Shown here: one piece after another, positions 1-64,000 of the stretch
How positions within the stretch are numbered: position 1 is the first letter of the stretch
Layout of the letters: each line of letters starts with the position of its first letter
Source of the DNA: Melioribacter roseus P3M-2
GTDB lineage: Bacteria > Bacteroidota > Ignavibacteria > Ignavibacteriales > Melioribacteraceae
Length of the DNA stretch: 64,000 nt
Direction: 5' to 3'
NCBI RefSeq assembly: GCF_000279145.1
Contig: NC_018178.1
Location: forward strand, 2,923,688 to 2,987,687
Made by a program: the position numbers and the translations under genes
Notes under the pieces: model-generated
The model's database searches: none
What the model was told of the DNA's origin: nothing
What the model saw: the letters and a program-made list of their open reading frames with translations, nothing else

Positions 1-1
1 A

Positions 2-670
2 TGGATACGTCTTACATTCGGAAATAAAAACGAGATTGTCGAAATAATTAAAAATATAATGATGCCTTCTCGGGAAAATACGGTTAATTATATGACGCCG
101 CTCGGACTTCATCATATTATGGGATGGGACCACCATTACGGACCGGCTCCGTGGATAAAAGATAAACCTCGCGCAGAATGGACGTCGGTCTATTATCACC
201 GCGCCGACAGCAACGGTATCGGTTTCGACAGAACCGTAAACGGAAGCAACGCTGTAAGTCAATATCATTCGCCGGTTTCGGAAATATTCAATTCCCTCGA
301 AAAATGTCCTGAAAAATATCTGCTCTGGTTCCACCACGTCCCGTGGGATTACAAGATGAAGTCCGGGAAAACATTATGGGAGGAATTGTGCAATCATTAT
401 TATGCCGGCGTCGATTCCGTAAGGTCGATGAGTAAAAAATGGAAGCAGCTTGAAGGCAAGATCGACAGCGAACTTTTCGATCACGTAAGCATGTTGATGA
501 AAATTCAGGAAGACGAAGCTGTCTGGTGGCGTAACGCGTGTGTTTTATATTTTCAAACTTTCTCTAAGCTTCCGATACCGGAAGGATTCGAAAAACCGGA
601 TAAGACGCTTGAATATTATCAAAGTCTTGAATTCCCGTACGCACCGGGAATCCGTCCCAAATGGCATTAA
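2..670 (+). CDS. aguA: alpha-glucuronidase, GH67, C-terminal part
   Basis: The frame is open from the window edge, so the 5' part lies outside; 222 residues are visible. The segment WDHHYGPAPW and the aromatic stretch LLWFHHVPWDYKM resemble the C-terminal domain of GH67 alpha-glucuronidases. These enzymes remove (4-O-methyl)glucuronic acid side chains from xylo-oligosaccharides, a late step of xylan use. Family catalytic acids lie upstream of what is visible, so activity cannot be judged. The gene ends in a 4-bp convergent overlap with the rqcH remnant. Family assignment is fairly secure; the gene symbol is by family. Confidence 0.85.
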   Translation, partial: WIRLTFGNKNEIVEIIKNIMMPSRENTVNYMTPLGLHHIMGWDHHYGPAPWIKDKPRAEWTSVYYHRADSNGIGFDRTVNGSNAVSQYHSPVSEIFNSLEKCPEKYLLWFHHVPWDYKMKSGKTLWEELCNHYYAGVDSVRSMSKKWKQLEGKIDSELFDHVSMLMKIQEDEAVWWRNACVLYFQTFSKLPIPEGFEKPDKTLEYYQSLEFPYAPGIRPKWH

Positions 671-1776
671 TCTACAACTTCGCATCCGGGAGGTATTTCA
701 GGTTTTACCAGAAGTACCTCTTCTTTTAATAAAGCCACTTTGCCGGGCTCCATCCCTTTTTTCTTTACCACATACTTCTTAAAAGTGTAACTGACGGGCG
801 CCAAGCCTGCTGTTTTGGCTTTGCTGTAGAATGCCGCAATCGAAGCGGCTTTTTTCAATACCGATTTCGGGACAACTTCTTTCGGATTGTCCGTACGTAA
901 AACTACATGCGAACCCGATACCGAGCGGGCGTGGAACCAGTAATCGTTTTGCTTTGCAAAACGGAGCGTGAGTTCGTCGTTGTTTTTGCTATCCTTGCCT
1001 ACGTATACGTTATATTTACCGTCGATAATAAAATGTCTGAAATTCGGTCGCGATTTATCCTGCATTTCCATCTTCTTTTTAATCCCGAGTTGTTTCTCGA
1101 TAGTTTGCAATTCTTCCAATGTAAGTTCCTTATTGAGCTTTTCGTCCAATTCTTTAAGAATGTCGTATTTATTCTTCAGTTCGTTGTAGAGCTCGATCGA
1201 TTTCTCGTATTCTATTTTTTCCGACTTGGCTTTTTCGAAATATCTGTCGATGTTTTTTTGAGGAGATAATTTCGGGTCGAGTTTTATTGTTACGTTGTTG
1301 CCTTCCATATCCTTTGCTTCAATTTTATCGAGTCCTTTTTTTAGCGCGGAAATATTCATAAGAAGCAGATTGCCGTAATTGGCATATTCCTTTTCTCTTG
1401 AGCCTTTTTCTATTCTGGATTTAAGATTATTAAGTTTGGCGGACATTCTTTCCAATTCGCCGGCGACATGCTTTTTTAAGGTTGCCGTCAACACTTTCTC
1501 TTTCGACAACGAATAATAATTCGACAGATAGGCATTCATAGCCTCCTGGTAAGAATCGTATTTTCCGATTATTTCCGCAACTTCGCCCGTATACGGTTGA
1601 AATATCAACGACGCGCCCGACTTGTCCTTGGCGACGATTATTTCATTAAACAGAATATCCGTAATCAACGATTTTAATTCCACGCCGTTTTCCAAAAACT
1701 CCGTTTTCATTTTCCTGTCGATGAATTTATAACGACTCGTTAATTCTTCATTGTTCATGTTTTGAAGGTTGCTCAA
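667..1776 (-). CDS. rqcH: RqcH / NFACT family protein, C-terminal two thirds of a frameshifted gene
   Basis: 369 residues counted from an internal TTG: the end of the NFACT-N region, a long charged coiled-coil middle (about 70-240) and a C-terminal NFACT-R domain (FIIDGKYNVYVGKD, then YWFHARSVSGSHVVLR). RqcH homologues bind obstructed 50S subunits carrying peptidyl-tRNA and add C-terminal Ala tails in ribosome quality control. The real start is the ATG at 2242: the frame upstream of 1776 reads on as NFACT sequence but needs one extra base at each of two homopolymers (2029-2036 and 1919-1924). Repaired, the gene is 525 codons, a normal family length. The listed TTG is therefore probably not a true start. 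Confidence 0.8.
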   Translation of the reverse strand: MSNLQNMNNEELTSRYKFIDRKMKTEFLENGVELKSLITDILFNEIIVAKDKSGASLIFQPYTGEVAEIIGKYDSYQEAMNAYLSNYYSLSKEKVLTATLKKHVAGELERMSAKLNNLKSRIEKGSREKEYANYGNLLLMNISALKKGLDKIEAKDMEGNNVTIKLDPKLSPQKNIDRYFEKAKSEKIEYEKSIELYNELKNKYDILKELDEKLNKELTLEELQTIEKQLGIKKKMEMQDKSRPNFRHFIIDGKYNVYVGKDSKNNDELTLRFAKQNDYWFHARSVSGSHVVLRTDNPKEVVPKSVLKKAASIAAFYSKAKTAGLAPVSYTFKKYVVKKKGMEPGKVALLKEEVLLVKPEIPPGCEVVD

Positions 1777-1951
1777 AATATGATCGTAAGAAGAAACAAA
1801 TACGCACTTATCTATTTCTTCGGTTATATTTTTCAGTTTGTCGTCGTCGGTTTTCTTGAAAGGGAAGAAATTGTTTTCCGGATCTTGAAGAATAATGTTA
1901 GTATTTGCTCCTCTGATTAAAAAATAAAATTAAAGTTGTCGCACGAGAATC

Positions 1952-2242
1952 TTATAATCCGGTCGTTATCGGCAATTTCCACTTTGTTAATTTTCGAAGG
2001 CAAAAACTCATCGAAGAAATTTCTGTAATTTTTTTTGCCTTCGAATGGTTATTTCGGAGCAGCAGATACGGCATTTGCGGATTTGTTGAAATGATTAGAT
2101 GTCTGTTGTCGTAATTGTAATCCGGTATGGAAATAAACAGCTTATCTTTTTCCTGAGTATAAATTTCTCTTGCCGGATGATCTATTATCAACTCGCGGAG
2201 TTCGATTACGGCTCTTAACAGGTATAAATAGTTTTTGAACAT
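1952..2242 (-). pseudogene. rqcH: RqcH N-terminal fragment (same gene as 667..1776)
   Basis: The ATG at 2242 opens 96 codons. About 71 are genuine NFACT-N sequence (MFKNYLYLLRAVIELREL onward); the rest is out-of-frame tail. The break is at eight consecutive A (minus strand; 2029-2036). With a ninth A the frame continues as NYRNFFDEFLPSKINKVEIA and reaches the conserved Asp-Arg pair (restored residues 94-95) that matches the essential DR motif of RqcH. A second single-base deficit sits in the six-base run at 1919-1924. Both defects are missing bases in homopolymers, so a sequencing error is as likely as a true pseudogene. Confidence 0.75.
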
Positions 2243-2246
2243 GGCG

Positions 2247-3497
2247 TCAATATTTACGTTCTATTTCGGAAAGTTCGAAAACCTTTCTCAATAACTTCTC
2301 GTCGCTTTCGGTAAATTCGACATTGCGGCGCGCTGTTACAATACGCGCAAGCTCAATCGATTTATCGATGTCGAAGACAGACATCTCGTCGATACAGCCC
2401 CACGTAAAAGAAGGTATGAATTTCGGCGGAAATCCGTTCCCGAAAACATTACACATTACGCCGCAAATTGTGCCCGTATTGAATTTGGTTCCGATTGCGC
2501 TTTTCGAATGGTCTCCCATTATTAAACCGAGAAAGCGAAGTCCGGTATCTATTTTTTTATTGTTCAGGTTTACGGTAATACTGCCGTAATTATTTTTCAG
2601 GTCGCTGTTATTGGTTCCGGCACCCAAATTAACCCAGCTTCCCAGATACGAATGCCCGAGGAAGCCGTCGTGCTGTTTATTCGAATAAGATTGAATAATC
2701 GAGTCTTCCACTTCGCCGCCAACTTTGGAATATTTACCGATTGACGCGCCGTGATAGATAGTACTGTTGGCTTTGATTATTGAATTTCTTCCGATAAATG
2801 CCGGTCCTTTAATCATGCTGTTCGACATTATATGAACGTTTTCGTCGATATAAACCGGACCGTCGGATGCGTCAATAAAAACAAACGGCTCTATTTTAAC
2901 GTCTTTGCCGATGTGAATCGATTTCTTGTGCTGCAGTTCCACTTTCTTGAATTTCGGGTGTACTGCGGTTTTAATCTTCCCGGAATATTTAAGAAGCGTT
3001 TTGAAATCGGTTTCTATCTCTTTTCCGTTGTAATTTATAAGTTTCCACGGATATTGAATAATCTCGGTTTCGATTTCTTTTTCGTTAAATTTGAAATTGT
3101 CGAATTGCGGTAGAAAATCCGAATCATAAATTTTTTTAAGATTATCCGCATCGATAATGCCGGCTATGAAATTCTTACCGGAAACCAGAGCTTCGCCCGT
3201 CTGCAGTTTACTTATTTCCGACCTGAGTTTTTTGTTCATTAAAACCCGTCCGTTAATCATCAGCGCTTCTCCGGCTTCGGGCAGAAGGTTAATGCGGTAA
3301 TTCTTCTTTTTTTCTCTGTAATTTTCCTCCAGGTATTTTCGGCAGGTAAGATAAATTTCACTCCCTGCAAATGAATACTCAATTTTTGAGAGTAAACTGA
3401 AAATACCCGTCCTAAGCTCGTATACGGGTCTGAGATAAGAAAGTGGTAATAAATCCCGAAAACCAGTATCTTCAAATACTAAAATTATCTTTTTCAT
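2247..3497 (-). CDS. GlmU-like bifunctional sugar nucleotidyltransferase/acetyltransferase (alternative GlmU)
   Basis: 416 residues. The N-terminal half (about 1-160) is a divergent nucleotidyltransferase-like domain starting IILVFEDTGFRDLLPLSYLR; the C-terminal half is a left-handed beta-helix with hexapeptide repeats (IGKDVKIEPFVFID, IGRNSIIKANSTIYHGASIG). The layout matches the putative UDP-GlcNAc diphosphorylase/GlcN-1-P N-acetyltransferase family that replaces canonical GlmU in Bacteroidetes and Chlorobi. The likely role is UDP-GlcNAc supply for peptidoglycan and LPS. It lies 4 bp upstream of the rqcH start in the same direction and is divergent from the PASTA gene. The substrate is inferred. 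Confidence 0.75.
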   Translation of the reverse strand: MKKIILVFEDTGFRDLLPLSYLRPVYELRTGIFSLLSKIEYSFAGSEIYLTCRKYLEENYREKKKNYRINLLPEAGEALMINGRVLMNKKLRSEISKLQTGEALVSGKNFIAGIIDADNLKKIYDSDFLPQFDNFKFNEKEIETEIIQYPWKLINYNGKEIETDFKTLLKYSGKIKTAVHPKFKKVELQHKKSIHIGKDVKIEPFVFIDASDGPVYIDENVHIMSNSMIKGPAFIGRNSIIKANSTIYHGASIGKYSKVGGEVEDSIIQSYSNKQHDGFLGHSYLGSWVNLGAGTNNSDLKNNYGSITVNLNNKKIDTGLRFLGLIMGDHSKSAIGTKFNTGTICGVMCNVFGNGFPPKFIPSFTWGCIDEMSVFDIDKSIELARIVTARRNVEFTESDEKLLRKVFELSEIERKY

Positions 3498-3609
3498 AGT
3501 TAATCCTTAGTTTAAAGAAAACTTATGAATTTTTTGCCTTTATCCTCAAAAAGAGGAAACAAAATCAATCCAAAGTTTATTATTTTTGTTTCTAAAATAG
3601 ATAAATCAT

Positions 3610-4335
3610 ATGAAAAATTGGATGAAAAGTTTTTTGATTAAATCGTTGCTGGTAATACTGGGATTTGTGGTATTGTTTTTTGCGGTCGACAAAATTATAA
3701 TGCCTTATGTAGTAAGCGCCGACGAATATAAAGTTCCCGACGTTGTGGGACTACATAAAAACGTGGCAGTCGAAATTCTTAAAAAGAGCAATCTGGAACC
3801 GATAATTAATCGTTCCAGATACGACGAAAGATATCCGAAAGACCACGTGATTTTTCAAAATCCAAAGCCCAATACTATAGTCAAAGAAGGAAGGAAAATA
3901 TATCTGACGGTAAGCGGAGGACTTCAAAAAGTGCAAATGCCGTTTTTAATCAACAAGTCGGTGCGCGACGCGCGAATCACTCTGGAAAGAATGGGTCTGC
4001 AGATAGATACTCTTATCGAAGTTGAATCCGAACTGCCCGTCGGAACAATTGCCGAGCAGGAATATACCGAAGGGACATTTATACCCGTCGGTACGAAAGT
4101 CAAACTGAAAGTGAGTATCGGTCCCCAAATAGGAAAAGTACGCGTGCCGAGACTGATAGGCAAATCCCTGACGGAAGCCGAAGCAATATTAAAACGTAAT
4201 TCGCTGAGAGTCGGTCTGAAAACATACATCCATTCTTCTAATTATTTACCGAATACGGTGGTCGACCAGCAGCCTTCGGAAAACAGTCTCATCAGTGTGG
4301 GAGACAGCGTTAACGTAGTTCTGATTCAAAACTGA
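3610..4335 (+). CDS. PASTA domain membrane protein
   Basis: 241 residues: a short cytoplasmic start, one membrane segment (about 10-32) and three consecutive PASTA repeats in the periplasmic part, each with the pattern PDVVGL / MPFLINKSVRDARITLERMG / VPRLIGKSLTEAEAILKRN. PASTA modules bind peptidoglycan or muropeptides in PBPs and Ser/Thr kinases. There is no kinase or transpeptidase domain here, so it may be a stand-alone sensor or scaffold. The gene is 9 bp upstream of rpe and probably co-transcribed with it. The start ATG is preceded by an A-rich leader without a clear Shine-Dalgarno sequence. Confidence 0.85.
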   Translation: MKNWMKSFLIKSLLVILGFVVLFFAVDKIIMPYVVSADEYKVPDVVGLHKNVAVEILKKSNLEPIINRSRYDERYPKDHVIFQNPKPNTIVKEGRKIYLTVSGGLQKVQMPFLINKSVRDARITLERMGLQIDTLIEVESELPVGTIAEQEYTEGTFIPVGTKVKLKVSIGPQIGKVRVPRLIGKSLTEAEAILKRNSLRVGLKTYIHSSNYLPNTVVDQQPSENSLISVGDSVNVVLIQN

Positions 4336-4344
4336 GAGAAGATA

Positions 4345-5013
4345 ATGAACGCTAAAAAGAAATTACTGGCGCCGTCGATTTTATCGGCTGATTTTACAAA
4401 TTTGTCCCAACAAATTCGTTATGTGGAATTGGCCAATGCCGATATAATCCATTGCGATATAATGGACGGTCATTTCGTGCCGAATTTTACGTTCGGACCT
4501 ATGGTGGTCGAGGCGGTTAATCGTATAACGAATTTACCTCTCGACGTCCATTTAATGATTAAAAATCCGGATAATTTGATAGATAAATTCATAGATGCCG
4601 GCGCCGATTTTATTACTGTCCACCAGGAAGAAGTCGTCCATCTGCACAGAACAATCGAATATATTAAAAGCAAAGGAGCAAAAGCGGGAGTCGCGCTCAA
4701 TCCATCCACTCCCGTCGACACTCTTCAGGAAGTTCTGGAATATCTCGATATGGTTCTTATAATGTCCGTAAATCCCGGATTCGGAGGACAGAAATTTATT
4801 GAAAGGTCAATCGATAAAATCGCCGCTCTCGACCGAATAAGAAACGAGAAAAATTACGACTTCTTAATCGAAGTCGACGGCGGCATATATAACGGCAATA
4901 TCGAAAGAATTTCAAAAGCCGGATGCAATGTATTTGTGGCCGGTTCGACTATCTTCTGCAGCGACAATATTACTGCCGCTGCGGTCGAATTGAAAAATCT
5001 GATTAATAAGTAG
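4345..5013 (+). CDS. rpe: ribulose-phosphate 3-epimerase
   Basis: 222 residues, normal length for Rpe. It interconverts ribulose 5-phosphate and xylulose 5-phosphate in the pentose phosphate pathway. The TIM barrel shows PSILSADFTNL at the start, the metal-binding HCDIMDGHFVPNFTFGP, the phosphate/active-site loop MSVNPGFGGQ and the catalytic Asp in EVDGGI (about residue 175). A GAGAAGA Shine-Dalgarno sequence precedes the ATG. It sits between the PASTA gene and folP in an apparent operon. Confidence 0.96.
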   Translation: MNAKKKLLAPSILSADFTNLSQQIRYVELANADIIHCDIMDGHFVPNFTFGPMVVEAVNRITNLPLDVHLMIKNPDNLIDKFIDAGADFITVHQEEVVHLHRTIEYIKSKGAKAGVALNPSTPVDTLQEVLEYLDMVLIMSVNPGFGGQKFIERSIDKIAALDRIRNEKNYDFLIEVDGGIYNGNIERISKAGCNVFVAGSTIFCSDNITAAAVELKNLINK

Positions 5014-5025
5014 CGGAGCTTTCTG

Positions 5026-6213
5026 TTGATCATTCAACTTATCGACATTTTCTATCCGTATATATTCAAGAGGTACGGAACTAAATATAATATTTACCGC
5101 GACCTCTATGAAAAAGATCTGCTGGCGATAGAATTTCGCACTGTGGAAAAGAAATTAGCCGGCCGTATAAAAAAAATTATACTGGCTAACAAGGAAATTT
5201 GCTATCTCGCGGAAAATTCGAACCCTGCCGGAGAATATTGCGACTTGCTTTCTATCGGATCTCTTACATTTTTCAAAGAACTTGCCAAAGAAATTATTGC
5301 AATCGGAAACGAAGACACCGGATTGCGACTTTCAAGATTGTTGCACAATTTGACGAACTATGATAAATACAAGATAGAGATTGGCAATAAAGAGTTTAAT
5401 ATGTCGCGAGCGTACGTTGTAGGAATCTTAAACGTAACGCCGGATTCTTTTTCGGACGGGGGAAAATTTTATGAAAAGAACAAAGCGATTGAACACGCTC
5501 TTGGATTGATTGAAGACGGAGCCGATATTATTGATGTCGGAGGCGAATCTTCCAGACCCGGCGCCGATCCCGTTCCGGCAGACGAAGAAATGAACCGCGT
5601 ACTGCCGGTAATCGAAGAGATAATAAAATACGATCCGGAAATATTAATCTCCGTCGATACGACAAAATCCAAAGTTGCCGAAGAAGCGTTGAAAGCCGGA
5701 GCCAAAATTATAAACGATATCAGTTCGTTTGCTTTCGACCCTGAAATGCCGGCTATTATAAAAAAGTACGACGCCGCTGCAATACTGATGCACATGAAAG
5801 GAACTCCCAAATCGATGCAGAATAATCCCGAATACAAAGACGTGGTTAACGATATTTACGATTATTTCACGGAAACATGCAATAACGCCGAAAAATTCGG
5901 CTTAAAGAAACTAATTATCGATCCCGGCATCGGATTCGGGAAAAAAGTGCATCATAATTATGAATTGTTGAACAGACTCGACGAATTCAAAGGAATCGGA
6001 TATCCGATTTTAATCGGATTATCCAGAAAATCGTTTTTGGGAAAATCGCTCGATTTGCCTGTCGAATTAAGAGATGCTCCCACATTGGCAGCAGAAACGC
6101 TTGCCGTTAGCAAAGGAGCGCGATTTATCAGAACGCATAATGTTCGAAACGGTAAGTACGCCGCCCTTGTCAACAATTTTGTAGAAAATCCGGAATTATC
6201 GATAAATGATTGA
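5026..6213 (+). CDS. folP: dihydropteroate synthase with N-terminal extension
   Basis: 395 residues, longer than the usual 270-290. Residues from about 130 on form the DHPS barrel: GILNVTPDSFSDGG, DVGGESSRPGA, VDTTKSKV and the terminal RTHNV. It condenses 6-hydroxymethyl-dihydropterin pyrophosphate with p-aminobenzoate in folate synthesis. The first ~125 residues are an added domain that I cannot assign. The start is TTG at 5026, supported by GGAG eight bases upstream and no better ATG. The 3' end overlaps cdaA by 8 bp, indicating translational coupling. Confidence 0.92.
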   Translation: MIIQLIDIFYPYIFKRYGTKYNIYRDLYEKDLLAIEFRTVEKKLAGRIKKIILANKEICYLAENSNPAGEYCDLLSIGSLTFFKELAKEIIAIGNEDTGLRLSRLLHNLTNYDKYKIEIGNKEFNMSRAYVVGILNVTPDSFSDGGKFYEKNKAIEHALGLIEDGADIIDVGGESSRPGADPVPADEEMNRVLPVIEEIIKYDPEILISVDTTKSKVAEEALKAGAKIINDISSFAFDPEMPAIIKKYDAAAILMHMKGTPKSMQNNPEYKDVVNDIYDYFTETCNNAEKFGLKKLIIDPGIGFGKKVHHNYELLNRLDEFKGIGYPILIGLSRKSFLGKSLDLPVELRDAPTLAAETLAVSKGARFIRTHNVRNGKYAALVNNFVENPELSIND

Positions 6214-7024
6214 GTTATTTAAAATAGGTTTTATTACCGTAACGTTAGTTGATATAATCGACATAGCTCTGGTGTCGTTTATATTTTATAAACTTTATTC
6301 CGCCATCAGGGGAACCATAGCGGCGCAAATTTTCTATGGACTGCTTATTGTATTATTTCTTTCATTTATAGCTCAGGCGGCAAACTTCAAAGCCCTTGGC
6401 TGGATACTCAAATTGATTTCGGACATTTGGGTTATAGCATTCATCATATTATTTCAGCCGGAAATACGGCGTATATTGGTAATGCTCGGCAGAAGTCCGC
6501 TTCTGAAAATATTCATCAAAACCGACGAAAGCAACGTAGCCGAAATAATAGCCGAAAGCGCTTTTGAGCTGGCGCAGCATCAACATGGCGCTTTAATGGT
6601 AATCGTAAGAACCGTCGGTATAAAAAGCGTGGTCGAAACCGGCGAAATAATCAACGCAAAAGTTTCGAAAAATTTAATTCGTTCGATCTTTTTTCCGCGC
6701 TCGCCGTTGCACGACGGAGCGGTAGTTATTCATAACGACTTAATCGAAGCGGCAAGGTGTACGCTCCCGCTGTCCAACGTAACGAGTTTGGACGGCAATC
6801 CGTTAGGAATGAGGCACCGCGCAGGTCTTGGAATTTCGGAACAAGCCGACGTAATTTGCGTTATTGTATCGGAGGAAACAGCAAGCATTTCGATTGCCGA
6901 CAACGGCAAGCTGATAAGAGGCATATCGCGGGAAGAATTGCGCAATTACCTTTTGAACAATTTACGAGCCGGGAAAGAACGAAAAATCACATCGCTTTGG
7001 AAAATTTTACGCAGAAAAAAATAA
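6206..7024 (+). CDS. cdaA: diadenylate cyclase CdaA (membrane c-di-AMP synthase)
   Basis: 272 residues. Three membrane segments span about 10-90, followed by a DAC (DisA_N) domain carrying PLHDGAVVIHN and MRHRAGLGISE; the DGA and RHR motifs bind ATP and metal and are intact. It makes cyclic di-AMP from two ATP at the membrane; c-di-AMP usually controls potassium and osmolyte transport and cell-wall turnover. It overlaps the end of folP. No CdaR/YbbR partner gene follows, unlike Firmicutes. Confidence 0.93.
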   Translation: MIELFKIGFITVTLVDIIDIALVSFIFYKLYSAIRGTIAAQIFYGLLIVLFLSFIAQAANFKALGWILKLISDIWVIAFIILFQPEIRRILVMLGRSPLLKIFIKTDESNVAEIIAESAFELAQHQHGALMVIVRTVGIKSVVETGEIINAKVSKNLIRSIFFPRSPLHDGAVVIHNDLIEAARCTLPLSNVTSLDGNPLGMRHRAGLGISEQADVICVIVSEETASISIADNGKLIRGISREELRNYLLNNLRAGKERKITSLWKILRRKK

Positions 7025-7094
7025 CCTGTATGATTTTGTCAGAAACACGCAATTCGTTATTATTAGAAGTCAAAATTAATACGGGGAGGGGAAG

Positions 7095-7772
7095 ATGAAA
7101 TTAAGATATTTTTCTCATTCGGCGTTTCAGATAACTACAAACGGCGGCATTAAGATTCTGATCGACCCTTTTTTAACGGGCAACCCGACGGCTCCCGTTA
7201 AAGCCGAAGAGGTGACTGCGGATTATATCATCCTTACTCACGGTCACGGAGACCATCTGGGCGATTCTTTTACCATTGCAAAAAAGTGCGATTCAACATT
7301 TATTTGTGTCAACGAATTGGCTAACTATTGCGCTAAGGAAGGATTCAAGGCTCATAATATGCATATTGGCGGAAGCTACAACTTCGATTTCGGAAGAGTA
7401 AAATTTACAATTGCCCATCACGGTTCGATGACGCCCGACAATTATTACGCAGGCGAACCGTCGGGGGTTGTCCTTTCGATCGACGGTAAGAATTTGTATC
7501 ACACGGGCGACACAGGACTTTTTTACGATATGAAGTTAATCGGCGAAATGACTCCCCTCGATTATATGCTCGTCCCGATTGGCGATAATTTTACAATGGG
7601 AATTACCGACGCTGTAAAAGCAGTTGAACTTGCAAATCCCAAAGTGGCGATTCCGATGCATTACAATACTTTTCCGGTAATCGAAGCCGACCCGTACGAA
7701 TTCAAATCGAAGGTGGAGGCGCTCGGTAAAAAATCGATAGTGCTTAATTACGGAGAAGAAATAGAACTTTAA
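7095..7772 (+). CDS. UPF0173 family metal-dependent hydrolase (MBL fold)
   Basis: 225 residues. Metallo-beta-lactamase fold with the metal-binding [13 protein letters not shown] near residues 46-58, a second His in IAHHGSM, Asp in YHTGDTG and a last His in IPMHYNTFP. The family (YtkL/UPF0173) has no firmly defined substrate. GGGGAGGGGAAG lies directly upstream of the ATG, a strong ribosome binding site. The gene ends 1 bp before parA. Confidence 0.88.
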
Positions 7773-7773
7773 C

Positions 7774-8562
7774 ATGGCAAAAAAAATAGTCATAGCAAAT
7801 CAAAAAGGCGGAGTGGGAAAAACCACAACGGCAATTAACCTCTCCGCCTCGGTAGCTGCCGCCGAATTCAGAACGCTTTTGATCGATATCGACCCTCAGG
7901 CAAATTCCACCTCCGGTATCGGTATCGATAAATACGACAAGACAGTTTATAATGTTTTGGTCGGTTTGAATTCGGCCAAAGAATCGATTATAAATTCTTA
8001 TATGCCTTTCCTCGATATATTGCCGTCGAATATTAATCTGGTCGGAGCCGAAGTCGAACTGGTATCCCTGGAAAACAGGGAGCACCTTCTTAAAAACGCG
8101 CTTCAGGAAGTAGAAGAAAAATACGACTTTATTTTTATCGATTGTCCTCCGTCGCTCGGTCTGTTGACTTTGAATGCGCTCGTCGCAGCAGACTCCGTAT
8201 TAATTCCCGTGCAATGCGAGTATTTTGCCCTCGAAGGCTTGGGGCAGTTGCTCAATACTATCAACATAGTCAAAAAAAGTTTCAATCCGGAATTATCAAT
8301 CGAAGGCGTATTGCTTACAATGTTCGACAAGCGCTTACGACTGAGCCAGCAGGTTGTCGACGAAGTCAAAAAATATTTCGGGGAAAAGGTATTCGAAACG
8401 GTAATAAACAGAAACGTAAAACTTTCGGAAGCTCCCAGTTATGCAAAACCAGTTATTTTGTACGACGCCACGTCGGTGGGAGCGCAGAATTATATGTCGT
8501 TGGCTTATGAATTGCTCGAAAGAAATAATTTAAAACTCAACGCCGTTAAGGAAAAGGAGTAG
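7774..8562 (+). CDS. parA: chromosome partitioning ATPase ParA/Soj
   Basis: 262 residues. Deviant Walker [15 protein letters not shown] at the N terminus, [13 protein letters not shown], and Walker [18 protein letters not shown]. ParA forms ATP-dependent dimers on the nucleoid that move ParB-parS complexes. The length and lack of an N-terminal HTH place it with chromosomal Soj-type ParA rather than plasmid type Ia proteins. parB follows after 6 bp. Confidence 0.95.
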
Positions 8563-8568
8563 GAGATT

Positions 8569-9510
8569 ATGAAGTCAGCTTTAGGAAGGGGATTGGATGC
8601 GCTGATTAATCCCCAGGTAAAAGAGAAATTGGACGCTCCGGTAGCCGTCTCAGGCAAAGACATACCGAAAGACGACGGCAAATCGTACGATATACTCGCC
8701 AAAATTTCCGTCAATCAAATTTATCCTAATCCGTACCAGCCGAGGACTCACTTTGAACCTCAAGCGCTCGAAGAATTGAAATTATCGATACTCCAGAACG
8801 GTCTTATTCAACCCGTTACCGTACGCAGAATCGACAAAGATAAATACGAACTTATATCAGGCGAAAGAAGACTGAGAGCGTGCAAAGATATCGGATTGAA
8901 GGAGATTCCCGCATATATTATAAAAGTAGACACAAAAGAAGCAATGCTTGCGCTCTCTTTGATCGAGAACATTCAAAGAGAGAAATTAAATCCGATTGAA
9001 ATCGCCGTCGCATATAAACGTCTGAGAGACGAATGCAATCTGTCGCATGAAGAAATTGCTGAAAGAGTCGGTAAAGACCGCACTACCATTACAAACTTTA
9101 TCCGGCTCCTTAAATTGCCGGAACCCATTCAACAAAGCTTGATTAACAATAAGATATCCAACGGTCACGCAAGGGCTTTGATCAATCTGTCTAATCCGAA
9201 ACTTCAACTTCAAATTCACGACAAAATATTAAAACAGAATCTTTCCGTACGAAAAGTTGAAGAACTGGTAAGAAAATTAAACGACCTGAAAAACAATAAG
9301 GACAAAAAAGAAAAATTCGCTTCTTCGATAACAACGGAATCGGCTTCGCAAAGAAATATTGAAGAACGTTTGCAGCGAATACTCGGCACTAAAGTGCATT
9401 GCAACGTAAAAAAGAACGGAGCAGGCCAAATTGTAATCGAATTCTATTCAAATGACGAATTGGAAAGATTATTTGAACTCTTTGAAATTATCAACAGCAA
9501 TTACAATTAG
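8569..9510 (+). CDS. parB: chromosome partitioning protein ParB/Spo0J
   Basis: 313 residues. It begins with the typical ALGRGLDALI; the CTPase/ParB-N domain shows QPVTVRR and the C-motif SGERRLRACKDIGL; the helix-turn-helix (about 165-195) contains RVGKDRTTITNFIRLLKLP, followed by NGHARAL. The C-terminal dimerisation segment is present. It binds parS and slides as a CTP-dependent clamp. I did not notice a consensus parS in the window, but my reading is not an exhaustive search. The locus is about 10 kb from the putative dif, which is unusual for parAB. Confidence 0.95.
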   Translation: MKSALGRGLDALINPQVKEKLDAPVAVSGKDIPKDDGKSYDILAKISVNQIYPNPYQPRTHFEPQALEELKLSILQNGLIQPVTVRRIDKDKYELISGERRLRACKDIGLKEIPAYIIKVDTKEAMLALSLIENIQREKLNPIEIAVAYKRLRDECNLSHEEIAERVGKDRTTITNFIRLLKLPEPIQQSLINNKISNGHARALINLSNPKLQLQIHDKILKQNLSVRKVEELVRKLNDLKNNKDKKEKFASSITTESASQRNIEERLQRILGTKVHCNVKKNGAGQIVIEFYSNDELERLFELFEIINSNYN

Positions 9511-9988
9511 CGTTATAATCCTATTAGTAACTTTTAATAATTCCTCATTCGGACAAACATCCGAACCGGATTCGGATGCAAGAACCGATACCACTCAATT
9601 TATAATGCATAAATCGCCGATGGGAGCTGTTTTAAGGAGCGCAATAATACCAGGATGGGGTCAAATTTATAACGAATCGTATTGGAAAGCCCCGATCATT
9701 TGGGGCGCGCTCGGCGTACTGGGATATTTCTGGGTCGATAACAACGACCAGTACAAACATTTCAGGGACCTGTACGTCCAAAGTATCGACGAAAATAATC
9801 CAAACGGAAATTTGCGATATTATGACCAGCGGGAATTTTACAGAGACCAGCGAGATTTGACCGCGGTTTTTATCGGTCTTTCTTATCTGATCAACATTCT
9901 CGACGCTTACGTGGACGCGCACTTATACGATTTCGACGTTTCCGCCGGGACAAACAGCATGACTTTATCATTAAGAATAAGTTTTTAA
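9452..9988 (+). CDS. DUF5683-type membrane protein
   Basis: 178 residues from an ATG inside the parB end (59-bp overlap). Shorter starts such as TTG at 9473 are possible, since GGAAAG lies just before it. An N-terminal hydrophobic segment ending NSSFGQ looks like a signal peptide. The core HKSPMGAVLRSAIIPGWGQI and the following membrane segments match the DUF5683 pattern common in Bacteroidetes/Chlorobi, often beside parB. Its function is not known. Confidence 0.75.
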   Translation: MTNWKDYLNSLKLSTAITISVIILLVTFNNSSFGQTSEPDSDARTDTTQFIMHKSPMGAVLRSAIIPGWGQIYNESYWKAPIIWGALGVLGYFWVDNNDQYKHFRDLYVQSIDENNPNGNLRYYDQREFYRDQRDLTAVFIGLSYLINILDAYVDAHLYDFDVSAGTNSMTLSLRISF

Positions 9989-9989
9989 T

Positions 9990-10703
9990 ATGAAGAACAG
10001 CGTCAGATGCAATAATTGTTCTACAGAAAATCCGTTCTATCTACTTACTTGTGAAAATTGCAAGGCATTCCTTCGAACTAAAGTGCCCAATATCGATTTC
10101 TGGCACACTACGTCAAAGTTATTCGAATCTCCGGTAAAAGCGGCGGAACTTTTAATTCATGCCGACCATAAAAACTTTTTATTGACTGTAATAATTCTGG
10201 CCGCATTAAAAATTTCATTGACGGCGGGAATTCTTTCAAATGTTTTTTCGGGAGGAGAGGGCAGACTTCAAAATATATTCGTCGCTTTAAGCTCGTTGCC
10301 GATTTCATTTATATTATTAATGTTGGCATGGTCGGTTCTAATGACGCTAATCCTGAAAATTACGGGCGTCAAAAGCCGTTTCAAAGACAATCTCGCTATC
10401 TATTCCTACTCGTTTATACCTATTATCTTCACATTAATTTTACTTACGCCGGTCGAATACGCCTTGTTCGGTCAATATTGGTTTTCCTTCAATCCTACCC
10501 CGTTTGCAATCAAATATATTCCGTCTATTGTTCTTTCGATTATTGAAGGGATATTTATAGTTTGGAGTATGTTTCTGGCTATATGCGCCACTTATGCGCA
10601 GTCGCGAAGTCTCTTTTTTTCGATTCTAATCGGCGCTCTGTTTCTAATCGTTACGGTTGGGATTCCCGTATATTTAGCTTATGTATTAAATAATCCAGTA
10701 TAA
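9990..10703 (+). CDS. zinc-ribbon Yip1-like membrane protein
   Basis: 237 residues. The N-terminal zinc ribbon has two Cys-x2-Cys pairs (RCNNCS and TCENCK); about five hydrophobic membrane segments then fill residues 60-237, in the style of Yip1-domain proteins. The role is unknown. It starts 1 bp after the DUF5683 gene stops, so it is probably co-transcribed. Its last 53 bp overlap the end of the convergent ppx/gppA gene; both frames look real. Confidence 0.65.
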   Translation: MKNSVRCNNCSTENPFYLLTCENCKAFLRTKVPNIDFWHTTSKLFESPVKAAELLIHADHKNFLLTVIILAALKISLTAGILSNVFSGGEGRLQNIFVALSSLPISFILLMLAWSVLMTLILKITGVKSRFKDNLAIYSYSFIPIIFTLILLTPVEYALFGQYWFSFNPTPFAIKYIPSIVLSIIEGIFIVWSMFLAICATYAQSRSLFFSILIGALFLIVTVGIPVYLAYVLNNPV

Positions 10704-11589
10704 GACCGTACCTCAATCCGCGGCTGTTAACGTGCAGTTCCCGGATTTCCGTCAATTCCATAAAAACTTTTAATATACCGGCTCCTGCGGTTATTAAATC
10801 CTCGCGCCCTTCGACTACCTGTCCGAAATTCACAAGAATTTCTTTACTCGTCATATTCTTAAGTCGATCATATAACCGACTGATATCATTGAAGTTGAGT
10901 AGAGTATTGTCAACCACATTTTCATCGTACAATTTAATATTCATTTTAATGCAGGCGAGGGTGGTGGGAGTGCCGGCAATTGCAATTGTATACTCGCCCA
11001 ATTCGGAGACCGATTTCAATTCGCGGAATTTTTCCGCAGTTTCTTTTTCCATTGCCGACAATTCGGAATCGAGCGGAGGATTATGCTTCAGATATTTTTC
11101 AGTCAAGTATACGACCCCTAAAGGGAAACTCTTCCGGTATAAAATTTCCGTCTTATTTCCGGAAATTATTTCCGTGCTTCCGCCTCCGATATCGATCAAC
11201 GATTTTGATTTTCCGTCTTCGAACGGGTAGGCCGAACCGACGAACGAAAGCCTGGCTTCTTCTTCACCGCTAATAATATTCAACTTCCAGCCGTATCTTT
11301 CATTTATCTCTTTGGCAATATGTTTGCCGTTTGAGGCTATTCTGAAAGCATTTGTCGCCGCCGCAAGAACCGTTTTACAATTATATTCCTCAATAATTTT
11401 TTGATATTCGTCCAGCGTCTTATATAATCTCTCGATATTTTCATCGGGAAACGGTTCGCCTTTTTTCAGATTTTTCGAGATGCGCGGAGCCCGGTAAAAA
11501 TTTTTTATTGTCTTGATTTCCGAATCCGTAACTTTCGCTATCAAAAGCAAGACGGTATTGGAGCCCAGGTCGATAGAAGCAATAGTCAT
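10651..11589 (-). CDS. Ppx/GppA family exopolyphosphatase / pppGpp phosphatase
   Basis: 312 residues, the short single-domain form without the C-terminal HD part. Actin-like ATPase motifs: SIDLGSNTVLLLIAK at the start, AAATNAFRIA, and LIDIGGGSTEII near residue 140. Family members hydrolyse long-chain polyphosphate and/or convert pppGpp to ppGpp; which applies here cannot be told from the sequence. It is transcribed against its neighbours and overlaps the Yip1-like gene tail-to-tail. Confidence 0.88.
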   Translation of the reverse strand: MTIASIDLGSNTVLLLIAKVTDSEIKTIKNFYRAPRISKNLKKGEPFPDENIERLYKTLDEYQKIIEEYNCKTVLAAATNAFRIASNGKHIAKEINERYGWKLNIISGEEEARLSFVGSAYPFEDGKSKSLIDIGGGSTEIISGNKTEILYRKSFPLGVVYLTEKYLKHNPPLDSELSAMEKETAEKFRELKSVSELGEYTIAIAGTPTTLACIKMNIKLYDENVVDNTLLNFNDISRLYDRLKNMTSKEILVNFGQVVEGREDLITAGAGILKVFMELTEIRELHVNSRGLRYGLILDYLIHKLNIRESQP

Positions 11590-11642
11590 TTTTTTTCATA
11601 TTTTTTAATCCGAAAAATAGACAAATTTTTCGGATAAATTTG

Positions 11643-12140
11643 ATGAAAGCAAAAATTTTCCCGTTGTTGGCGGCTCTGTTCTATCTTTCGTGGATGTGCG
11701 GAATTCTTTCCGACTTACTTATTTCATTTCAGCTATTTGAACCGAAAGGACTTGTCTTAAAAGAAATTTTTGCTCAAACGGATTTAACCGCGGGTTTACT
11801 TTTATTTGCTCCCGCAATTACATTGAAATTAATCAGTTATCCGTTGTTGCTTATATCAATTGTGTTCTATTTAATCTTTATTAAGCCGCAACTTAAGAAA
11901 GAAGGCTGGCTACTAATCATTTTATTATTGATAATAATAACAGCTCCGTTCAATATTTATTTATTGTTCAAAGACTATCGACTGTTGATGGAAATAATCA
12001 ATTTGAGGCCCGCGGCTGAAACTATTGCCCTTATTAGAGAACGGTTTATTGTACTCGACGGTTTTCCTTTAATAAATCTGTTCGTCTATCTTGGGATGTT
12101 GTTCATCGCAATTATTAAACCTTTACAAAAGACAACATGA
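11643..12140 (+). CDS. four-helix membrane protein of unknown function
   Basis: 165 residues from the ATG at 11643 (a TTG sits directly before it). Four hydrophobic segments lie at roughly 5-28, 50-85, 88-112 and 140-160. I do not recognise a family. It overlaps the next small gene by 4 bp (ATGA), so it is translationally coupled to the 90-aa protein and aroQ. Confidence 0.6.
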   Translation: MKAKIFPLLAALFYLSWMCGILSDLLISFQLFEPKGLVLKEIFAQTDLTAGLLLFAPAITLKLISYPLLLISIVFYLIFIKPQLKKEGWLLIILLLIIITAPFNIYLLFKDYRLLMEIINLRPAAETIALIRERFIVLDGFPLINLFVYLGMLFIAIIKPLQKTT

Positions 12141-12409
12141 AAATCAAAGAAAAAGAATTCGAGAATATTTTACAGGATCTCAAACAGATAGCACTACAGA
12201 TGGGAGCAAAAGTGCGTTTCGAAAGGGGAGACTTTAAAGGGGGATATTGCATAATGAAAGAAGACAAAATCATTGTCATCAATAAATTATCCCCGCTACA
12301 AAAAAAAGTGCTCATACTTTCAAACGCTTTAAAAGAATTGGGAGTTGACGAAGTTTATCTCACACCCAGAATGAGAGAAATAATAGAACAATTGAGCGAC
12401 AACACATGA
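12137..12409 (+). CDS. small conserved-looking hypothetical protein
   Basis: 90 residues, charged, with no signal or membrane segment. The pattern KVRFERGDFKGGYCIMKEDK followed by IIVINKLSPLQKKVLILSNAL suggests a small alpha/beta protein. It overlaps both neighbours by 4 bp and so belongs to the aroQ operon. Its function is unknown. Confidence 0.65.
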   Translation: MKIKEKEFENILQDLKQIALQMGAKVRFERGDFKGGYCIMKEDKIIVINKLSPLQKKVLILSNALKELGVDEVYLTPRMREIIEQLSDNT

Positions 12410-12831
12410 AAATACTTGTAATTAACGGACCTAACCTTAATCTCTTAAAGCTTCGCAACCCGGATTTCTACGGCAATAACGATCTGAAGTCAATTGAAGA
12501 TACGCTACGCCGTAGATTTCCCGATATCGAATTCGTATTTTTTCAGTCGCCGGACGAATCGAATATAGTCAAGAGAATTAACGAACCGGCAGGATTCGAC
12601 GGAATTCTGATTAATCCGGGCGGGTATTCGCACACTAGCGTTGCCATACGAGACGCTCTTGAAATTTGTCCTTTACCCAAAGTGGAAGTCCATTTATCGA
12701 ATATTCAGAGCAGGGACAGTTTCAGAAAAGTTTCGTTAACCGCTTCAGTTTGCGACGGTTATATAAGCGGATTTAAGACTCTCAGTTATATTTTAGGCGT
12801 TCATGCGCTGATAGATTTAATCGGCAAGTAA
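12406..12831 (+). CDS. aroQ: type II 3-dehydroquinate dehydratase
   Basis: 141 residues, normal for type II DHQase. Motifs are ILVINGPNLNLL, YGNNDL with the active-site Tyr, INPGGYSHTSVAIRDAL, VEVHLSNIQSRDSFRK and ISGFKTLSYILGVHAL. It converts 3-dehydroquinate to 3-dehydroshikimate in the shikimate pathway. The usual Gly-x-Arg-Glu after the first motif is KLRNPDFYG here, a mild deviation. It is the last gene of a three-gene overlapping cluster. Confidence 0.92.
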   Translation: MKILVINGPNLNLLKLRNPDFYGNNDLKSIEDTLRRRFPDIEFVFFQSPDESNIVKRINEPAGFDGILINPGGYSHTSVAIRDALEICPLPKVEVHLSNIQSRDSFRKVSLTASVCDGYISGFKTLSYILGVHALIDLIGK

Positions 12832-12895
12832 ATTTAATCTTGCTAATTTAATGTATTTACGTTATTTTACTTCAAGTAAGTAAAAAGGTAAATGC

Positions 12896-13270
12896 ATGAA
12901 AGATTTCGGTCTGAAAAAGTTATATTATTCTATAAGCGAAGTCAGTAAAATCACCGGTTTGGAGCAATATATTCTGAGATACTGGGAAACCGAATTCGAG
13001 CAGCTTAAACCGAGCAAGAACAGAGCGGGCAACCGAATCTATACTAACAAAGACATCAAATTAATTTTAGAAATTAAAAAATTACTCCGGGAAGAAAAAT
13101 ATACTATCGAAGGCGCAAAAAAGATATTGTCGGGATTGAATAAATCCCCGGAAAAGGATAACTTTGCAGTTCAAAACGATATGACTCCGGAAAAGAACGG
13201 TAAGCGCGAACTAAAAGAAGACCTGGAAGAGATTAAAAAGTTTTTGATTGAATTGAAAGAAAAACTCTGA
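12896..13270 (+). CDS. MerR family transcriptional regulator
   Basis: 124 residues. The N-terminal MerR winged helix-turn-helix is YYSISEVSKITGLEQYILRY, then WETEF and RIYTNKDIKLILEIKKLL. The C-terminal part is a short charged helix, presumably for dimerisation, with no effector-binding domain. It ends directly at the first base of tRNA-Pro. The target genes are unknown. Confidence 0.88.
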   Translation: MKDFGLKKLYYSISEVSKITGLEQYILRYWETEFEQLKPSKNRAGNRIYTNKDIKLILEIKKLLREEKYTIEGAKKILSGLNKSPEKDNFAVQNDMTPEKNGKRELKEDLEEIKKFLIELKEKL

Positions 13271-13344
13271 CGGAACGTAGCGCAGCCCGGTAGCGCACTT
13301 GAATGGGGTTCAAGGGGTCGCGGGTTCGAATCCCGCCGTTCCGA
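13271..13344 (+). tRNA. tRNA-Pro (anticodon GGG)
   Basis: 74 nt. Perfect 7-bp acceptor stem (CGGAACG with CGTTCCG), D-arm GCGC/GCGC, anticodon stem CTTGA/TCAAG with loop ATGGGGT giving anticodon GGG, T-arm GCGGG/CCCGC with loop TTCGAAT, and discriminator A. The 3' CCA is not encoded. It follows the MerR gene without a gap and is closed by a strong terminator. Confidence 0.97.
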
Positions 13345-13347
13345 CTT

Positions 13348-13380
13348 AAAAAGCCCTGTAATTAAATTACAGGGCTTTTC
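13348..13380. terminator. bidirectional intrinsic terminator
   Basis: Near-perfect 15-bp hairpin AAAAGCCCTGTAATT / AATTACAGGGCTTTT with a one-base centre (in practice a larger AT loop). A-run and T-run flanks make it usable from both strands. It closes tRNA-Pro on the plus strand and the HD-protein gene on the minus strand. Confidence 0.9.
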
Positions 13381-13382
13381 AT

Positions 13383-13814
13383 TTATAATGAGAATAATTT
13401 TCTGTATGCTCTATGATATTTTTTAATGCGTTCGATATCTGTTTCTTTTAATTCTGATAATCTTTTTATATCAAGATTGTCCGTCAGATCGTTAATTTTT
13501 ACCTTTGCCGCCAATTTGTTTTTACAAACTCTTTCGATAAACTCGTCATACGATTCGCCTTCTTTTTTTGTCAATGCTGTCAAAGCGTCGACAATGTAAG
13601 AGGGGAAACCTTTCGATTTCAAATCGAGCTCCGTCCAATCTGTGTCTTCCAAAAGGTCGTGCAAGACGCCGCAAATCTTCTCATCGAGAGTAGTTCCCAT
13701 ATTCATTACTCTGAAAAGGTGACCGAAATACGGAGCGCCGTTTTTATCGGTCTGGTTTCGATGCGCTTCCTGCGCAATCAGCATAGCTTCGTATAATAAT
13801 TTTTCTTTTTCCAT
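13383..13814 (-). CDS. RelA/SpoT-type HD domain protein (small alarmone hydrolase-like)
   Basis: 143 residues, one HD domain only. The SpoT-like pattern is present: AHRNQTDKNGAPYFGHLFRV, the HD pair in GVLHDLLEDTDWT, and KINDLTDNLD in place of KLADLTHN. There is no synthetase domain. Stand-alone proteins of this type hydrolyse (p)ppGpp or related nucleotides. It lies 3 bp downstream of an unknown gene in the same direction, so the pair forms a small cassette between tRNA-Pro and purF. Confidence 0.8.
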   Translation of the reverse strand: MEKEKLLYEAMLIAQEAHRNQTDKNGAPYFGHLFRVMNMGTTLDEKICGVLHDLLEDTDWTELDLKSKGFPSYIVDALTALTKKEGESYDEFIERVCKNKLAAKVKINDLTDNLDIKRLSELKETDIERIKKYHRAYRKLFSL

Positions 13815-13817
13815 TTT

Positions 13818-14720
13818 TTATCCAGAATTATTTATGATAGAATAAAATTGGTACATGTTATAGTCGATATCTTTTTTGAGTTTTATCGAATCGGCAAGTT
13901 TGGAAATTTCTTGATCGTGGTTAAGTCCGTTTAAAAAATCGCGCAAATTCTTTGCAGCCGTCTCTTTTTTGATACCCGACCTCAAGAAATTTTTAATTAA
14001 TGTCACAAATTTTATAAATCTGTCGTCGTATAATTTCATCACTTCATAAATAACTTCTTCGTAGAAAATCAGCCGGAGTATCTTTTCAAACTTATGACGT
14101 TCAATTATATCTTCGGCTGCCGATGCAATTAACTTAAGCGCGTTTGTAAGGGCTGTATCCTTGGATAATTTATAATCGAGAAATTTCTTTAGATCGTCCG
14201 TTCTAAAATCATAATAGAGGCTACCCGCTATCATGACTCCGTAAGGGGAAAGTTTCCAGGTATGGAAAAAATATTGAGAGTCGGAACGGAGCATTCCGAA
14301 TTTTCTCAATTCGTTCGAGGCGAATCTCGTATTTGTGATAAATCGCTGCGCTCCGGTTTTTGTTTTTGCATAGTCGCCCGGTCGCAAAAAATCTTTTAAT
14401 TCTTCCATAAAAGACGAACTTATTTCCAGGGCGCCACGGTCGTTGTTGTAATTTTTGAATAAATACATCAGCAGGGGAATGATGAGATGATATTTCGAAA
14501 ACGCATTCGAATAGCTGAATTCTTTCTCGTATTTCTTAAGTTGATCGTCTTCAAAATTTTCGTGCTTCGAGTCAATAATCCCGAGCCTGGCTTTTAAATA
14601 CCACGATTGATATTCGAGCAATCGGAGTAAACGATTAATATTTCTCAAAAGACTTTCGTCCTTTGAATTTTCATAATTGAGTACGAGTTTATTTATTGAG
14701 TCAATGATTTCATTATTCAC
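13818..14720 (-). CDS. unknown protein with a winged-helix-like central segment
   Basis: 300 residues from the GTG at 14720 (CGGAG six bases upstream); a TTG at 14768 would add 16 residues. Mostly helical and charged, with no signal or membrane segment. The middle (NTRFASNELRKFGMLRSD, then TWKLSPYGVMIAG) resembles a winged helix of the kind seen at the N terminus of Mrr-type proteins. I do not recognise the family. It is co-directional with and 3 bp upstream of the HD-protein gene. Confidence 0.6.
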   Translation of the reverse strand: MNNEIIDSINKLVLNYENSKDESLLRNINRLLRLLEYQSWYLKARLGIIDSKHENFEDDQLKKYEKEFSYSNAFSKYHLIIPLLMYLFKNYNNDRGALEISSSFMEELKDFLRPGDYAKTKTGAQRFITNTRFASNELRKFGMLRSDSQYFFHTWKLSPYGVMIAGSLYYDFRTDDLKKFLDYKLSKDTALTNALKLIASAAEDIIERHKFEKILRLIFYEEVIYEVMKLYDDRFIKFVTLIKNFLRSGIKKETAAKNLRDFLNGLNHDQEISKLADSIKLKKDIDYNMYQFYSIINNSG

Positions 14721-14980
14721 ATTTGCTCCGTCGTTATGATGATAATTCAAAGCGCTATCGATATACAAATATATTAATTAATCGGATTATATATTATCAA
14801 TTTTTAAAACTAATTTTTATTTATCGACAACAAATCAGATATTTTTGGAAAAAAATTACATGGTCGTTATTACGTTACGCAAAATGGAGTTTTTGAAATC
14901 GCTTACCTTGTTTACCTTTATTATGTGAAATGTATATCTTATATTTTGTATCATAATTTTTTCAAGAAGATAAAAATAAA

Positions 14981-16486
14981 ATGTCAGATAGATATTTCGA
15001 GTTAACAGCCTCACACGACAAGCCTCAATGTCATTGCGGCGTTTTCGGTATATACGGCTGTAAAGATGCTGCGCTTAAAACTTATTACGGGCTTCATGCT
15101 TTGCAGCACAGGGGCCAGGAAGGCGCGGGGATTGTTACCGCATCGTTAAATCAAAAAGGACAGAAAGTTTTCAGATATCATAAAAATTTCGGGCTCGTCT
15201 CCGAGGTTTTTAACGATCAGAATTTATTTGAAAATATTTTGACAGGCGCCTGCGCTATCGGACATAATCGATATTCGACTACCGGTTCGGCCGATTCCAA
15301 AAAAAACATACAACCGTTTGTTGTAAATTACCGTTCAGGAAATCTTGCCGTAGCGCATAACGGCAATCTTACAAATGCAAAAGAACTACGGAAAAAATTA
15401 GTAGCCGACGGAGCCATTTTCCAGACGACGAGCGACACCGAAGTAATCCTTCATCTGATTGCAAGGAGCAAATTTGACGATCAAATAGACCAAATAAGAG
15501 ACGCGCTGCGACAGATTAAGGGAGCATACTGCTTGGTTATTATGACCGACGATAAATTAATCGCAGCCCGCGATCCGAACGGATTCAGACCGCTTGTCGT
15601 AGGCAAAAAAGAAAATGCGTTTATTGTGGCTTCAGAAACCTGCGCGCTCGACATCAATTCGGCGGAATACATTCGAGATGTGGAACCGAATGAAATTTTG
15701 GTTATTGACGATGAAACGCTGGAACAAGGCACATTTAAATCTTATTCGATATTCCAGGAAGAGAATTCCAAAAAGCATTGCGTATTCGAATATATCTATT
15801 TTTCACGACCGGACAGCAAAATTTTCGGCACGAATGTCGACAAAATAAGACGAAAACTGGGTAAAATTCTGGCAGAAAAACATCCGGTTACAGATCCCGA
15901 CGGGGAGAAGGTAATAGTAATCAGCGTGCCGGACAGTTCTAATACTGCCGCAATCGGATATCAAAGTCAACTGGCAAAAATGGGTATCCCGTCGAGACTC
16001 GAAATCGGACTTATCAGGAGCCATTACATCGGGCGTACATTTATTCTGCCGGGTCAAAAAGCTAGGGAAATCGGAGTGAAAATCAAATTCAATACAGTAA
16101 AAGGCGTGCTCGAAAACAGGACAATCGTTCTCGTGGACGATTCAATTGTGCGCGGTACGACTTCGAAGCAATTGGTGCGCTTGCTCCGGGAAGCCAATCC
16201 AAAAGCCATTCATCTGAGAATTTCCTCTCCGCCAATTGTAAGTCCGTGCTATTACGGAATGGATTTCCCTTCTCAAACGGAGTTGATAGCTTACAAGTAC
16301 AACAGCAACATCGAAGAAATACGAAAATACCTCGAAGTCGATACGCTGGAATATATGACCGTCGAGGAAATGCTCGAATCGATGGTCGACCATTCGCCGT
16401 CCGAATTTTGTACGGCTTGTTTCTCAGGCGAATACCCGATACCGGTAGAAATCGGTATAAGCAAAGAAGAATATGACATTCAATAA
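14981..16486 (+). CDS. purF: amidophosphoribosyltransferase
   Basis: 501 residues. First committed step of purine synthesis: glutamine plus PRPP to phosphoribosylamine. After an 18-residue propeptide comes the Ntn nucleophile in CHCGVFGIYG (Cys19). Other motifs are HRGQEGAG, the PRPP loop VLVDDSIVRGTTS, and cysteines in HCVFEYIYFSRPDS and FCTACFSGEYP that make the [4Fe-4S] cluster of the B. subtilis-type enzyme. The 212-bp upstream gap is AT-rich and must hold its promoter. It is followed 20 bp later by pgsA. Confidence 0.96.
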   Translation: MSDRYFELTASHDKPQCHCGVFGIYGCKDAALKTYYGLHALQHRGQEGAGIVTASLNQKGQKVFRYHKNFGLVSEVFNDQNLFENILTGACAIGHNRYSTTGSADSKKNIQPFVVNYRSGNLAVAHNGNLTNAKELRKKLVADGAIFQTTSDTEVILHLIARSKFDDQIDQIRDALRQIKGAYCLVIMTDDKLIAARDPNGFRPLVVGKKENAFIVASETCALDINSAEYIRDVEPNEILVIDDETLEQGTFKSYSIFQEENSKKHCVFEYIYFSRPDSKIFGTNVDKIRRKLGKILAEKHPVTDPDGEKVIVISVPDSSNTAAIGYQSQLAKMGIPSRLEIGLIRSHYIGRTFILPGQKAREIGVKIKFNTVKGVLENRTIVLVDDSIVRGTTSKQLVRLLREANPKAIHLRISSPPIVSPCYYGMDFPSQTELIAYKYNSNIEEIRKYLEVDTLEYMTVEEMLESMVDHSPSEFCTACFSGEYPIPVEIGISKEEYDIQ

Positions 16487-16506
16487 TAATAAGATATAAC
16501 TATTAG

Positions 16507-17088
16507 ATGAGAAACAGCATAAATAATAAATTAAACGTTTTTACTCTTCCTAATTTGCTAAGCTTTATACGCTTGTTGACAGCCTTTCCACTATACATAT
16601 TTTTATCGGATTTGGAAACAGGAGCAAATCGATATTACGTACTGATTTTTATATTTATCGGTTTCCTAACGGACATGTTGGACGGTTATATAGCCCGTAA
16701 GTACGACAAAATAAGCGAATTCGGAAAAATAATCGATCCTCTGGCCGACAAGGTGGCAATTTTGGTAATAATTTTACAGTTATACCGACACGACTATATC
16801 GTGCCGCTCTATTTTTGGACGGTTATTTTACGCGACCTTTTGATTTTTACCGGCGGAATTATCGTTTCACAAATTATTAAAAAAGTGCTCCCGTCCAATC
16901 TTTTGGGTAAAATCACCGCTTTTTCAATAGGACTTTATCTGCTCCTGGTTATAATCGGACTTGAAATTACGCTGCTTTATAAAATAGTCTTTTATATAAG
17001 TCTTTTGCTCTGTTATCTTTCGCTAATCGGATATGCCGTAAGAGCATACGAATCAATAAAATGGTACAAGAGAAATGAAGCTGTTTAA
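16507..17088 (+). CDS. pgsA: CDP-diacylglycerol-glycerol-3-phosphate 3-phosphatidyltransferase
   Basis: 193 residues, multi-pass membrane protein. The CDP-alcohol phosphotransferase signature D-x2-D-G-x2-A-R-x8-G-x3-D-x3-D is complete (DMLDGYIARKYD followed by FGKIIDPLADK). It makes phosphatidylglycerol phosphate, the precursor of PG and cardiolipin. The PgsA identity within the family rests on size and sequence feel. It overlaps ftsY by 14 bp. Confidence 0.88.
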   Translation: MRNSINNKLNVFTLPNLLSFIRLLTAFPLYIFLSDLETGANRYYVLIFIFIGFLTDMLDGYIARKYDKISEFGKIIDPLADKVAILVIILQLYRHDYIVPLYFWTVILRDLLIFTGGIIVSQIIKKVLPSNLLGKITAFSIGLYLLLVIIGLEITLLYKIVFYISLLLCYLSLIGYAVRAYESIKWYKRNEAV

Positions 17089-18004
17089 AAATATAAATTT
17101 CGGTAAACTGAAAGAAGGCTTATCTAAAACAAGGGATAACCTTGTAAATAAAATATCGGAGACTATCAGCGGAAAGGCAAAAGTCGACGAGGAAACCCTT
17201 GAAGAACTCGAAGAAGTACTTATTACGAGCGATATCGGTTCTCAAATTGCCGAAGAAATAATAGAGAAAGCCAGGGCGCTTTTCAAAAAGGAATCCGACA
17301 GATCCGTCGATAATTTCAAGAAAATTATTAAAGAGGAACTCGAAGCAGTCTTATCCCAGGCAAAAACAAACGGAGAAATAGATTTATCACAAAAACCCTA
17401 CGTAATTGTTATAATTGGAGTTAATGGATCCGGCAAGACAACTTCAGTAGGTAAATTGGCTTATAATTTCAAAAGATCCGGTCTGAAAGTAAAAATCGGT
17501 TCAGCCGACACATTCAGAGCCGCCGCCAATGACCAACTCGAAATTTGGGCTAATAAAGCGGGCGTGGATATAATCAGCACGAATACAAAAGAACCTTCCG
17601 CCGTAGCTTTCGATACTATTAAAGCGGCGCAAAAAGACGGTACGGACATTGTAATAATCGACACGGCAGGCAGACTGCATACTCAGAAAAATTTGATGGA
17701 CGAACTTAACAAAATTCACCGTGTAATTAATAATCTTTTGCCTTATGCTCCCAATGAAATTTTAATGGTACTCGACGGCACAGCCGGTCAAAACGCCGTT
17801 CGTCAGGTGGAAGAATTTGAAAAATATACCAAGCCTACCGGCATTATTATTACAAAACTTGACGGCACGGCAAAAGGCGGAGTAATTTTCAGAATCATAT
17901 CGGAGAAAAAAATTCCGGTTAAGTATATCGGAGTAGGCGAGGGCATCGAAGATTTACAGGATTTTTCACCTAAGGAATTTATCGAAGCCATGTTCGGAAA
18001 TTAA
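17075..18004 (+). CDS. ftsY: signal recognition particle receptor FtsY
   Basis: 309 residues, the short FtsY form with N and G domains and no long acidic A domain. GTPase motifs: GVNGSGKTTSVGKLA, DTFRAAANDQLE, DTAGRLHTQ and TKLDGTAKGG. It docks ribosome-SRP complexes at the membrane. It overlaps pgsA and abuts the lipid kinase gene, forming a membrane-biogenesis cluster. Confidence 0.96.
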   Translation: MKLFKNINFGKLKEGLSKTRDNLVNKISETISGKAKVDEETLEELEEVLITSDIGSQIAEEIIEKARALFKKESDRSVDNFKKIIKEELEAVLSQAKTNGEIDLSQKPYVIVIIGVNGSGKTTSVGKLAYNFKRSGLKVKIGSADTFRAAANDQLEIWANKAGVDIISTNTKEPSAVAFDTIKAAQKDGTDIVIIDTAGRLHTQKNLMDELNKIHRVINNLLPYAPNEILMVLDGTAGQNAVRQVEEFEKYTKPTGIIITKLDGTAKGGVIFRIISEKKIPVKYIGVGEGIEDLQDFSPKEFIEAMFGN

Positions 18005-18919
18005 ATGGACAAAGAACATCAATATTTGTTTGTCATTAATCCCGCCGCCGGGAAAGGCAAAGCCCTCAATTCTCTGGATAAGATTAAGGATTACCTTTAC
18101 CGTAAAAAGGTAGAACACCACATCGAAATATCCGAATTTCCCGGACACATAATAAATCTGGTCGAGAAATTATCCGATAACTTCACTCATCTGATATCGG
18201 TAGGCGGAGACGGAACACTAAATGAAGTAATAAACGGCATTAATCCCGATTCAAATCTTTCTCTCGGCGTGCTCCCGCTGGGCACGGGAAACGATTTTGC
18301 CAGAAATTTGAGACTCGATAAAAATATCGACCGGAATTTGAATTTGATTTTCAATTCCACTACGGTACGAAATTTTGACATCGGCTCTGTTAAGATTAAA
18401 GAGAACGGTCGAGAAATCAATTTTCGTTTCATCAACAGCCTGGGAATTGGCTTCGACGCTCTTGTGGCAAAATTAAATCAAAGGTCAAAACGGTTAAACG
18501 GTATTATTTCTTACATTTATGCGGTTTTGGGTGGTTTAATGAAATACCGCCCCCTTGATGTGGTAGTAAATGCCGATACGGTTAAAATCGAAGGGAAAAA
18601 ATTACTGATTACCGTCGGCAACGGACTTACTTCCGGAGGCGGTTTTTATTTGACTCCGAATGCCAAGATTGACGATAATCTGCTGGATATTTGCGTCATC
18701 GATCATATGTCGAAACTTAAAATTCTCCGTAAATTACCTTTGGCCGTAATGAACAAACTCGAATCGGCAAAAGAGGCAAATTTTTTCAATTCCGAAAAGA
18801 TAGAAATTAAACTCAACACTCCTTATTATGTACATGCGGACGGAGAGATTATATCAGAGCGGGCATCCGAGATTACCGTAACAATATTAAAAAACAAATT
18901 AAAAATAATTTCAAACTGA
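18005..18919 (+). CDS. diacylglycerol kinase family lipid kinase
   Basis: 304 residues. DAGK catalytic domain motifs: VINPAAGKGKA, SVGGDGTLNEVINGI and LPLGTGNDFARNL; the YegS/DgkB-type C-terminal domain follows. It phosphorylates a lipid such as diacylglycerol at the inner membrane. The ATG follows the ftsY stop directly, so it is co-expressed with ftsY. The precise substrate is unknown. Confidence 0.88.
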   Translation: MDKEHQYLFVINPAAGKGKALNSLDKIKDYLYRKKVEHHIEISEFPGHIINLVEKLSDNFTHLISVGGDGTLNEVINGINPDSNLSLGVLPLGTGNDFARNLRLDKNIDRNLNLIFNSTTVRNFDIGSVKIKENGREINFRFINSLGIGFDALVAKLNQRSKRLNGIISYIYAVLGGLMKYRPLDVVVNADTVKIEGKKLLITVGNGLTSGGGFYLTPNAKIDDNLLDICVIDHMSKLKILRKLPLAVMNKLESAKEANFFNSEKIEIKLNTPYYVHADGEIISERASEITVTILKNKLKIISN

Positions 18920-18920
18920 G

Positions 18921-19124
18921 ATGCTAATAAAGAAACCTAAACATAAGGATTTCGAATATTTACCGCGGTTTTACAAGCCTGAAGAAGACCGCGAGGAACG
19001 TTTAAGAAAACGGCTCGGTTTCAACAGAAAAAGAAAATTCAAAAAAAAGGGCAGAAGTCCGTTAATCTGGCTGGTTTTATTGATACTGGTAATTTATCTA
19101 TATTACAGATTCAGTAATTTATAA
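18921..19124 (+). CDS. small basic tail-anchored protein
   Basis: 67 residues: a very basic first half (RKRLGFNRKRKFKKKGRSP) and one C-terminal membrane segment (IWLVLLILVIYLYY). It starts 1 bp after the lipid kinase stop. The family is not recognised. It is the last host gene before the dif-like site at 19130. Confidence 0.6.
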   Translation: MLIKKPKHKDFEYLPRFYKPEEDREERLRKRLGFNRKRKFKKKGRSPLIWLVLLILVIYLYYRFSNL

Positions 19125-19129
19125 ATCTT

Positions 19130-19157
19130 AGTTTACATAATATACATTATGTGTTAT
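19130..19157 (+). repeat. dif-like site at the left element border (attL)
   Basis: 28 bp read as AGTTTACATAA - TATACA - TTATGTGTTAT. The left arm equals the reverse complement of the XerD arm of B. subtilis dif as I remember it (TTATGTAAACT), and CATAATATACATTATG equals the core of E. coli dif in reverse orientation. Bases 19137-19153 are repeated exactly at 28066-28082. Expected to be cut by XerC and XerD. Confidence 0.85.
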
Positions 19158-19168
19158 TACCTTAGCAC
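19157..19168 (+). repeat. left copy of a 12-13 bp inverted repeat next to attL
   Basis: TTACCTTAGCAC directly follows the dif-like site (with the preceding A, 13 bases from 19156). Its exact reverse complement GTGCTAAGGTAA is at 28041-28052, just inside the right site. In the excised circle the two arms would flank the joined attachment site symmetrically. Confidence 0.8.
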
Positions 19169-19348
19169 CGTAACAAATATAATTTGCTTAAATGCTATTG
19201 TCAAGTAAAAAATTAATACTCCGCTATACAAAACAGAATAATTTTAAACTTTCTGCTTTATGTAAATTCCTTAATAGAAAAACCGTTAGGTTTTTCAACT
19301 TTCTTGTACATTAACAATAACAAATAACATACATATATATATAGTAGA
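19169..19348. other. AT-rich non-coding region of the element, possible unwinding region
   Basis: 180 bp without a credible gene. It holds a hairpin GAAAAACC-GTTA-GGTTTTTC (19277-19296), an 11-base match to the XerD arm in opposite orientation with one mismatch (TTATGTAAATT, 19258-19268), and an alternating AT run (ACATACATATATATATA) just before the iterons. Together with the iterons it makes up the 347-bp gap before the lipoprotein gene. Confidence 0.5.
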
Positions 19349-19414
19349 AACGACATTTTTATCGTTACGGGACGACAAAAATATCGTTCCGGAACGATAT
19401 TTTTATCGTTTGCC
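19349..19414 (+). repeat. three tandem 22-bp iterons, each an imperfect palindrome
   Basis: Copies start at 19349, 19371 and 19393. Each contains (A/G)ACGA-N8-TCGTT, a dyad with arms 8 bp apart, then a 4-base linker (ACGG, CCGG, TGCC). Copies 2 and 3 together also give a perfect 28-bp palindrome (19377-19404). Exact 22-bp phasing puts the dyads on one face of the helix. Read with the DnaA boxes downstream this looks like an iteron-type replication origin; a repressor operator array is the alternative. Confidence 0.75.
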
Positions 19415-19438
19415 TTTTAGTTATCCACATTTTATATT
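19410..19438 (+). promoter_or_regulatory. candidate promoter of the lipoprotein gene
   Basis: TTGCCT (19410-19415), 17-bp spacer, TATATT (19433-19438). The first DnaA box lies in the spacer and the second near the expected start of transcription; the third iteron abuts the -35. Binding of Rep or DnaA would be expected to affect this promoter. Confidence 0.4.
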
Positions 19439-19451
19439 GCGCTTGTCCACA
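19421..19451 (+). promoter_or_regulatory. two DnaA boxes 22 bp apart
   Basis: TTATCCACA at 19421-19429 is the consensus DnaA box; TTGTCCACA at 19443-19451 differs at one base. Same orientation, seven bases after the iteron array. Supports host DnaA taking part in replication of the excised element. Confidence 0.65.
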
Positions 19452-19471
19452 AATTAATTAGGGGTTTAATT

Positions 19472-19849
19472 ATGAAAGCACATTACAAACTTATAGCATC
19501 AACTTTAATTTTATCTTTTTTACTTTCCGGGTGCGCTCTTTTATTTCAAGGTATTAATCAAAAGGTATCGCTTGATTCCTCGCCGGACACTGCCGAAGTA
19601 TGGGTAAACGGCGTAAAAATGGGTTTAACTCCGTGCAAAATTGAATTGAAAAGGAACTCCGAATATACTATCGAATTTAAAAAGGATGGTTATAATATCA
19701 AAAGTTATCGTGTTACGAATAGCGTCGGTGCCGGATGGATAGTCCTTGATATTTTAGGGGGGTTAATTCCTGTTATTATTGACGCCTCAACTGGGGCTTG
19801 GTATTCACTCGACCAGGATAATATTAACGTTATGTTAGAAAAGCAATAA
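19472..19849 (+). CDS. PEGA-domain lipoprotein carried by the element
   Basis: 125 residues. Signal peptide with lipobox LLSGC (Cys21); a PEGA-like beta domain (SLDSSPDTAEVWVNGVKMG, then LTPCKIELKRN); and a hydrophobic segment GWIVLDILGGLIPVII near residue 90. AGGGG precedes the ATG. It is the only plus-strand gene of the element and sits alone next to the origin, with its own promoter and terminator. A surface lipoprotein in this position would suit a lysogeny-expressed gene such as superinfection exclusion; that is inference. Confidence 0.75.
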   Translation: MKAHYKLIASTLILSFLLSGCALLFQGINQKVSLDSSPDTAEVWVNGVKMGLTPCKIELKRNSEYTIEFKKDGYNIKSYRVTNSVGAGWIVLDILGGLIPVIIDASTGAWYSLDQDNINVMLEKQ

Positions 19850-19855
19850 AAAATG

Positions 19856-19885
19856 AAGCCGGTTTTTTACCGGCTTTATTTTTTT
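19856..19885. terminator. bidirectional terminator between convergent element genes
   Basis: Stem AAGCCGGT / ACCGGCTT with a T5 loop, followed by TATTTTTTT on the plus strand; A-runs on the other side serve the minus strand. It separates the lipoprotein from the end of the late operon; its 3' arm touches the stop codon at 19876. Confidence 0.85.
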
Positions 19886-20364
19886 ATCAAAAAATATAAA
19901 CCAACTCCACCGAGTACCAAGTAAGGCAAAACGTCTAAACCGGAGTTTGTTCTTCCCGGAATTGAACTCGCCTCATTATAAATATTTTGTGGATTATAAT
20001 AAGGAATTGCGCTATCAGATTCCGGGATATTAGATTTTCCGGACGTTTGTTTTTGTGCCTTAATAGTTTGCAAATAATTTTTTATGTTATCTTGCCAGCC
20101 CGCCGGGACGTAAATATAGCTTTCAATTTTTTTCGTGTCAACATCGCTCCAGCTTAAGCCATACTGTTTAATCCATTCGTTTATTTGGTTAATTCTATTA
20201 GTCAGGTCTCCGGGAATAAACTTATCCCCTTGCCAATATCCTTTATCTTCTGAACTGAAAAGTCCACCTATTAAATCGCCAACAACCGGAATTAATCCGG
20301 CGACACTTGTAAGAAAATCAGAATCGTTTTTAAATCCGCTAAAACCAATTGTAACGCCGTTCAT
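19876..20364 (-). CDS. tail-anchored element protein, last gene of the late operon
   Basis: 162 residues, family not recognised. A Gly-rich hydrophobic stretch near the N terminus (TSVAGLIPVVGDLIGGLF, about 19-36) and a C-terminal membrane segment (VLPYLVLGGVGLYFLIKK). The middle is polar. AAGGAGATAAGGCT before the ATG is the best Shine-Dalgarno sequence in the element. A membrane-anchored virion or lysis protein is possible. Confidence 0.65.
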   Translation of the reverse strand: MNGVTIGFSGFKNDSDFLTSVAGLIPVVGDLIGGLFSSEDKGYWQGDKFIPGDLTNRINQINEWIKQYGLSWSDVDTKKIESYIYVPAGWQDNIKNYLQTIKAQKQTSGKSNIPESDSAIPYYNPQNIYNEASSIPGRTNSGLDVLPYLVLGGVGLYFLIKK

Positions 20365-20446
20365 AGCCTTATCTCCTTTTAGCCTATAATATGATATGCC
20401 TTTATTAAAATTCGTGGCTTATACGCCATTTATGGAAGCCATTTTG

Positions 20447-20620
20447 TTATTTCTTCAATCGCTTTAAGGCTTTTCTGTATTCTGCAAGCCTTTCCCGTCT
20501 TAATTTTTTTAATTTACTTTCAAGGTCTTTTATTCGCTTTGTCTTGCTGTGTACTTTTCTATCTTTCCAAGCCTTTGCCAGAATATTAGTTTTTTTCCGA
20601 GTATTATTTTTTTTCCTCAT
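20447..20620 (-). CDS. small, very basic protein (57 aa)
   Basis: Found by reading the minus strand. ATG at 20620, stop TAA at 20447, 57 residues, about 26 of them Lys or Arg (MRKKNNTRKKTNILAKAW at the start, RRERLAEYRKALKRLKK at the end). Predicted helical. The start lies inside the preceding 54-aa gene. Such composition suits nucleic-acid binding, for instance genome condensation in a virion; the function is inferred from composition only. Confidence 0.55.
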   Translation of the reverse strand: MRKKNNTRKKTNILAKAWKDRKVHSKTKRIKDLESKLKKLRRERLAEYRKALKRLKK

Positions 20621-20768
20621 TTTTCATATATCCTTTTTTTTTGAGTAAAGCCGTTCCCAGCGTGAAAATAAACAGTATTTCAGAGTCCGGAATTTTTTCC
20701 CAGTCTATTTTTTTTATTTCTTTAGCAAGTATTTCCGGGACTTTCACATATTCAAATTTATTATTCAT
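20604..20768 (-). CDS. small hypothetical protein (54 aa)
   Basis: ATG at 20768, TAA at 20604; begins MNNKFEYVKVPEILAKEI and has a weak hydrophobic patch EILFIFTLGTALL (about 30-42). It overlaps the upstream gene by 8 bp and the downstream basic-protein gene by 17 bp, the same packing as the other element genes. No family recognised. Confidence 0.55.
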   Translation of the reverse strand: MNNKFEYVKVPEILAKEIKKIDWEKIPDSEILFIFTLGTALLKKKGYMKNEEKK

Positions 20769-21255
20769 TTTTGTTTTTTATTAATAATGGTAAAATCATA
20801 TTTAATATATCCGTTCCGGAACTTTCAGAATCTTCACTTCTAAGTTTTTCAATTTCGTTTTCAAGCTGTTTAATTCTTTCTTGATAAAACTGTATTTGTA
20901 TTTTAAACGCTTCGTCTTTCATTGCTATAATAGATTGTATATCAAAATTGTTATTGCTTTTATTCGCTAATAACGAGTCGATTTTCTCAAATAATAAATC
21001 GATTTTAGAATCCTCGGGAGTTTTATTCTTTGTTTCTGTAACTAAGCCATTTATGTTTTGAACGATATTTCTTTGTTCTCCGATTTTTTTTATAGACAAA
21101 CTATAACGCCCGGAACCGAATTTATTGCCTAAATATTTTTGAAGATACGTTTTATTTTTTCCGTTTACTTGCTCGCCATCTATAATTTCCAATTGCTGTT
21201 TATTCTTATTAACGACGATATATTCGATATTTTCATATATATCATTTTTTTTCAT
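20761..21255 (-). CDS. element protein with C-terminal coiled coil
   Basis: 164 residues. The N-terminal half is mixed alpha/beta (IEYIVVNKNKQQLEIIDGEQ); residues 85-140 form a strong coiled coil (FYQERIKQLENEIEKLRSE), followed by a short hydrophobic end (ILNMILPLLIK). Family not recognised. Located just downstream of the lysozyme gene in the late operon. Confidence 0.6.
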   Translation of the reverse strand: MKKNDIYENIEYIVVNKNKQQLEIIDGEQVNGKNKTYLQKYLGNKFGSGRYSLSIKKIGEQRNIVQNINGLVTETKNKTPEDSKIDLLFEKIDSLLANKSNNNFDIQSIIAMKDEAFKIQIQFYQERIKQLENEIEKLRSEDSESSGTDILNMILPLLIKNKNE

Positions 21256-21261
21256 TTGCTA

Positions 21262-21768
21262 TTACCCCCAAAAAGAATAAAGTAATTGCCGCAATCTCCA
21301 AAAGTCTGTAATTTTTTTTTCCATCAACCAACTAAATTTTGCAATGTAATCGCTTATATGTGTCCCAAACGAGTCCGCCGGGTCATATACAAAATTAGTT
21401 TCAATCGCTTTTTTCAATCCGTTAAATCCGCCTAAATGTGCGCCGGCAATTAAACCAAACAAATTTATTCTTGTTGTTAAATTATTACTCTTTCCTGCAA
21501 CTTTCGAACCGATATATTTATCCAGCCCGGAACTTATTATTTTATTCTCTAAGTCTTTTACGTGCGCCTCGAAAAATTTTTCTTGCATTTCCGGCGTAAA
21601 TTCAGAACGGGTTAAATGTTTTAATCCGAGTATTGATTCAATATCTTTACGCCTTGCCTCTCCGAATTGATATTTCCCCCAATAATTTCCATAGTCTTTA
21701 TTATAATTCCCACCGGACTCGCTAAATCCTAATGCTTCTTTAAATTTATAATAATCGCTTGTTGTCAT
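21262..21768 (-). CDS. lytic transglycosylase/lysozyme-like virion enzyme
   Basis: 168 residues. The start FKEALGFSESGGNYN carries the catalytic-type Glu (residue 17) in an E-S-G-G-N-Y context, followed by YWGKYQFGEARRKD, the G-x-Y-Q-F-G pattern of SLT/lysozyme-fold enzymes. A further hydrophobic patch LFGLIAGAHLGGFNG belongs to the same fold. It would cut peptidoglycan during entry or release. The start ATG overlaps the stop of the upstream gene by one base. Confidence 0.75.
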   Translation of the reverse strand: MTTSDYYKFKEALGFSESGGNYNKDYGNYWGKYQFGEARRKDIESILGLKHLTRSEFTPEMQEKFFEAHVKDLENKIISSGLDKYIGSKVAGKSNNLTTRINLFGLIAGAHLGGFNGLKKAIETNFVYDPADSFGTHISDYIAKFSWLMEKKITDFWRLRQLLYSFWG

Positions 21769-22253
21769 TATATTAATTCCGCTGTTATTTTAATTACACA
21801 TTGTACCGGCGAAAATAAAGTACTTTGATATACGTTTTCGTAGTGGTCTGCTTTAATCATAATATTGAAACTTTCAATTTTCGCAGTTTCAAAGTCGGTT
21901 TCAATATTGTCAAGAACATTATAATAGTTTTTCGTTGTGTCTTTATTGAAATATATATTTTTATTAACCTCTACTTGAAAATATTGATTGCTATTTCCAA
22001 GATTCCAGCCGGCTGAAGTTTTTGGAATTAAACAGTCTTTTTTTACTACTTTAAAATTTGTATAGGTAACCGGCGACAGCGAAGAAACTTCTGCGCCGGT
22101 TACAATTATATCACTCTGCGCATAAAAAGATTTTTCGATTTTTTTTATTAATAGTTTCTTTCCCCTAATACTTTCGAAAGGCTCAACCATAGTTAATTTA
22201 TTTCCGTCGGTCAAGCCTTTGAAAGTTATCAATATAAAATTATCAAGGTGCAT
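21768..22253 (-). CDS. beta-rich element protein, possible vertex or spike
   Basis: 161 residues, no signal or membrane segment, rich in alternating hydrophobic/polar stretches (FILITFKGL, DIIVTGAEVS, CVIKITAEL) typical of beta-sandwich proteins. No family recognised. It lies between the single-jelly-roll protein and the lysozyme, adjacent to the former with no gap, a common position for minor capsid genes in jelly-roll phages. Confidence 0.6.
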   Translation of the reverse strand: MHLDNFILITFKGLTDGNKLTMVEPFESIRGKKLLIKKIEKSFYAQSDIIVTGAEVSSLSPVTYTNFKVVKKDCLIPKTSAGWNLGNSNQYFQVEVNKNIYFNKDTTKNYYNVLDNIETDFETAKIESFNIMIKADHYENVYQSTLFSPVQCVIKITAELI

Positions 22254-22589
22254 TTATACCACCACTTTTTGACCAATAAAATCAACCTCAAAATAATTAA
22301 CTGTCGCACCGGACTTGTTCGTAATTTCAACCGTTATCTGTGTATTCGGGTCAATAATATATGGAACTGTTAACCTTAATCCGTTATTCCCCTTGCCAAT
22401 GTTAGCACTATTAAACGCCGTAGTGCTATATAAAGTGCCGTCTGCTTTTCTTATTTTAACAAGAACGTTGTTGACTTCGGATGAACGGATCTCGTGTAAC
22501 TCGAACGGCTCACTACCGATATTTACGTTTTGACTTGTAGTCGTGCCGTCTGCAATCGAACCATCGAAAACTACATTGTAAATGAACAT
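22254..22589 (-). CDS. putative single-jelly-roll minor capsid (penton-like) protein
   Basis: 111 residues. Residues 75-109 (VPYIIDPNTQITVEIT, then FEVDFIGQKV) match the end of each half of the neighbouring 360-aa protein (LPYPVVIPSQSRVKASIY ... KLTAMFKGTLQRV and LQFPIIINSTSNVVVKVE ... KILRVELTG). A one-barrel partner beside a two-barrel capsid gene is the usual arrangement for penton proteins. The assignment is inference from this pattern. Confidence 0.6.
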   Translation of the reverse strand: MFIYNVVFDGSIADGTTTSQNVNIGSEPFELHEIRSSEVNNVLVKIRKADGTLYSTTAFNSANIGKGNNGLRLTVPYIIDPNTQITVEITNKSGATVNYFEVDFIGQKVVV

Positions 22590-22615
22590 ATTTTCACCTT
22601 TATTTTTTTTAGTTA

Positions 22616-23698
22616 TTAAACTCTTTGCAATGTACCTTTAAACATAGCGGTTAATTTTGAACCGGTCGTAATAAGAGAATTAAGCGACGGAACGTAAATA
22701 CTTGCTTTAACTCTACTTTGAGACGGGATTACAACCGGATACGGTAAAGTAAGACCATACGAAGAATAATACCTCGATTTCTTATTATAACTGTTAGCAT
22801 AATATAAATACAATGTGAATAAATCGCCGTTTCCGAACTCTATCATTTCAGTATCGTCAACGGTTACCTTAAGATAAGAACCTCTTAACGCCGACAATAT
22901 TGTATGGTCAAGCATCGAACCAGCCGCCGCTTGAGTACCAGCAAGGAAAAACTCTATATTTTCAATCGAAAAGGTTTCTTTATCGCTTAACGGAAATGTT
23001 TTCGAAAATAAACGGACATCTTTGTTTTGTGTGCTAAATAAATCATAAGTAACTCCTTGCGTAGCGTCAAAATCGACAGTATCATACATAGTAAAGGAAA
23101 GTCGTTCGATCAATTTGTCGCCTTGTGGATTAAAAACAAACGGTGTTAATTTGTCGAACTTGACGCCCGTTAATTCTACACGTAGAATTTTAGTATCGAA
23201 ATTCGTTGCAATGCTCGACGTGGTTTCTACTTTTACAACTACGTTAGACGTGGAATTAATAATAATTGGAAATTGCAGTTTTCTTTTACGCTTAATTTGC
23301 GTTACATAGTCCCAGTTTGAAGTAACTGCACCCTCATCCTGATTATTCAAAATGTTAAAAGTTAGAATTTCGGTAAAGGGTATTTTTGCCTTGACTCTGT
23401 CGTCAATACTTATTAACAAATAAGTTTGTTGAAACAAGTCATAATAGTTTGTCTGCCAAACTGATTCCTCAAGATAAACGCCTATTTCGTTAATGAATAC
23501 AACTTCATTCTGCGAAATTGGAAAGACACGGTTTCTTTTATCAACGCTCAACTCTGAATTTACGAACGCATTATACTGCGTAGTCCCGTTTTTAATAGTT
23601 ATTTCGTCGTATAATGTATAAGGTTTAATTCGGACTTTTTCATTTGTAGGATAGCCGAATTTTTTTAATTGTTGAATTACTAAATCGTAATTAGTCAT
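22616..23698 (-). CDS. putative double-jelly-roll major capsid protein
   Basis: 360 residues, beta-rich, no signal peptide. Two halves repeat one pattern: VFPISQNEVVFINEIGVYL (58-76) with TFPLSDKETFSIENIEFFL (234-252); YLLISIDD (93-100) with YLKVTVDD (275-282); LQFPIIINSTSNVVVKVE (141-158) with LPYPVVIPSQSRVKASIY (318-335); KILRVELTG (170-178) with KLTAMFKG (348-355). The offset is about 177 residues throughout. Tandem beta-barrels of this size are the mark of capsid proteins of tailless dsDNA phages and of ssDNA phage FLiP. It is the longest late gene apart from the 367-aa protein. A duplicated non-capsid beta protein is the alternative. Confidence 0.7.
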   Translation of the reverse strand: MTNYDLVIQQLKKFGYPTNEKVRIKPYTLYDEITIKNGTTQYNAFVNSELSVDKRNRVFPISQNEVVFINEIGVYLEESVWQTNYYDLFQQTYLLISIDDRVKAKIPFTEILTFNILNNQDEGAVTSNWDYVTQIKRKRKLQFPIIINSTSNVVVKVETTSSIATNFDTKILRVELTGVKFDKLTPFVFNPQGDKLIERLSFTMYDTVDFDATQGVTYDLFSTQNKDVRLFSKTFPLSDKETFSIENIEFFLAGTQAAAGSMLDHTILSALRGSYLKVTVDDTEMIEFGNGDLFTLYLYYANSYNKKSRYYSSYGLTLPYPVVIPSQSRVKASIYVPSLNSLITTGSKLTAMFKGTLQRV

Positions 23699-23715
23699 TT
23701 TTTTAGTCTCCTTTT

Positions 23716-24078
23716 TTACGAATAAAACCTTTTATAATTTGTAACAAGTTTCGGAACGGACACATAATCTTTTAATCCTGCATTCAATTGCATTGTTGTA
23801 TTATTAGCCGGCAAAACATTATTGGACTGCAACATCGGTTTAACTAAATCATCAACTATATTTGCAACGGCAACGGCAACGCCGACATTTGCAATTGCCG
23901 GTTTTTTGAGTAGCTGCGATAATAGCAAAGCAACCGCCGCTCCCGAAATTTGCCCGCTCATTCCAGTTTGAAAAGGTATATTTAATTTACTAAGAATCAA
24001 CGGCGCATTATTTACCGCCAAAGCACCGAGAACCGCATCGGTTAATTGTTTTGTGTCGAACATTTTTTTTCTTTTCAT
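23716..24078 (-). CDS. small hydrophobic element protein
   Basis: 120 residues; two or three hydrophobic stretches (ISGAAVALLLSQLL and ANVGVAVAVANIV) separated by short polar parts and a polar C terminus. It may be a membrane protein of the virion or the host envelope. An internal ATG six codons in is a possible alternative start. It lies directly upstream of the putative capsid gene. Confidence 0.6.
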   Translation of the reverse strand: MKRKKMFDTKQLTDAVLGALAVNNAPLILSKLNIPFQTGMSGQISGAAVALLLSQLLKKPAIANVGVAVAVANIVDDLVKPMLQSNNVLPANNTTMQLNAGLKDYVSVPKLVTNYKRFYS

Positions 24079-24083
24079 TTTTT

Positions 24084-24233
24084 TTATTCCTTATTTTTTT
24101 TATTAGTTATTACTTCTTTTAACCACTTGATTTCTGTTTCAACCTTTGATAATCTGTTAGTTATTCCGATATACGTTGATAATAATCCTGCAATAAAAAC
24201 CAATAACTGAATAATGATTTCATTTGCTTGCAT
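24084..24233 (-). CDS. small membrane protein (49 aa), holin/XhlA-like layout
   Basis: ATG at 24233, TAA at 24084. One membrane segment (IIIQLLVFIAGLLSTYIGI, about 6-24), then a charged helix (RLSKVETEIKWLKEVI). This membrane-plus-coiled-coil layout resembles XhlA-type accessory holins. It fills the gap between two other membrane protein genes and is followed 5 bp later by the 120-aa gene. Confidence 0.55.
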   Translation of the reverse strand: MQANEIIIQLLVFIAGLLSTYIGITNRLSKVETEIKWLKEVITNKKNKE

Positions 24234-24247
24234 CTTTTTTCCATCTC

Positions 24248-24463
24248 TTATTTGAATTTTACGAATTCTTTGGGGTCTTTAAGTGCAACCTTACCGGTAT
24301 ATATTAAGCTCCATATCATTGATAATAGAACGGCAACGGCACCGGAAATAATTTCCTCAATACTATTTTGCGACACGCCCAAAGCAACGAACCAAGTCCC
24401 CGCAATCTTCATTAGCCATTGTACGATTTTAGTAATTAGCATTTTTTTTATTGCATCAAACAT
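24248..24463 (-). CDS. holin-like small membrane protein
   Basis: 71 residues from the ATG at 24463, chosen because GGAGAG lies 8 bases upstream; a TTG at 24592 would add 43 residues and overlap the upstream gene by 14 bp. Two membrane segments: ITKIVQWLMKIAGTWFVALG and ISGAVAVLLSMIWSLIYTG. Size and topology fit class II holins; no family match can be claimed. Confidence 0.6.
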   Translation of the reverse strand: MFDAIKKMLITKIVQWLMKIAGTWFVALGVSQNSIEEIISGAVAVLLSMIWSLIYTGKVALKDPKEFVKFK

Positions 24464-24578
24464 TTTTTTCTCTCCATTTGTTTTTGTTTCATAATAAAGA
24501 ACTTTTATCCGGTCAATTATATTTAATCTGAATTTAAGCTCTGTTTTATCCGGCACATTAACCGGTTTTAATATTTTC

Positions 24579-24968
24579 TTAATCCTTAACAATTTTATAA
24601 ACCATAAAAAGAATTAATAAAGGAATTACTTTATCTACGTTTGACGTTATTTGACTAATAGTCCTTTTAACGCCAGCACCTATATTTGAGAACAAATATT
24701 CTAAGTCTGATTTTACAACTTGTTTCTCGTTTAACGGTTTCCCGTAATTCGCTAAAAAATAACTAAATAAAAGCTCATAATTATCTAAATAAGCCGGCTC
24801 CGGCTTTAAGCGCCGATATTTGTAATCAGCCAAATAAAAGTCTTTCAAAGTTTCATACGGAATCGGCAAATCAAAATTTTTCAGAACCGGATAATTTGTC
24901 TTGAACCATTGCAGCCCGGCATCTCCATATTTGGCAATAAATTCTACTTCGTTTTTTGCGTAATTCAT
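24579..24968 (-). CDS. tail-anchored element protein (129 aa)
   Basis: 129 residues: a soluble Tyr/Phe-rich domain and a C-terminal membrane segment (VIPLLILFMVYKIVKD). It overlaps the stop of the 367-aa gene by 4 bp (ATGA). Family not recognised. The recurring C-terminal anchors in this operon suggest insertion into a virion membrane. Confidence 0.6.
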   Translation of the reverse strand: MNYAKNEVEFIAKYGDAGLQWFKTNYPVLKNFDLPIPYETLKDFYLADYKYRRLKPEPAYLDNYELLFSYFLANYGKPLNEKQVVKSDLEYLFSNIGAGVKRTISQITSNVDKVIPLLILFMVYKIVKD

Positions 24969-26068
24969 TTTAACAATTTCCTAAGTATCATAAAGCCCGC
25001 TAAACCGCCCAAGCCGTATAAAATATATTGCCTCAGATGATACGGATCTGAATATATCTCTATCGGATAACCAAAGACCGATATTACATAGGGGTCTAAT
25101 AAAAGATAATTATTAAGGCTTTTCGTTACTTCGTCAATATCTCCATTAATGAAATATGTATAATTATTTTTTATCCAGTCTAAAACTTCATTTTTAATTG
25201 TACTTGTTTCCGATAATTCAGACAAATATTTTTCTGCAGCCGGTAGTAAATCAACAGGAAAACCTAAATTGTTTAACGTCCTTTCGAGTCCACGGGGATT
25301 TAATAACCGCCTTAAAAATTGCACCGTGCCCTTGCTTACCAATATTTTCCCGGTCAAAACATTTTCAACGCTAATATTATTCGTACCGGGTTTAATATAT
25401 ACCATCGGCGAATTTTTAACCGACGTTTGTTTTACCGTCGTTTCAATTGGCTTTATATTCGTATCAGGTATATTATTTATCGGCTCCGGATTTATATCTT
25501 TTATTTCGCTAATTATATCATTATCCGGTAAATCAAAACCAATAGAGACTTCATCAACATTAATTTTATTTGCTTCAGTTTCCGGTATTTCCTTGTATTC
25601 TCGGACATATACGCCCGTATCGCTTATACTCTTTAATTCTTCTGAAACCTCTATCGGGTCAGGCAATTCGGTTTCAGTAATTTTTTTAATAACTTGCATT
25701 GTTTCGGCTTCAATAGGGTCATTGTAATATATATCTGTCTCAAAATTATTTGCCGGGAACTTATTAACTAAAAAAGAATAAACGTAATTTGCGTTGTTTC
25801 CGTATTTCGCCATTAATCTCAAATAATCATTTTCGTAAAATTGCCCGGATACATACGAGCCGCTAATTTCATTAATAGACTTCGCAATATCTTGCAACCT
25901 TACCGAATCCATTATTCCAAACATTAATCTGATTTCGTTCATTAGATCGATTAATCGCTCCGCCGAACTTTTAGAACGCAAATATTTTTGAACATTTTCC
26001 CAGTCGATTTTTTTGTAATCAAATAAATTTTCTGCGTTGTCTCTTAACGTGTGCAATTTTAGAATCAT
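24965..26068 (-). CDS. tail-anchored element protein (367 aa)
   Basis: 367 residues. Helical N-terminal part (1-120); a Pro/Thr/Ile/Asn-rich acidic linker (about 140-235, NPEPINNIPDTNIKPIETT); a second folded part; and a C-terminal membrane segment (YILYGLGGLAGFMILRKLLK). Family not recognised. It overlaps both neighbours by 4 bp. Length, linker and anchor would fit a spike or membrane-bound virion protein. Confidence 0.6.
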   Translation of the reverse strand: MILKLHTLRDNAENLFDYKKIDWENVQKYLRSKSSAERLIDLMNEIRLMFGIMDSVRLQDIAKSINEISGSYVSGQFYENDYLRLMAKYGNNANYVYSFLVNKFPANNFETDIYYNDPIEAETMQVIKKITETELPDPIEVSEELKSISDTGVYVREYKEIPETEANKINVDEVSIGFDLPDNDIISEIKDINPEPINNIPDTNIKPIETTVKQTSVKNSPMVYIKPGTNNISVENVLTGKILVSKGTVQFLRRLLNPRGLERTLNNLGFPVDLLPAAEKYLSELSETSTIKNEVLDWIKNNYTYFINGDIDEVTKSLNNYLLLDPYVISVFGYPIEIYSDPYHLRQYILYGLGGLAGFMILRKLLK

Positions 26069-26523
26069 ATTACCAAAGCCCTATTTTTGAAAATATTATC
26101 ATCTAAGTAATTGAATTTTTTATTTGTCCCGTCGATAAAATAACCGTCCGCATAAACCAAAATATGAGAATATTCGTTTTCCGTTCCTGCGATTAAATAA
26201 AACGCCGGAATATTCAATACTGTTAAAACAGATTTAATAAACAGAGCGAAATCGTCGCAATCTCCGAACTTAATATCAATCATTAACTTTGGACTTGTTA
26301 AACTTTCGTCAAATAAATCATCTTGATAAATGAAGTTATTCCTTACATATTCCCAAATTTTTTTATACAATTCTTTCCGGTCTTTAATATTGCCGAACGT
26401 TTCAAAAACAAACTTCCTGAAGTAAGGATTCCGGGACGCTTCATATTCCATCAACCGCATTGTTTTTAAAGTCTCACTTAAAAAATCCTTATCCCTTATT
26501 TCTTTAATGTGTTCCCGGAGCAT
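26065..26523 (-). CDS. transglutaminase-like cysteine protease-fold protein
   Basis: 152 residues from the ATG at 26523 (a TTG two codons earlier is possible). Transglutaminase-like core: YVRNNFIYQDD, then KFGDCDDFALFIKSVL with Cys89, YSHILVY with His120 and YFIDGTN with Asp131, an intact Cys-His-Asp triad. Proteins of this superfamily act as peptidases, amidases or cross-linkers. It is the first gene of the late operon, directly after the promoter at 26547-26575. A role in virion maturation or peptidoglycan attack is inference. Confidence 0.75.
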   Translation of the reverse strand: MLREHIKEIRDKDFLSETLKTMRLMEYEASRNPYFRKFVFETFGNIKDRKELYKKIWEYVRNNFIYQDDLFDESLTSPKLMIDIKFGDCDDFALFIKSVLTVLNIPAFYLIAGTENEYSHILVYADGYFIDGTNKKFNYLDDNIFKNRALVI

Positions 26524-26546
26524 ATTCAATCATTTTTTTTGTTTAT

Positions 26547-26575
26547 AATATATTTTAGTCTAAATGCTTTGTAAA
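26547..26575 (-). promoter_or_regulatory. candidate late-operon promoter
   Basis: On the minus strand TTTACA (26575-26570), 17-bp spacer, TATATT (26552-26547), 24 bp before the transglutaminase-like start. It is the only good sigma-70-like match in the gap after the terminator at 26590-26614. Confidence 0.5.
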
Positions 26576-26589
26576 GTCTCATTAAATCA

Positions 26590-26614
26590 CAAAAAAAAAG
26601 CCGGCGAACCGGCT
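26590..26614 (-). terminator. terminator after the regulatory genes
   Basis: Minus strand AGCCGG-TTCG-CCGGCT followed by a run of nine T. A stable TTCG loop. It ends the regulatory/replication transcript (26613-28009) and insulates the late operon. Confidence 0.85.
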
Positions 26615-26828
26615 ATTCAAAGTGATTTTTAATCGCTTCTTTAATAGCTTTTTTCATATCCTCATTTAAATGCTTTTCATATTCTTTAATATTTTCGAGT
26701 GCAATATCAACTATATGATTTAATAAATAGTTTGCCGTGCCTTGAATACTCGTTTCCAAAGCTCCCGATATAAAACGTATTTTTTCTGTCAAATAAGGAT
26801 TCAATCTAATCATTGTTTGATTTTCCAT
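26613..26828 (-). CDS. ribbon-helix-helix-like protein
   Basis: 71 residues. MIRLNPYLTEKIRFISGALE then SIQGTANYLLNHIVDIALE gives the strand-helix-helix pattern of Arc/MetJ-type DNA-binding proteins (about 6-45), followed by a charged helix. The start overlaps the upstream gene by 23 bp; an internal ATG at 26813 would reduce this. Likely a regulator or copy-number protein of the element. Confidence 0.6.
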   Translation of the reverse strand: MENQTMIRLNPYLTEKIRFISGALETSIQGTANYLLNHIVDIALENIKEYEKHLNEDMKKAIKEAIKNHFE

Positions 26829-27102
26829 AAAGCCACCTCTTTATTTTGTATAAAAAACTTCTCAAATAATATTTTACTTTACTCCATTTACTTTCTTTAA
26901 ATTTTTTTTCCGGACTGCAAAAATCTTGCGGTAATTTGGGAGTATAGCCTTTTAGTAAAAAATGTTTTTCAATCGCTCTATCCAAAGCGACCGAAAAATT
27001 TTTTCTGTGTCTGTGAATTAATTTTGTCGATACTCCAATTTTTTTAGCAATTGCGTAATTTGAATAACCTTGTTTGGTTACTTTGTTAATTGCTGTTTTC
27101 AT
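26806..27102 (-). CDS. helix-turn-helix protein of the element
   Basis: 98 residues. N-terminal HTH: GYSNYAIAKKIGVSTKLIHR (about 12-31). The rest is basic (YYLRSFLYKIKRWLYGKS). It overlaps the upstream gene by 4 bp. Candidate repressor or replication accessory; no family recognised. Confidence 0.6.
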   Translation of the reverse strand: MKTAINKVTKQGYSNYAIAKKIGVSTKLIHRHRKNFSVALDRAIEKHFLLKGYTPKLPQDFCSPEKKFKESKWSKVKYYLRSFLYKIKRWLYGKSNND

Positions 27103-27596
27103 ATTGTTTCCTCGTAGTCTAATATTGAAGTTACAATTTCAAAAGGTATATCGAATTTTTTAAGCCATACCTTTGGGTATAAAGGTCTTCCTGCTTTTGT
27201 AATTTTTTTTATGAAAATTTTTTGCCCGTCTTTGCGATAAAAGATCTTTGTTTTTTGCGGATATTTAGCTTCAAAATATTCTTTAAGAGAAATTAAATTC
27301 TTATCTGAAATAATATATTCAACGTTTGAATCATAAGTTTTCACCGGCGCATCATTAGGTAATTTTTTAAGGTGTACATCATTATATTTGAAACGCCCTT
27401 TTTCGTCAAAACAGCTTAAAAGATAACCAATTGGATTTTTTAGTCCGTTGCCTTTTTGTTTTGCTCGGCGATTCATTAATTCGGTATATATTAAGCCTTT
27501 TGTCAGCTCATTAACCGAAACGCCGGCAACTTCTAAAATTTCATATACGGAATAATCTTGAAAAACTTCAGAATCTTTTAAGTAAGACTTAATCAA
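27099..27596 (-). CDS. putative replication/regulatory protein
   Basis: 165 residues. YEILEVAGVSVNELTKGLIY followed by NGLKNPIGYLLSCF resembles the C-terminal part of winged-helix plasmid and phage replication proteins, where NP-x-G-Y-L is frequent. The C terminus is Lys-rich. It overlaps the first gene of the operon by 4 bp; the two may act together or derive from one two-domain Rep. Function is inferred. Confidence 0.5.
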   Translation of the reverse strand: MIKSYLKDSEVFQDYSVYEILEVAGVSVNELTKGLIYTELMNRRAKQKGNGLKNPIGYLLSCFDEKGRFKYNDVHLKKLPNDAPVKTYDSNVEYIISDKNLISLKEYFEAKYPQKTKIFYRKDGQKIFIKKITKAGRPLYPKVWLKKFDIPFEIVTSILDYEETI

Positions 27597-28009
27597 CTCT
27601 TTTTCTTCCCAACTATACCGGGAATTTTGTTTTTCAATTTGTTTTTTATCTCCGGGTTTTTAATACCAATTGAATCCGGTAAAGTGTCTTTGAAATGAAA
27701 GATTACTTGGTCTTCTTGGTTTAATCCTTTTTTCAGGAAGTAAATTGTAACGTATTTTTGTACCGCCGGATTTGATTGCATTTTGCGCAAAGTCCTGCGC
27801 AAATGGTCTCTGTGTACATTTCTATGCGCCGCAAATTTGGACGCTGTTAAACTTTCTGCAATCCTTTTTTGCTCGCCTTGACTTGCTCCCATCATTTTCA
27901 TTCTAAAAGTTTGCGCCAAAGCGATAATTATTTTTTCTTCGTCTGTTAATTCGGGGTCTAAAAAGACATTTGAATTGATTAATATGGGGAGATATGATGC
28001 GGAATCCAT
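27593..28009 (-). CDS. winged-helix protein, candidate replication initiator
   Basis: 138 residues from the ATG at 28009 (a GTG two codons upstream is possible). DPELTDEEKIIIALAQTFR followed by ESLTASKFAAHRNVHRDHLR and RTLRKMQSNPAVQKYVTIYF is the wHTH pattern seen at the N terminus of phage and plasmid replication proteins. It is the first gene inside the right border. If a Rep, the iterons at 19349 are its likely target; they lie just across the junction in the circular form. Confidence 0.55.
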   Translation of the reverse strand: MDSASYLPILINSNVFLDPELTDEEKIIIALAQTFRMKMMGASQGEQKRIAESLTASKFAAHRNVHRDHLRRTLRKMQSNPAVQKYVTIYFLKKGLNQEDQVIFHFKDTLPDSIGIKNPEIKNKLKNKIPGIVGKKKS

Positions 28010-28010
28010 A

Positions 28011-28045
28011 AGCACGCCCGTAATTTTGTTTGTTTTGGGCGTGCT
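28011..28045 (-). promoter_or_regulatory. inverted repeat in the leader of the first element gene
   Basis: AGCACGCCC (28011-28019) and GGGCGTGCT (28037-28045), 9-bp perfect arms with a 17-base loop, ending one base before the start codon. It could be an operator or an RNA hairpin that limits initiation. The outer arm shares GTGCT with the border inverted repeat. Confidence 0.5.
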
Positions 28046-28052
28046 AAGGTAA
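28041..28052 (-). repeat. right copy of the 12-13 bp border inverted repeat
   Basis: GTGCTAAGGTAA (13 bases with the following T), exact reverse complement of 19157-19168. It lies six bases inside the right dif-like site. Confidence 0.8.
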
Positions 28053-28058
28053 TATTTA

Positions 28059-28086
28059 CTTGAAAATAATATACATTATGTGCTTA
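28059..28086 (+). repeat. dif-like site at the right element border (attR)
   Basis: 28 bp read as CTTGAAAATAA - TATACA - TTATGTGCTTA. The centre and inner arms equal the left site; the element-side arm is the poorer dif match. Joining the two outer arms gives AGTTTACATAA-TATACA-TTATGTGCTTA as the predicted empty host dif. The last three bases are the stop codon of hbd. Confidence 0.85.
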
Positions 28087-28935
28087 TTTGTATTTGTAAA
28101 ATCCTTCGCCTGATTTGCGTCCTAATTTGCCGGCTGAAACCATCTTTTTTAATAACGGACAAGGTCTATATTTCGAATCGTTATAACCTTCATATAAAAC
28201 TTCCATTATTGAAAGACATACGTCCAAACCGATAAAATCTGCTAGTTCAAGCGGTCCCATCGGATGATTCATGCCTAATTTCATTATCGAATCGATACTT
28301 TCCGCAGCAGCCACTCCTTCATAAAACGCAAAAATAGCTTCGTTAATCATTGGTATAAGTACGCGATTGCTAATAAAACCCGGATAATCATTGACTTCTA
28401 CCGGAATCTTGCCGAGCTTTTTAGCCAGATCAATTACTTTACCGGTTGTCTCGTCCGAAGTTTCGTATCCTCTTACAACCTCAACTAGTTTCATAACCGG
28501 TACCGGATTCATAAAATGCATTCCGATAAAATTAGCGGCGCGCTCTTTAGGGGCCAGCGCAGTTATCGAAATTGAAGACGTATTGGAAGCTATTATTGCT
28601 TCTTGTTTCAGAATTTTAGTTAACTGATTGTAAATATTCGTCTTAACTTCATATTTTTCAACCACTGCTTCAACTACAATATCCGTATCCGGACTGATCT
28701 TATCCAAAGTATCGATAATTTCAATTCGTTTCAACGCTTCATTTTTACCATTTTCATCGATTATATTTTTTTTAATCTGTCTGTCCATATTTTTCGAAAT
28801 AATGTCGAGAGCTTTTTCCAGTATGGCTTTGTCAATATCGCATAATTGGACTTTGTATCCGTTTAATGACAGCACATGGGCTATTCCGGAACCCATAGTT
28901 CCGGCTCCGACAACGGCGGTAATTTTAAAAGGCAT
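28084..28935 (-). CDS. hbd: 3-hydroxybutyryl-CoA dehydrogenase
   Basis: 283 residues. N-terminal Rossmann motif VVGAGTMGSGIAHVLSLNG; catalytic His in FIGMHFMNPVP; C-terminal domain with NHPMGPLELADFIGLD. It reduces or oxidises 3-hydroxyacyl-CoA with NAD(P)H, in butyrate-type or PHB metabolism or in beta-oxidation. The stop codon lies within the right dif-like site, so insertion did not change the protein. Confidence 0.92.
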   Translation of the reverse strand: MPFKITAVVGAGTMGSGIAHVLSLNGYKVQLCDIDKAILEKALDIISKNMDRQIKKNIIDENGKNEALKRIEIIDTLDKISPDTDIVVEAVVEKYEVKTNIYNQLTKILKQEAIIASNTSSISITALAPKERAANFIGMHFMNPVPVMKLVEVVRGYETSDETTGKVIDLAKKLGKIPVEVNDYPGFISNRVLIPMINEAIFAFYEGVAAAESIDSIMKLGMNHPMGPLELADFIGLDVCLSIMEVLYEGYNDSKYRPCPLLKKMVSAGKLGRKSGEGFYKYK

Positions 28936-28951
28936 ATTTATCTCCAGTAAG

Positions 28952-29776
28952 TTATTCTACTTCGTAAGAGAGGCAGCATTTGAGCTTGCCGCAAGGACCG
29001 CTCAATTTTCCCAGACTAGACATTAAGTTTTGTTCAGTGGCAAGTTGTGTTGTAATTTTTCTAAAATTATTCAAAAACGAGGAGCAGCAGAATTCCCTGC
29101 CGCATGTTCCGATTCCCCCGATTTCTCTGGCTTCGTCCCTAACTCCGATTTGACGCAGTTCAATGCGGGTTTTAAATTCAGCGGCAAGCGTTTTTGCCAG
29201 TTCTCTGAAATCGACTCTTCCGTCTGCGGTATAGAAAAAATAAAGTTTTTTTCTGTCGAACTGGTAATGAATTTTTACGAGCTTCATTTCGAGCTTGTGA
29301 TGCGCAACGGCATTTTTGAAAAATCCGATAGCCCTTTCCTCGTCCTTCAAATTGCGATTCAATTTCTGGGCGTCTTCGGAATTCATTTTACGGATTATTA
29401 CCGGCAATTCCTCGCCGAAGAGTCCCATCGAGCTCCTTTTTATACGAACTATTTCTCCGATCGATTTGACCTGAGCAATCTCGAGCTCGTCGTTTTGTTT
29501 AACAATAACAAAATCATACGGAAACAGTTCCAGTCCGTTTTCAACCACACAATACTCGCAATTGAGCAGTCCGTCGCATTCTATTTCCACAATATTGCGT
29601 TTGTCGAGCGGAGCTCTGGAATAAAATTCCGGCTTACAATTAAAACAACCGTGGTGCGAACAGGCGTGAAATTTGTCTATAACTATTGATTGGTATGATC
29701 GAGTCTTTCCGTTGGATGGAATAAATTTATCCGTAGACTTAATTTCCGTATTGTCAGAACGATTTATATAAATCAA
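28952..29776 (-). CDS. ricT: PSP1 domain protein, RicT/YaaT family
   Basis: 274 residues. The PSP1 region contains GGIGTCGREFCCSSFL and ends LSGPCGKLKCCLSYE; these cysteines bind Fe-S clusters in the RicAFT complex of B. subtilis. An extra N-terminal part has HACSHHGCFNCK and GLLNCEYC. Its role here is unknown; in Firmicutes it affects RNase Y action. The start overlaps the holB stop by 4 bp, a common pairing. Confidence 0.85.
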   Translation of the reverse strand: MIYINRSDNTEIKSTDKFIPSNGKTRSYQSIVIDKFHACSHHGCFNCKPEFYSRAPLDKRNIVEIECDGLLNCEYCVVENGLELFPYDFVIVKQNDELEIAQVKSIGEIVRIKRSSMGLFGEELPVIIRKMNSEDAQKLNRNLKDEERAIGFFKNAVAHHKLEMKLVKIHYQFDRKKLYFFYTADGRVDFRELAKTLAAEFKTRIELRQIGVRDEAREIGGIGTCGREFCCSSFLNNFRKITTQLATEQNLMSSLGKLSGPCGKLKCCLSYEVE

Positions 29777-30903
29777 TTTAAATTCCTCATCGACAATGAA
29801 GCCAATTCAAATATAAGGCTAAGAGTTATCACATTCAAGTTCAAATTTCCGGACAATCCTTTTTCGTATTCGGTCAAATTTTCAAAGACTTTTTCGACCT
29901 GGGCGTCGGGAAATTTTTCATTAAATTTAATCAGGGTATCCCTAAATTCCTCGAAATAATAATCGTCGTACGAAAAACGATTGCGAATCAGATCGTTCAG
30001 CCAGACTTTTATAAGCGCAATCGCCAGCGCCAGTTCTTCGCCTTTTTTGGAGCCGGCTAATTTATTTATATGTTCGGATGCGGTATGAAACTTACGCGCA
30101 ATTGAATAACGCAATATCGATATAACGGTTTCAAGCAGAAATTCGATATCGTATTCAATCAGTTTGAGCGCTTTCTGCACCGATCCGCCTGAAAAATGAG
30201 CGGCTCTGCGAGCGCTATCGTCTTCTATACCGAATTTACTTTTTAATATATCGACTACGCTTTTTTCACTCAAAGGTTGAAATTTTATTTGCCAGCATCT
30301 GGACTGAATAGTCGGCAACAGTAGATCGATCTTACTCGTTACGAGAATAAAAACAAGTCCTTCGGGTGGTTCTTCAAGGCTTTTCAAGAGCGCATTTTGA
30401 GCTTGATCGTTCATTAAATGGGCATCCAGAATAAAAACAAATCGATACGGAATATCGTGATAATCCACGCATATAAATTTTTTGATGTCGCGGATACTAT
30501 TAATTTTTATAGTATTTGCGCCGTCTATATTTAATTTATGATAAGGATTCTCGATCAGTTTTTCTATTTCCTTCTGCAGGTTTTCAACTTGATTTTGTGT
30601 GAGTTTAGCGGTAGGAGAATCGTCGGGTGTTTCCCCCTTTCCTCTCGGAAGAGGCGTTATCAACTTTATATAGGGTTCTCTCAGTTTTTGAATTTTTTCG
30701 ATGTGATGGATATCGGGAGAATACTCTTTGTAAATTGCTTCGGCAAAATTAAGAACCGTATTGAATTTACCGACGCCTTCGGAGCCATAAAAAATCAAGG
30801 CGTGTGGTACACGCCTTGACTTAATAAATCTGTTCAATATTTCAACGGCTCTGGTTTGTCCGCAGACATTCTCCCACATGTTATCAGGATTTGTATTCTT
30901 CAT
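29773..30903 (-). CDS. holB: DNA polymerase III delta' subunit
   Basis: 376 residues from the ATG at 30903; an upstream in-frame extension would run into the DUF2795 gene and is not family-like. AAA+ clamp-loader motifs: P-loop FYGSEGVGKFNTV, FILDAHLMNDQAQNALLKSLEEPP, and the SRC motif in TIQSRCWQI. The four zinc-binding Cys usual for bacterial delta' are absent; that region holds a Pro/Lys-rich insert. It loads the beta clamp. It overlaps the preceding small gene by 20 bp. Confidence 0.85.
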   Translation of the reverse strand: MKNTNPDNMWENVCGQTRAVEILNRFIKSRRVPHALIFYGSEGVGKFNTVLNFAEAIYKEYSPDIHHIEKIQKLREPYIKLITPLPRGKGETPDDSPTAKLTQNQVENLQKEIEKLIENPYHKLNIDGANTIKINSIRDIKKFICVDYHDIPYRFVFILDAHLMNDQAQNALLKSLEEPPEGLVFILVTSKIDLLLPTIQSRCWQIKFQPLSEKSVVDILKSKFGIEDDSARRAAHFSGGSVQKALKLIEYDIEFLLETVISILRYSIARKFHTASEHINKLAGSKKGEELALAIALIKVWLNDLIRNRFSYDDYYFEEFRDTLIKFNEKFPDAQVEKVFENLTEYEKGLSGNLNLNVITLSLIFELASLSMRNLN

Positions 30904-31114
30904 CGTCGTTGTAAAAGAAGTCTTCGTCTGTCGGGTAATCAGGCCATATATCTTCAATCGATTCGTATGGCTCCTCGGTATCTTCGAGTTCCTGCAGATT
31001 CTCAATCACTTCCAAAGGAGCGCCAATACGTTCGGCATAGTCAATCAGTTCTTCTTTCGTAGCGGGCCACGGAGCATCGTCGAGATACGATGCCAATTCG
31101 ATGGTCCAAATCAT
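30884..31114 (-). CDS. DUF2795-like small acidic protein
   Basis: 76 residues. ASYLDDAPWPATKEELIDYA then ERIGAPLEVIENLQEL is the DUF2795 pattern; the tail is extremely acidic (DIWPDYPTDEDFFYNDDEE). Function unknown. It precedes holB with a 20-bp overlap. Confidence 0.8.
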   Translation of the reverse strand: MIWTIELASYLDDAPWPATKEELIDYAERIGAPLEVIENLQELEDTEEPYESIEDIWPDYPTDEDFFYNDDEEYKS

Positions 31115-31127
31115 ATAACTGTCTCCT

Positions 31128-32042
31128 CTATTTTTTTACAAATTCAAATAAATCAACATCTTCATAAATAAAATTCAAAGGATTCAAAGGAATATCATTA
31201 TGCCTTACTTCATAATGTAAATGGGGACCGGTTGACAATCCGGAATTCCCCGAAAGAGCAATAAGATCGCCTCTTTTTACTTTTTGTCCTTTTCTCACTT
31301 TTGTCTGCTTTAAGTGGGCATAAACTGTCTTGTATCCGAAGCCATGGTCGATTTCGAGCGTAAGTCCGTAGCTGCCTCTTCTGCCAGCAAAAGTAACTAT
31401 ACCGTCTCCGGGCGCATAAACTTTTGTGCCGACATCAGTAATAATATCGACGCCGTTATGCATTCTTCGAACTTTTAATATCGGATGCAATCTTAATCCG
31501 AAATCGTCTGTAATTGTTCCCTCGCACGGTTTAATTGCAGGCATCGAGGCAAACAATACTTCGTTTTCCTTTAATTTTCTTACGATTTCATTGTAATTCT
31601 TACGCTCGGAAACGACATCGTTTTCAACTTTATTGATCAAATTATCGATATTTTTAACGAAATTTGAAATTGTAACGGGATTATTGGTCGTCAAAGGCGT
31701 AAATACGGCCCCTCCCGTTCCGAATTGACTGCTGTCGACGTCCAGGTTAGCCGTAAGCCTCAAGGAATAACTTAAATCCTTTAGCTCTTTTACCCTCTTA
31801 TCGAGTTCCACATATTTCTCCGTCATCGTTTCGAGTCTCGACCGTAACAATGCGTTGTCTTTTTTCAACTTTCTTATTTCAGAATCGGGGTTTATATACT
31901 CGTTAACGACCAGGTAAGTTCCAAAAATAAAGAAAGAAATGACGACCGAAACGAAGGTCACCAGAAACAGGAACTTTTTGTAGAAGTTTTCGACTTCTAC
32001 AAATTTGAGCTTAGATTTTGAAAAGTAGTAAAATTTTTTCAT
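31128..32042 (-). CDS. M23 family peptidase (LytM domain)
   Basis: 304 residues. One N-terminal membrane segment (about 24-47); a coiled coil (55-95, SEIRKLKKDNALLRSRLE); and a C-terminal LytM domain with the zinc ligands in HNGVDI and HLHYEVRH plus GRRGSYGLTLEIDHG. The active-site His and Asp are present, so it is either a peptidoglycan endopeptidase or, given the coiled coil, an activator-like division factor. It is transcribed with the DUF2795-holB-ricT cluster. Confidence 0.88.
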   Translation of the reverse strand: MKKFYYFSKSKLKFVEVENFYKKFLFLVTFVSVVISFFIFGTYLVVNEYINPDSEIRKLKKDNALLRSRLETMTEKYVELDKRVKELKDLSYSLRLTANLDVDSSQFGTGGAVFTPLTTNNPVTISNFVKNIDNLINKVENDVVSERKNYNEIVRKLKENEVLFASMPAIKPCEGTITDDFGLRLHPILKVRRMHNGVDIITDVGTKVYAPGDGIVTFAGRRGSYGLTLEIDHGFGYKTVYAHLKQTKVRKGQKVKRGDLIALSGNSGLSTGPHLHYEVRHNDIPLNPLNFIYEDVDLFEFVKK

Positions 32043-32101
32043 AACATTTAATTTGTGTGGCGAAAATAATAAAACCTCAGTCGGGTGTCAAGAAGAAAAG
32101 A

Positions 32102-33112
32102 CTATTCGAAATCGTGTTCGAAATAGTCGACCGTCCGGTCGTAATCTTCGCCTTTTTTACGAATTTGATCCTCTATTCTTTTTTGTAAAATTTTTGCCGC
32201 GTCGTATCCGTAATGTTTCAGCAAATAATTGATGGCGATAATTTCCGAAATTACGGTAATATTTTTTCCTGGAATAATCGGAAGTTTGATGTACGGTATT
32301 TCGACTTCGAGGATTTTAATAAACGTATCTTCGAGTCCCGTCCGCGTGTAATTGACTTTATCGTTCCAGATTTCGAGCTCGACTACCACTTCGAGTCGTT
32401 TCTGATATCGTATTGCTCGCACGCCAAACATACTTCGGATATCGATAATGCCGATGCCTCTTAATTCCATAAAATGTTTAACCAGGTCGGTTCCGGAAGC
32501 CATCAGAATTCCTTCGCCCTTTTTGGTCAGAATTACGACGTCGTCAGCGACCAATCTGTGTCCCCTTTCGACAAGGTCGAGCGCTACTTCGCTTTTGCCT
32601 ATGCCCGATTTGCCGGTAAATAAGATACCGACGCCGTAGACGTCTACCAGCGAACCGTGCACCGTAATTCGCGGCGCAAATTGATCGTCGAGAAAATCTC
32701 CGAGTAAATAAATCAATTTAGTGGTTGTATAATCCGAACCGAAGATCGGTATGTTAAATTTATTTGCAAGTTCTATCATCTCCGGCGAAGGCAGATTGCT
32801 GTTCGTAATAATGATGCAAGGAATTTCGAATTTAAAAATACGATTCAAAGAATCAATCCGTTCTTCTTTAGACAAACTGTGAAGATAACTCATTTCCGTA
32901 TTGCCGAACACCTGGATCCTGCTGTAAGCAAACAAATCGAGAAATCCGGCAAGCGGCAAACCCGGACGATGAAGGTTTTGATCTTTGATTTTTCTGTCGA
33001 AACCGACCCGGTCGTTTAGCAATCTTAACTTGAATTTTTCTTTTGTCTTATTGAAAAAGAAATCGACTGTAATAAACTCTTTTCTTGAGATATTTCTATC
33101 GTCAAGCTTCAT
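32102..33112 (-). CDS. hprK: HPr kinase/phosphorylase
   Basis: 336 residues, full length. N-terminal domain with HRPGLPLAGFLDLFAYSRIQ; the catalytic domain has P-loop FTGKSGIGKSEVALDL followed by GHRLVADDVV, and the family signature LEIRGIGIIDIR-like segment (MELRGIGIIDIRSMFG). It phosphorylates a Ser of HPr or an HPr-like protein. No PTS gene is in the window; in Bacteroidetes/Chlorobi HprK is often found without sugar PTS. Followed upstream by hpf with a 2-bp gap. Confidence 0.93.
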   Translation of the reverse strand: MKLDDRNISRKEFITVDFFFNKTKEKFKLRLLNDRVGFDRKIKDQNLHRPGLPLAGFLDLFAYSRIQVFGNTEMSYLHSLSKEERIDSLNRIFKFEIPCIIITNSNLPSPEMIELANKFNIPIFGSDYTTTKLIYLLGDFLDDQFAPRITVHGSLVDVYGVGILFTGKSGIGKSEVALDLVERGHRLVADDVVILTKKGEGILMASGTDLVKHFMELRGIGIIDIRSMFGVRAIRYQKRLEVVVELEIWNDKVNYTRTGLEDTFIKILEVEIPYIKLPIIPGKNITVISEIIAINYLLKHYGYDAAKILQKRIEDQIRKKGEDYDRTVDYFEHDFE

Positions 33113-33114
33113 TA

Positions 33115-33414
33115 TTATTTCCTTGCAATCCTTTGTGTTTTGACTTTTTTGAGCTGTCTGATCAATTTTTCGACGGCGGCGGAAACCGATTTTTCGAAGT
33201 CGTCGCTCGAATGCGAAACCGATAATGTTTTTCCCGGTATTTGAGCAATTATTTCGGCGGTTTTTATGCTGTCCTCAAGTTTTGTGTAGCTCAATATGAC
33301 GTCGACGTCCAGAATATCGTCGTAAAATTTTTCAGCCGACTTGATTTCCTCTTTGATGAAATTCTTCAAGGAATCTTTTGCTCTGAATTTACGGGATGTA
33401 ATTTTGATATTCAT
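33115..33414 (-). CDS. hpf: short ribosome hibernation promoting factor
   Basis: 99 residues, the short HPF/YfiA form with the S30AE fold only (MNIKITSRKFRAKDSLKNFI at the start, KTAEIIAQIPGKTLSVSH in the middle). It binds the 30S subunit in stationary phase. It overlaps the end of the recombinase gene by 4 bp. The short form implies 100S formation needs a partner, if it happens. Confidence 0.88.
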   Translation of the reverse strand: MNIKITSRKFRAKDSLKNFIKEEIKSAEKFYDDILDVDVILSYTKLEDSIKTAEIIAQIPGKTLSVSHSSDDFEKSVSAAVEKLIRQLKKVKTQRIARK

Positions 33415-34319
33415 AACGACTCCTTTTTTGATTTTGGATGAGCTTGTTTGTAAATTTTTTTGATTCTTTCGATACTGACGTGCGTATAGATCTGCGTAGT
33501 GGAAAGATTCTCGTGGCCCAGGAATTCTTTAACTGCCAGAAGATCGGCGTCGTTGTCGAGCATATGAGTCGCCGAACTGTGTCTCAATATATGCGGGCTC
33601 TTACGTTTTAATTCGTAGCCGCTTAAAAGCTTTTTTACAAGTCGATAAACATAAAATCTGTCCACCGGTTTGCCTTTCAGTTTAATCAAAAAGTCGTCGT
33701 GGCTTTTTGATTCCAGAAATGCAATATATTCCTTCAAAATTTTATGCGTTTTGGAACCGACCGGCGCATACCTTGTCTTCGAACCTTTGCCCCATACTTT
33801 TATAACTCTGTTATCGAGGTCGATATCCTTCAATTTTAGAGCAGTAAGTTCGGAAACGCGAAGGGCGCACCCGTACAAAAGCTCAACAATAATTTTATTG
33901 GCGCGTTTAATTTCGTCGTCTTCTTCCGACGAATCGATCTTTGCAAGAATCTCCTCGTAATAAGAAGCGCTTATAGTTTCGGGCAGTTTTCTTTTGACTT
34001 TCGGATTCGGAATTTTTTTTATCGGATTCGTTTTTATAAAATTATTCTTGAAAGCAAATTGAAATAGTTTTCGCAATGAAGACAATTTACGGGCGACGGA
34101 CGTTTTGCTAAGTCCGGCTTCGTTCAGGTTTACGAGGTAATTGCGCAGATGGCGTTCGGAAATTTGATCGATAGAGGAAATTCCGATTTCCTCGCAAAAT
34201 CCGGCAAATTGATTCAGATCTATCGAGTAAGCGTCGATGGTATTTTGAGAAACCCGATTGACACCCGACATTTCAGACAACAGCCTGCCGATTATATTTT
34301 TTATATTTCCGTTGGGCAT
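33411..34319 (-). CDS. xerC: tyrosine recombinase XerC/XerD
   Basis: 302 residues from the ATG at 34319; longer in-frame starts would overlap topA. Core-binding domain SQNTIDAYSIDLNQFAGFC; catalytic residues Arg in CALRVSELTAL, Lys in WGKGSKTRY, HxxR in HILRHSSATH, His in FLGHENLSTTQ and Tyr in IYTHVS. It resolves chromosome dimers at dif together with a partner. It may be the enzyme that integrated the element 5 kb away. C versus D cannot be decided from sequence alone. Confidence 0.92.
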   Translation of the reverse strand: MPNGNIKNIIGRLLSEMSGVNRVSQNTIDAYSIDLNQFAGFCEEIGISSIDQISERHLRNYLVNLNEAGLSKTSVARKLSSLRKLFQFAFKNNFIKTNPIKKIPNPKVKRKLPETISASYYEEILAKIDSSEEDDEIKRANKIIVELLYGCALRVSELTALKLKDIDLDNRVIKVWGKGSKTRYAPVGSKTHKILKEYIAFLESKSHDDFLIKLKGKPVDRFYVYRLVKKLLSGYELKRKSPHILRHSSATHMLDNDADLLAVKEFLGHENLSTTQIYTHVSIERIKKIYKQAHPKSKKESL

Positions 34320-34330
34320 AAATTTTTGTG

Positions 34331-36541
34331 TTAGTCGTTGTCGACTTCTTCCGCTTTCGGAAGTTTCCACGTAGCGTATTCACAGTCGGGATATCTGCTG
34401 CAACTGTAAAAAATTCTTCCGCGTTTAGTCCTTTTGGGAGTCAATTCGCCTTCGCCGCATTCCGGGCATTTAATGCCGGTTGTAATCTGTTCGGTATAAT
34501 CGCAATCGGGATAGTTTTCGCATCCGATAAATCTGCCGTATCTGCTTTCACGATAAATCGTTTGCCCTTCGCATTTAGGGCATTTATTGCCGGTATATTC
34601 GGGTTCGTTTTTTGTATTGCTGATCTCTTTGAGAGATTTGATGTTTTTACATTCGGGATAATTAGTGCATGCGAGAAATTTTCCGTATCTGCCAATCTTC
34701 AGCTCCATGTCGGAGCCGCATTTGTCGCATTTAATTTTTTCGAGCGTCGATTCGACCTTTGCGAGAGTTTCTGAAAACGGCTGATAGAAATCTTTGAGCA
34801 CCTGGACGTAATCATTTTCGCCTTCTGCTATCGAGTCGAGTTCGTCTTCCATTTTTGCCGTAAAGCCCACATCAAATATATTCGGAAAATTCTTCACTAA
34901 AATTTCATTTACTTTTTTCCCCAGCTCAGTCGGAACCAATTTACGGTCGACGCTTTCGACGTATTTTCTGTCGAGAATAGTGCTTACTATCAGAGCGTAA
35001 GTGCTCGGACGTCCGATACCTTTGCTTTCCAATTCTTTGATCAAACTGCTTTCGGTAAAACGAGCGGGCGGCTTAGTAAAATGCTGATTCGGGTTAATTT
35101 CTTTCAACGCCAAAATTTGATTTTTCTTGAGTCCCGCCGGAATTTTAGCATTTTTCATATCGTCGTCATTATTGTTTTCATCATTTCCGTTTGAATCGTC
35201 GTACACTTTAAGAAAGCCGTCGAACAACAGTGCAGAACCAGTGGCTTTAAAAACAAACTTGCCTCCCCTGACGGAAACGGTAGTATTTTCGAGTAATGCC
35301 GGTTCCATTTGCGAGGCGATAAAACGGTTCCAGATCAACTCGTAGAGTTTGAACTGTGCGGCGTCCAGGTAAGGTTTTACGTATTCGGGGGTATGCTTCA
35401 GAGACGTGGGACGAATAGCTTCGTGAGCGTCCTGAACGTTCTTCTTTTTTGACTGGTAAATTCTGGGCGCCTCGGGCAGATACTTATCGCCGTACTGGTT
35501 TTTGATATGCAGACGGGCGTCCTCTAAAATTTCGTCGCTCAGACGCGTAGAGTCTGTTCTCATATATGTAATCAAACCCGTCAATCCTTCGTCTCCGATG
35601 GCAACGCCTTCGTAAAGTTGCTGAGCCAGCATCATAGTGCGGCGTGGCCGGAAGCCGAGCCGTCTGGAGGCTTCTACCTGCAGTGTGCTTGTGATAAATG
35701 GAGGAGCGGGATTTCTTTTCGTCTGGCGTTTGTTAATTTCGGAAATCTCAAAATCTTCGACGTTCTTGATTTCCGATAATATTTTATTAGCTATCTCTTC
35801 GGAGTTAATGGCAAAATTTTCTTTAAGAAATTCTTCCCAGTCTTTATCCGTCATTTCGGGTTTGGGTTGAATTTTCAACTGTTTGCCTTCGATTTCAAAG
35901 AGTTTAGCCGAAAATTCTTCGCCGCTGTCTGTTTTGAAAATGGCTACAATCGACCAATACTCGGTCGGAATAAACCTTTCAATTTCCTCTTCCCGTTCGC
36001 AAATCAAACGAAGAGCAACCGATTGAACTCTGCCGGCGGAAAGCGAACTGCCGTATTGATCGATAACGGCTTTCCAGAGAAACGGGCTTACCTGATAGCC
36101 GATAATCCGATCCATTACACGACGCGCTCTTTGCGAACTAACCAATTTATCGTCAATCCGGAGAGGATTTTCGAGCGCTTTGTTAACGGCATTTTTTGTT
36201 ATTTCATTAAACAATACGCGTCGCACTTTTGCTCTGTCCTTTTCATTAAGAATATCGAGCACATCCTGCGCAATGGCTTCGCCTTCACGATCGGGGTCGG
36301 TGGCAATATAGATATTTTTCGACTTCGACGCCAGATTCTTGATTCTTTTAATAATATCGCTCTTACCGCGTATTGTAACCATTTTAGTTTTGAACTGATC
36401 ATCCACATCGATGCCCAATTTACTCTTGGGCAAATTTTTTATATGACCTACCGTGGCTTCTACAATATATTTTCTGCCTACGTATTTATTTATTGTCTTG
36501 GCTTTAGACGGGGACTCAACAAGAATTAGATCTTTGCTCAT
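34331..36541 (-). CDS. topA: DNA topoisomerase I
   Basis: 736 residues. Toprim domain with VESPSKAKTINKYVG and DPDREGEAIA; active-site Tyr in GLITYMRTDSTR; C-terminal part with three Cys4 zinc ribbons (CDKCGSDME, CPKCEGQT, CPECGEGEL, each with a distal C-x4-5-C). It relaxes negatively supercoiled DNA. xer follows after 11 bp. Confidence 0.96.
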   Translation of the reverse strand: MSKDLILVESPSKAKTINKYVGRKYIVEATVGHIKNLPKSKLGIDVDDQFKTKMVTIRGKSDIIKRIKNLASKSKNIYIATDPDREGEAIAQDVLDILNEKDRAKVRRVLFNEITKNAVNKALENPLRIDDKLVSSQRARRVMDRIIGYQVSPFLWKAVIDQYGSSLSAGRVQSVALRLICEREEEIERFIPTEYWSIVAIFKTDSGEEFSAKLFEIEGKQLKIQPKPEMTDKDWEEFLKENFAINSEEIANKILSEIKNVEDFEISEINKRQTKRNPAPPFITSTLQVEASRRLGFRPRRTMMLAQQLYEGVAIGDEGLTGLITYMRTDSTRLSDEILEDARLHIKNQYGDKYLPEAPRIYQSKKKNVQDAHEAIRPTSLKHTPEYVKPYLDAAQFKLYELIWNRFIASQMEPALLENTTVSVRGGKFVFKATGSALLFDGFLKVYDDSNGNDENNNDDDMKNAKIPAGLKKNQILALKEINPNQHFTKPPARFTESSLIKELESKGIGRPSTYALIVSTILDRKYVESVDRKLVPTELGKKVNEILVKNFPNIFDVGFTAKMEDELDSIAEGENDYVQVLKDFYQPFSETLAKVESTLEKIKCDKCGSDMELKIGRYGKFLACTNYPECKNIKSLKEISNTKNEPEYTGNKCPKCEGQTIYRESRYGRFIGCENYPDCDYTEQITTGIKCPECGEGELTPKRTKRGRIFYSCSRYPDCEYATWKLPKAEEVDND

Positions 36542-36552
36542 AATTTTTCACC

Positions 36553-37032
36553 TTAATTGACGGAATCGGAAGTGTAAAGCAGAATTCGGCTGCCGGGCGG
36601 AACGTCGGATTCGAAATCGACCAGAGACAGAAGTACAATCCAGTTCAATTCGTTTCGACTTACCTTATTTTCAGGAAACATCGAAATCTGTTCGAGTATA
36701 TCCTCGAGCGTCGTAGGATTGATCAACCCCACATTGATTAAATGCATCAGATAATTATAATTTTCCACGCCCAGTACGTCCTTTTCTTCTTCGGTCAGAA
36801 AACGGAAGCTCTTTCTGGATTTATGAATACCTGCTTTTTCTTCCAGCATTTGGAAGCTGTTTTGAAGAATGATTTTATCATAAATCAGACTAAAGGCTAT
36901 ACTGAGAGTCTGTTTGTCATACTTTTTCTTTTGAGAAAAATATTTATTCAATTCTTCGAGCGATTTCCCTTTACCCAGACCGTCCAGAATTTTTGAAATT
37001 ATTTCAATTACTTTGGGTTTCATGTTATCCAT
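36553..37032 (-). CDS. DUF494/Smg family protein
   Basis: 159 residues. FRFLTEEEKDVLGVENYNYL followed by LMHLINVGLINPTTLEDIL, and NELNWIVLLSL near the end, match the Smg/DUF494 pattern, which often neighbours topA. Molecular function unknown. It overlaps ybeY by 8 bp. Confidence 0.75.
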   Translation of the reverse strand: MDNMKPKVIEIISKILDGLGKGKSLEELNKYFSQKKKYDKQTLSIAFSLIYDKIILQNSFQMLEEKAGIHKSRKSFRFLTEEEKDVLGVENYNYLMHLINVGLINPTTLEDILEQISMFPENKVSRNELNWIVLLSLVDFESDVPPGSRILLYTSDSVN

Positions 37033-37462
37033 TTAACAAATTTCCTAAAAGTTTTGCCTTTTTAACATAAAAATCTTCTTTAAGTTTCATTTCTCTTCGC
37101 AGTTTCTCTGAAACGTCGTCAAATCCAATTAAATGCAAAATTCCGTGCACAACCAGCCTTTTTAATTCATCATCGAAAGTAACTCCGTATTTTTTAGCAT
37201 TTTCTTCGGCAACATTATAACAAATAAAAATTTCTCCGTCAATAATAGTATTATTTTCCGAATAATTTAATGAAATAACGTCTGTAGCATAGTTATGGTT
37301 CAAATATTTTTTATTTAATTCGATGATTGACGGTATATCGACGATATTTATTTCAAGGTTGATTATTTTGAGTTTGTTTTCGTCTTTAAGCAATTTAACA
37401 ATTTTATGGATTACTTTTTTCGAAATTTTAAACGACGAATAAACATGCACATTTCTGATCAA
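37025..37462 (-). CDS. ybeY: endoribonuclease YbeY
   Basis: 145 residues. The metal site is VVHGILHLIGFDD: two His are present, and the usual third His is Asp, as I recall for Bacteroidetes/Chlorobi homologues. Also NYATDVISLNYS upstream of it. It acts in 16S rRNA 3'-end maturation and ribosome quality control. Confidence 0.9.
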   Translation of the reverse strand: MIRNVHVYSSFKISKKVIHKIVKLLKDENKLKIINLEINIVDIPSIIELNKKYLNHNYATDVISLNYSENNTIIDGEIFICYNVAEENAKKYGVTFDDELKRLVVHGILHLIGFDDVSEKLRREMKLKEDFYVKKAKLLGNLLNG

Positions 37463-37464
37463 TT

Positions 37465-38004
37465 TTACACCCGGTCATTATTTTTTAGTGATTCTGCGGA
37501 AATCCGGGCATATTCGGCGTAGTTTAGGGCGGATTGGCGAATTGTCTCGATTTCTTCGTCAGTCAGATCTCTTATAATTTTAGCGGGCACGCCCGCGACA
37601 AGTTTACCCGAAGGAACGACAAAGCCTTGTTTTACCAGGGAGCCGGCTGCCACCATCGAATCGGGCTCTAGAGTTGCTCCGTCGAGCAGAATTGCGCCCA
37701 TACCTACAAAAGAATTTTTCTTGAGTATTGCTCCGTGCAGAACCGCTGCGTGCCCCACTGTAACGTTATTTTCAATTATCAGTGGAAATTTCCTGTTTGT
37801 AACGTGCAGCACGGAGCCGTCCTGAATATTCGTATTTTTACCGATCTTAACGTAATTGACGTCCCCTCTTATCACAACGTTGTACCAAACGGAGGAGCCT
37901 TCCAGAATTTCGACATCGCCGATAATTTTTGCTCCCGGAGCAATAAAAACATCCGGCGCTATCGAAGGATATTTATCTTTGTAAGGAAAGAGTTTAGTTT
38001 CCAT
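37465..38004 (-). CDS. gamma-carbonic anhydrase family protein
   Basis: 179 residues from the ATG at 38004; a start 30 bp upstream would lengthen the overlap with ctpA. Left-handed beta-helix with hexapeptide repeats; GHAAVLHG carries the metal His, with NIQDGSVLHVTN and FVGMGAILLDGA. Family members include carbonic anhydrase and acyl-carnitine or phenylacetate-related proteins; the activity is unproven. Confidence 0.85.
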   Translation of the reverse strand: METKLFPYKDKYPSIAPDVFIAPGAKIIGDVEILEGSSVWYNVVIRGDVNYVKIGKNTNIQDGSVLHVTNRKFPLIIENNVTVGHAAVLHGAILKKNSFVGMGAILLDGATLEPDSMVAAGSLVKQGFVVPSGKLVAGVPAKIIRDLTDEEIETIRQSALNYAEYARISAESLKNNDRV

Positions 38005-39589
38005 AAAATCCCGGTAATTTTTCCGCTTCTTCAAAATACGGTAAAGCGTTTTGAAATTGTCTGTCGATACTCAAAAGCACGGAATACCATCCTTTTTCTT
38101 TATAGAGATCGCGCGCTACAAACGCTTTTAAGATTGTCGCAACAAATTTCCCGTCGCGTTGAAATTCGGTTGAAGAAAATTTAATATTATTGTTTTTAGC
38201 AAACCGCTGAAACTCATTTATTTCGTTCGAATTAAATTCGAAATTTTTCAGAAATTTATTCATATCCCCGGAATAAGTCTTTCTAAGTTTTTCTCCGTTA
38301 TCGTCGAGGAATTTTCTCGCAAAACGATAATAAATATTATTTTTTCGTAATTCAACCAGAAAGTCGGAGCTCTTTTCGGCATCGATAATAATATCGGGAG
38401 TTATTCCCCCGCCTCCGAAAACTTTACGTCCGTGTTTTGTATGATAAATAACAGCCGAGCTGTCCTCGTAGCTATGGTTGATGTTGACGGAATCGGTTTC
38501 TTCACGGTCGTGAATTTCGCGATAATATTCGTCTTTGTTTTCATAGTTTCTTTGAATTTCCCTACCAGACGGCGTATAATATTTGGAGACAGTAATACGC
38601 AGCGCCGAATTATCGGGCAAAACGAATTGCCTCTGAACCAATCCTTTGCCGAAGGTCGTTTCTCCTATAATTAATCCGCGATCCCAATCCTGAACTGCGC
38701 CTGCCACTATTTCGCTGGCAGAGGCGGATCCGCGGTTAACCAGAATTATAAGCGGTAATTTTTCGAACGGATAATCACGACGAGCCCGGAATTCCTCGTC
38801 GAATTCGGAATATCTTCCTTTGGTATAAACAATCATCTTTGTGCTGTCGATAAATAAGTCGGCAATATTGAAAGCCTGCGTTAACAATCCGCCCGGATTG
38901 TTTCTCAAATCGAGGACAAGTTTTTCCATTCCTTCTTCTTTGAGCCGATTAAGAGCTTCTATTACTTCACGAGCGGACGTTTCCGAAAAACGAGTTAAAT
39001 TAATATATCCGATATTCCCTTCGTATAATAAAGAGACGTCGACCGAATTCAAATTAATCCTGTCTCTGACGATCGTAAAATCGATATTGGAATTAATCGA
39101 CGGTCTGAATACAGTTACTTTAACAGATGTTCCTTTTTTACCTCTCAATAATTTAATAACTTCGTCATTCGTAAGACCCGTTGCGTCGTTTCCTTCCACT
39201 TTAATAATCCGGTCGCCCGATAGAATTCCGACCGATTCGCTCGGTCCTCCGGTAATCGGAGAGACAACTACAATTGTATCTTTAAGAATTTGAAATTCGA
39301 TGCCGATACCTTCGAAATTGCCTCTCATCTCTTCTTCTTCGAATGAGAATTCTTCCGGATTTATATAAACCGAATGAGGATCGAGATCCTTAAGCATTCC
39401 TTCGATAGCGTTATCGACCAATTTTTTTTCATCGAGAGAATCGACATAGAAAAAATTCGTATATCTATAAGCCTTTTCGAATTTATCAAGTTGAGCGTCT
39501 TTTAACGGGAACAACAAGCCGTCGAGTTTAACGCCCAGAAAAAATCCGAGAAGGATCGAAATGACTACAGCGGGTATTACTTTTTTCAT
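37994..39589 (-). CDS. ctpA: C-terminal processing peptidase (S41, CtpA)
   Basis: 531 residues. Signal anchor at the N terminus (VIPAVVISILLGFFLG); PDZ domain (about 80-165, GIGIEFQILKDTIVV, GDRIIKVEG); S41 catalytic part with Ser in NRGSASASEIVAGA and Lys in TTFGKGLVQ. It degrades periplasmic proteins by tail recognition. The C-terminal ~130 residues form an extra domain common in this phylum. Confidence 0.93.
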   Translation of the reverse strand: MKKVIPAVVISILLGFFLGVKLDGLLFPLKDAQLDKFEKAYRYTNFFYVDSLDEKKLVDNAIEGMLKDLDPHSVYINPEEFSFEEEEMRGNFEGIGIEFQILKDTIVVVSPITGGPSESVGILSGDRIIKVEGNDATGLTNDEVIKLLRGKKGTSVKVTVFRPSINSNIDFTIVRDRINLNSVDVSLLYEGNIGYINLTRFSETSAREVIEALNRLKEEGMEKLVLDLRNNPGGLLTQAFNIADLFIDSTKMIVYTKGRYSEFDEEFRARRDYPFEKLPLIILVNRGSASASEIVAGAVQDWDRGLIIGETTFGKGLVQRQFVLPDNSALRITVSKYYTPSGREIQRNYENKDEYYREIHDREETDSVNINHSYEDSSAVIYHTKHGRKVFGGGGITPDIIIDAEKSSDFLVELRKNNIYYRFARKFLDDNGEKLRKTYSGDMNKFLKNFEFNSNEINEFQRFAKNNNIKFSSTEFQRDGKFVATILKAFVARDLYKEKGWYSVLLSIDRQFQNALPYFEEAEKLPGFYGN

Positions 39590-39591
39590 TA

Positions 39592-41100
39592 TTATTTTTC
39601 CGGTTTCATTTGCGGGAATAAAATAACGTCTCGGATCGACGGTTGATTTGTCAGCAGCATAACCAGCCTGTCAATGCCGACGCCCAATCCTGCGGTCGGA
39701 GGCATACCGTATTCGAGCGCTCTTATAAAGTCTTCATCGATCTGATGAGCTTCCTCGTCGCCTTCCTCGCGCATTTTAGCTTGCTCTTCGAAACGTTTTC
39801 TCTGATCAATCGGGTCGTTCAATTCGCTGAATGCATTGCAAATTTCCCTGCCGAGCACGAAACCTTCGAATCGTTCCACCAGTCCTTCTTTCGACCTGTG
39901 TTTTTTGGCAAGCGGCGAAAGTTCGAGCGGATAGTCGATAACAAACGTAGGCTGAATCAACGACGCTTGAATCGTAATTTCGAACAATTCGTCAATCAGT
40001 TTTCCTTTCGATTCGCCGCCTTTCGGTTCTACGCCCCGCTCTTTAAGCGCTTTTACCAACTCGTCGTAAGAAGCTTTCAATACGTCGATGCCCGTGACTT
40101 CGAGCAATTTATCCACCATCGAAACTCTTTTCCAGGGAGGATTGAAATTTATTTCCTTACCTTCGATTACAAATTGGGTTGTACCGAACACTTTATTGCA
40201 TAATTCCACAACCATTTTTTCAACAAAGTCCATCATCCACTCGTAGTCTTTATAAGCCACATAAAGTTCGAGCATAGTAAATTCGGGATTGTGCGTTTTA
40301 TCCATTCCTTCGTTTCTGAAATCTTTCGATATTTCATAAACTCCGTCGAAGCCTCCGACAATTAGCCGCTTCAAGTAGAGTTCGTCGGCTATTCTCAAAT
40401 ATAAATCGATATCGAGGGCATTGTGATGAGTAATAAAAGGACGGGCAGCGGCGCCTCCGTACAACGGCTGCAGTATCGGGGTTTCTACTTCGATCAAGCC
40501 GTTTTCGTCGAGGTATTTTCTAATTTGCGTTATTATTTGAGCTCGCTTGATAAAGACGTCTTTAACTTCGGGATTTACAATCAGGTCGACGTATCTTTGT
40601 CTGTATCTTAATTCTTTATCCGCGAATTGGTCGTAAACGATTTTATTGCCGTTCTCGTCGATAACCTCCTTGGCAATAGGAATGGGTCTTAACGATTTTG
40701 AAAGCAGTTGATACGATTTTGCATGGACGGAAATTTCTCCGGTTTTGGTTTTGAATACAAATCCTGCCACTCCAATTATATCGCCGATATCGAGCAACTT
40801 AAAGACGTCGTACATTTCGCCCAGTTCGTCTTTCTTCAGATAAATCTGGATTCTTCCTCTGCTATCCTGAATATGTGCAAAAGTAGCTTTTCCCATTCGT
40901 CTCAAAGCCATTATACGCCCTGCAACTTTAACGTCTTTGCCTTCGTACTTTTCATAATTTTGCTTTATATCGCTCGAATAGCTGTCGACATCATAACTGT
41001 AGGCATAAGGAAGAATACCTCTTTTAATCAATTCGTCGAGTTCTTCCCTTCTTCTTTTCATCAATGAATTATATTCCGCTTCGAAATTATAGTTTTCCAC
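39592..41100 (-). CDS. lysS: lysyl-tRNA synthetase, class II
   Basis: 502 residues. OB-fold anticodon domain ([20 protein letters not shown]); class II motif 2 region ([20 protein letters not shown]) and motif 3 ([16 protein letters not shown]). Charges tRNA-Lys. Standard length. It lies between ctpA and the PBP4-type gene with small gaps. Confidence 0.97.
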
Positions 41101-41112
41101 TTTTCCTCCGTA

Positions 41113-42582
41113 TTAATTTCTTACAAAATTGACTAATTTATTGCAGGCATTGTCAATTATATAGTTTACTAGGTTGGACGATGATAAATAATTATTTATA
41201 ATAACTGAAAACGCGAGAGTTTCGCCGGAAACAGTTTTAACATAGCCTGCAAGAGCCGACACGGCGGGACTGTATCCGGGCTTTGCTCTTAGATTATTCT
41301 TTGCATAAGTTTTTTTCATCCTATTGGCAAGCGTACCGTCGAATCCGGCTATCGGCAAAGAATTATAAAAATAGTCCGACATTTCCGACTTGTAAAGATA
41401 AGTCAGCAGATTAACTGTCTGGCGCGGCGTTACGAGATTATATCTCGACAGACCCGAACCGTCCACAAGATACAGATTGTCAACGTTGACGCCGATTTCA
41501 TTAAAAAGTTTTCTGCAGGCTTCCAGACCGTTTTCAGCCGAACCGTATCCGTAAACTTCGAGTCCGATAGTTTTCAGAATTTGTTCGGAATAAAAATTAT
41601 TGCTGTTTTTGTTGGTTTCGTTAATTATTCTGTACAAAGGGACCGAACGATGAACCAGCAAAGGAGTCATATCGTCTTTTACAATAAACTTGTCCGTCTC
41701 GTCGTAATCGAGAATTTTTCCTTCAGTAAGAATGCCGCTTGCGTTCAAAGTTTCATTAAATACCGTCATGAAGTAATCGGCGGCTCCGGAAACGGAAATA
41801 TTCTTTACAACCGGTTCGGATTTATAATTAATAGCTCCCGAAATGTATATTACGTTCGAACCTCTCTCGCGCGTTACTTCAATTTGAGTTTCGTCGACGG
41901 TAGTAACCGCTTTATTTACAATGGTAACATAATTTGTTTTCGGAGCGATAGTATATTTTGCCGGGAATTTTAACTCAGCCGGGCTGATTGTAATTTCAAT
42001 TGAATTATCGTTAAAGCTGAGAGCGCCGGACGGAGCTGCGAACCAATAACTTTCGTTATCCCACGCCCATCCATTTCCCAAAGGAATGTCGTCGAATGCA
42101 TGATCGTCGTAATAAAGATTTCCTTCTATTTTTCTGACGCCTTTATTAATAAGCTGATTAGCCCACTCTTCGAAAATAACGGTAGGGTCGCCGTTATAAA
42201 ATCGATTGGAAATCGACGGGTCGCCGGATCCCGCGACAATCAAATCCCCCTTCAAAACTCCGTTATTAATTTCACCGTCGGTATAAATCGTGGTTTCGTA
42301 TCGATATTCGGGACCTAAAATAAAAAGCGCCGCCGCGGTCGTAAAAAGTTTGACCAGAGACGCCGGCACGAACAATTTATCGGGATTTTTTTTGTAAATA
42401 GTTTCTCCGGTTTTCAACGATCTTATAAAAACTCCCACGAATGCATTATTCAATGCGGAATCGTTAAACGAATCGTCGAGTTGCTCTCTCAACTCGTTGA
42501 TTGAATATTGCTCTTTCAGCGTGTCGTTTTGAGCGGATACAACGCACGAGAGAAGCAATATCAGAATAAATTTATTTATCAT
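41113..42582 (-). CDS. dacB: D-Ala-D-Ala carboxypeptidase/endopeptidase (PBP4 type)
   Basis: 489 residues from the ATG at 42582, which starts a signal peptide (MINKFILILLLSCVVSAQ); the open frame extends 37 codons upstream into rluB. SxxK: PASLVKLFTTAAALF; SxN: NKNSNNFYSEQ; the third motif reads RAKPGYSPAVSALAGYV, so KTG is KPG. It acts in the periplasm on peptidoglycan cross-links. The Thr-to-Pro change in the third box is unusual (AAG CCC GGA). Confidence 0.9.
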   Translation of the reverse strand: MINKFILILLLSCVVSAQNDTLKEQYSINELREQLDDSFNDSALNNAFVGVFIRSLKTGETIYKKNPDKLFVPASLVKLFTTAAALFILGPEYRYETTIYTDGEINNGVLKGDLIVAGSGDPSISNRFYNGDPTVIFEEWANQLINKGVRKIEGNLYYDDHAFDDIPLGNGWAWDNESYWFAAPSGALSFNDNSIEITISPAELKFPAKYTIAPKTNYVTIVNKAVTTVDETQIEVTRERGSNVIYISGAINYKSEPVVKNISVSGAADYFMTVFNETLNASGILTEGKILDYDETDKFIVKDDMTPLLVHRSVPLYRIINETNKNSNNFYSEQILKTIGLEVYGYGSAENGLEACRKLFNEIGVNVDNLYLVDGSGLSRYNLVTPRQTVNLLTYLYKSEMSDYFYNSLPIAGFDGTLANRMKKTYAKNNLRAKPGYSPAVSALAGYVKTVSGETLAFSVIINNYLSSSNLVNYIIDNACNKLVNFVRN

Positions 42583-43285
42583 AGAGTTTATAAACTTTTT
42601 CGATTTCTTTATCTGTAATTTCTCTGTAATAACCGTAAGGAAGTTTTTCGAGTGTAAAAATTCCGAAACTGACCCTTTCGAGAGATTTAACAAAATAGCC
42701 GAGTTGTCCGAACATACGTTTCACAAAATGATTTCTGCCCTCGACAGTAGTAACTTCTACCATTTTTTTGTTATTGGAATTAACGTATTTTATTTCTTCG
42801 AATTTGCTTTTCCTGCCGTCGAGATAAATTCCCTTCGACAATTTGTCGGCGTGTTCCTGAATAAGAGGTTTATCGAGGGTAGCGCGATAAACGCGCGGAA
42901 TTTTTTTGCTCGGATGCGTCATTAAATTCGAAAAGTTCCCGTCGTTTGTCAGTATGAGCACTCCGGTAGTATTATAATCGAGTCGCCCTACCGGAAATAT
43001 TTTATGTTTGGTTTTGATCAGGTCGGTTACTTTTTTCCTGTTCTTTTCGTCGCTTGTGGTAGTAATGTATCCTTTCGGTTTATTCAGGAGGTAATAGACT
43101 TTTTTTTCGGGTTTAAGTTTTTCTCCGTCCAGATATACTACGTCAACAGCCGGATCGACATAAAAGCTGAAATCCGTAACTATATTGCCGTTAACGGAGA
43201 CTCTTCCCGTTTTAATATACTCTTCCGAATTTCTTCTTGAAGAGATTCCGCATTCCGAAAGGAATTTATTCAATCGTATCTTCAT
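42572..43285 (-). CDS. rluB: ribosomal large subunit pseudouridine synthase B type
   Basis: 237 residues from the ATG at 43285 (upstream codons overlap scpB). S4 domain at the start (RLNKFLSECGISSRRNSEEY), then the RsuA/RluB catalytic domain with FPVGRLDYNTTGVLILTNDG, Asp being the nucleophile. Isomerises a uridine in 23S rRNA. The scpA-scpB-rluB order is common in bacteria. Confidence 0.9.
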   Translation of the reverse strand: MKIRLNKFLSECGISSRRNSEEYIKTGRVSVNGNIVTDFSFYVDPAVDVVYLDGEKLKPEKKVYYLLNKPKGYITTTSDEKNRKKVTDLIKTKHKIFPVGRLDYNTTGVLILTNDGNFSNLMTHPSKKIPRVYRATLDKPLIQEHADKLSKGIYLDGRKSKFEEIKYVNSNNKKMVEVTTVEGRNHFVKRMFGQLGYFVKSLERVSFGIFTLEKLPYGYYREITDKEIEKVYKLYDK

Positions 43286-43922
43286 CGTCCGCGCCTTCGT
43301 TGTTAGTTTCTTTTTCAAGTTCCTCTTCGACTTCGTTCATCATAATTCTTCGTTTTTGCTCCTGAAAATCCTCGTCTTTCATAATCTCCTCGATTTCGCG
43401 AGGCTTAGGCAAATCGGAAATATTATTCAATCCGAAGTATTTTAAAAATTCGTCGGTTGTGCCGTAAAGAAGCGGTCTCCCGACCGTCTCGGCTCTGCCT
43501 TTAATCGTAATCAGATTTTTTTCTAAAAGAGTATTCAAAGTATAGTCGGAATTGACGCCGCGAATGGCTTCGAGTTCCGGTTTTGTAATCGGTTGTTTGT
43601 ATGCGATAATAGCCAGAGTTTCGAGCGCAGCCTGACTGAGTCGTCGTTTGCTCTTTTCGGTTGAAAGAAATCCAACATATTTAGCATGATCTGGTTTGGT
43701 CGCATAAATAAATCCGTTTGCGATTCTGAGTATTTTAAATGCGTGTCCGTTCTGGTCGTATTTTTCATTCAACATATTAACTGCTTCGTCGATTTCCTGA
43801 ACGGTGATTTCGATATCCGCTCCGTCAATTTCCTTGATTGCATTGACAATTTCTTTTGCTGGCAACGGCTCGTCCGAAGCAAAGATCAGAGCTTCGATAA
43901 CGGAATAATAGATATTATCCAT
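43266..43922 (-). CDS. scpB: segregation and condensation protein B
   Basis: 218 residues. Two winged helices: IEALIFASDEPLPAKEIVN at the N terminus and LETLAIIAYKQPITKPELEA with IRGVNSDYTL in the middle. The C terminus is a long acidic tail. Part of the SMC-ScpAB condensin. Overlaps scpA by 8 bp and rluB by 20 bp. Confidence 0.94.
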   Translation of the reverse strand: MDNIYYSVIEALIFASDEPLPAKEIVNAIKEIDGADIEITVQEIDEAVNMLNEKYDQNGHAFKILRIANGFIYATKPDHAKYVGFLSTEKSKRRLSQAALETLAIIAYKQPITKPELEAIRGVNSDYTLNTLLEKNLITIKGRAETVGRPLLYGTTDEFLKYFGLNNISDLPKPREIEEIMKDEDFQEQKRRIMMNEVEEELEKETNNEGADDEDTIE

Positions 43923-44634
43923 CAGATAGTCCGTAGATTATAAAATCATTAAAATTAGGAGATTCCTCGATGCCGATTTTACCCGATTTAACCATCTCCA
44001 GGACGGCGATAAACGTAACGACAATTTTAATTTTATTAGCCATCTCTTTCATCAATTCTTTGAATTCGATTCTCTTTTTCGATTTAACCTTTTCGCTGAT
44101 ATAATCCATCTGTTCTTCAATAGTAACATTCCATTTTTTTATTTGATGAACCGGCTCTTCTTTTTTCGATTCGATTACTTTTTTGAAAGCTTTAATAAGA
44201 TCGTAAAGAGAAATATTCTTCAAAAGGATATCGAGGTTCGCCGTTTTTTCTTTTTCGTCGTATTCGAAATTGCTGCGGAAATTATAACTTCGCATATTCG
44301 ATTCCATATAGCTGAACTCCTCGGTCATCTCTTTGTATCTTTTATACTCGAGCAATGCTTTGACGAGGTCGGCTCTCGGATCGATTTCCTCTCCTTTTTC
44401 GTCGACTTCTTTCGGGAGGAGCATTTTGACTTTAATTTGCATCAGGGTCGCCGCCATCAGAATAAAATCTCCGGCAATCTCGAGGTCGAGTTGCTGGAGC
44501 ATTTTAAGATAATCCATAAAGTCTTTGGTAATTTTCGATATCGGAATATCGTAAATATTGAGCTCGTCCCTTTTTATAAAAAAGAGCAGAAGGTCAAGCG
44601 GGCCTTCGAATTGTGTAAGTTTTATTTTATACAT
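43915..44634 (-). CDS. scpA: segregation and condensation protein A
   Basis: 239 residues. Kleisin: N-terminal LTQFEGPLDLLLFFIKRDEL and DIPISKITKDFMDYL; the C-terminal winged helix ends FIAVLEMVKSGKIGIEES. Bridges SMC heads. The start overlaps the trpS stop by one base. Confidence 0.94.
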   Translation of the reverse strand: MYKIKLTQFEGPLDLLLFFIKRDELNIYDIPISKITKDFMDYLKMLQQLDLEIAGDFILMAATLMQIKVKMLLPKEVDEKGEEIDPRADLVKALLEYKRYKEMTEEFSYMESNMRSYNFRSNFEYDEKEKTANLDILLKNISLYDLIKAFKKVIESKKEEPVHQIKKWNVTIEEQMDYISEKVKSKKRIEFKELMKEMANKIKIVVTFIAVLEMVKSGKIGIEESPNFNDFIIYGLSDG

Positions 44635-45614
44635 TATCCGAATTTCATACTTGTATGAACTTCGTCCATTGTCTGCCGCGCAACGACTTTCGCTTTTTCC
44701 TCTCCTTCGCGCAGTATGTCTTTAACCAAGTCAATATTCCGCTCGTAATGTTTTCGTTTTTCAATTATCGGCTCGAGGAATTCATTGATCTTAGCAGCGC
44801 ATCTCGACTTGCATTCAACGCACCCGAGAGCGCCGCTGCGGCAATCTGCATCGATGTTTTCAATTTCGCCGGAATTAAATTTTTTGTGATACGTAAACAC
44901 CAGACAAACTTCAGGTCGTCCGGGATCGTTTTTCCTGACTTTCATAGTATCCGTAACCGCCTTTTTTAATTTCGCCGTAACGGCATCCGGCTCGTCGGAG
45001 AGCAGGATTGTATTGCCCATCGATTTCGACATTTTAGCATTGCCGTCCAAACCGGGCAAACGCGCAAAACTTGTAAGAAGCGGTTCCGGTTCGGGAAAGA
45101 CTTCGCCGTACTGATTGTTGAATCGCCTTGCAATTTCGCGCGTAATTTCGATATGCGGAACCTGGTCTTCTCCAACTGGCACCGCTTCCCCTTTGTACAA
45201 TAAAATGTCCGCCGCCTGCAAAACCGGGTAACCCAAATGACCGTATATTACATTTTCAATATTCAAATCGCGAACCTGCTCTTTTAAAGTCGGATTTCTT
45301 TCCAAACGCGCCTTTGTAATAAGCATCGAAAATATCAGAAATAATTCCGCATGTTCTTTAATCTGCGACTGACGAAAAAACGGACTCTTCTCAGGGTCGA
45401 GTCCGGCCGCCAGCCAATCTATAACCATTTCGATTGTATTGTCGTAAATATGTTCGGTCGATAAATCGGTAGTCAATACGTGATAGTCGGCAATCAGGTG
45501 ATAACTGTCGTATTGATTTTGGAGATCAATCCAGTTTTCGAGCGCGCCTACGTAATGTCCGAGATGCAGTTTACCCGTAGGACGCATACCGCTTAGAATT
45601 CTCTTTTTAGCCAT
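44634..45614 (-). CDS. trpS: tryptophanyl-tRNA synthetase
   Basis: 326 residues from the ATG at 45614 (MAKKRILSGMRPTGKLHLGH). HIGH-type motif LHLGHYVGAL; KMSKS motif AKMSKSMGNT; VGEDQVPHIE. Contains an unusual cysteine-rich insert CRSGALGCVECKSRC (about residues 245-260), as in Fe-S-containing TrpRS. Charges tRNA-Trp. An in-frame upstream extension overlaps the HNH gene and is not family-like. Confidence 0.93.
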   Translation of the reverse strand: MAKKRILSGMRPTGKLHLGHYVGALENWIDLQNQYDSYHLIADYHVLTTDLSTEHIYDNTIEMVIDWLAAGLDPEKSPFFRQSQIKEHAELFLIFSMLITKARLERNPTLKEQVRDLNIENVIYGHLGYPVLQAADILLYKGEAVPVGEDQVPHIEITREIARRFNNQYGEVFPEPEPLLTSFARLPGLDGNAKMSKSMGNTILLSDEPDAVTAKLKKAVTDTMKVRKNDPGRPEVCLVFTYHKKFNSGEIENIDADCRSGALGCVECKSRCAAKINEFLEPIIEKRKHYERNIDLVKDILREGEEKAKVVARQTMDEVHTSMKFG

Positions 45615-45678
45615 AATTCCGATAGAATAAATTATTGAATACAGATTACAAAAATATAGAAAAAAAGGAAATTTACTC

Positions 45679-46212
45679 TCAATCGAAGAGGAAAGGTTTC
45701 CAGGTTGTGTCAATTCTGCCGGCTGCGGATTTGATAAAAAGTATATGATTCGGAGTAAAAGGTTTTATTCTAAGTTTCATACCCGCTTCGTCGGGAGTTC
45801 TATCGCCTTTTTTATTATTGCACGGCAAACAAGCCGCCACCAGGTTTTCCCAAGTATCGGCGCCGCCTCTCGATTTGGGAATAATATGGTCAACCGTTAA
45901 AGGCAGATCTCCCCTGCCGCAATATGCGCATCGATGACCGTCGCGTTTCAAAATATTTTTCCGCGTCAGTATAATTTTCTTGTAGGGTATTCTTATATAG
46001 TCCTTCAGTTTAATAACGCTGGGCCAGGGATAAGCCTTACTAACGGTTCTTATTTGCCTGCCGCTGTTATTTGCAACGAGTTCCGCTTTGCCGAGAAGCA
46101 GTAGTACAATTGCCTTTTTGACGTTACAAATGGTAAGGGGTTCATAACTTTGATTCAGTAAAAGAACCCTTGCGTTGAGCGCCCCGTTTGAACCGAACTT
46201 ACGTTCGAAGAT
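45679..46212 (-). CDS. HNH endonuclease family protein without a canonical start codon
   Basis: The HNH core is RDGHRCAYCGR, LTVDHIIPKSRGGADTWENL and CLPCNNKKGDRTPDEAG, with both Cys pairs and the DH. The full family-like protein continues upstream as LNARVLLLNQSYEPLTICNV and KAIVLLLLGKAELV, so the N terminus is upstream of the first in-frame TTG (45951). An excellent Shine-Dalgarno AAGGAGG lies at 46221-46215, but no in-frame ATG, GTG or TTG follows before the conserved part; the first candidate is ATC at 46212. Either a rare start codon or a base error. Function unknown; such genes are widespread and not clearly mobile. Confidence 0.75.
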   Translation of the reverse strand: MFERKFGSNGALNARVLLLNQSYEPLTICNVKKAIVLLLLGKAELVANNSGRQIRTVSKAYPWPSVIKLKDYIRIPYKKIILTRKNILKRDGHRCAYCGRGDLPLTVDHIIPKSRGGADTWENLVAACLPCNNKKGDRTPDEAGMKLRIKPFTPNHILFIKSAAGRIDTTWKPFLFD

Positions 46213-46300
46213 GACCTCCTTAGCACTAAATTAACCAATCGGTTATATTTTGGCGTATAATATGCAAAATTTCGTTTAATAATGAAAGATATTTATCCGG

Positions 46301-47389
46301 TCACTTTTCTATAATACCTCCGGCAAGCAGATACCCCTTTTCGTCATAAAGGACGAGAGATTGCCCCGGCGTAACGGCGTTTTTGGGTTCGGAAAATTCT
46401 ATTTCAATCGAGTCGGGCGCCGATTTTATTACAACCGCTTCCTTGGCCGAATCCGAATACCTTATTTTACCAAAGACTTTTTCGCCTTCCTTTAATATAG
46501 CTTGGCTTACATAATTAACGTCCGACGCTTTTACTCTTCTTTCGAGCAATTCTTCTTTGTCGCCTATTTCAATTGTGTTCGTATTGCTGTCGATATTTTT
46601 TACATATACTGGTTTACCGAACGAGACACCTAGACCGCGTCTTTGCCCGATTGTATAAAAAGGAAAGCCTTTGTGCTTGCCTACAATTTCCCCATGATAG
46701 ACCAAATTGCCTTCCCGAATATTATTAATAACCTCAGGAATTCTTTCGCGCAGAAATCGTTCGTAATTATTGTCGGCGACGAAACAAATTTCCTGGCTAT
46801 CCGGTTTGTCCGCGGTTTTTAATCCGAATTCGGCGGCAATGGCTCTCACTTCTTCTTTGGTATATTTACCGAGCGGAAATAACGTACGGGAGAGACTTTC
46901 CTGTGTAAGTCCCCAGAGAGCGTAAGTTTGGTCTTTCTTCGTGTCTTTCGAATATTTGAGAGTATATCTGTCGTTAATTTTTTCCACAACCGCATAATGT
47001 CCGGTTGCAACATAACGCGCATCGAGCGAGTCTGCTTTTTTCAGCAACTCTTCCCATTTAATTTTACGATTGCATACGACGCACGGATTAGGGGTTCTAC
47101 CTGCCAGATATTCTTTCACAAAATCGTCTATAACCGTTTCTTCAAAAGCTTTTGTAAAATCGACGGTATAATGAGGAATGCCTATTAACTCCGCCACATT
47201 TTTTGCGTCGAAAATTGCATCGAGCGAGCAGCATCCCGATTCGTGTTTCGGGGCTCCGCCCACTTCCATAAATCCCCATGTCTTCATTGTAATGCCGATT
47301 ACATCGTAGCCTTCCTTCTTCAATATAGCAGCTGCAACGGAGGAATCGACTCCGCCGCTCATGGCAACGATAACTCGATTTTCGTTCAT
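46301..47389 (-). CDS. mnmA: tRNA-specific 2-thiouridylase
   Basis: 362 residues. PP-loop VAMSGGVDSSVAAAILKKEG; catalytic cysteines in NPCVVCNRKIKW and EICFVADNNYERF; GQRRGLGVSFGKPVYV near the C terminus. Thiolates U34 of tRNA-Lys, -Glu and -Gln. Full length. Confidence 0.96.
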   Translation of the reverse strand: MNENRVIVAMSGGVDSSVAAAILKKEGYDVIGITMKTWGFMEVGGAPKHESGCCSLDAIFDAKNVAELIGIPHYTVDFTKAFEETVIDDFVKEYLAGRTPNPCVVCNRKIKWEELLKKADSLDARYVATGHYAVVEKINDRYTLKYSKDTKKDQTYALWGLTQESLSRTLFPLGKYTKEEVRAIAAEFGLKTADKPDSQEICFVADNNYERFLRERIPEVINNIREGNLVYHGEIVGKHKGFPFYTIGQRRGLGVSFGKPVYVKNIDSNTNTIEIGDKEELLERRVKASDVNYVSQAILKEGEKVFGKIRYSDSAKEAVVIKSAPDSIEIEFSEPKNAVTPGQSLVLYDEKGYLLAGGIIEK

Positions 47390-47450
47390 CTTTGTCCTTT
47401 CTTTAAAAATCTAAAATTGAAACGATAAATATAGGAAATAAGTTCTAATT

Positions 47451-47828
47451 TCAGGCGGTTGTGGAAAGGATTGCCACGCATGTAACGTAATGGTCGGAAT
47501 GGCTCATCGAAATTAAAAGTTTTTTGTCGTTTCCTAGATATTCTTTGATTTCGATACTTCTCAAATTAACAACAGGCCTCCCGTTCGACAGATTGCTGAT
47601 TTCAATGTCCTTCCAACCGGGGCTAACATTTACCGACGAGAGCGCTTTTGTTATGGCTTCCTTGGCGGCAAAGCGCGCCGCCAGATGTTGATATTTATTC
47701 TTTTTTGACAGACAATATTCCAATTCGGAGATTGTAAATATTTTCTCCAAAAAACGATCGCCGTAATTGTCCACGCTTTGCTTTATCCTGTCGATTTCTA
47801 TTATGTCAATTCCGAGTCCGAGGACCAT
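47451..47828 (-). CDS. acpS: holo-[acyl-carrier-protein] synthase
   Basis: 125 residues. GLGIDIIEIDRI with the Mg-binding Asp, and RFAAKEAITKALS with the catalytic Glu. Transfers phosphopantetheine to ACP. Ends about 60 bp before mnmA. Confidence 0.94.
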   Translation of the reverse strand: MVLGLGIDIIEIDRIKQSVDNYGDRFLEKIFTISELEYCLSKKNKYQHLAARFAAKEAITKALSSVNVSPGWKDIEISNLSNGRPVVNLRSIEIKEYLGNDKKLLISMSHSDHYVTCVAILSTTA

Positions 47829-47843
47829 TTCTTTTCCTCTCTT

Positions 47844-48758
47844 TTAGAAAATATTTGCATCGACTTTAATGCCTTCGCCCTGAATCTGTTTTTCGAGTAT
47901 TTCAACAAGTTTATTCAATTTTGTCATTGTGTCTTTTAGATCATTCATAAATTTATCGTCATACAATAATCTGCCGAGATTATTTTCGCTGCGCTTCGTT
48001 TCGTCTAAGAGAGCATTAAGTTCGCTCAAAAGTTTCTTCGATTCGTACAATGTCGAATTAGCGCTATTAATAAAAACTTTTACCGAATCCCTGTTTTCCG
48101 AAACCAGCGCATTGACATTATCGGTAATTTCAATCGAATTGGAAATCAATCTTGAAAAATTGGAATCGTTACGAGCAACAAAAGAATTTAGATTAACCGC
48201 AGCATGATTCAAGTTGCTTACCAGACCTTTCATCTTGTCGGTAAAACTGTCGTCGAGCACAGTATTATTCAATTTTGCAAGAGTAACGTTTACTTCTTTG
48301 ACCAGACTAATCAAATCCGATTGCAAATTTCCGAGCAGCGCCATAGTAGTAGAAATATCGCCGAGAAACAAACCTTCGTAAATTTGATTCGGATCCAGAG
48401 GTTTGTCCGAATTTCCGGGATAAATTTCAACTTTTTTGCCGCCCATTAAATCGAGCATCATTATTTGAAAAGTGGCGTCCCGTCTTAGCGAGGTTTCTTT
48501 ATCAATCTTAAGTACGGCAACTACGTAATCGTTCTCGGTTCTGATATCGTCGACGTAACCAGAGCGAACTCCGTTTACGGTTACGGGGTCGCCGATCTCG
48601 AGTCCGGCTACATTATCGAATTTTATTTTCAGTTCGGTTTTGTCGGAATTAAATGTAATATTTTTAGCCCACCCGAGAATCCACAAAAAGACAATCAGCG
48701 CTAGGAATACGGTAATTCCGACTTTTATTTCAGTTTTTCTCTCGTCTCTCATCTTCAT
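47844..48758 (-). CDS. MlaD/MCE family protein
   Basis: 304 residues from the ATG at 48758 (TTG 48761 and ATG 48752 also possible). One N-terminal membrane segment (VGITVFLALIVFLWILGWA), one MCE domain (about 40-120, FDNVAGLEIGDPVTVNGVRS), then a long helical part. It binds lipids and works with an ABC permease/ATPase in lipid transport; no mlaE/mlaF genes are in the window. Overlaps the upstream gene. Confidence 0.88.
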   Translation of the reverse strand: MKMRDERKTEIKVGITVFLALIVFLWILGWAKNITFNSDKTELKIKFDNVAGLEIGDPVTVNGVRSGYVDDIRTENDYVVAVLKIDKETSLRRDATFQIMMLDLMGGKKVEIYPGNSDKPLDPNQIYEGLFLGDISTTMALLGNLQSDLISLVKEVNVTLAKLNNTVLDDSFTDKMKGLVSNLNHAAVNLNSFVARNDSNFSRLISNSIEITDNVNALVSENRDSVKVFINSANSTLYESKKLLSELNALLDETKRSENNLGRLLYDDKFMNDLKDTMTKLNKLVEILEKQIQGEGIKVDANIF

Positions 48759-49101
48759 CAATCATTTTTTTCAGAATATTAAATTCAAGTGAATCAATTA
48801 CTCCGTCCTCTATGAACATTTTTGTTCGTTCGGCTATTTTTTCAAAGTTTTTCATCGACTCTTCGAAATCTTTCTTTTTCAGATTTTCGATTCTGTTAAA
48901 AAAGAAAACTCGTAAAGAGTCGTCATAGTTATTGCGCTGTAAATTATCGAAATCTTTCTTTAAGTCGTTAACTCCGATTTCGAATATTTTTTCTTTAGCG
49001 TAATTTTTAATGACCGAGCCGTATTGTCTGTAGATAAAAATCAAACTGCCTATTGCCACTGTAATGGTAATAACCAGGGTCAGAAAACATCCCTTTCTCA
49101 T
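48730..49101 (-). CDS. hypothetical protein with N-terminal membrane anchor
   Basis: 123 residues: an N-terminal membrane segment (FLTLVITITVAIGSLIFIYR), then a charged helical domain. No family recognised. Coupled by overlap to both the MCE gene (29 bp) and the CorC/CNNM gene (4 bp), so possibly part of the same envelope process. Confidence 0.65.
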   Translation of the reverse strand: MRKGCFLTLVITITVAIGSLIFIYRQYGSVIKNYAKEKIFEIGVNDLKKDFDNLQRNNYDDSLRVFFFNRIENLKKKDFEESMKNFEKIAERTKMFIEDGVIDSLEFNILKKMIDEDERREKN

Positions 49102-50384
49102 TTTTGCTCCGGCAGTTTTTCGACGAGGACTTTATTGATTCTTTTATTATGTATTTCTTTGACCGTAAATTTAACCCCCATATCGACAAAAGAGAATCCT
49201 TCTTCGGGAATAGAGCCGGCGTGGTTCAGAATAAATCCCGCGAGAGTGTCGTAATCGTCGTCTTCATTTGAAAATTCGGTTTCTAATAACTCACTCAATT
49301 CATCGATAGGCAATCTGCCGCTGAGCAAGTACGAATTTTCCGAAACCTTGACTATCGGATTTTCTTCTTTATCGAATTCGTCACGAATATCGCCCACAAT
49401 TTCTTCAAGAATATCTTCCAGAGAAATCAGACCCGCCGTACCGCCGTATTCGTCGACAACTATTCCGAGATGAAGTTTCTTTTCCTGAAAATCGTGGAGC
49501 AATTCGTTTATATATTTTGTTTGTGGCACAAAGAAAACTTCCCGCGCTATTTTACGGAGCGACAGGGATTTTCTCATTTCCGGATTTTTCAGATACGGCA
49601 GCAAGTCCTTCGCATAAATAATACCGATAATATTATCGAGCGAGTTTTCGTATAAAGGGATTCGGCTATAGCCCGATTCATTAATGACTTTCATGAGTTC
49701 ATCGAAAGTAATATCTACCGGAACAGCGACAATATCGACGCGCGGAGTCATAATTTCCCTGGCAGTTACGCTTCTGAACGATACAATTCCTTCGATTAAT
49801 TCGTGCTCGTCTTCTTCGATTGTTCCCTTTTCCACCCCGAGGGTAGTCAGTTCGGTAATTTCGGAACTCAGAAGAGGGTTCTTAAATTTTTCGGTCTTCA
49901 TTCTGGAAGTCGCCGCCCGCAACAAGTCGCTTAGAATTTTTGCAATGGGGAAAAACAGCACGCTAATCCAATAAAGAGGCAACGCCACAACTTTTGCAAA
50001 GTTGATGCTGTTTTTATTTGCAACCAATTTCGGGATAATTTCGCCGAACAGAAGTATAATAATAGTCAGAATCAAAATCTGAATCGTTACTGCCAGTTCT
50101 TCCGAAACTCCGTAAACTTTTGCAAGGTCGAGCGCAATCAGAACCGAAATTATGGATGCGGCGGTATTAACAACGGTATTACCGAGCAATATGGTCACCA
50201 ATATACGACGCGGATTGTCCAACAGGAGTTGGAGATAGCTCCCAATAACTTTGCTATCTTTCCGGAAATCTTTAATTTTTTTCTTATCGATCGAAAAGAG
50301 CGCTACTTCAGCTCCCGAGAAGAATCCGGAAAGAATAATAGAAATTACAAGAAGAACTATGCGCAGAAATGAATCGCTTTCCAA
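49098..50384 (-). CDS. CNNM/CorC (hemolysin-like) transporter-type protein
   Basis: 428 residues. N-terminal DUF21 membrane domain with four segments (about 1-150, SGFFSGAEVALFSIDKKK); a CBS pair (REIMTPRVDIVAVP, then LHLGIVVDEYGGTAGLIS); and a C-terminal CorC/HlyC domain (DTLAGFILNHAGSIPEEGF). Likely Mg/Co efflux or a related envelope role; resembles GldE of Bacteroidetes. Confidence 0.9.
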   Translation of the reverse strand: MESDSFLRIVLLVISIILSGFFSGAEVALFSIDKKKIKDFRKDSKVIGSYLQLLLDNPRRILVTILLGNTVVNTAASIISVLIALDLAKVYGVSEELAVTIQILILTIIILLFGEIIPKLVANKNSINFAKVVALPLYWISVLFFPIAKILSDLLRAATSRMKTEKFKNPLLSSEITELTTLGVEKGTIEEDEHELIEGIVSFRSVTAREIMTPRVDIVAVPVDITFDELMKVINESGYSRIPLYENSLDNIIGIIYAKDLLPYLKNPEMRKSLSLRKIAREVFFVPQTKYINELLHDFQEKKLHLGIVVDEYGGTAGLISLEDILEEIVGDIRDEFDKEENPIVKVSENSYLLSGRLPIDELSELLETEFSNEDDDYDTLAGFILNHAGSIPEEGFSFVDMGVKFTVKEIHNKRINKVLVEKLPEQK

Positions 50385-50419
50385 GTTATCGTCAAATCCC
50401 GACTTTATTCAACATACAA

Positions 50420-50836
50420 TTAAAATGGTAAATCCTCGTCCGAATCGGCTCCCATAGTAGGAGCTTCGCCCGGCATATCTCCGCCCCCTGATTCCGGCGG
50501 CGCTTCTCTGCCGTCCAATGGAATAAGCTGTTCGGCAACTACTTCAGTGAAATATCTCTTAATGCCGTTTTTGTCCTCGTAATCCCGTTTAGATATTCTT
50601 CCCTCGATATAAAACTTCTTCCCTTTTTTTAAGGCGTCCTTATAGAAATCGGATAAATTGTAAGCCACAACATTATGCCATGTAGTCTCGTTGACCCAAT
50701 TGCCGTCCCGTCCCTTGTAACTTCTCGTAGTAGCCAATGAAAATGTAGTTACAGACACATTATTCGTAGTAAAACGCGTTTCAGCATCGCCGCCCAAATT
50801 TCCAATCAGCATAATCTTGTTTAAAGAAAAAGCCAC
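50420..50836 (-). CDS. ssb: single-stranded DNA-binding protein
   Basis: 138 residues from a GTG start with AAAGGTGGG upstream. OB fold (LNKIMLIGNLGGDAETRFT, TTWHNVVAYNLSDFY, YIEGRISKRDYED) and the acidic tip DSDEDLPF that recruits partner proteins. Acts in replication and repair. Confidence 0.95.
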   Translation of the reverse strand: MAFSLNKIMLIGNLGGDAETRFTTNNVSVTTFSLATTRSYKGRDGNWVNETTWHNVVAYNLSDFYKDALKKGKKFYIEGRISKRDYEDKNGIKRYFTEVVAEQLIPLDGREAPPESGGGDMPGEAPTMGADSDEDLPF

Positions 50837-50913
50837 TTGCCCACCTTTCTTTTTGTTAAAAATTGTAGTATAAATTTATGATTATTAACTGAAAATTGCC
50901 AAACAGAAAGAAA

Positions 50914-51354
50914 TTAATCTTCAACCGTAAAAATGAAGGCGTTTTTGAACTCGGGTATTTTTTTCAGTTTGTCCCTTACCATTTCAGCCTTTTCGATAGA
51001 ATCAAACGGGAAAAGCTGCACCGTATACATTTTAACTTCGTCCTTATAAATAATATTCAGTTCGTACTCGGTCTTGTTCGAATTCGATTCTACGAATTTT
51101 TCAGCGTTGTTCCGGCTGGAAAAAGCTGCGAGTTGAACGATAAAATGAACCGTTTTTTTCTTAATTTCGTCTGCCGGGAGCTCTTCAACTTGTTTCTGAT
51201 TCTCCAAAGTGTCCGGCGCCGCGTCCGCATCGATCGATTCTACGTCGTCAAAAATATATACTTCTTCAGCCGGTTGATTTTTTTCGGTTTCTTTCAATGA
51301 AGAACAGCCGGTTACAAAGAGAAAACTTGCCAGAAGGATTAATATTATTTTCAT
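50914..51354 (-). CDS. SPOR domain lipoprotein
   Basis: 146 residues. Lipoprotein signal ILLASFLFVTGCSS (Cys17), an acidic linker, then a SPOR domain (about 70-146, FIVQLAAFSSRNNAEKFV). SPOR domains bind denuded glycan strands at division sites. Confidence 0.85.
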   Translation of the reverse strand: MKIILILLASFLFVTGCSSLKETEKNQPAEEVYIFDDVESIDADAAPDTLENQKQVEELPADEIKKKTVHFIVQLAAFSSRNNAEKFVESNSNKTEYELNIIYKDEVKMYTVQLFPFDSIEKAEMVRDKLKKIPEFKNAFIFTVED

Positions 51355-51357
51355 ATT

Positions 51358-51388
51358 GAAAAAAGCGCTCCGAATTAATTCGGAGCGC
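51358..51388 (-). terminator. intrinsic terminator after the fadL-type gene
   Basis: Perfect 24-bp palindrome GCGCTCCGAATT/AATTCGGAGCGC followed on the minus strand by seven T. Lies between the fadL-type gene and the SPOR gene. Confidence 0.88.
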
Positions 51389-51395
51389 CGACTTA

Positions 51396-52652
51396 TTATA
51401 ATGAATAAGCAAAATTAATACCGAACAAATGCGCGCTGTTGGAGTAAGTTCCGTTGAAATTGAATTTCGAATTGGTAACTTCTCTTTCCATGAAAATTAA
51501 ATAAAGATACGAAACGTCAACCGAGAATTTATCCGATAATTTGAGTCCGTACCCGATATTCAATCCGATACGGTCGGCGTCCGGTAATGTCGGTTCTACA
51601 TATTCGTCCTTAACGGGACTGTTGTCGTAGAACAATCCTCCTCTCAGTTTGGAGCCGTTTTGCATACAGTACTCGAATCCGCCTCGCACAATAAATGAGT
51701 TTTCATATTTACGGTCGGCGGACTGCACGTTTTGAACCCCATTAGCCGGATTAAGGTCGAGGTCGTAATTTTCGAAAGTAACCTCGAGTTTATCGTAACT
51801 CGACCAACCTACATATTGAAAATCCGCCGTAAGCGTTAAATTGTCGTTGGCTGCGAATGCCGCGCCTACGGTAATATTCTGTGGAGTAGTTAAAGGAGCT
51901 TTAATATTTCCGTTGGGAAGCGGCAAAGTTAAGCCCAACAACGGGTGTACAAATCCCGCAGGAGCGCTTGTGGCGCTACCTTCAAAATCGAAACTAACCT
52001 CGCTGCGATAACTGAGTCCGAGGGAAAAATCCTCCGTCGGTTTGTAGAGTAATCCGGCTGTAAAACCGAAAGCTGTGCCGTCTCCGTTCATATCGATTTC
52101 GAAGTCGCCTCCTACAGGAATAGGCGCTTTGCGAATTATTGTTACGTCTGCCCATGCAAAAGTGCCGCCTAGGCTGACCGACAGTTGATCCGACAATTGA
52201 TATGCAATTACCGGAGTGAAATAGAACGCCCTAAGTTCAGTTTCGACTGCCAGGTACTTACCGACCCAATTCGGGTCCCACTTTGTCCCCAATCCGTAAG
52301 GATTATTCACACCAAGTCCGATATGCAATTTATCGGTTAATTGCTGGGTAATATAAAAATTGATAGGAGTGAAAAGCTGTTTCTCCATATCAACTTCGGC
52401 GGCAGGTTGAGTCGGGGTTTTGTATGTTGCCAACGGAACAATTAATGTAGTGCCCAGATAGAAATTTGTTCCTCTGAGCTGTGTAATTCCGGCGGGATTG
52501 AAATAAACAGCCGACGGATCGTTAGCCAATCCCGTAAAAGCGCCGCCCATAGCCATTGCTCTGGCGCCATGCTCGTTTAATTGAAATCCGCTTCCGTTAA
52601 TTACGCCAGCCGTTATAAAAATGAAAAGAAATAATTGTAACGATTTTCTCAC
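51396..52652 (-). CDS. FadL/OmpP1/TodX outer-membrane transport protein
   Basis: 418 residues. Signal peptide (LFLFIFITAGVINGSG), then the FadL opening FQLNEHGARAMAMGGAFTGL and NDPSAVYFNPAGI; a beta-barrel with terminal residue pattern ending NFAYSL. Imports hydrophobic compounds such as long-chain fatty acids. GGGAGG precedes the start. Followed by a strong terminator, so likely a single-gene unit. Confidence 0.92.
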   Translation of the reverse strand: MRKSLQLFLFIFITAGVINGSGFQLNEHGARAMAMGGAFTGLANDPSAVYFNPAGITQLRGTNFYLGTTLIVPLATYKTPTQPAAEVDMEKQLFTPINFYITQQLTDKLHIGLGVNNPYGLGTKWDPNWVGKYLAVETELRAFYFTPVIAYQLSDQLSVSLGGTFAWADVTIIRKAPIPVGGDFEIDMNGDGTAFGFTAGLLYKPTEDFSLGLSYRSEVSFDFEGSATSAPAGFVHPLLGLTLPLPNGNIKAPLTTPQNITVGAAFAANDNLTLTADFQYVGWSSYDKLEVTFENYDLDLNPANGVQNVQSADRKYENSFIVRGGFEYCMQNGSKLRGGLFYDNSPVKDEYVEPTLPDADRIGLNIGYGLKLSDKFSVDVSYLYLIFMEREVTNSKFNFNGTYSNSAHLFGINFAYSL

Positions 52653-52716
52653 ACAACCTCCCTGTTTAGTTATGTAATTATTAAAATAAGTAATTGTTTT
52701 ATAAAAGCAAAAAGAA

Positions 52717-53220
52717 TTATTCCATTACGATTAATATCTCATTTTTCTCCACGCTCGTTCCGGATTTAATTCTGACTTCTTTAATTTTACCGTCTCTGGG
52801 CGATTGTATTTCGTTTTCCATTTTCATGGCTTCGAGCACCAGCAGACTTTGCCCTTTTTTCACCACGCTCCCTTGTTGAACATGCAATTTAACAATCAAG
52901 CCGGGCATCGGAGCTTTAATTTCGGAATGTTTTTCTTTAATCTGTCTTGACTCGCGACCGCTTTGAATTATATGTTGAAGAGCTGTATACAGCCTCAATC
53001 TATAAAGATTACCGCCAATATTATATGTAAAAGCGCTCCCTTCGGATTTTCCTGATACAATGTTATAAACTTTGCGTCCTGTACGAAGAAGGAATTCATT
53101 TTCATTTTTACCGTAAAATTCATCGATTGTATATTCAGAGTTATTAATAATTATTTTTTTTCCGCCTTTATAAATAACAGAGTATTTTTTATTGTTTAAT
53201 TCGATTACAAAGTCAATCAT
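52717..53220 (-). CDS. biotin carboxyl carrier subunit of a carboxylase
   Basis: 167 residues. C-terminal biotinyl domain with VLEAMKMENEIQSP, Lys of AMKM being the biotin site; the N-terminal ~90 residues are as in acyl-CoA or pyruvate carboxylase carrier subunits. Overlaps the biotin carboxylase gene by 8 bp. The carboxyltransferase partner is not in the window. Confidence 0.9.
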   Translation of the reverse strand: MIDFVIELNNKKYSVIYKGGKKIIINNSEYTIDEFYGKNENEFLLRTGRKVYNIVSGKSEGSAFTYNIGGNLYRLRLYTALQHIIQSGRESRQIKEKHSEIKAPMPGLIVKLHVQQGSVVKKGQSLLVLEAMKMENEIQSPRDGKIKEVRIKSGTSVEKNEILIVME

Positions 53221-54667
53221 ATTTCAGCTCTGTCCATCTGTTATTGTGATTATTCAGATTGCCGTTGGTTTTGAAATTGCCTGCGTAGTTCATCACCGCC
53301 GTAATAACCGCCGCAATTTCCTGTTCGGGATTTTCTTCCGAAGCAAAAGCAACATTTTTAAGCGTATCGATATTGAAAGAAGCGTTTCTGAATATTTCGC
53401 TTTTCAATATCCGTTTAAGAAGCGGGATATTGGTCTCGACGTCTGTTATTAAATAATTCTCCAGAGCGTTCAGCATACGAGATAACGCTTCTTCACGATT
53501 TCTGCCATAACTTATTACTTTGGAGAGTAAAGGATCGTAGTATAATGATACTTCCGACCCGATATCGATTCCATAGTCAACTCTTATACCTGGAAGATTG
53601 GGAATTTTGTGATTTGTAATTTTTCCCGTAGAAGGCGAAAAATCGGAGTCTTCCGAATTAATTCTGCATTCAATCGAATGTCCTTTTATAGTTACATCAT
53701 CCTGTTCAAAGGAAATCCTTTCGCCAGCCGCAATTTTAATTTGCTCTTTTACGATATCTATCCCTGTAATCGATTCGGTAACGGGGTGTTCAACCTGCAA
53801 ACGAGTATTCATCTCCATAAAGTAAAAATTCCGGTTTTCATCCATAAGGAACTCCACGGTTCCGGCATTAAAATAATTGCAAGCTTTAGCCGCTTCAACC
53901 GCGGCGTTTGTTATCTTTTGTCGTAATTCCGGGTCGACCGAAGGCGAAGGAGCTTCTTCGATTATTTTCTGAAATCGTCTTTGAAGCGAACATTCCCTTT
54001 CGAAGAGGTGCGCATAATTGCCGTGATAATCCCCCAGAATTTGCACTTCGATATGTTTGGGATTGACAATCAATTTTTCGATATAAATTTCGTCGCTGCC
54101 GAAGGCTTTCATAGCTTCGCTTCGGGTTAAATTAAACGCGCCTTCGAGTTCTTCTTCATTCGACACCATGCGAATTCCCTTTCCTCCGCCTCCGCCAGAA
54201 GCTTTTAACATTATCGGGTAGCCTATTTCAGCGGCGATTCTCGATGCGTCTTTCAGATTATTCAGAGGCTCGGTCGAACCCGGCACAACCGGGACGTTAT
54301 GTTCCAGCATCAACTTGCGAGCATTAAGTTTGTTGCCCATCATTTCGACCGATTTGGCGGAAGGTCCAATAAATTTAATTTTGTTTTTTTCGACGGCGCG
54401 AATAAAGTTTTCGTTTTCCGATAAATACCCGTACCCCGGATGAATTGCATCGGCTCCGGTAATCTTTGCGATTTCGAGAATTAAATTCTGATTGAGGTAA
54501 GCTTTCGGTTCGCCTATCGATATGGATTCGTCGGCGGCTGATACGTGAGGCGAGAATTTGTCTATATCCGAATAAACGGCTACTGTTTTTATGCCAAGTT
54601 CTTTACATGCTCTTATAATTCTAAGAGCGATTTCTCCCCTGTTGGAAATAAGTATTTTATCAAACAT
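53213..54667 (-). CDS. accC: biotin carboxylase
   Basis: 484 residues. ILISNRGEIALRIIRACKELG at the start (continuous family motif), ATP-grasp loop KASGGGGGKGIRM, EMNTRLQVEHPVTE, and RINSEDSDFSPSTGKI. Carboxylates biotin on the carrier protein. The pair may be acetyl-CoA, propionyl-CoA or another acyl-CoA carboxylase; not resolved from sequence. Confidence 0.9.
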   Translation of the reverse strand: MFDKILISNRGEIALRIIRACKELGIKTVAVYSDIDKFSPHVSAADESISIGEPKAYLNQNLILEIAKITGADAIHPGYGYLSENENFIRAVEKNKIKFIGPSAKSVEMMGNKLNARKLMLEHNVPVVPGSTEPLNNLKDASRIAAEIGYPIMLKASGGGGGKGIRMVSNEEELEGAFNLTRSEAMKAFGSDEIYIEKLIVNPKHIEVQILGDYHGNYAHLFERECSLQRRFQKIIEEAPSPSVDPELRQKITNAAVEAAKACNYFNAGTVEFLMDENRNFYFMEMNTRLQVEHPVTESITGIDIVKEQIKIAAGERISFEQDDVTIKGHSIECRINSEDSDFSPSTGKITNHKIPNLPGIRVDYGIDIGSEVSLYYDPLLSKVISYGRNREEALSRMLNALENYLITDVETNIPLLKRILKSEIFRNASFNIDTLKNVAFASEENPEQEIAAVITAVMNYAGNFKTNGNLNNHNNRWTELKYD

Positions 54668-54726
54668 ATATTAAGAGCGGTTATCCGATAAATAAGATAA
54701 CAATATTTTTTCACAGAACAAACCGC

Positions 54727-57075
54727 TTATTCGAATTCAACAACGGTAATACCGTCGCCTCCGCTTTCTATATCTGCAAAATAATAGTTTTTAACGCCTT
54801 TATACTTTTTAAGAATCGAATGCGCCAATTGTTTTAGCGCTCCGGTTCCCTTGCCGTGGAGTATTTCCACTCTCTCCAATCCGTACATGAGAGAATCATC
54901 GAGGAAACGGATAATCTCAAATTCCGCTTCGTCGGAACGCATTCCTCTTATATCGAGCCTGTATTTAACGTGGTCGTAATCGGTAATCACTTTTTTCTTT
55001 TCGTATTCTCTGAAATCGGATTTTTTAGCGGGCACAAGCGAACTGTATTTTGCTTTTATTTTCAACGAACCGATCGTTATGAGGGCTTTGTCTTTGTCCT
55101 CGTCGATTTCATCCAACACTCCTACCGAGGTTGTTCCTTTTATCGAAACGTAATCTCCGACGTTCAATTTGTAACTGGAACTCTCTTCAGTCCTCGATTT
55201 TTCAAGGTAACTTAGCGTCTTCTTTTTGACTGTTTCTATTTCACTCTTTTCTTTCTTTATTACTTCTTTGTCCGCCCTCGATTGCCTGATGTTTTTAATG
55301 GCGTTTTCAATTTTTCTGTTGACGTCGGAGAGCAGTATATTGGCTTTTTGATGAGCTTCTTCGAGTATCTCCTTTTTCTGTTTTTCCAGTTTGTTTATTT
55401 TATCCTGATACAGATTCGCCAGACTTTTGAGACGCAGATTTTCCAGTTCGAGATTATGGATTTGATTTCTCAAGTCGTGCGATTTTTTTTCAATGTCGAT
55501 TAAAAATTCTTCGATTTTAGTTTTGTCGCTGTCGATATAGCGCTTTGAAAGATCAATAAATTTTTCGTCGAAACCTATGCGGGTTGCAATTTCGAATGCA
55601 TAGCTCGAACCGGGCATTCCCTGATTAAACCGATAGGTCGGTTTCAATTCCTCGCTGTCGAATTCCATAGAGCAATTTTGGAACTTATCGAGTTGATTTG
55701 CAATCAGCTTAAGCGAGCCGTGATGCGTCGTAGCGACTACAAGAGCGCCTTTATCCCGCAATGAAATAAGAATGCCGGTGGCAATGGCCGCTCCTTCGAC
55801 GGGATCCGTACCGGTTCCTACTTCATCGAGCAAAACAAGCGTCGACTCGTTTGCGTTTTCGAGTATCGATTTGATATTCGTAAGATGCGAACTGAAGGTG
55901 CTTAAATCGTCTTCGATCGATTGATAATCCCCAATATCCACAAGTACTTTTTCGAAAATGTGAAGATTGGAATCGGGGTGACACGGGATCGGGATTCCGG
56001 ACTGCGCCATTAAAACAAGCAAACCGATCGTTTTCAAAGCAACTGTTTTACCGCCCGCATTGGGTCCGGTCAATACGAGAATTTTCTGGTCGGTAATTTT
56101 CAGATTCAGCGGGACTGTAGCTTCGAATCCGAGTTTCTTGAGAAGAATCGGATGCCTTGCATCGATCAACTCGATCGGTTTACCGTTGTCAAATGTCGGA
56201 ATCGAACCGATAATTTCAAGAGCATACTTAGCTCTCGCAAACAGAGTATCGAGCGCGGTAATAATATTATAAGCGTCCAGTAATTCCTGACTTTTTGCCG
56301 CTATCTGTCTGGTGATTACCAGTAGTATTTTTTCAATTTCCCTTTTTTCGGCAAATTTCAGGGAAAGGATATCGTTATTCAATTCGAGGATCTCTGCCGG
56401 TTCAATATAAACCGTCTGGCCTGTAGACGATTCTGAATGGATAAATCCTTTAACGTGTCTTTTATGCTCCGCTTTAACGGGCAGAACGATTCTGCCGTCG
56501 CGCTGTGTAAAATATTCCTCCTGAACGAGGTATTCTTCGCTCAGTTTTTTTAGCAAGCGGTTTACTGTTTTTTGAAGCGACAATTCTTTTTCACGTATAT
56601 CGCTCCGGATCGATTTCAATGCAGGGCTGGCATCGTCCTTAACATCCCAATTTTCGTCGAATATTTTTTCGATGTTTTTTTCGAATACCTTATCGACCGT
56701 CAGAGCGTTCCGCAATTCATCCAGAGGCGTATCCGTTTGATCTTCCGGTTTCAAATAGCCGACCATCTTCCTCGACATCTGCGCGAGCCGGTAGATTTCC
56801 CTTATTTCTTTCGACGAAAGCACGACTCCTTCGATTCTCGAGCGATAAATCGCGTCCGTTAAATCGGGCAAATATTCGAGAGGTGGAATATCTTTTTTTA
56901 TAAGCAGATTACGCGCGTAATCAATTTTATTCCCTTCTGTAACTATGTGACTACGGTCGGTAGAAGGTCTCAGGTCTCTTATCTTCTTTTTGCCCGATTC
57001 TGTTTGGCAATAAGTCGAAATATACTCTGTGATTTTACGGAATTCGAGTTTATCCAGTGTGTCGTTTTTAACCAT
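54727..57075 (-). CDS. mutS2: MutS2 family ATPase/endonuclease
   Basis: 782 residues. Walker A GPNAGGKTVALKTIG and Walker B LVLLDEVGTGTDPVEGAA; a long coiled coil (about 510-620); and a C-terminal Smr domain LDIRGMRSDEAEFEIIRFL with HGKGTGALKQ. Known roles are suppression of homologous recombination and, in B. subtilis, splitting of collided ribosomes, which would complement RqcH. cvpA-like gene lies 1 bp upstream. Confidence 0.95.
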   Translation of the reverse strand: MVKNDTLDKLEFRKITEYISTYCQTESGKKKIRDLRPSTDRSHIVTEGNKIDYARNLLIKKDIPPLEYLPDLTDAIYRSRIEGVVLSSKEIREIYRLAQMSRKMVGYLKPEDQTDTPLDELRNALTVDKVFEKNIEKIFDENWDVKDDASPALKSIRSDIREKELSLQKTVNRLLKKLSEEYLVQEEYFTQRDGRIVLPVKAEHKRHVKGFIHSESSTGQTVYIEPAEILELNNDILSLKFAEKREIEKILLVITRQIAAKSQELLDAYNIITALDTLFARAKYALEIIGSIPTFDNGKPIELIDARHPILLKKLGFEATVPLNLKITDQKILVLTGPNAGGKTVALKTIGLLVLMAQSGIPIPCHPDSNLHIFEKVLVDIGDYQSIEDDLSTFSSHLTNIKSILENANESTLVLLDEVGTGTDPVEGAAIATGILISLRDKGALVVATTHHGSLKLIANQLDKFQNCSMEFDSEELKPTYRFNQGMPGSSYAFEIATRIGFDEKFIDLSKRYIDSDKTKIEEFLIDIEKKSHDLRNQIHNLELENLRLKSLANLYQDKINKLEKQKKEILEEAHQKANILLSDVNRKIENAIKNIRQSRADKEVIKKEKSEIETVKKKTLSYLEKSRTEESSSYKLNVGDYVSIKGTTSVGVLDEIDEDKDKALITIGSLKIKAKYSSLVPAKKSDFREYEKKKVITDYDHVKYRLDIRGMRSDEAEFEIIRFLDDSLMYGLERVEILHGKGTGALKQLAHSILKKYKGVKNYYFADIESGGDGITVVEFE

Positions 57076-57076
57076 A

Positions 57077-57604
57077 TCAATTACTGTTCAAAGTATCTGT
57101 TTTTTCGATAAAATCTTTAATTATATCGGTTGCATCGGAACCTTTTTCCACTATAAAATTGATTAATCCAGGAATGATATTATAAACGCTCTCATACATA
57201 AGAGATTCCGTTCGCTCTTGCTTATCCGGATAACCAAGCAAATCCAGGATAATGAAAAGCCCGCTCAGGAAAATTATTATTTGAAGAGCGCCGATTAAAC
57301 CGCCTATAATTTGATTGATCAATTTATTTACTTTATCCGACGGATGGACGATTCTTTTTAAAATTGAGAAGGTTATAATTGTCGACAGAAAAATAATAAC
57401 TGCAGCGATGATTTTTGCAAAATAATCGTCGTCGTTCAATATTGGAGTCAGAATAACCGCCAGTTTATCGGAAAAATTAACCGTCAGTATCACTGCCAGG
57501 ACAAGCCCAGTTATGCCTATAATTTTTCTTATAAGACCGTCTTTAAATCCGAGGATAAAACCAATTAAAGCGACCGCGATTATAAAATAGTCTAAGTAGT
57601 TCAA
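57077..57604 (-). CDS. CvpA family membrane protein
   Basis: 175 residues, four membrane segments, starting NYLDYFIIAVALIGFILGFK with DGLIRKIIGITGLV, typical of CvpA/colicin V production proteins. Function in the envelope, not well defined. Directly upstream of mutS2. Confidence 0.85.
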   Translation of the reverse strand: MNYLDYFIIAVALIGFILGFKDGLIRKIIGITGLVLAVILTVNFSDKLAVILTPILNDDDYFAKIIAAVIIFLSTIITFSILKRIVHPSDKVNKLINQIIGGLIGALQIIIFLSGLFIILDLLGYPDKQERTESLMYESVYNIIPGLINFIVEKGSDATDIIKDFIEKTDTLNSN

Positions 57605-57619
57605 TTATAACCTTATTAA

Positions 57620-58069
57620 TTACTGTTGCAGAAATTTTTCGACCATTTCTTTAATCAATTTGCCTTCGGCTCTTCCTTTTAGCGTTTTTGCGGCTGCCGG
57701 CATTAATTTGGGAAAATCCTCTTTTGAAGACGCGCCGATTTCTCCGGCAATTTTTTTTATTTCTTCAAATACTTCTTCGGTCGACAACTGTTTGGGAAGA
57801 TAACTTTCGATAATTTTCAGTTCGGCTTCTTCTTTTTCGGCAAGTTCGTTTCTGCCAGCGGCTTTATACTGTTCGACGGCTTCCCTCCTTTTTTTTGCCG
57901 CGCTTGTGAGCAGTTTGATTTCTTCATCTTCGTTCAATGTTTTTCCGCTGCCGCTTTTTTCGAATTCGAGAATCAGCGCACGGATCGAGCGAATTGTTTC
58001 GAGGCGTACTTTGTCGCCCGATTTCATAGCCTCTTTAAGGTCCTCATTGATTTTATCTTTGAGACTCAT
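57620..58069 (-). CDS. GatB/YqeY domain protein
   Basis: 149 residues from the ATG at 58069, chosen for GAGAGGT upstream; an ATG five codons earlier exists. MSLKDKINEDLKEAMKSGDK then VRLETIRSIRALILEFEK is the YqeY pattern; the C-terminal part (AAAKTLKGRAEGKLI) matches the GatB tail domain. May stimulate amidotransferase-like tRNA steps; function uncertain. Confidence 0.9.
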   Translation of the reverse strand: MSLKDKINEDLKEAMKSGDKVRLETIRSIRALILEFEKSGSGKTLNEDEEIKLLTSAAKKRREAVEQYKAAGRNELAEKEEAELKIIESYLPKQLSTEEVFEEIKKIAGEIGASSKEDFPKLMPAAAKTLKGRAEGKLIKEMVEKFLQQ

Positions 58070-58089
58070 CGTTTTACCTCTCATAAATT

Positions 58090-58129
58090 CAAAAAAAAAG
58101 GCAGGTCATTTAGGAAACAACCTGCCTTT
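58090..58129 (-). terminator. intrinsic terminator after the exb operon
   Basis: Minus strand AAAGGCAGGT / ACCTGCCTTT, 10-bp stem with 13-base loop, followed by a run of T. Ends the exbB-exbD-exbD transcript. Confidence 0.85.
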
Positions 58130-58148
58130 ATAATTATAATTATAGCGA

Positions 58149-58562
58149 CTAAATTTTCAGCAATGTCGAGTAATTTATTCTCAGACAGGAAGCTTTTCTC
58201 AATTCCTGTTGAATATCTGTAACGATACCCATATCGGAATTCTTGTCGATACGCAAAGAGACAATTATGTTTGGCATAGCCAGACGTTTCGTGTACATAA
58301 TGTTTTGAATTTCTTCTAATTTTGTAATGCTGTCGTTCAGCTGAATTCTGCCGTCGTTGCCTACCCATATATACGAAACAAGTCTCTTATTTTCGATCTT
58401 TTCGATAGCTTTTGCTTCCGGCAGTCTGAAACTGACCAGAACGTCGACTTCTCTCAAAGTAGTGGTAACCATAAAGAATAAGAGAAGCATAAAGACGATA
58501 TCGGGCAGCGAGGCTGTCGGAATCGATTGCTTTGTAGTCGCTCTTTTTTTCTGAAATTTCAT
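58149..58562 (-). CDS. exbD: ExbD/TolR family protein (second copy)
   Basis: 137 residues. One membrane segment after a basic start (PTASLPDIVFMLLLFFMVTT) with the conserved Asp, and a periplasmic domain. Couples the proton motive force to TonB or Tol energisation. Last gene of the exb operon. Confidence 0.88.
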   Translation of the reverse strand: MKFQKKRATTKQSIPTASLPDIVFMLLLFFMVTTTLREVDVLVSFRLPEAKAIEKIENKRLVSYIWVGNDGRIQLNDSITKLEEIQNIMYTKRLAMPNIIVSLRIDKNSDMGIVTDIQQELRKASCLRINYSTLLKI

Positions 58563-58575
58563 CTCTTTTCCTCAA

Positions 58576-59121
58576 TTATTTTTTTACGGTTTCCGGTTCG
58601 GCGATACTTATAATAATCGGAATTTTCTCTTTAATCTCTTTCATCTCCTCGCTACGTTCGTCCAGATCGACTATTTTTTTACCGAATCTCGAGCGCGCAT
58701 ATTCCTCGCGTACCTGAAAGTAAGCATCTTTTATCTGATCCAACGCTTGAATATAAAGATTATAGTTTGTTTTTCTGTCCGTCTTAACAGAGACAACAAG
58801 TTTTTTATTCGAAGGCAAATTGATTTTTTCTTCTATTCGCGGCTTAAGCGTCTTGGCAATTTGAGGAATTGCAATAATCTGGTTATTAAGAAGAACGTCG
58901 CCGTTTTCGTTAATTAGCACGGCAGCCAGTCGGTCTTTCGAAATTGGTACGAATTCCTGTTGTTCCGGGGGAATATATTCAGGCAAAACGAGACCAATAC
59001 CCGTATCGACGTCGATGACTGTCGAAACTAAGAAAAAGAGCAAGAGAAGAAACGAGATATCTGCCATCGAACTTGTTGGAATTTCTGCTTCCGAAAGTTT
59101 TCGTTTTTTTATCTTGACCAT
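58576..59121 (-). CDS. exbD: ExbD/TolR family protein (first copy)
   Basis: 181 residues. SSMADISFLLLLFFLVSTVI carries the membrane Asp; a periplasmic domain of ~150 residues follows with an unusually long charged C-terminal tail. Two differing ExbD copies in a row are typical for Bacteroidetes/Chlorobi. Confidence 0.88.
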   Translation of the reverse strand: MVKIKKRKLSEAEIPTSSMADISFLLLLFFLVSTVIDVDTGIGLVLPEYIPPEQQEFVPISKDRLAAVLINENGDVLLNNQIIAIPQIAKTLKPRIEEKINLPSNKKLVVSVKTDRKTNYNLYIQALDQIKDAYFQVREEYARSRFGKKIVDLDERSEEMKEIKEKIPIIISIAEPETVKK

Positions 59122-59139
59122 TTTAGAATACTCGTTTTA

Positions 59140-59832
59140 TTAGCTTTTTTTAGTTTTCAATTCGTATAATGCATCGATCAATTCAATTGAACTTTCTTCC
59201 ATATCAGCCACTAGGCGGTCGATACGCGAAATAAAGTAATTATAAAGAACCTGGAGAATCATAGCTACAACAAGACCGAAAAGTGTGGTCAAAAGAGCTA
59301 CTGAGATACCGCCGGCAACGATACTCGGCGAAATCTGAGCGGCTTCTTTAATAGCGTCGAATGCTTCGATCATACCCTGTACCGTACCTGTAAAACCAAG
59401 CATCGGCGCTATTGTAATAAATGTGGAAATCCAAATCATACCTTTTTCGAGGAATCCCATTTCAATTGCGCCGTAAGCCATAATGGCTTTTTCAGCAGCA
59501 TCCAAACCTTCATCTGCTCTTAAAAGTCCTGCATGAAATACGGAGGCAATAGAACCTCTTGTGTTTTCACACAACTTTATAGCTTCGGGCACGCCGCCCT
59601 TTTGAAGTGCTTCTTTGACTTGAACAATAAATTTTCTGGTGCTGATTGTAGCACGAGATAATGTCCAGAATCTTTCAATAGCAAAGCCCAAACCGATAAC
59701 CAAACATGCAAGAATGGGCCACATGAAAGCGCCGCCTTCTATGAATTTTTGTTGTAAATACCCAATAAGGCTTGGTTCTTCTACCTGAGCTAAAATTGCA
59801 GTAATAAAGCCTGTAATCTCTGCGAGTTGCAT
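59140..59832 (-). CDS. exbB: ExbB/TolQ/MotA family proton channel
   Basis: 230 residues, three membrane segments; SIASVFHAGLLRADEGLDAA and TIAPMLGFTGTVQGMIEAF are the TolQ/ExbB signatures. Forms the channel with ExbD. CGGAGG lies before the start. First gene of the operon. Confidence 0.92.
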   Translation of the reverse strand: MQLAEITGFITAILAQVEEPSLIGYLQQKFIEGGAFMWPILACLVIGLGFAIERFWTLSRATISTRKFIVQVKEALQKGGVPEAIKLCENTRGSIASVFHAGLLRADEGLDAAEKAIMAYGAIEMGFLEKGMIWISTFITIAPMLGFTGTVQGMIEAFDAIKEAAQISPSIVAGGISVALLTTLFGLVVAMILQVLYNYFISRIDRLVADMEESSIELIDALYELKTKKS

Positions 59833-59910
59833 ATGGAAAAACCTCCGATTATGTTTTTATTATTTTAATTAATTCAAAAAAACTTATTATTCTCAAAAAA
59901 TAAGTAACCA

Positions 59911-59939
59911 ACATTAATTAAATAGGTCAAAAAAGTCAA
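59911..59939 (-). promoter_or_regulatory. candidate exb operon promoter
   Basis: Minus strand TTGACT (59939-59934), 17-bp spacer, TAATGT (59916-59911), about 80 bp before the exbB start in an AT-rich leader. Confidence 0.4.
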
Positions 59940-59965
59940 TAAATAATTTTTTGCGCTCCGCTAAA

Positions 59966-60655
59966 TTAAGGATTTTTTAATGTTTCTGAAAAGAAAATTA
60001 TGTTTCCGGTGAAAATTTTTCTGCTTTGGAAAATATTTTCCACCACAACGCATAATTCTCTGAGGGGAATCAATTTATTTTTATCGTCAATCCATTGCCT
60101 GTTCGATTCGGTGTCGAGGATATAAGGCGCAATTGCATTGGCGCTCAAATTAATCGACTTCCCTTCTTCCGCCAATGTTTTTACGAAGTAATTTAGCGCG
60201 GATTTAGAAGCGCCGTATGCCGCTATTCCGGGTTCGTTTGAAGCCGCTGTGTATGCGCTCGTAAAACAAATCGAACCGCCCCTGGATAAGGCTGCCAGTT
60301 TCATAAATTCCTTTCCGACCAGAAATGAAGAGTTGAGATTTATGTCGAACATTTTTTTCCATTCTTCATATGGCGTTTCTTCAATCCTTTTCCCGCCCCA
60401 ATAGGCTCCGATTGTATCGAACAAATAATAATAAGAGTCTTTGCTCACCCGAATTTTGTCAAATGCTTCTATTATATTTTGCTCTTCTGTTAAATCCTCC
60501 ACGATTATATTCTCACAGGATTTTTCGGTTGCAGGGAGATTAAGTTTTTTCCGGGAGAAGAAATAATAGTAATCGTATTGGCAATTCAGGAAATAATCGA
60601 CTGCTTCCCGCCCCAGTTTACCCGAAGCTCCGAATAATAAAAATACTTTTTCCAT
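59966..60655 (-). CDS. short-chain dehydrogenase/reductase
   Basis: 229 residues. Cofactor loop LLFGASGKLGREAVDYF; active-site Tyr-x3-Lys in AAYGASKSALNYFV with Ser in ICFTSAYTAA. Substrate unknown. It overlaps the stop of the upstream EEP gene by 1 bp. Confidence 0.85.
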   Translation of the reverse strand: MEKVFLLFGASGKLGREAVDYFLNCQYDYYYFFSRKKLNLPATEKSCENIIVEDLTEEQNIIEAFDKIRVSKDSYYYLFDTIGAYWGGKRIEETPYEEWKKMFDINLNSSFLVGKEFMKLAALSRGGSICFTSAYTAASNEPGIAAYGASKSALNYFVKTLAEEGKSINLSANAIAPYILDTESNRQWIDDKNKLIPLRELCVVVENIFQSRKIFTGNIIFFSETLKNP

Positions 60656-61680
60656 TATTCGCTCTGTTTCAAATAAAATTTCGCAGCCACCGGGAAATGA
60701 TCGCTGAATCCGCCGAAATATCTGTTGCCCACGAACGTTCTCAAAGGAGCTCCTTTATAATCGCCTTCCTTTTGAATCATATACTCCGGACGAACAATTT
60801 CAAAACTGTTTTTCACATAATCGAGTCCCCTGCCGTCAACGAGCGCACCGGAAACAATTATCTGGTCGATCATATTCCAGTCTTTACGGAAATTATAAGT
60901 GCCTTCTCCCTTCTCGAATCTTTCATAAGATAAATTCAACAAATCGCCCGGTTCTTCGATTTCCTTAGAGGCTCTGAGAACGTTAACGATGGATTGATTG
61001 TCGGGTTCGTCGTTAAAATCTCCGAGCGCAATGATATTTGCATTCGCGTTCAAATTCGCCAGACTGTCGATAACAGTTCTAAGCCTTGCCGCAGCCGCCA
61101 GACGGTTGGGTTCCGATTTTTCCCTGCCGCCGCTCCTCGACGGCCAGTGATTGCCCAATAGGTAGAGAACGTCGCCGCTTTTTCTGTGCTTCAGTTCAAG
61201 CAGCATTATATAGCGGGTTTTATCGCCGTCGGGAAGATTCACGGAAAACGTATCGACATTTACAACGGAAAAAATGTTTCTATCGTAAATAACTGTAACG
61301 TCAATACCTCTTTCGTCCGGCGACTCCCTGTAAGCTACGACATAATCCCTGTAAGTAAGCCTGTAGATAAGCCGTTTTGCCATCCAGATATTTTCCACTT
61401 CCTGTAAGCAGAGTATATCCGGACCGCAGCCGTCGTTCATATAATTAATCACTCTTTCGAGATTGTCGAGTTTTTGTTCGAGTTTTTCATAAGTCCACTT
61501 TTTAGAACCTTCCGGAGTAAATTCATCGTCGTTTTTAAGAGGATTGTCTTCCGTATCGAACAAATTTTCCACGTTCCAACTTGCCACATAAATAGTATCT
61601 CCTCCGGTTTCCGAACTCCCGAAAATTGTCGGGGCGGGCAGCATAAGCAGAAAGAGAAATATAATTGATTTGTATTTCAT
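60655..61680 (-). CDS. secreted endonuclease/exonuclease/phosphatase family protein
   Basis: 341 residues. Signal peptide (SIIFLFLLMLPAPTIFG), then the EEP fold: VASWNVENLFDTED, DILCLQEVEN, GNHWPSRSGG, IALGDFNDEPDN and FSDHFPVAAKF, with all catalytic acids and His in place. Probably a periplasmic or secreted nuclease or phosphatase; substrate unknown. Divergent from polA. Confidence 0.88.
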   Translation of the reverse strand: MKYKSIIFLFLLMLPAPTIFGSSETGGDTIYVASWNVENLFDTEDNPLKNDDEFTPEGSKKWTYEKLEQKLDNLERVINYMNDGCGPDILCLQEVENIWMAKRLIYRLTYRDYVVAYRESPDERGIDVTVIYDRNIFSVVNVDTFSVNLPDGDKTRYIMLLELKHRKSGDVLYLLGNHWPSRSGGREKSEPNRLAAAARLRTVIDSLANLNANANIIALGDFNDEPDNQSIVNVLRASKEIEEPGDLLNLSYERFEKGEGTYNFRKDWNMIDQIIVSGALVDGRGLDYVKNSFEIVRPEYMIQKEGDYKGAPLRTFVGNRYFGGFSDHFPVAAKFYLKQSE

Positions 61681-61735
61681 AATATCTTCGTTAATTTATA
61701 TTTTCGGTACTGAATATAACATTTTAGGAAAACAA

Positions 61736-64000
61736 ATGGGCAGAAAAAAATTTGTAATAATCGACGCAATGTCGCTGGCTTATAAAGGTTACTACGCTTT
61801 CATTTCGAGACCTTTGTATACGAGCAAAGGCGAACCCACCTCTGCAGTCTACGGGTTCTTAAGTCAGCTGTTTAAGATACTCGAGGATACCAAGCCCGAT
61901 TATGTGGCAATCGCATTCGATTCGAAGGAAAAGACTTTCCGTCACGACAGATACGAAAATTACAAGTCGTCTCGCGAAGAGATGCCCGAAGAGATGGTTC
62001 CGCAAATAGCAAGGATTAAAGAAATTATTGAAGCATTCAATATTCCGATATATATTTTGCCCGGTTACGAAGCCGACGATTTAATAGGAACCGCCGTAAG
62101 AAAAGCAGCCGAAGCCGGATTGACTGCCTATGCAATTACTCCCGACAAAGACTATGTGCAGTTGATTAATGATAGCGTTAAAGTAATTAAACCCGGAAAA
62201 TCGACGGATGAAATCGTCGTTATAGACGAAAAAAAAGTTGAAGAAGAATACGGAATAAAGCCGTCGCAAATGGTCGATTATCTTGCCCTTGTAGGCGATA
62301 GCTCGGATGATATTCCCGGAGTAGCAGGTATCGGTCCCAAAACAGCGGCGCCTTTAATTCGGAAATTCGGCTCCCTTGAAAAAATTTACGAGAATCTCGA
62401 TAAAATCGATAAACCTTCGGTTGTAAAAAAACTGATCGAAAATAAAGAGAACGCCTTTTTATCCAAAGAGCTCGCCACTATTAAAACCGACGTACCGTTC
62501 GATTTCAATCTGGAAGATGCGCGTTTTACAAAACCGGATTTCAACAAACTGATGAAAATTTTCGGCGAACTCGAATTCAGATCTTTTGCGGACAAATTGA
62601 AAAAAATCTACACCGACGAAAATAAGGAAATCGAAATTCCGGAAGATAACGGCGTTAAGCTTGCTCCCGAAGAATACGGCTCATTCGATAAAACGAAAAT
62701 CAATTATAAGCTTATTACAACCGAAAAAGAAGCCGTAAAACTTGCGGATAAACTCTCGAAAACAGAATTGTTTGTATTCGATACCGAAACCGATTCGCTC
62801 GATATTTTCAACGCTAATCTGGCCGGGGTTTCCTTTTCCGTAAAACCCGGCGAAGCATGGTTTGTGGCCGTTAATCCAGAACGCGCTAAAGAGGAATTGT
62901 TTGCTTCCGAACTAACGGATCGTATTCCCGTCGAAAAATTCGTCGAAATTTTCAAACCTCTCTTCGGAAATGAAAATATAAAAAAGGTCTGCCAGAACGG
63001 TAAATACGACATTGCCATTATGAGAACTTACGGCATAGAAGTAAAAAATTTTTATTTCGATACGATGCTTGCAAGCTACGTTATCGATCCGGATCAAAAA
63101 CACGGAATGGACGAGCTTTCAGCCAAATACCTGCAATACAAACCGATTCCGCTTATCGAATTGATCGGTTCTAAAAAAACGCCCGAAAAAATATTCGAAG
63201 CGGATTTAAATAAATTGGCGGAATACTCGTGCGAAGACGCCGACATTACATTCAGACTTTACAGGATACTCGACGATATTTTGAAAAAAGAAAAACTCGA
63301 AAAAGTCGCGTATGAAATCGAATTCCCTCTCGTACCGGTATTGGAAGATATGGAAAGAACGGGAGTAAAGATTGACGTCGAAAGTCTAAACGAATTCAGC
63401 AAGGAACTCGAAATTAAATTACAGTCGATTTCAAAAGAAATATTTTCTTACTCGGAGGAAGAATTCAACATCAATTCGACTCAACAGCTTCAAAAAGTTT
63501 TATTCGACAAGTTGAAACTACCTCAAACCACTAAAACAAAAACCGGATATTCTACCGACGCTAAGTCGTTAGAGTCGTTACGAGGCTCTCATCCGATAAT
63601 CGAATTGATATTGGAATACAGACAAATTGCCAAACTGAAATCGACTTACGCCGATTCATTACCGAATTTGATAAATCCGAAAACGGGTAAAATTCACACA
63701 ACATATAATCAAACGGTGGTTTCGACGGGGAGACTATCGAGCAACGACCCCAACCTCCAAAATATTCCGATCCGTTCAGACCTCGGTAAAGAAATCAGAA
63801 AAGCGTTCATACCGTCGTCAGATGGCAACATAATATTGAGCGCGGATTACAGCCAGATAGAGCTGAGAATTATGGCCAGCATTTCGGGCGACGAAAATTT
63901 GATCGCCGCATTCGAACAGGGCGAGGACATCCACCGCCGCACTGCGGCAATGGTTTTCAAAGTGGCTCCGGAAGAAGTTACTGCAGATATGCGCCGCAAA
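61736..64000 (+). CDS. polA: DNA polymerase I, 5' part (runs off the window)
   Basis: ATG at 61736 after TAGGAAAAC; 755 codons visible and still open at the edge. N-terminal 5'-3' exonuclease (IIDAMSLAYKGYYAF, IAFDSKEKTFRHDRY, DYLALVGDSSDDIPG); a 3'-5' exonuclease domain that looks active (FVFDTETDSLDIF, CQNGKYDIAIM, YSCEDADITFRLY); and the start of the polymerase domain with motif A (ADYSQIELRIMA). The window ends at ADMRRK in motif B. Acts in repair and Okazaki fragment processing. Confidence 0.97.
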   Translation, partial: MGRKKFVIIDAMSLAYKGYYAFISRPLYTSKGEPTSAVYGFLSQLFKILEDTKPDYVAIAFDSKEKTFRHDRYENYKSSREEMPEEMVPQIARIKEIIEAFNIPIYILPGYEADDLIGTAVRKAAEAGLTAYAITPDKDYVQLINDSVKVIKPGKSTDEIVVIDEKKVEEEYGIKPSQMVDYLALVGDSSDDIPGVAGIGPKTAAPLIRKFGSLEKIYENLDKIDKPSVVKKLIENKENAFLSKELATIKTDVPFDFNLEDARFTKPDFNKLMKIFGELEFRSFADKLKKIYTDENKEIEIPEDNGVKLAPEEYGSFDKTKINYKLITTEKEAVKLADKLSKTELFVFDTETDSLDIFNANLAGVSFSVKPGEAWFVAVNPERAKEELFASELTDRIPVEKFVEIFKPLFGNENIKKVCQNGKYDIAIMRTYGIEVKNFYFDTMLASYVIDPDQKHGMDELSAKYLQYKPIPLIELIGSKKTPEKIFEADLNKLAEYSCEDADITFRLYRILDDILKKEKLEKVAYEIEFPLVPVLEDMERTGVKIDVESLNEFSKELEIKLQSISKEIFSYSEEEFNINSTQQLQKVLFDKLKLPQTTKTKTGYSTDAKSLESLRGSHPIIELILEYRQIAKLKSTYADSLPNLINPKTGKIHTTYNQTVVSTGRLSSNDPNLQNIPIRSDLGKEIRKAFIPSSDGNIILSADYSQIELRIMASISGDENLIAAFEQGEDIHRRTAAMVFKVAPEEVTADMRRK

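Follow-up and report, generated by a model that had tools for sequence, protein, structure and literature searches.

Genes and features at the locus

The window, the whole 64,000-nt stretch of DNA that was analysed, corresponds to positions 2,923,688 to 2,987,687 of the forward strand of NC_018178.1 (GCF_000279145.1), and all coordinates below are positions within it. The host, Melioribacter roseus P3M-2, belongs to the Ignavibacteriota (NCBI taxonomy) and has a genome of 3,300,414 bp (PMC3534657); it is a cultured, moderately heat-loving type strain, and its genome is closed. No mention of a prophage was found in the available text of the genome paper (PMC3534657), and no title in the open-licence literature on Melioribacter prophages suggests the element described here. 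Two ORFs singled out by the initial annotation, encoding proteins of 360 aa and 111 aa, are both present on the minus strand where it had placed them, and lie within an integrated element of 18 ORFs. Its features are as follows, with homologues taken from a related element in genome G481 (L088, described below).

19131..19158, left dif-type site, core TATACA at 19141-19146, 15-mer AATATACATTATGTG
19147..28069, integrated element (candidate provirus), 8,929 bp from dif core to dif core, with an empty site in G393
19372..19409, near-perfect palindrome of 38 bp (opposite-strand self match at 95%), possible origin or operator
19472..19849, plus strand, PEGA-domain lipoprotein, 125 aa, cargo-like (PF08308 E 1.4e-7; phrog_6823 E 2.9e-12)
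19876..20364, minus strand, 162-aa protein with two hydrophobic segments (L088 homologue E 1.9e-17)
20447..20620, minus strand, 57-aa protein, strongly basic (net charge +21)
20604..20768, minus strand, 54-aa conserved protein (L088 homologue E 1.2e-13)
20761..21255, minus strand, 164-aa conserved protein (L088 homologue E 5.8e-25)
21262..21768, minus strand, lysozyme-like protein, 168 aa (phrog_26675 endolysin E 3.9e-6; 60% identity to the L089 copy)
21768..22253, minus strand, 161-aa protein (positional counterpart in L089, 23% identity)
22254..22589, minus strand, 111-aa predicted single-barrel protein, penton candidate (AlphaFold2 model with eight strands; L088 homologue E 1.1e-8)
22616..23698, minus strand, 360-aa candidate double-jelly-roll (DJR) capsid protein, from internal duplication, model and fold matches (L088 homologue E 9.4e-49)
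23716..24078, minus strand, 120-aa protein with a hydrophobic segment, candidate membrane protein (44% identity in L088)
24248..24592, minus strand, 114-aa holin-like membrane protein (PF23987 E 6.6e-4, below its cut-off; L088 homologue E 1.7e-9)
24579..24968, minus strand, 129-aa protein with a C-terminal hydrophobic segment (positional counterpart in L088)
24965..26068, minus strand, 367-aa protein (L088 homologue E 4.5e-37; a 129-aa L088 gene matches part of it)
26065..26529, minus strand, transglutaminase-like protein, 154 aa (PF04473 E 4.6e-5, over its cut-off; 50% identity in L088)
26613..26828, minus strand, 71-aa conserved protein (L088 homologue E 3.7e-11)
26806..27102, minus strand, 98-aa helix-turn-helix-like protein (PF13936 E 2.4e-4, below its cut-off)
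27099..27596, minus strand, replication-type protein, C-terminal part, 165 aa (about residues 162-315 of a 315-aa L088 protein, E 3.4e-15)
27593..28015, minus strand, replication-type protein, N-terminal part, 140 aa (about residues 28-156 of the same L088 protein, E 3.4e-26)
28060..28087, right dif-type site, core TATACA at 28070-28075

The lipoprotein gene is the sole plus-strand ORF among the 18. The gene of the 120-aa protein adjoins the capsid gene on its upstream side, and in the transglutaminase-like protein Cys91, His122 and Asp133 are conserved. The 57-aa very basic protein is possibly DNA-binding, the 98-aa helix-turn-helix-like protein is a possible regulator, and the 161-aa protein is, judged by its position only, a candidate spike or vertex protein.

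Family scans covered 16 of the 18 ORFs. As the initial annotation had noted, no credible match to a terminase or tail gene was found among these in Pfam or PHROGs, with weak PHROGs rows for a tail fibre (E 0.43) and a small terminase (E 0.11 and 0.2) taken as chance. Neither was a packaging ATPase recognised by the same scans of the 16 ORFs; the only Walker-A-like string, which lies within the frame of the lysozyme gene, was also attributed to chance. ParB-like and PD-(D/E)XK nucleases gave no Pfam or PHROGs match in the 16 ORFs, a search that diverged forms could escape. Rfam yielded zero matches at gathering score, and PADLOC no defence match among the 5 proteins submitted. Promoter-like sites are near their shuffled number (49 vs 39.7, sd 6.0), and terminator-like sites number 11 vs 6.2 (sd 2.5) in shuffles. 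At the DNA level, 113 of the 164 genomes searched had matches to the element at E <= 0.01, nearly all short and low-scoring, and no CRISPR spacer-like near-perfect match was present among the matches listed.

Insertion at dif

The element sits at dif, which serves in separating the copies of the chromosome. The 15-mer AATATACATTATGTG has exactly two copies in the M. roseus genome, one at each end of the element, and its reversed (read-backwards) pattern has none; the next-best dif-like sites, at nine further places in the genome, have two mismatches. An element-free dif is found in a genome of the same genus (G393, locus L037), where a single site connects the left and right host flanks. The 15-base dif core is present in 50 of the 164 genomes of the order. 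Of 51 regions compared, drawn from 49 genomes other than that of M. roseus, 45 retain homologues of the flanking host genes (E < 1e-10); regions without these genes (L054, L076, L081, L082, L083 and L087) are probably not dif. Around the insertion site host ORFs flip from the plus to the minus strand and the GC skew passes, with exceptions, from slightly positive to negative, as expected close to the terminus. The reconstructed M. roseus site is similar to E. coli dif.

The host genome encodes three tyrosine recombinases, with zero within 19147-28069, and no integrase was recognised within the element, which is inserted at dif without a recognised recombinase of its own, the arrangement of an IMEX. 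This pattern is that of elements using the host recombinases XerC/XerD, which would also act on the element described here. A 14-bp inverted repeat around attP in the window, longer than the maximum of 12 bp in 981 random 45-base pairs, was considered as a hairpin like that of CTX phage; it does not occur in L088 and is not a shared feature. New here, compared with the initial annotation, are the element ends, the dif flanks, the split replication-type gene, the empty site and the relative in another genus.

Internal duplication of the 360-aa protein

Alignment of the two halves of the 360-aa protein by hhalign, using a two-row profile of the window protein and its L089 homologue, gave a probability of 94.0% and a score of 50.7; exchanging the master row gave 46.7. 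Column shuffles reached maxima of 18.4 (n=60), 27.5 (n=100) and 19.7 (n=40), and the reversed halves scored 13.2 and 10.7. The four pairs of strand patterns on which the initial annotation had based a repeat of about 177 residues (58/234, 93/275, 141/318 and 170/348) agree with this alignment to within one residue. In the single sequence the signal is modest, at 21.2 compared with at most 15.9 in 20 shuffles.

We compared these scores with those of known DJR capsid proteins. The PM2 protein paired with those of GXT1010, NO16 and PG21, at similar depth and divergence, gave half-to-half scores of 20.5, 23.2 and 18.0, each slightly exceeding its own 40-shuffle maximum (15.7, 18.4 and 16.1, respectively), and the pair PRD1 and GC1 scored 16.1, within its shuffles (up to 23.6). 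As single sequences, the halves of the FLiP and STIV proteins did not score above their own shuffles, and PM2 showed a slight excess (16.4 vs 14.0), so PM2 may have a slight half-to-half symmetry. In the single-sequence and cross-family tests the real score came from a scan over cut points and the shuffles used a fixed one, which slightly favours the real score. Among the five DJR families tested, the 360-aa protein has by far the strongest half-to-half sequence symmetry.

Searches with the single 360-aa sequence gave no match in Pfam, PHROGs, PDB, IMG/VR, INPHARED or GTDB contigs, nor did tblastn against phage records. The two-row profile gave no match in IMG/VR and one PDB row (E 1.6), regarded as chance. 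A capsid match in genome G111 (E 0.00325; 78 residues in a 1,166-codon open frame), from a search in which 2 of 395 genomes matched, the window's own included, was dropped for the same reason. Clear homology to a non-viral protein, one of two results named by the initial annotation as telling against a capsid protein, is not seen in Pfam: even at E 10 no family, DUF2961 included, was found for either capsid homologue.

Structure prediction and fold comparison

The AlphaFold2 model of the 360-aa protein, built from two sequences, is of low confidence (pLDDT 54.8, pTM 0.42). It contains two matching sets of eight strands, offset by ~177 residues, with strand starts in the first and second half at 22/198, 41/216, 65/242, 92/275, 101/283, 134/310, 153/330 and 170/347, and helices at 83-90 and 261-272. 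Duplicated sequence and duplicated modelled strand order thus both point to two tandem barrels in the 360-aa chain, subject to the low confidence of the model. A helix precedes the E-F hairpin in each modelled barrel, whereas in DJR capsid proteins and DUF2961 the helix is described as placed after F and F' (PMC8812541); this mismatch may stem from an error of the model or be genuine.

Foldseek comparison with solved structures resulted in 63 matches at E <= 0.001, the best 50 of which comprise 17 DJR capsid or scaffold proteins (SGIV, PBCV-1, STIV, vaccinia D13), 19 birnavirus VP2 entries, ten cellular proteins and four other capsids. The capsid proteins of SGIV, PBCV-1 and STIV were matched with a probability of 1.00 (E 4.7e-7, 5.2e-7 and 2.5e-6, respectively), although with this low-confidence model TM-scores to solved DJR capsid proteins are ~0.2-0.3. 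Birnavirus VP2 holds rank 1, its rows having probabilities of 0.33-0.98 and TM-scores of 0.10-0.19, and the cellular matches include GH172/DUF2961 (8ah3, 4kq7, 8ic8), PHM, PNGase F and BcsB.

In VIA-align, where differences of up to 1 Z count as ties and values of Z below 8 possibly reflect a common arrangement only, the poxvirus D13-type structure 9ikc aligned to the second barrel (Z 9.7, 141 residues, 4.5 A), SPV1 (6oj0) to the first (Z 9.0, 146 residues, 4.4 A), PR772 (6q5u) to both (Z 7.8, 256 residues, 11.5 A) and FLiP (5oac) to the second (Z 7.0, 117 residues, 4.4 A). The best rows thus cover one barrel each, and two-barrel superpositions have an rmsd of ~10-12 A. In BFVD 86 entries matched at E <= 0.001, among which viral major capsid proteins rank high and unrelated proteins lower; the first 11 rows include capsid proteins of Pithovirus, Satyrvirus and Gluconobacter phage GC1, and tail fibre proteins and RNA-virus polyproteins are also among the matches. 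All these searches rest on the low-confidence capsid model, and families missing from them may still be related. The structural check proposed with the initial annotation, two stacked eight-stranded barrels resembling known capsid proteins, is answered in part: the two strand sets and the DJR capsid matches speak for it, and the low pLDDT, the low TM-scores and the first rank of VP2 speak against it.

The predicted single-barrel neighbour

The adjacent 111-aa protein had been read as a one-barrel penton carrying two of the four repeat patterns of the capsid protein. The barrel is supported by its model, an eight-stranded beta-sandwich (pLDDT 75.6, pTM 0.69). The shared patterns are not: aligned with the first and second capsid half, its profile reaches scores of 13.6 and 17.6 (probability 0.3% and 1.4%, respectively), no better than background, so that no sequence kinship to either half is seen. 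Nor does sequence support a penton identity, the best hit of a PDB search with the profile of the 111-aa pair (E 0.013) being an unrelated fusion glycoprotein. Foldseek matches of the model are mostly birnavirus VP2, and in VIA the model matches nucleoplasmin, a domain of a bacterial enterotoxin and, with the highest score, PHM (Z 10.2, 104 residues aligned, 2.8 A). Since these are mixed jelly-roll-like proteins, we only infer the penton role, from the fold together with the position of the gene.

A related element in another genus

A related element, of 12,003 bp, is located at dif in G481 (MAG WY4.bin45, JAKAKD010000045.1), which belongs to the same family and another genus. By phmmer 13 of the 18 window ORFs are matched in it, with E 1.2e-63 for the lysozyme-like and E 1.6e-40 for the transglutaminase-like protein, and the PEGA, 57-aa, 161-aa, 129-aa and 98-aa ORFs gave no match. 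The capsid proteins of the two elements are 37% identical, and gene order is colinear with the exception of the 162-aa gene, which has moved; relative to dif, the G481 element is inverted compared with that of the window.

Among the 391 genomes in the class, the capsid profile and the replication-type protein each matched two, and among the 164 genomes in the order the lysozyme-like profile also matched two, in all cases M. roseus and G481. Likewise, in the 51 regions compared, homologues of the element occur in G481 alone, and the element group is rare among the genomes searched. A weak match in L044 (E 0.032) was dropped, the lysozyme matches in L003 and L004 have only that gene in common with the element, and wide gaps beside dif in L063 and L043 are filled by ordinary-looking genes.

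In L088 a single 315-aa ORF encodes the replication-type protein; in the window the gene is spread over two ORFs that differ in frame, the second having a TTG start that overlaps the end of the first. The gene may be broken, it may be split and its parts translated in a coupled way, or the assembly may contain an error here, and because of the split this copy of the element is possibly defective. The protein gave no match in phages, plasmids, PDB or IMG/VR, no credible match in Pfam, PHROGs or NCBIfam, and no rolling-circle (HUH) pattern was found in stop-to-stop frames of at least 50 codons. The genome may be ssDNA or dsDNA: use of dif and the lack of a recognised packaging ATPase fit ssDNA phages such as PhiCjT23, but an HUH initiator was not recognised.

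Relation to known tailless viruses

DJR proviruses at dif are already known in Flavobacterium and, in small number, in Vibrio, where a few tailless prophages are reported at that site (PMC11630473). PhiCjT23 has a genome of 7,642 nt and is accompanied by 57 putative Flavobacterium prophages of 6,021-8,407 bp (PMC9719478). Like the element described here, PhiCjT23-like prophages have a DJR capsid protein, two flanking dif sites (with XerC/XerD motifs in theirs) and a replication gene close to one end. The present elements are larger, at 8.93 and 12.0 kb compared with 6.0-8.4 kb, and their host phylum differs. As far as the description in PMC9719478 allows the likening, PhiCjT23 has a rolling-circle initiator recognised by HHpred, whereas the replication-type protein here matches no family; the PhiCjT23 spike has a non-canonical small beta-barrel penton domain, the candidate here being a separate 111-aa sandwich.

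FLiP (Finnlakeviridae, MF361639), with a circular genome of 9,174 bases, is of similar size (~9.2 kb); there, too, the capsid gene is directly preceded by a gene for a small protein, and a gene for a putative lytic enzyme follows the structural genes. Kinship in sequence was not detected: hhalign of 23 proteins or pairs from the two elements against the 16 FLiP proteins reached a best probability of 3.1%, and tblastn of FLiP P8 returned FLiP records only. Capsid homology to P8 in sequence and an M13-like rolling-circle initiator, two traits of the FLiP group, were not found here. Both FLiP and the Odin-group viruses are described as being without a packaging ATPase (PMC5894146, PMC8812541). 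The Odin group, with 7-11-kb genomes and one provirus-like contig (PMC5894146), resembles the element in this respect as well as in a small conserved gene before the DJR gene and a predicted single-jelly-roll protein. Compared by description, it may differ in its conserved ParB-like and PD-(D/E)XK nucleases, unrecognised in the 16 ORFs scanned here.

PM2 (Corticoviridae, NC_000867) shares a ~10-kb genome and a DJR capsid protein. Its gene IX is annotated as a terminase large subunit, with no counterpart recognised in the element, and the capsid halves of its family are far less alike (18.0-23.2 vs 50.7). More generally, Corticoviridae and Tectiviridae encode a packaging ATPase near the DJR gene, which was not recognised in the element. 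DUF2961/GH172 proteins have the two-barrel fold as well (PMC8812541); the capsid candidate differs from them in having no Pfam match and a viral gene context. New are the lineage, the host phylum, a host in culture and the likeness between the barrels. No DJR or tailless virus of Ignavibacteria was found in the open-licence literature, in keeping with the initial annotation, which knew of no example in the phylum; the open-licence scope makes this weak evidence.

Interpretation

We interpret the region as the possibly damaged provirus of a small tailless icosahedral DJR virus, with a probability of roughly 85%; it would work as the PhiCjT23-like prophages of Flavobacterium do. This reading, drawn here from genes and models, agrees with the initial annotation's view of a two-barrel major capsid protein of a tailless virus, which is supported by the duplication, the fold matches and the context. 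The arguments are the internal duplication, the DJR fold matches and the adjacent predicted single-barrel protein; the lysozyme-like gene and the absence of credible matches to terminase or tail genes among the 16 ORFs scanned; and the exact dif insertion, the empty site in a relative and the largely colinear second element. Against it stand the low confidence of the capsid model and its VP2 and cellular fold matches.

Those cellular matches could mean that the 360-aa protein is instead a cellular-type DJR protein, a relative of DUF2961/GH172, PNGase F or PHM, on a non-viral integrative element, and PHM indeed tops the VIA rows of the 111-aa model. We consider this very improbable, given that neither capsid homologue has a Pfam match at E 10, and thus none to DUF2961, and that the gene lies among lysozyme-like, holin-like and single-barrel genes in 8.9- and 12.0-kb dif elements of two genera. 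It is just as improbable that a capsid-bearing parasite or satellite dependent on a helper virus is at hand, as the small genome with no recognised packaging ATPase or recombinase might suggest: the element has capsid, penton-like, lysis-like and replication-type genes of its own, and FLiP, an isolated phage of similar size, is also described as lacking a packaging ATPase (PMC5894146). An appreciable chance, somewhat short of even, attaches to the element being a defective (cryptic) provirus that has lost replication through a broken replication-type gene, a proposal that concerns this copy and overlaps with our preferred reading. It draws on the correspondence of the single L088 protein to two window ORFs in different frames, although the overlapping TTG start would allow coupled translation of two subunits, the other ORFs common to the window and L088 are open, and an assembly error in a genome published in 2013 is conceivable.

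If the region is the provirus of a tailless DJR virus, a circular viral genome with a dif-like attP would be inserted and excised by host XerC and XerD, the 98-aa helix-turn-helix-like regulator would silence late genes, and upon induction the replication-type protein would initiate replication. The 360-aa protein would form trimers, two barrels per monomer giving pseudo-hexagonal capsomers, with the 111-aa protein occupying the five-fold vertices. Small hydrophobic proteins suggest there may be an internal membrane. The genome would enter the capsid without a virus-coded packaging ATPase, and the holin-like and lysozyme-like proteins would release the progeny.

DJR capsid proteins define a virus kingdom with bacterial, archaeal and eukaryotic viruses, and their origin is debated between duplication of a one-barrel protein, recruitment of a cellular two-barrel protein and independent duplications (PMC8812541). 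Two barrels that are still alike in sequence are material for this question of a kind that, at matched depth, neither the PM2 nor the PRD1 family provides. It is a speculative and rather unlikely extension that the barrels duplicated recently within this lineage, such that the DJR capsid arose more than once, and that the group is a new Ignavibacteriota virus family or order keeping an early ATPase-free state. The finding adds a host phylum, represented by a type strain that is in culture and has a closed genome and so lends itself to experiments on excision, particles and genome type, and DJR proviruses integrated at dif and with no recognised ATPase now extend beyond Flavobacterium.

Ends and orientation of the element

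The element carries the following features:
19155-19168 and 28041-28054, 14-bp inverted repeat, one arm at each inner end of the element
19372-19409, near-perfect palindrome of 38 bp, intergenic, adjoining the PEGA lipoprotein gene
26065-26529, putative transglutaminase-like protein, conserved here and in the related element at L088, a dif locus of another genus in the family

In the circular form of the window element the arms of the 14-bp repeat would sit either side of attP, the inferred attachment site, where they could form a hairpin; the repeat has no counterpart in the L088 element. With respect to dif, the latter (L088:6665-18673) is inserted the other way round from the window element, and its attP is accordingly reversed against the order of the genes.

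Elsewhere in the order, the same core recurs at L054, L081, L082, L083 and L087, in surroundings unlike those of the dif site and repeated-looking (TATAATATACATTATGAGAAATC or close) and with the dif-site flanking genes absent around it. Near 10002-10031 of L051 (G476:C23:96688-96719), two inverted dif cores are spaced two bases apart.

Gene content

The replication-type gene (27099-28015) is in two pieces in different frames, its L088 relative being a single 315-aa gene. The 38-bp palindrome is possibly an origin or operator. Among the matches listed, the PEGA lipoprotein gene, over 19590-19849, has DNA relatives in two genomes of a different family of the same order (G449:C26:452-711, 70%; G259:C27:6049-6209, 72%), and this gene may be mobile cargo.
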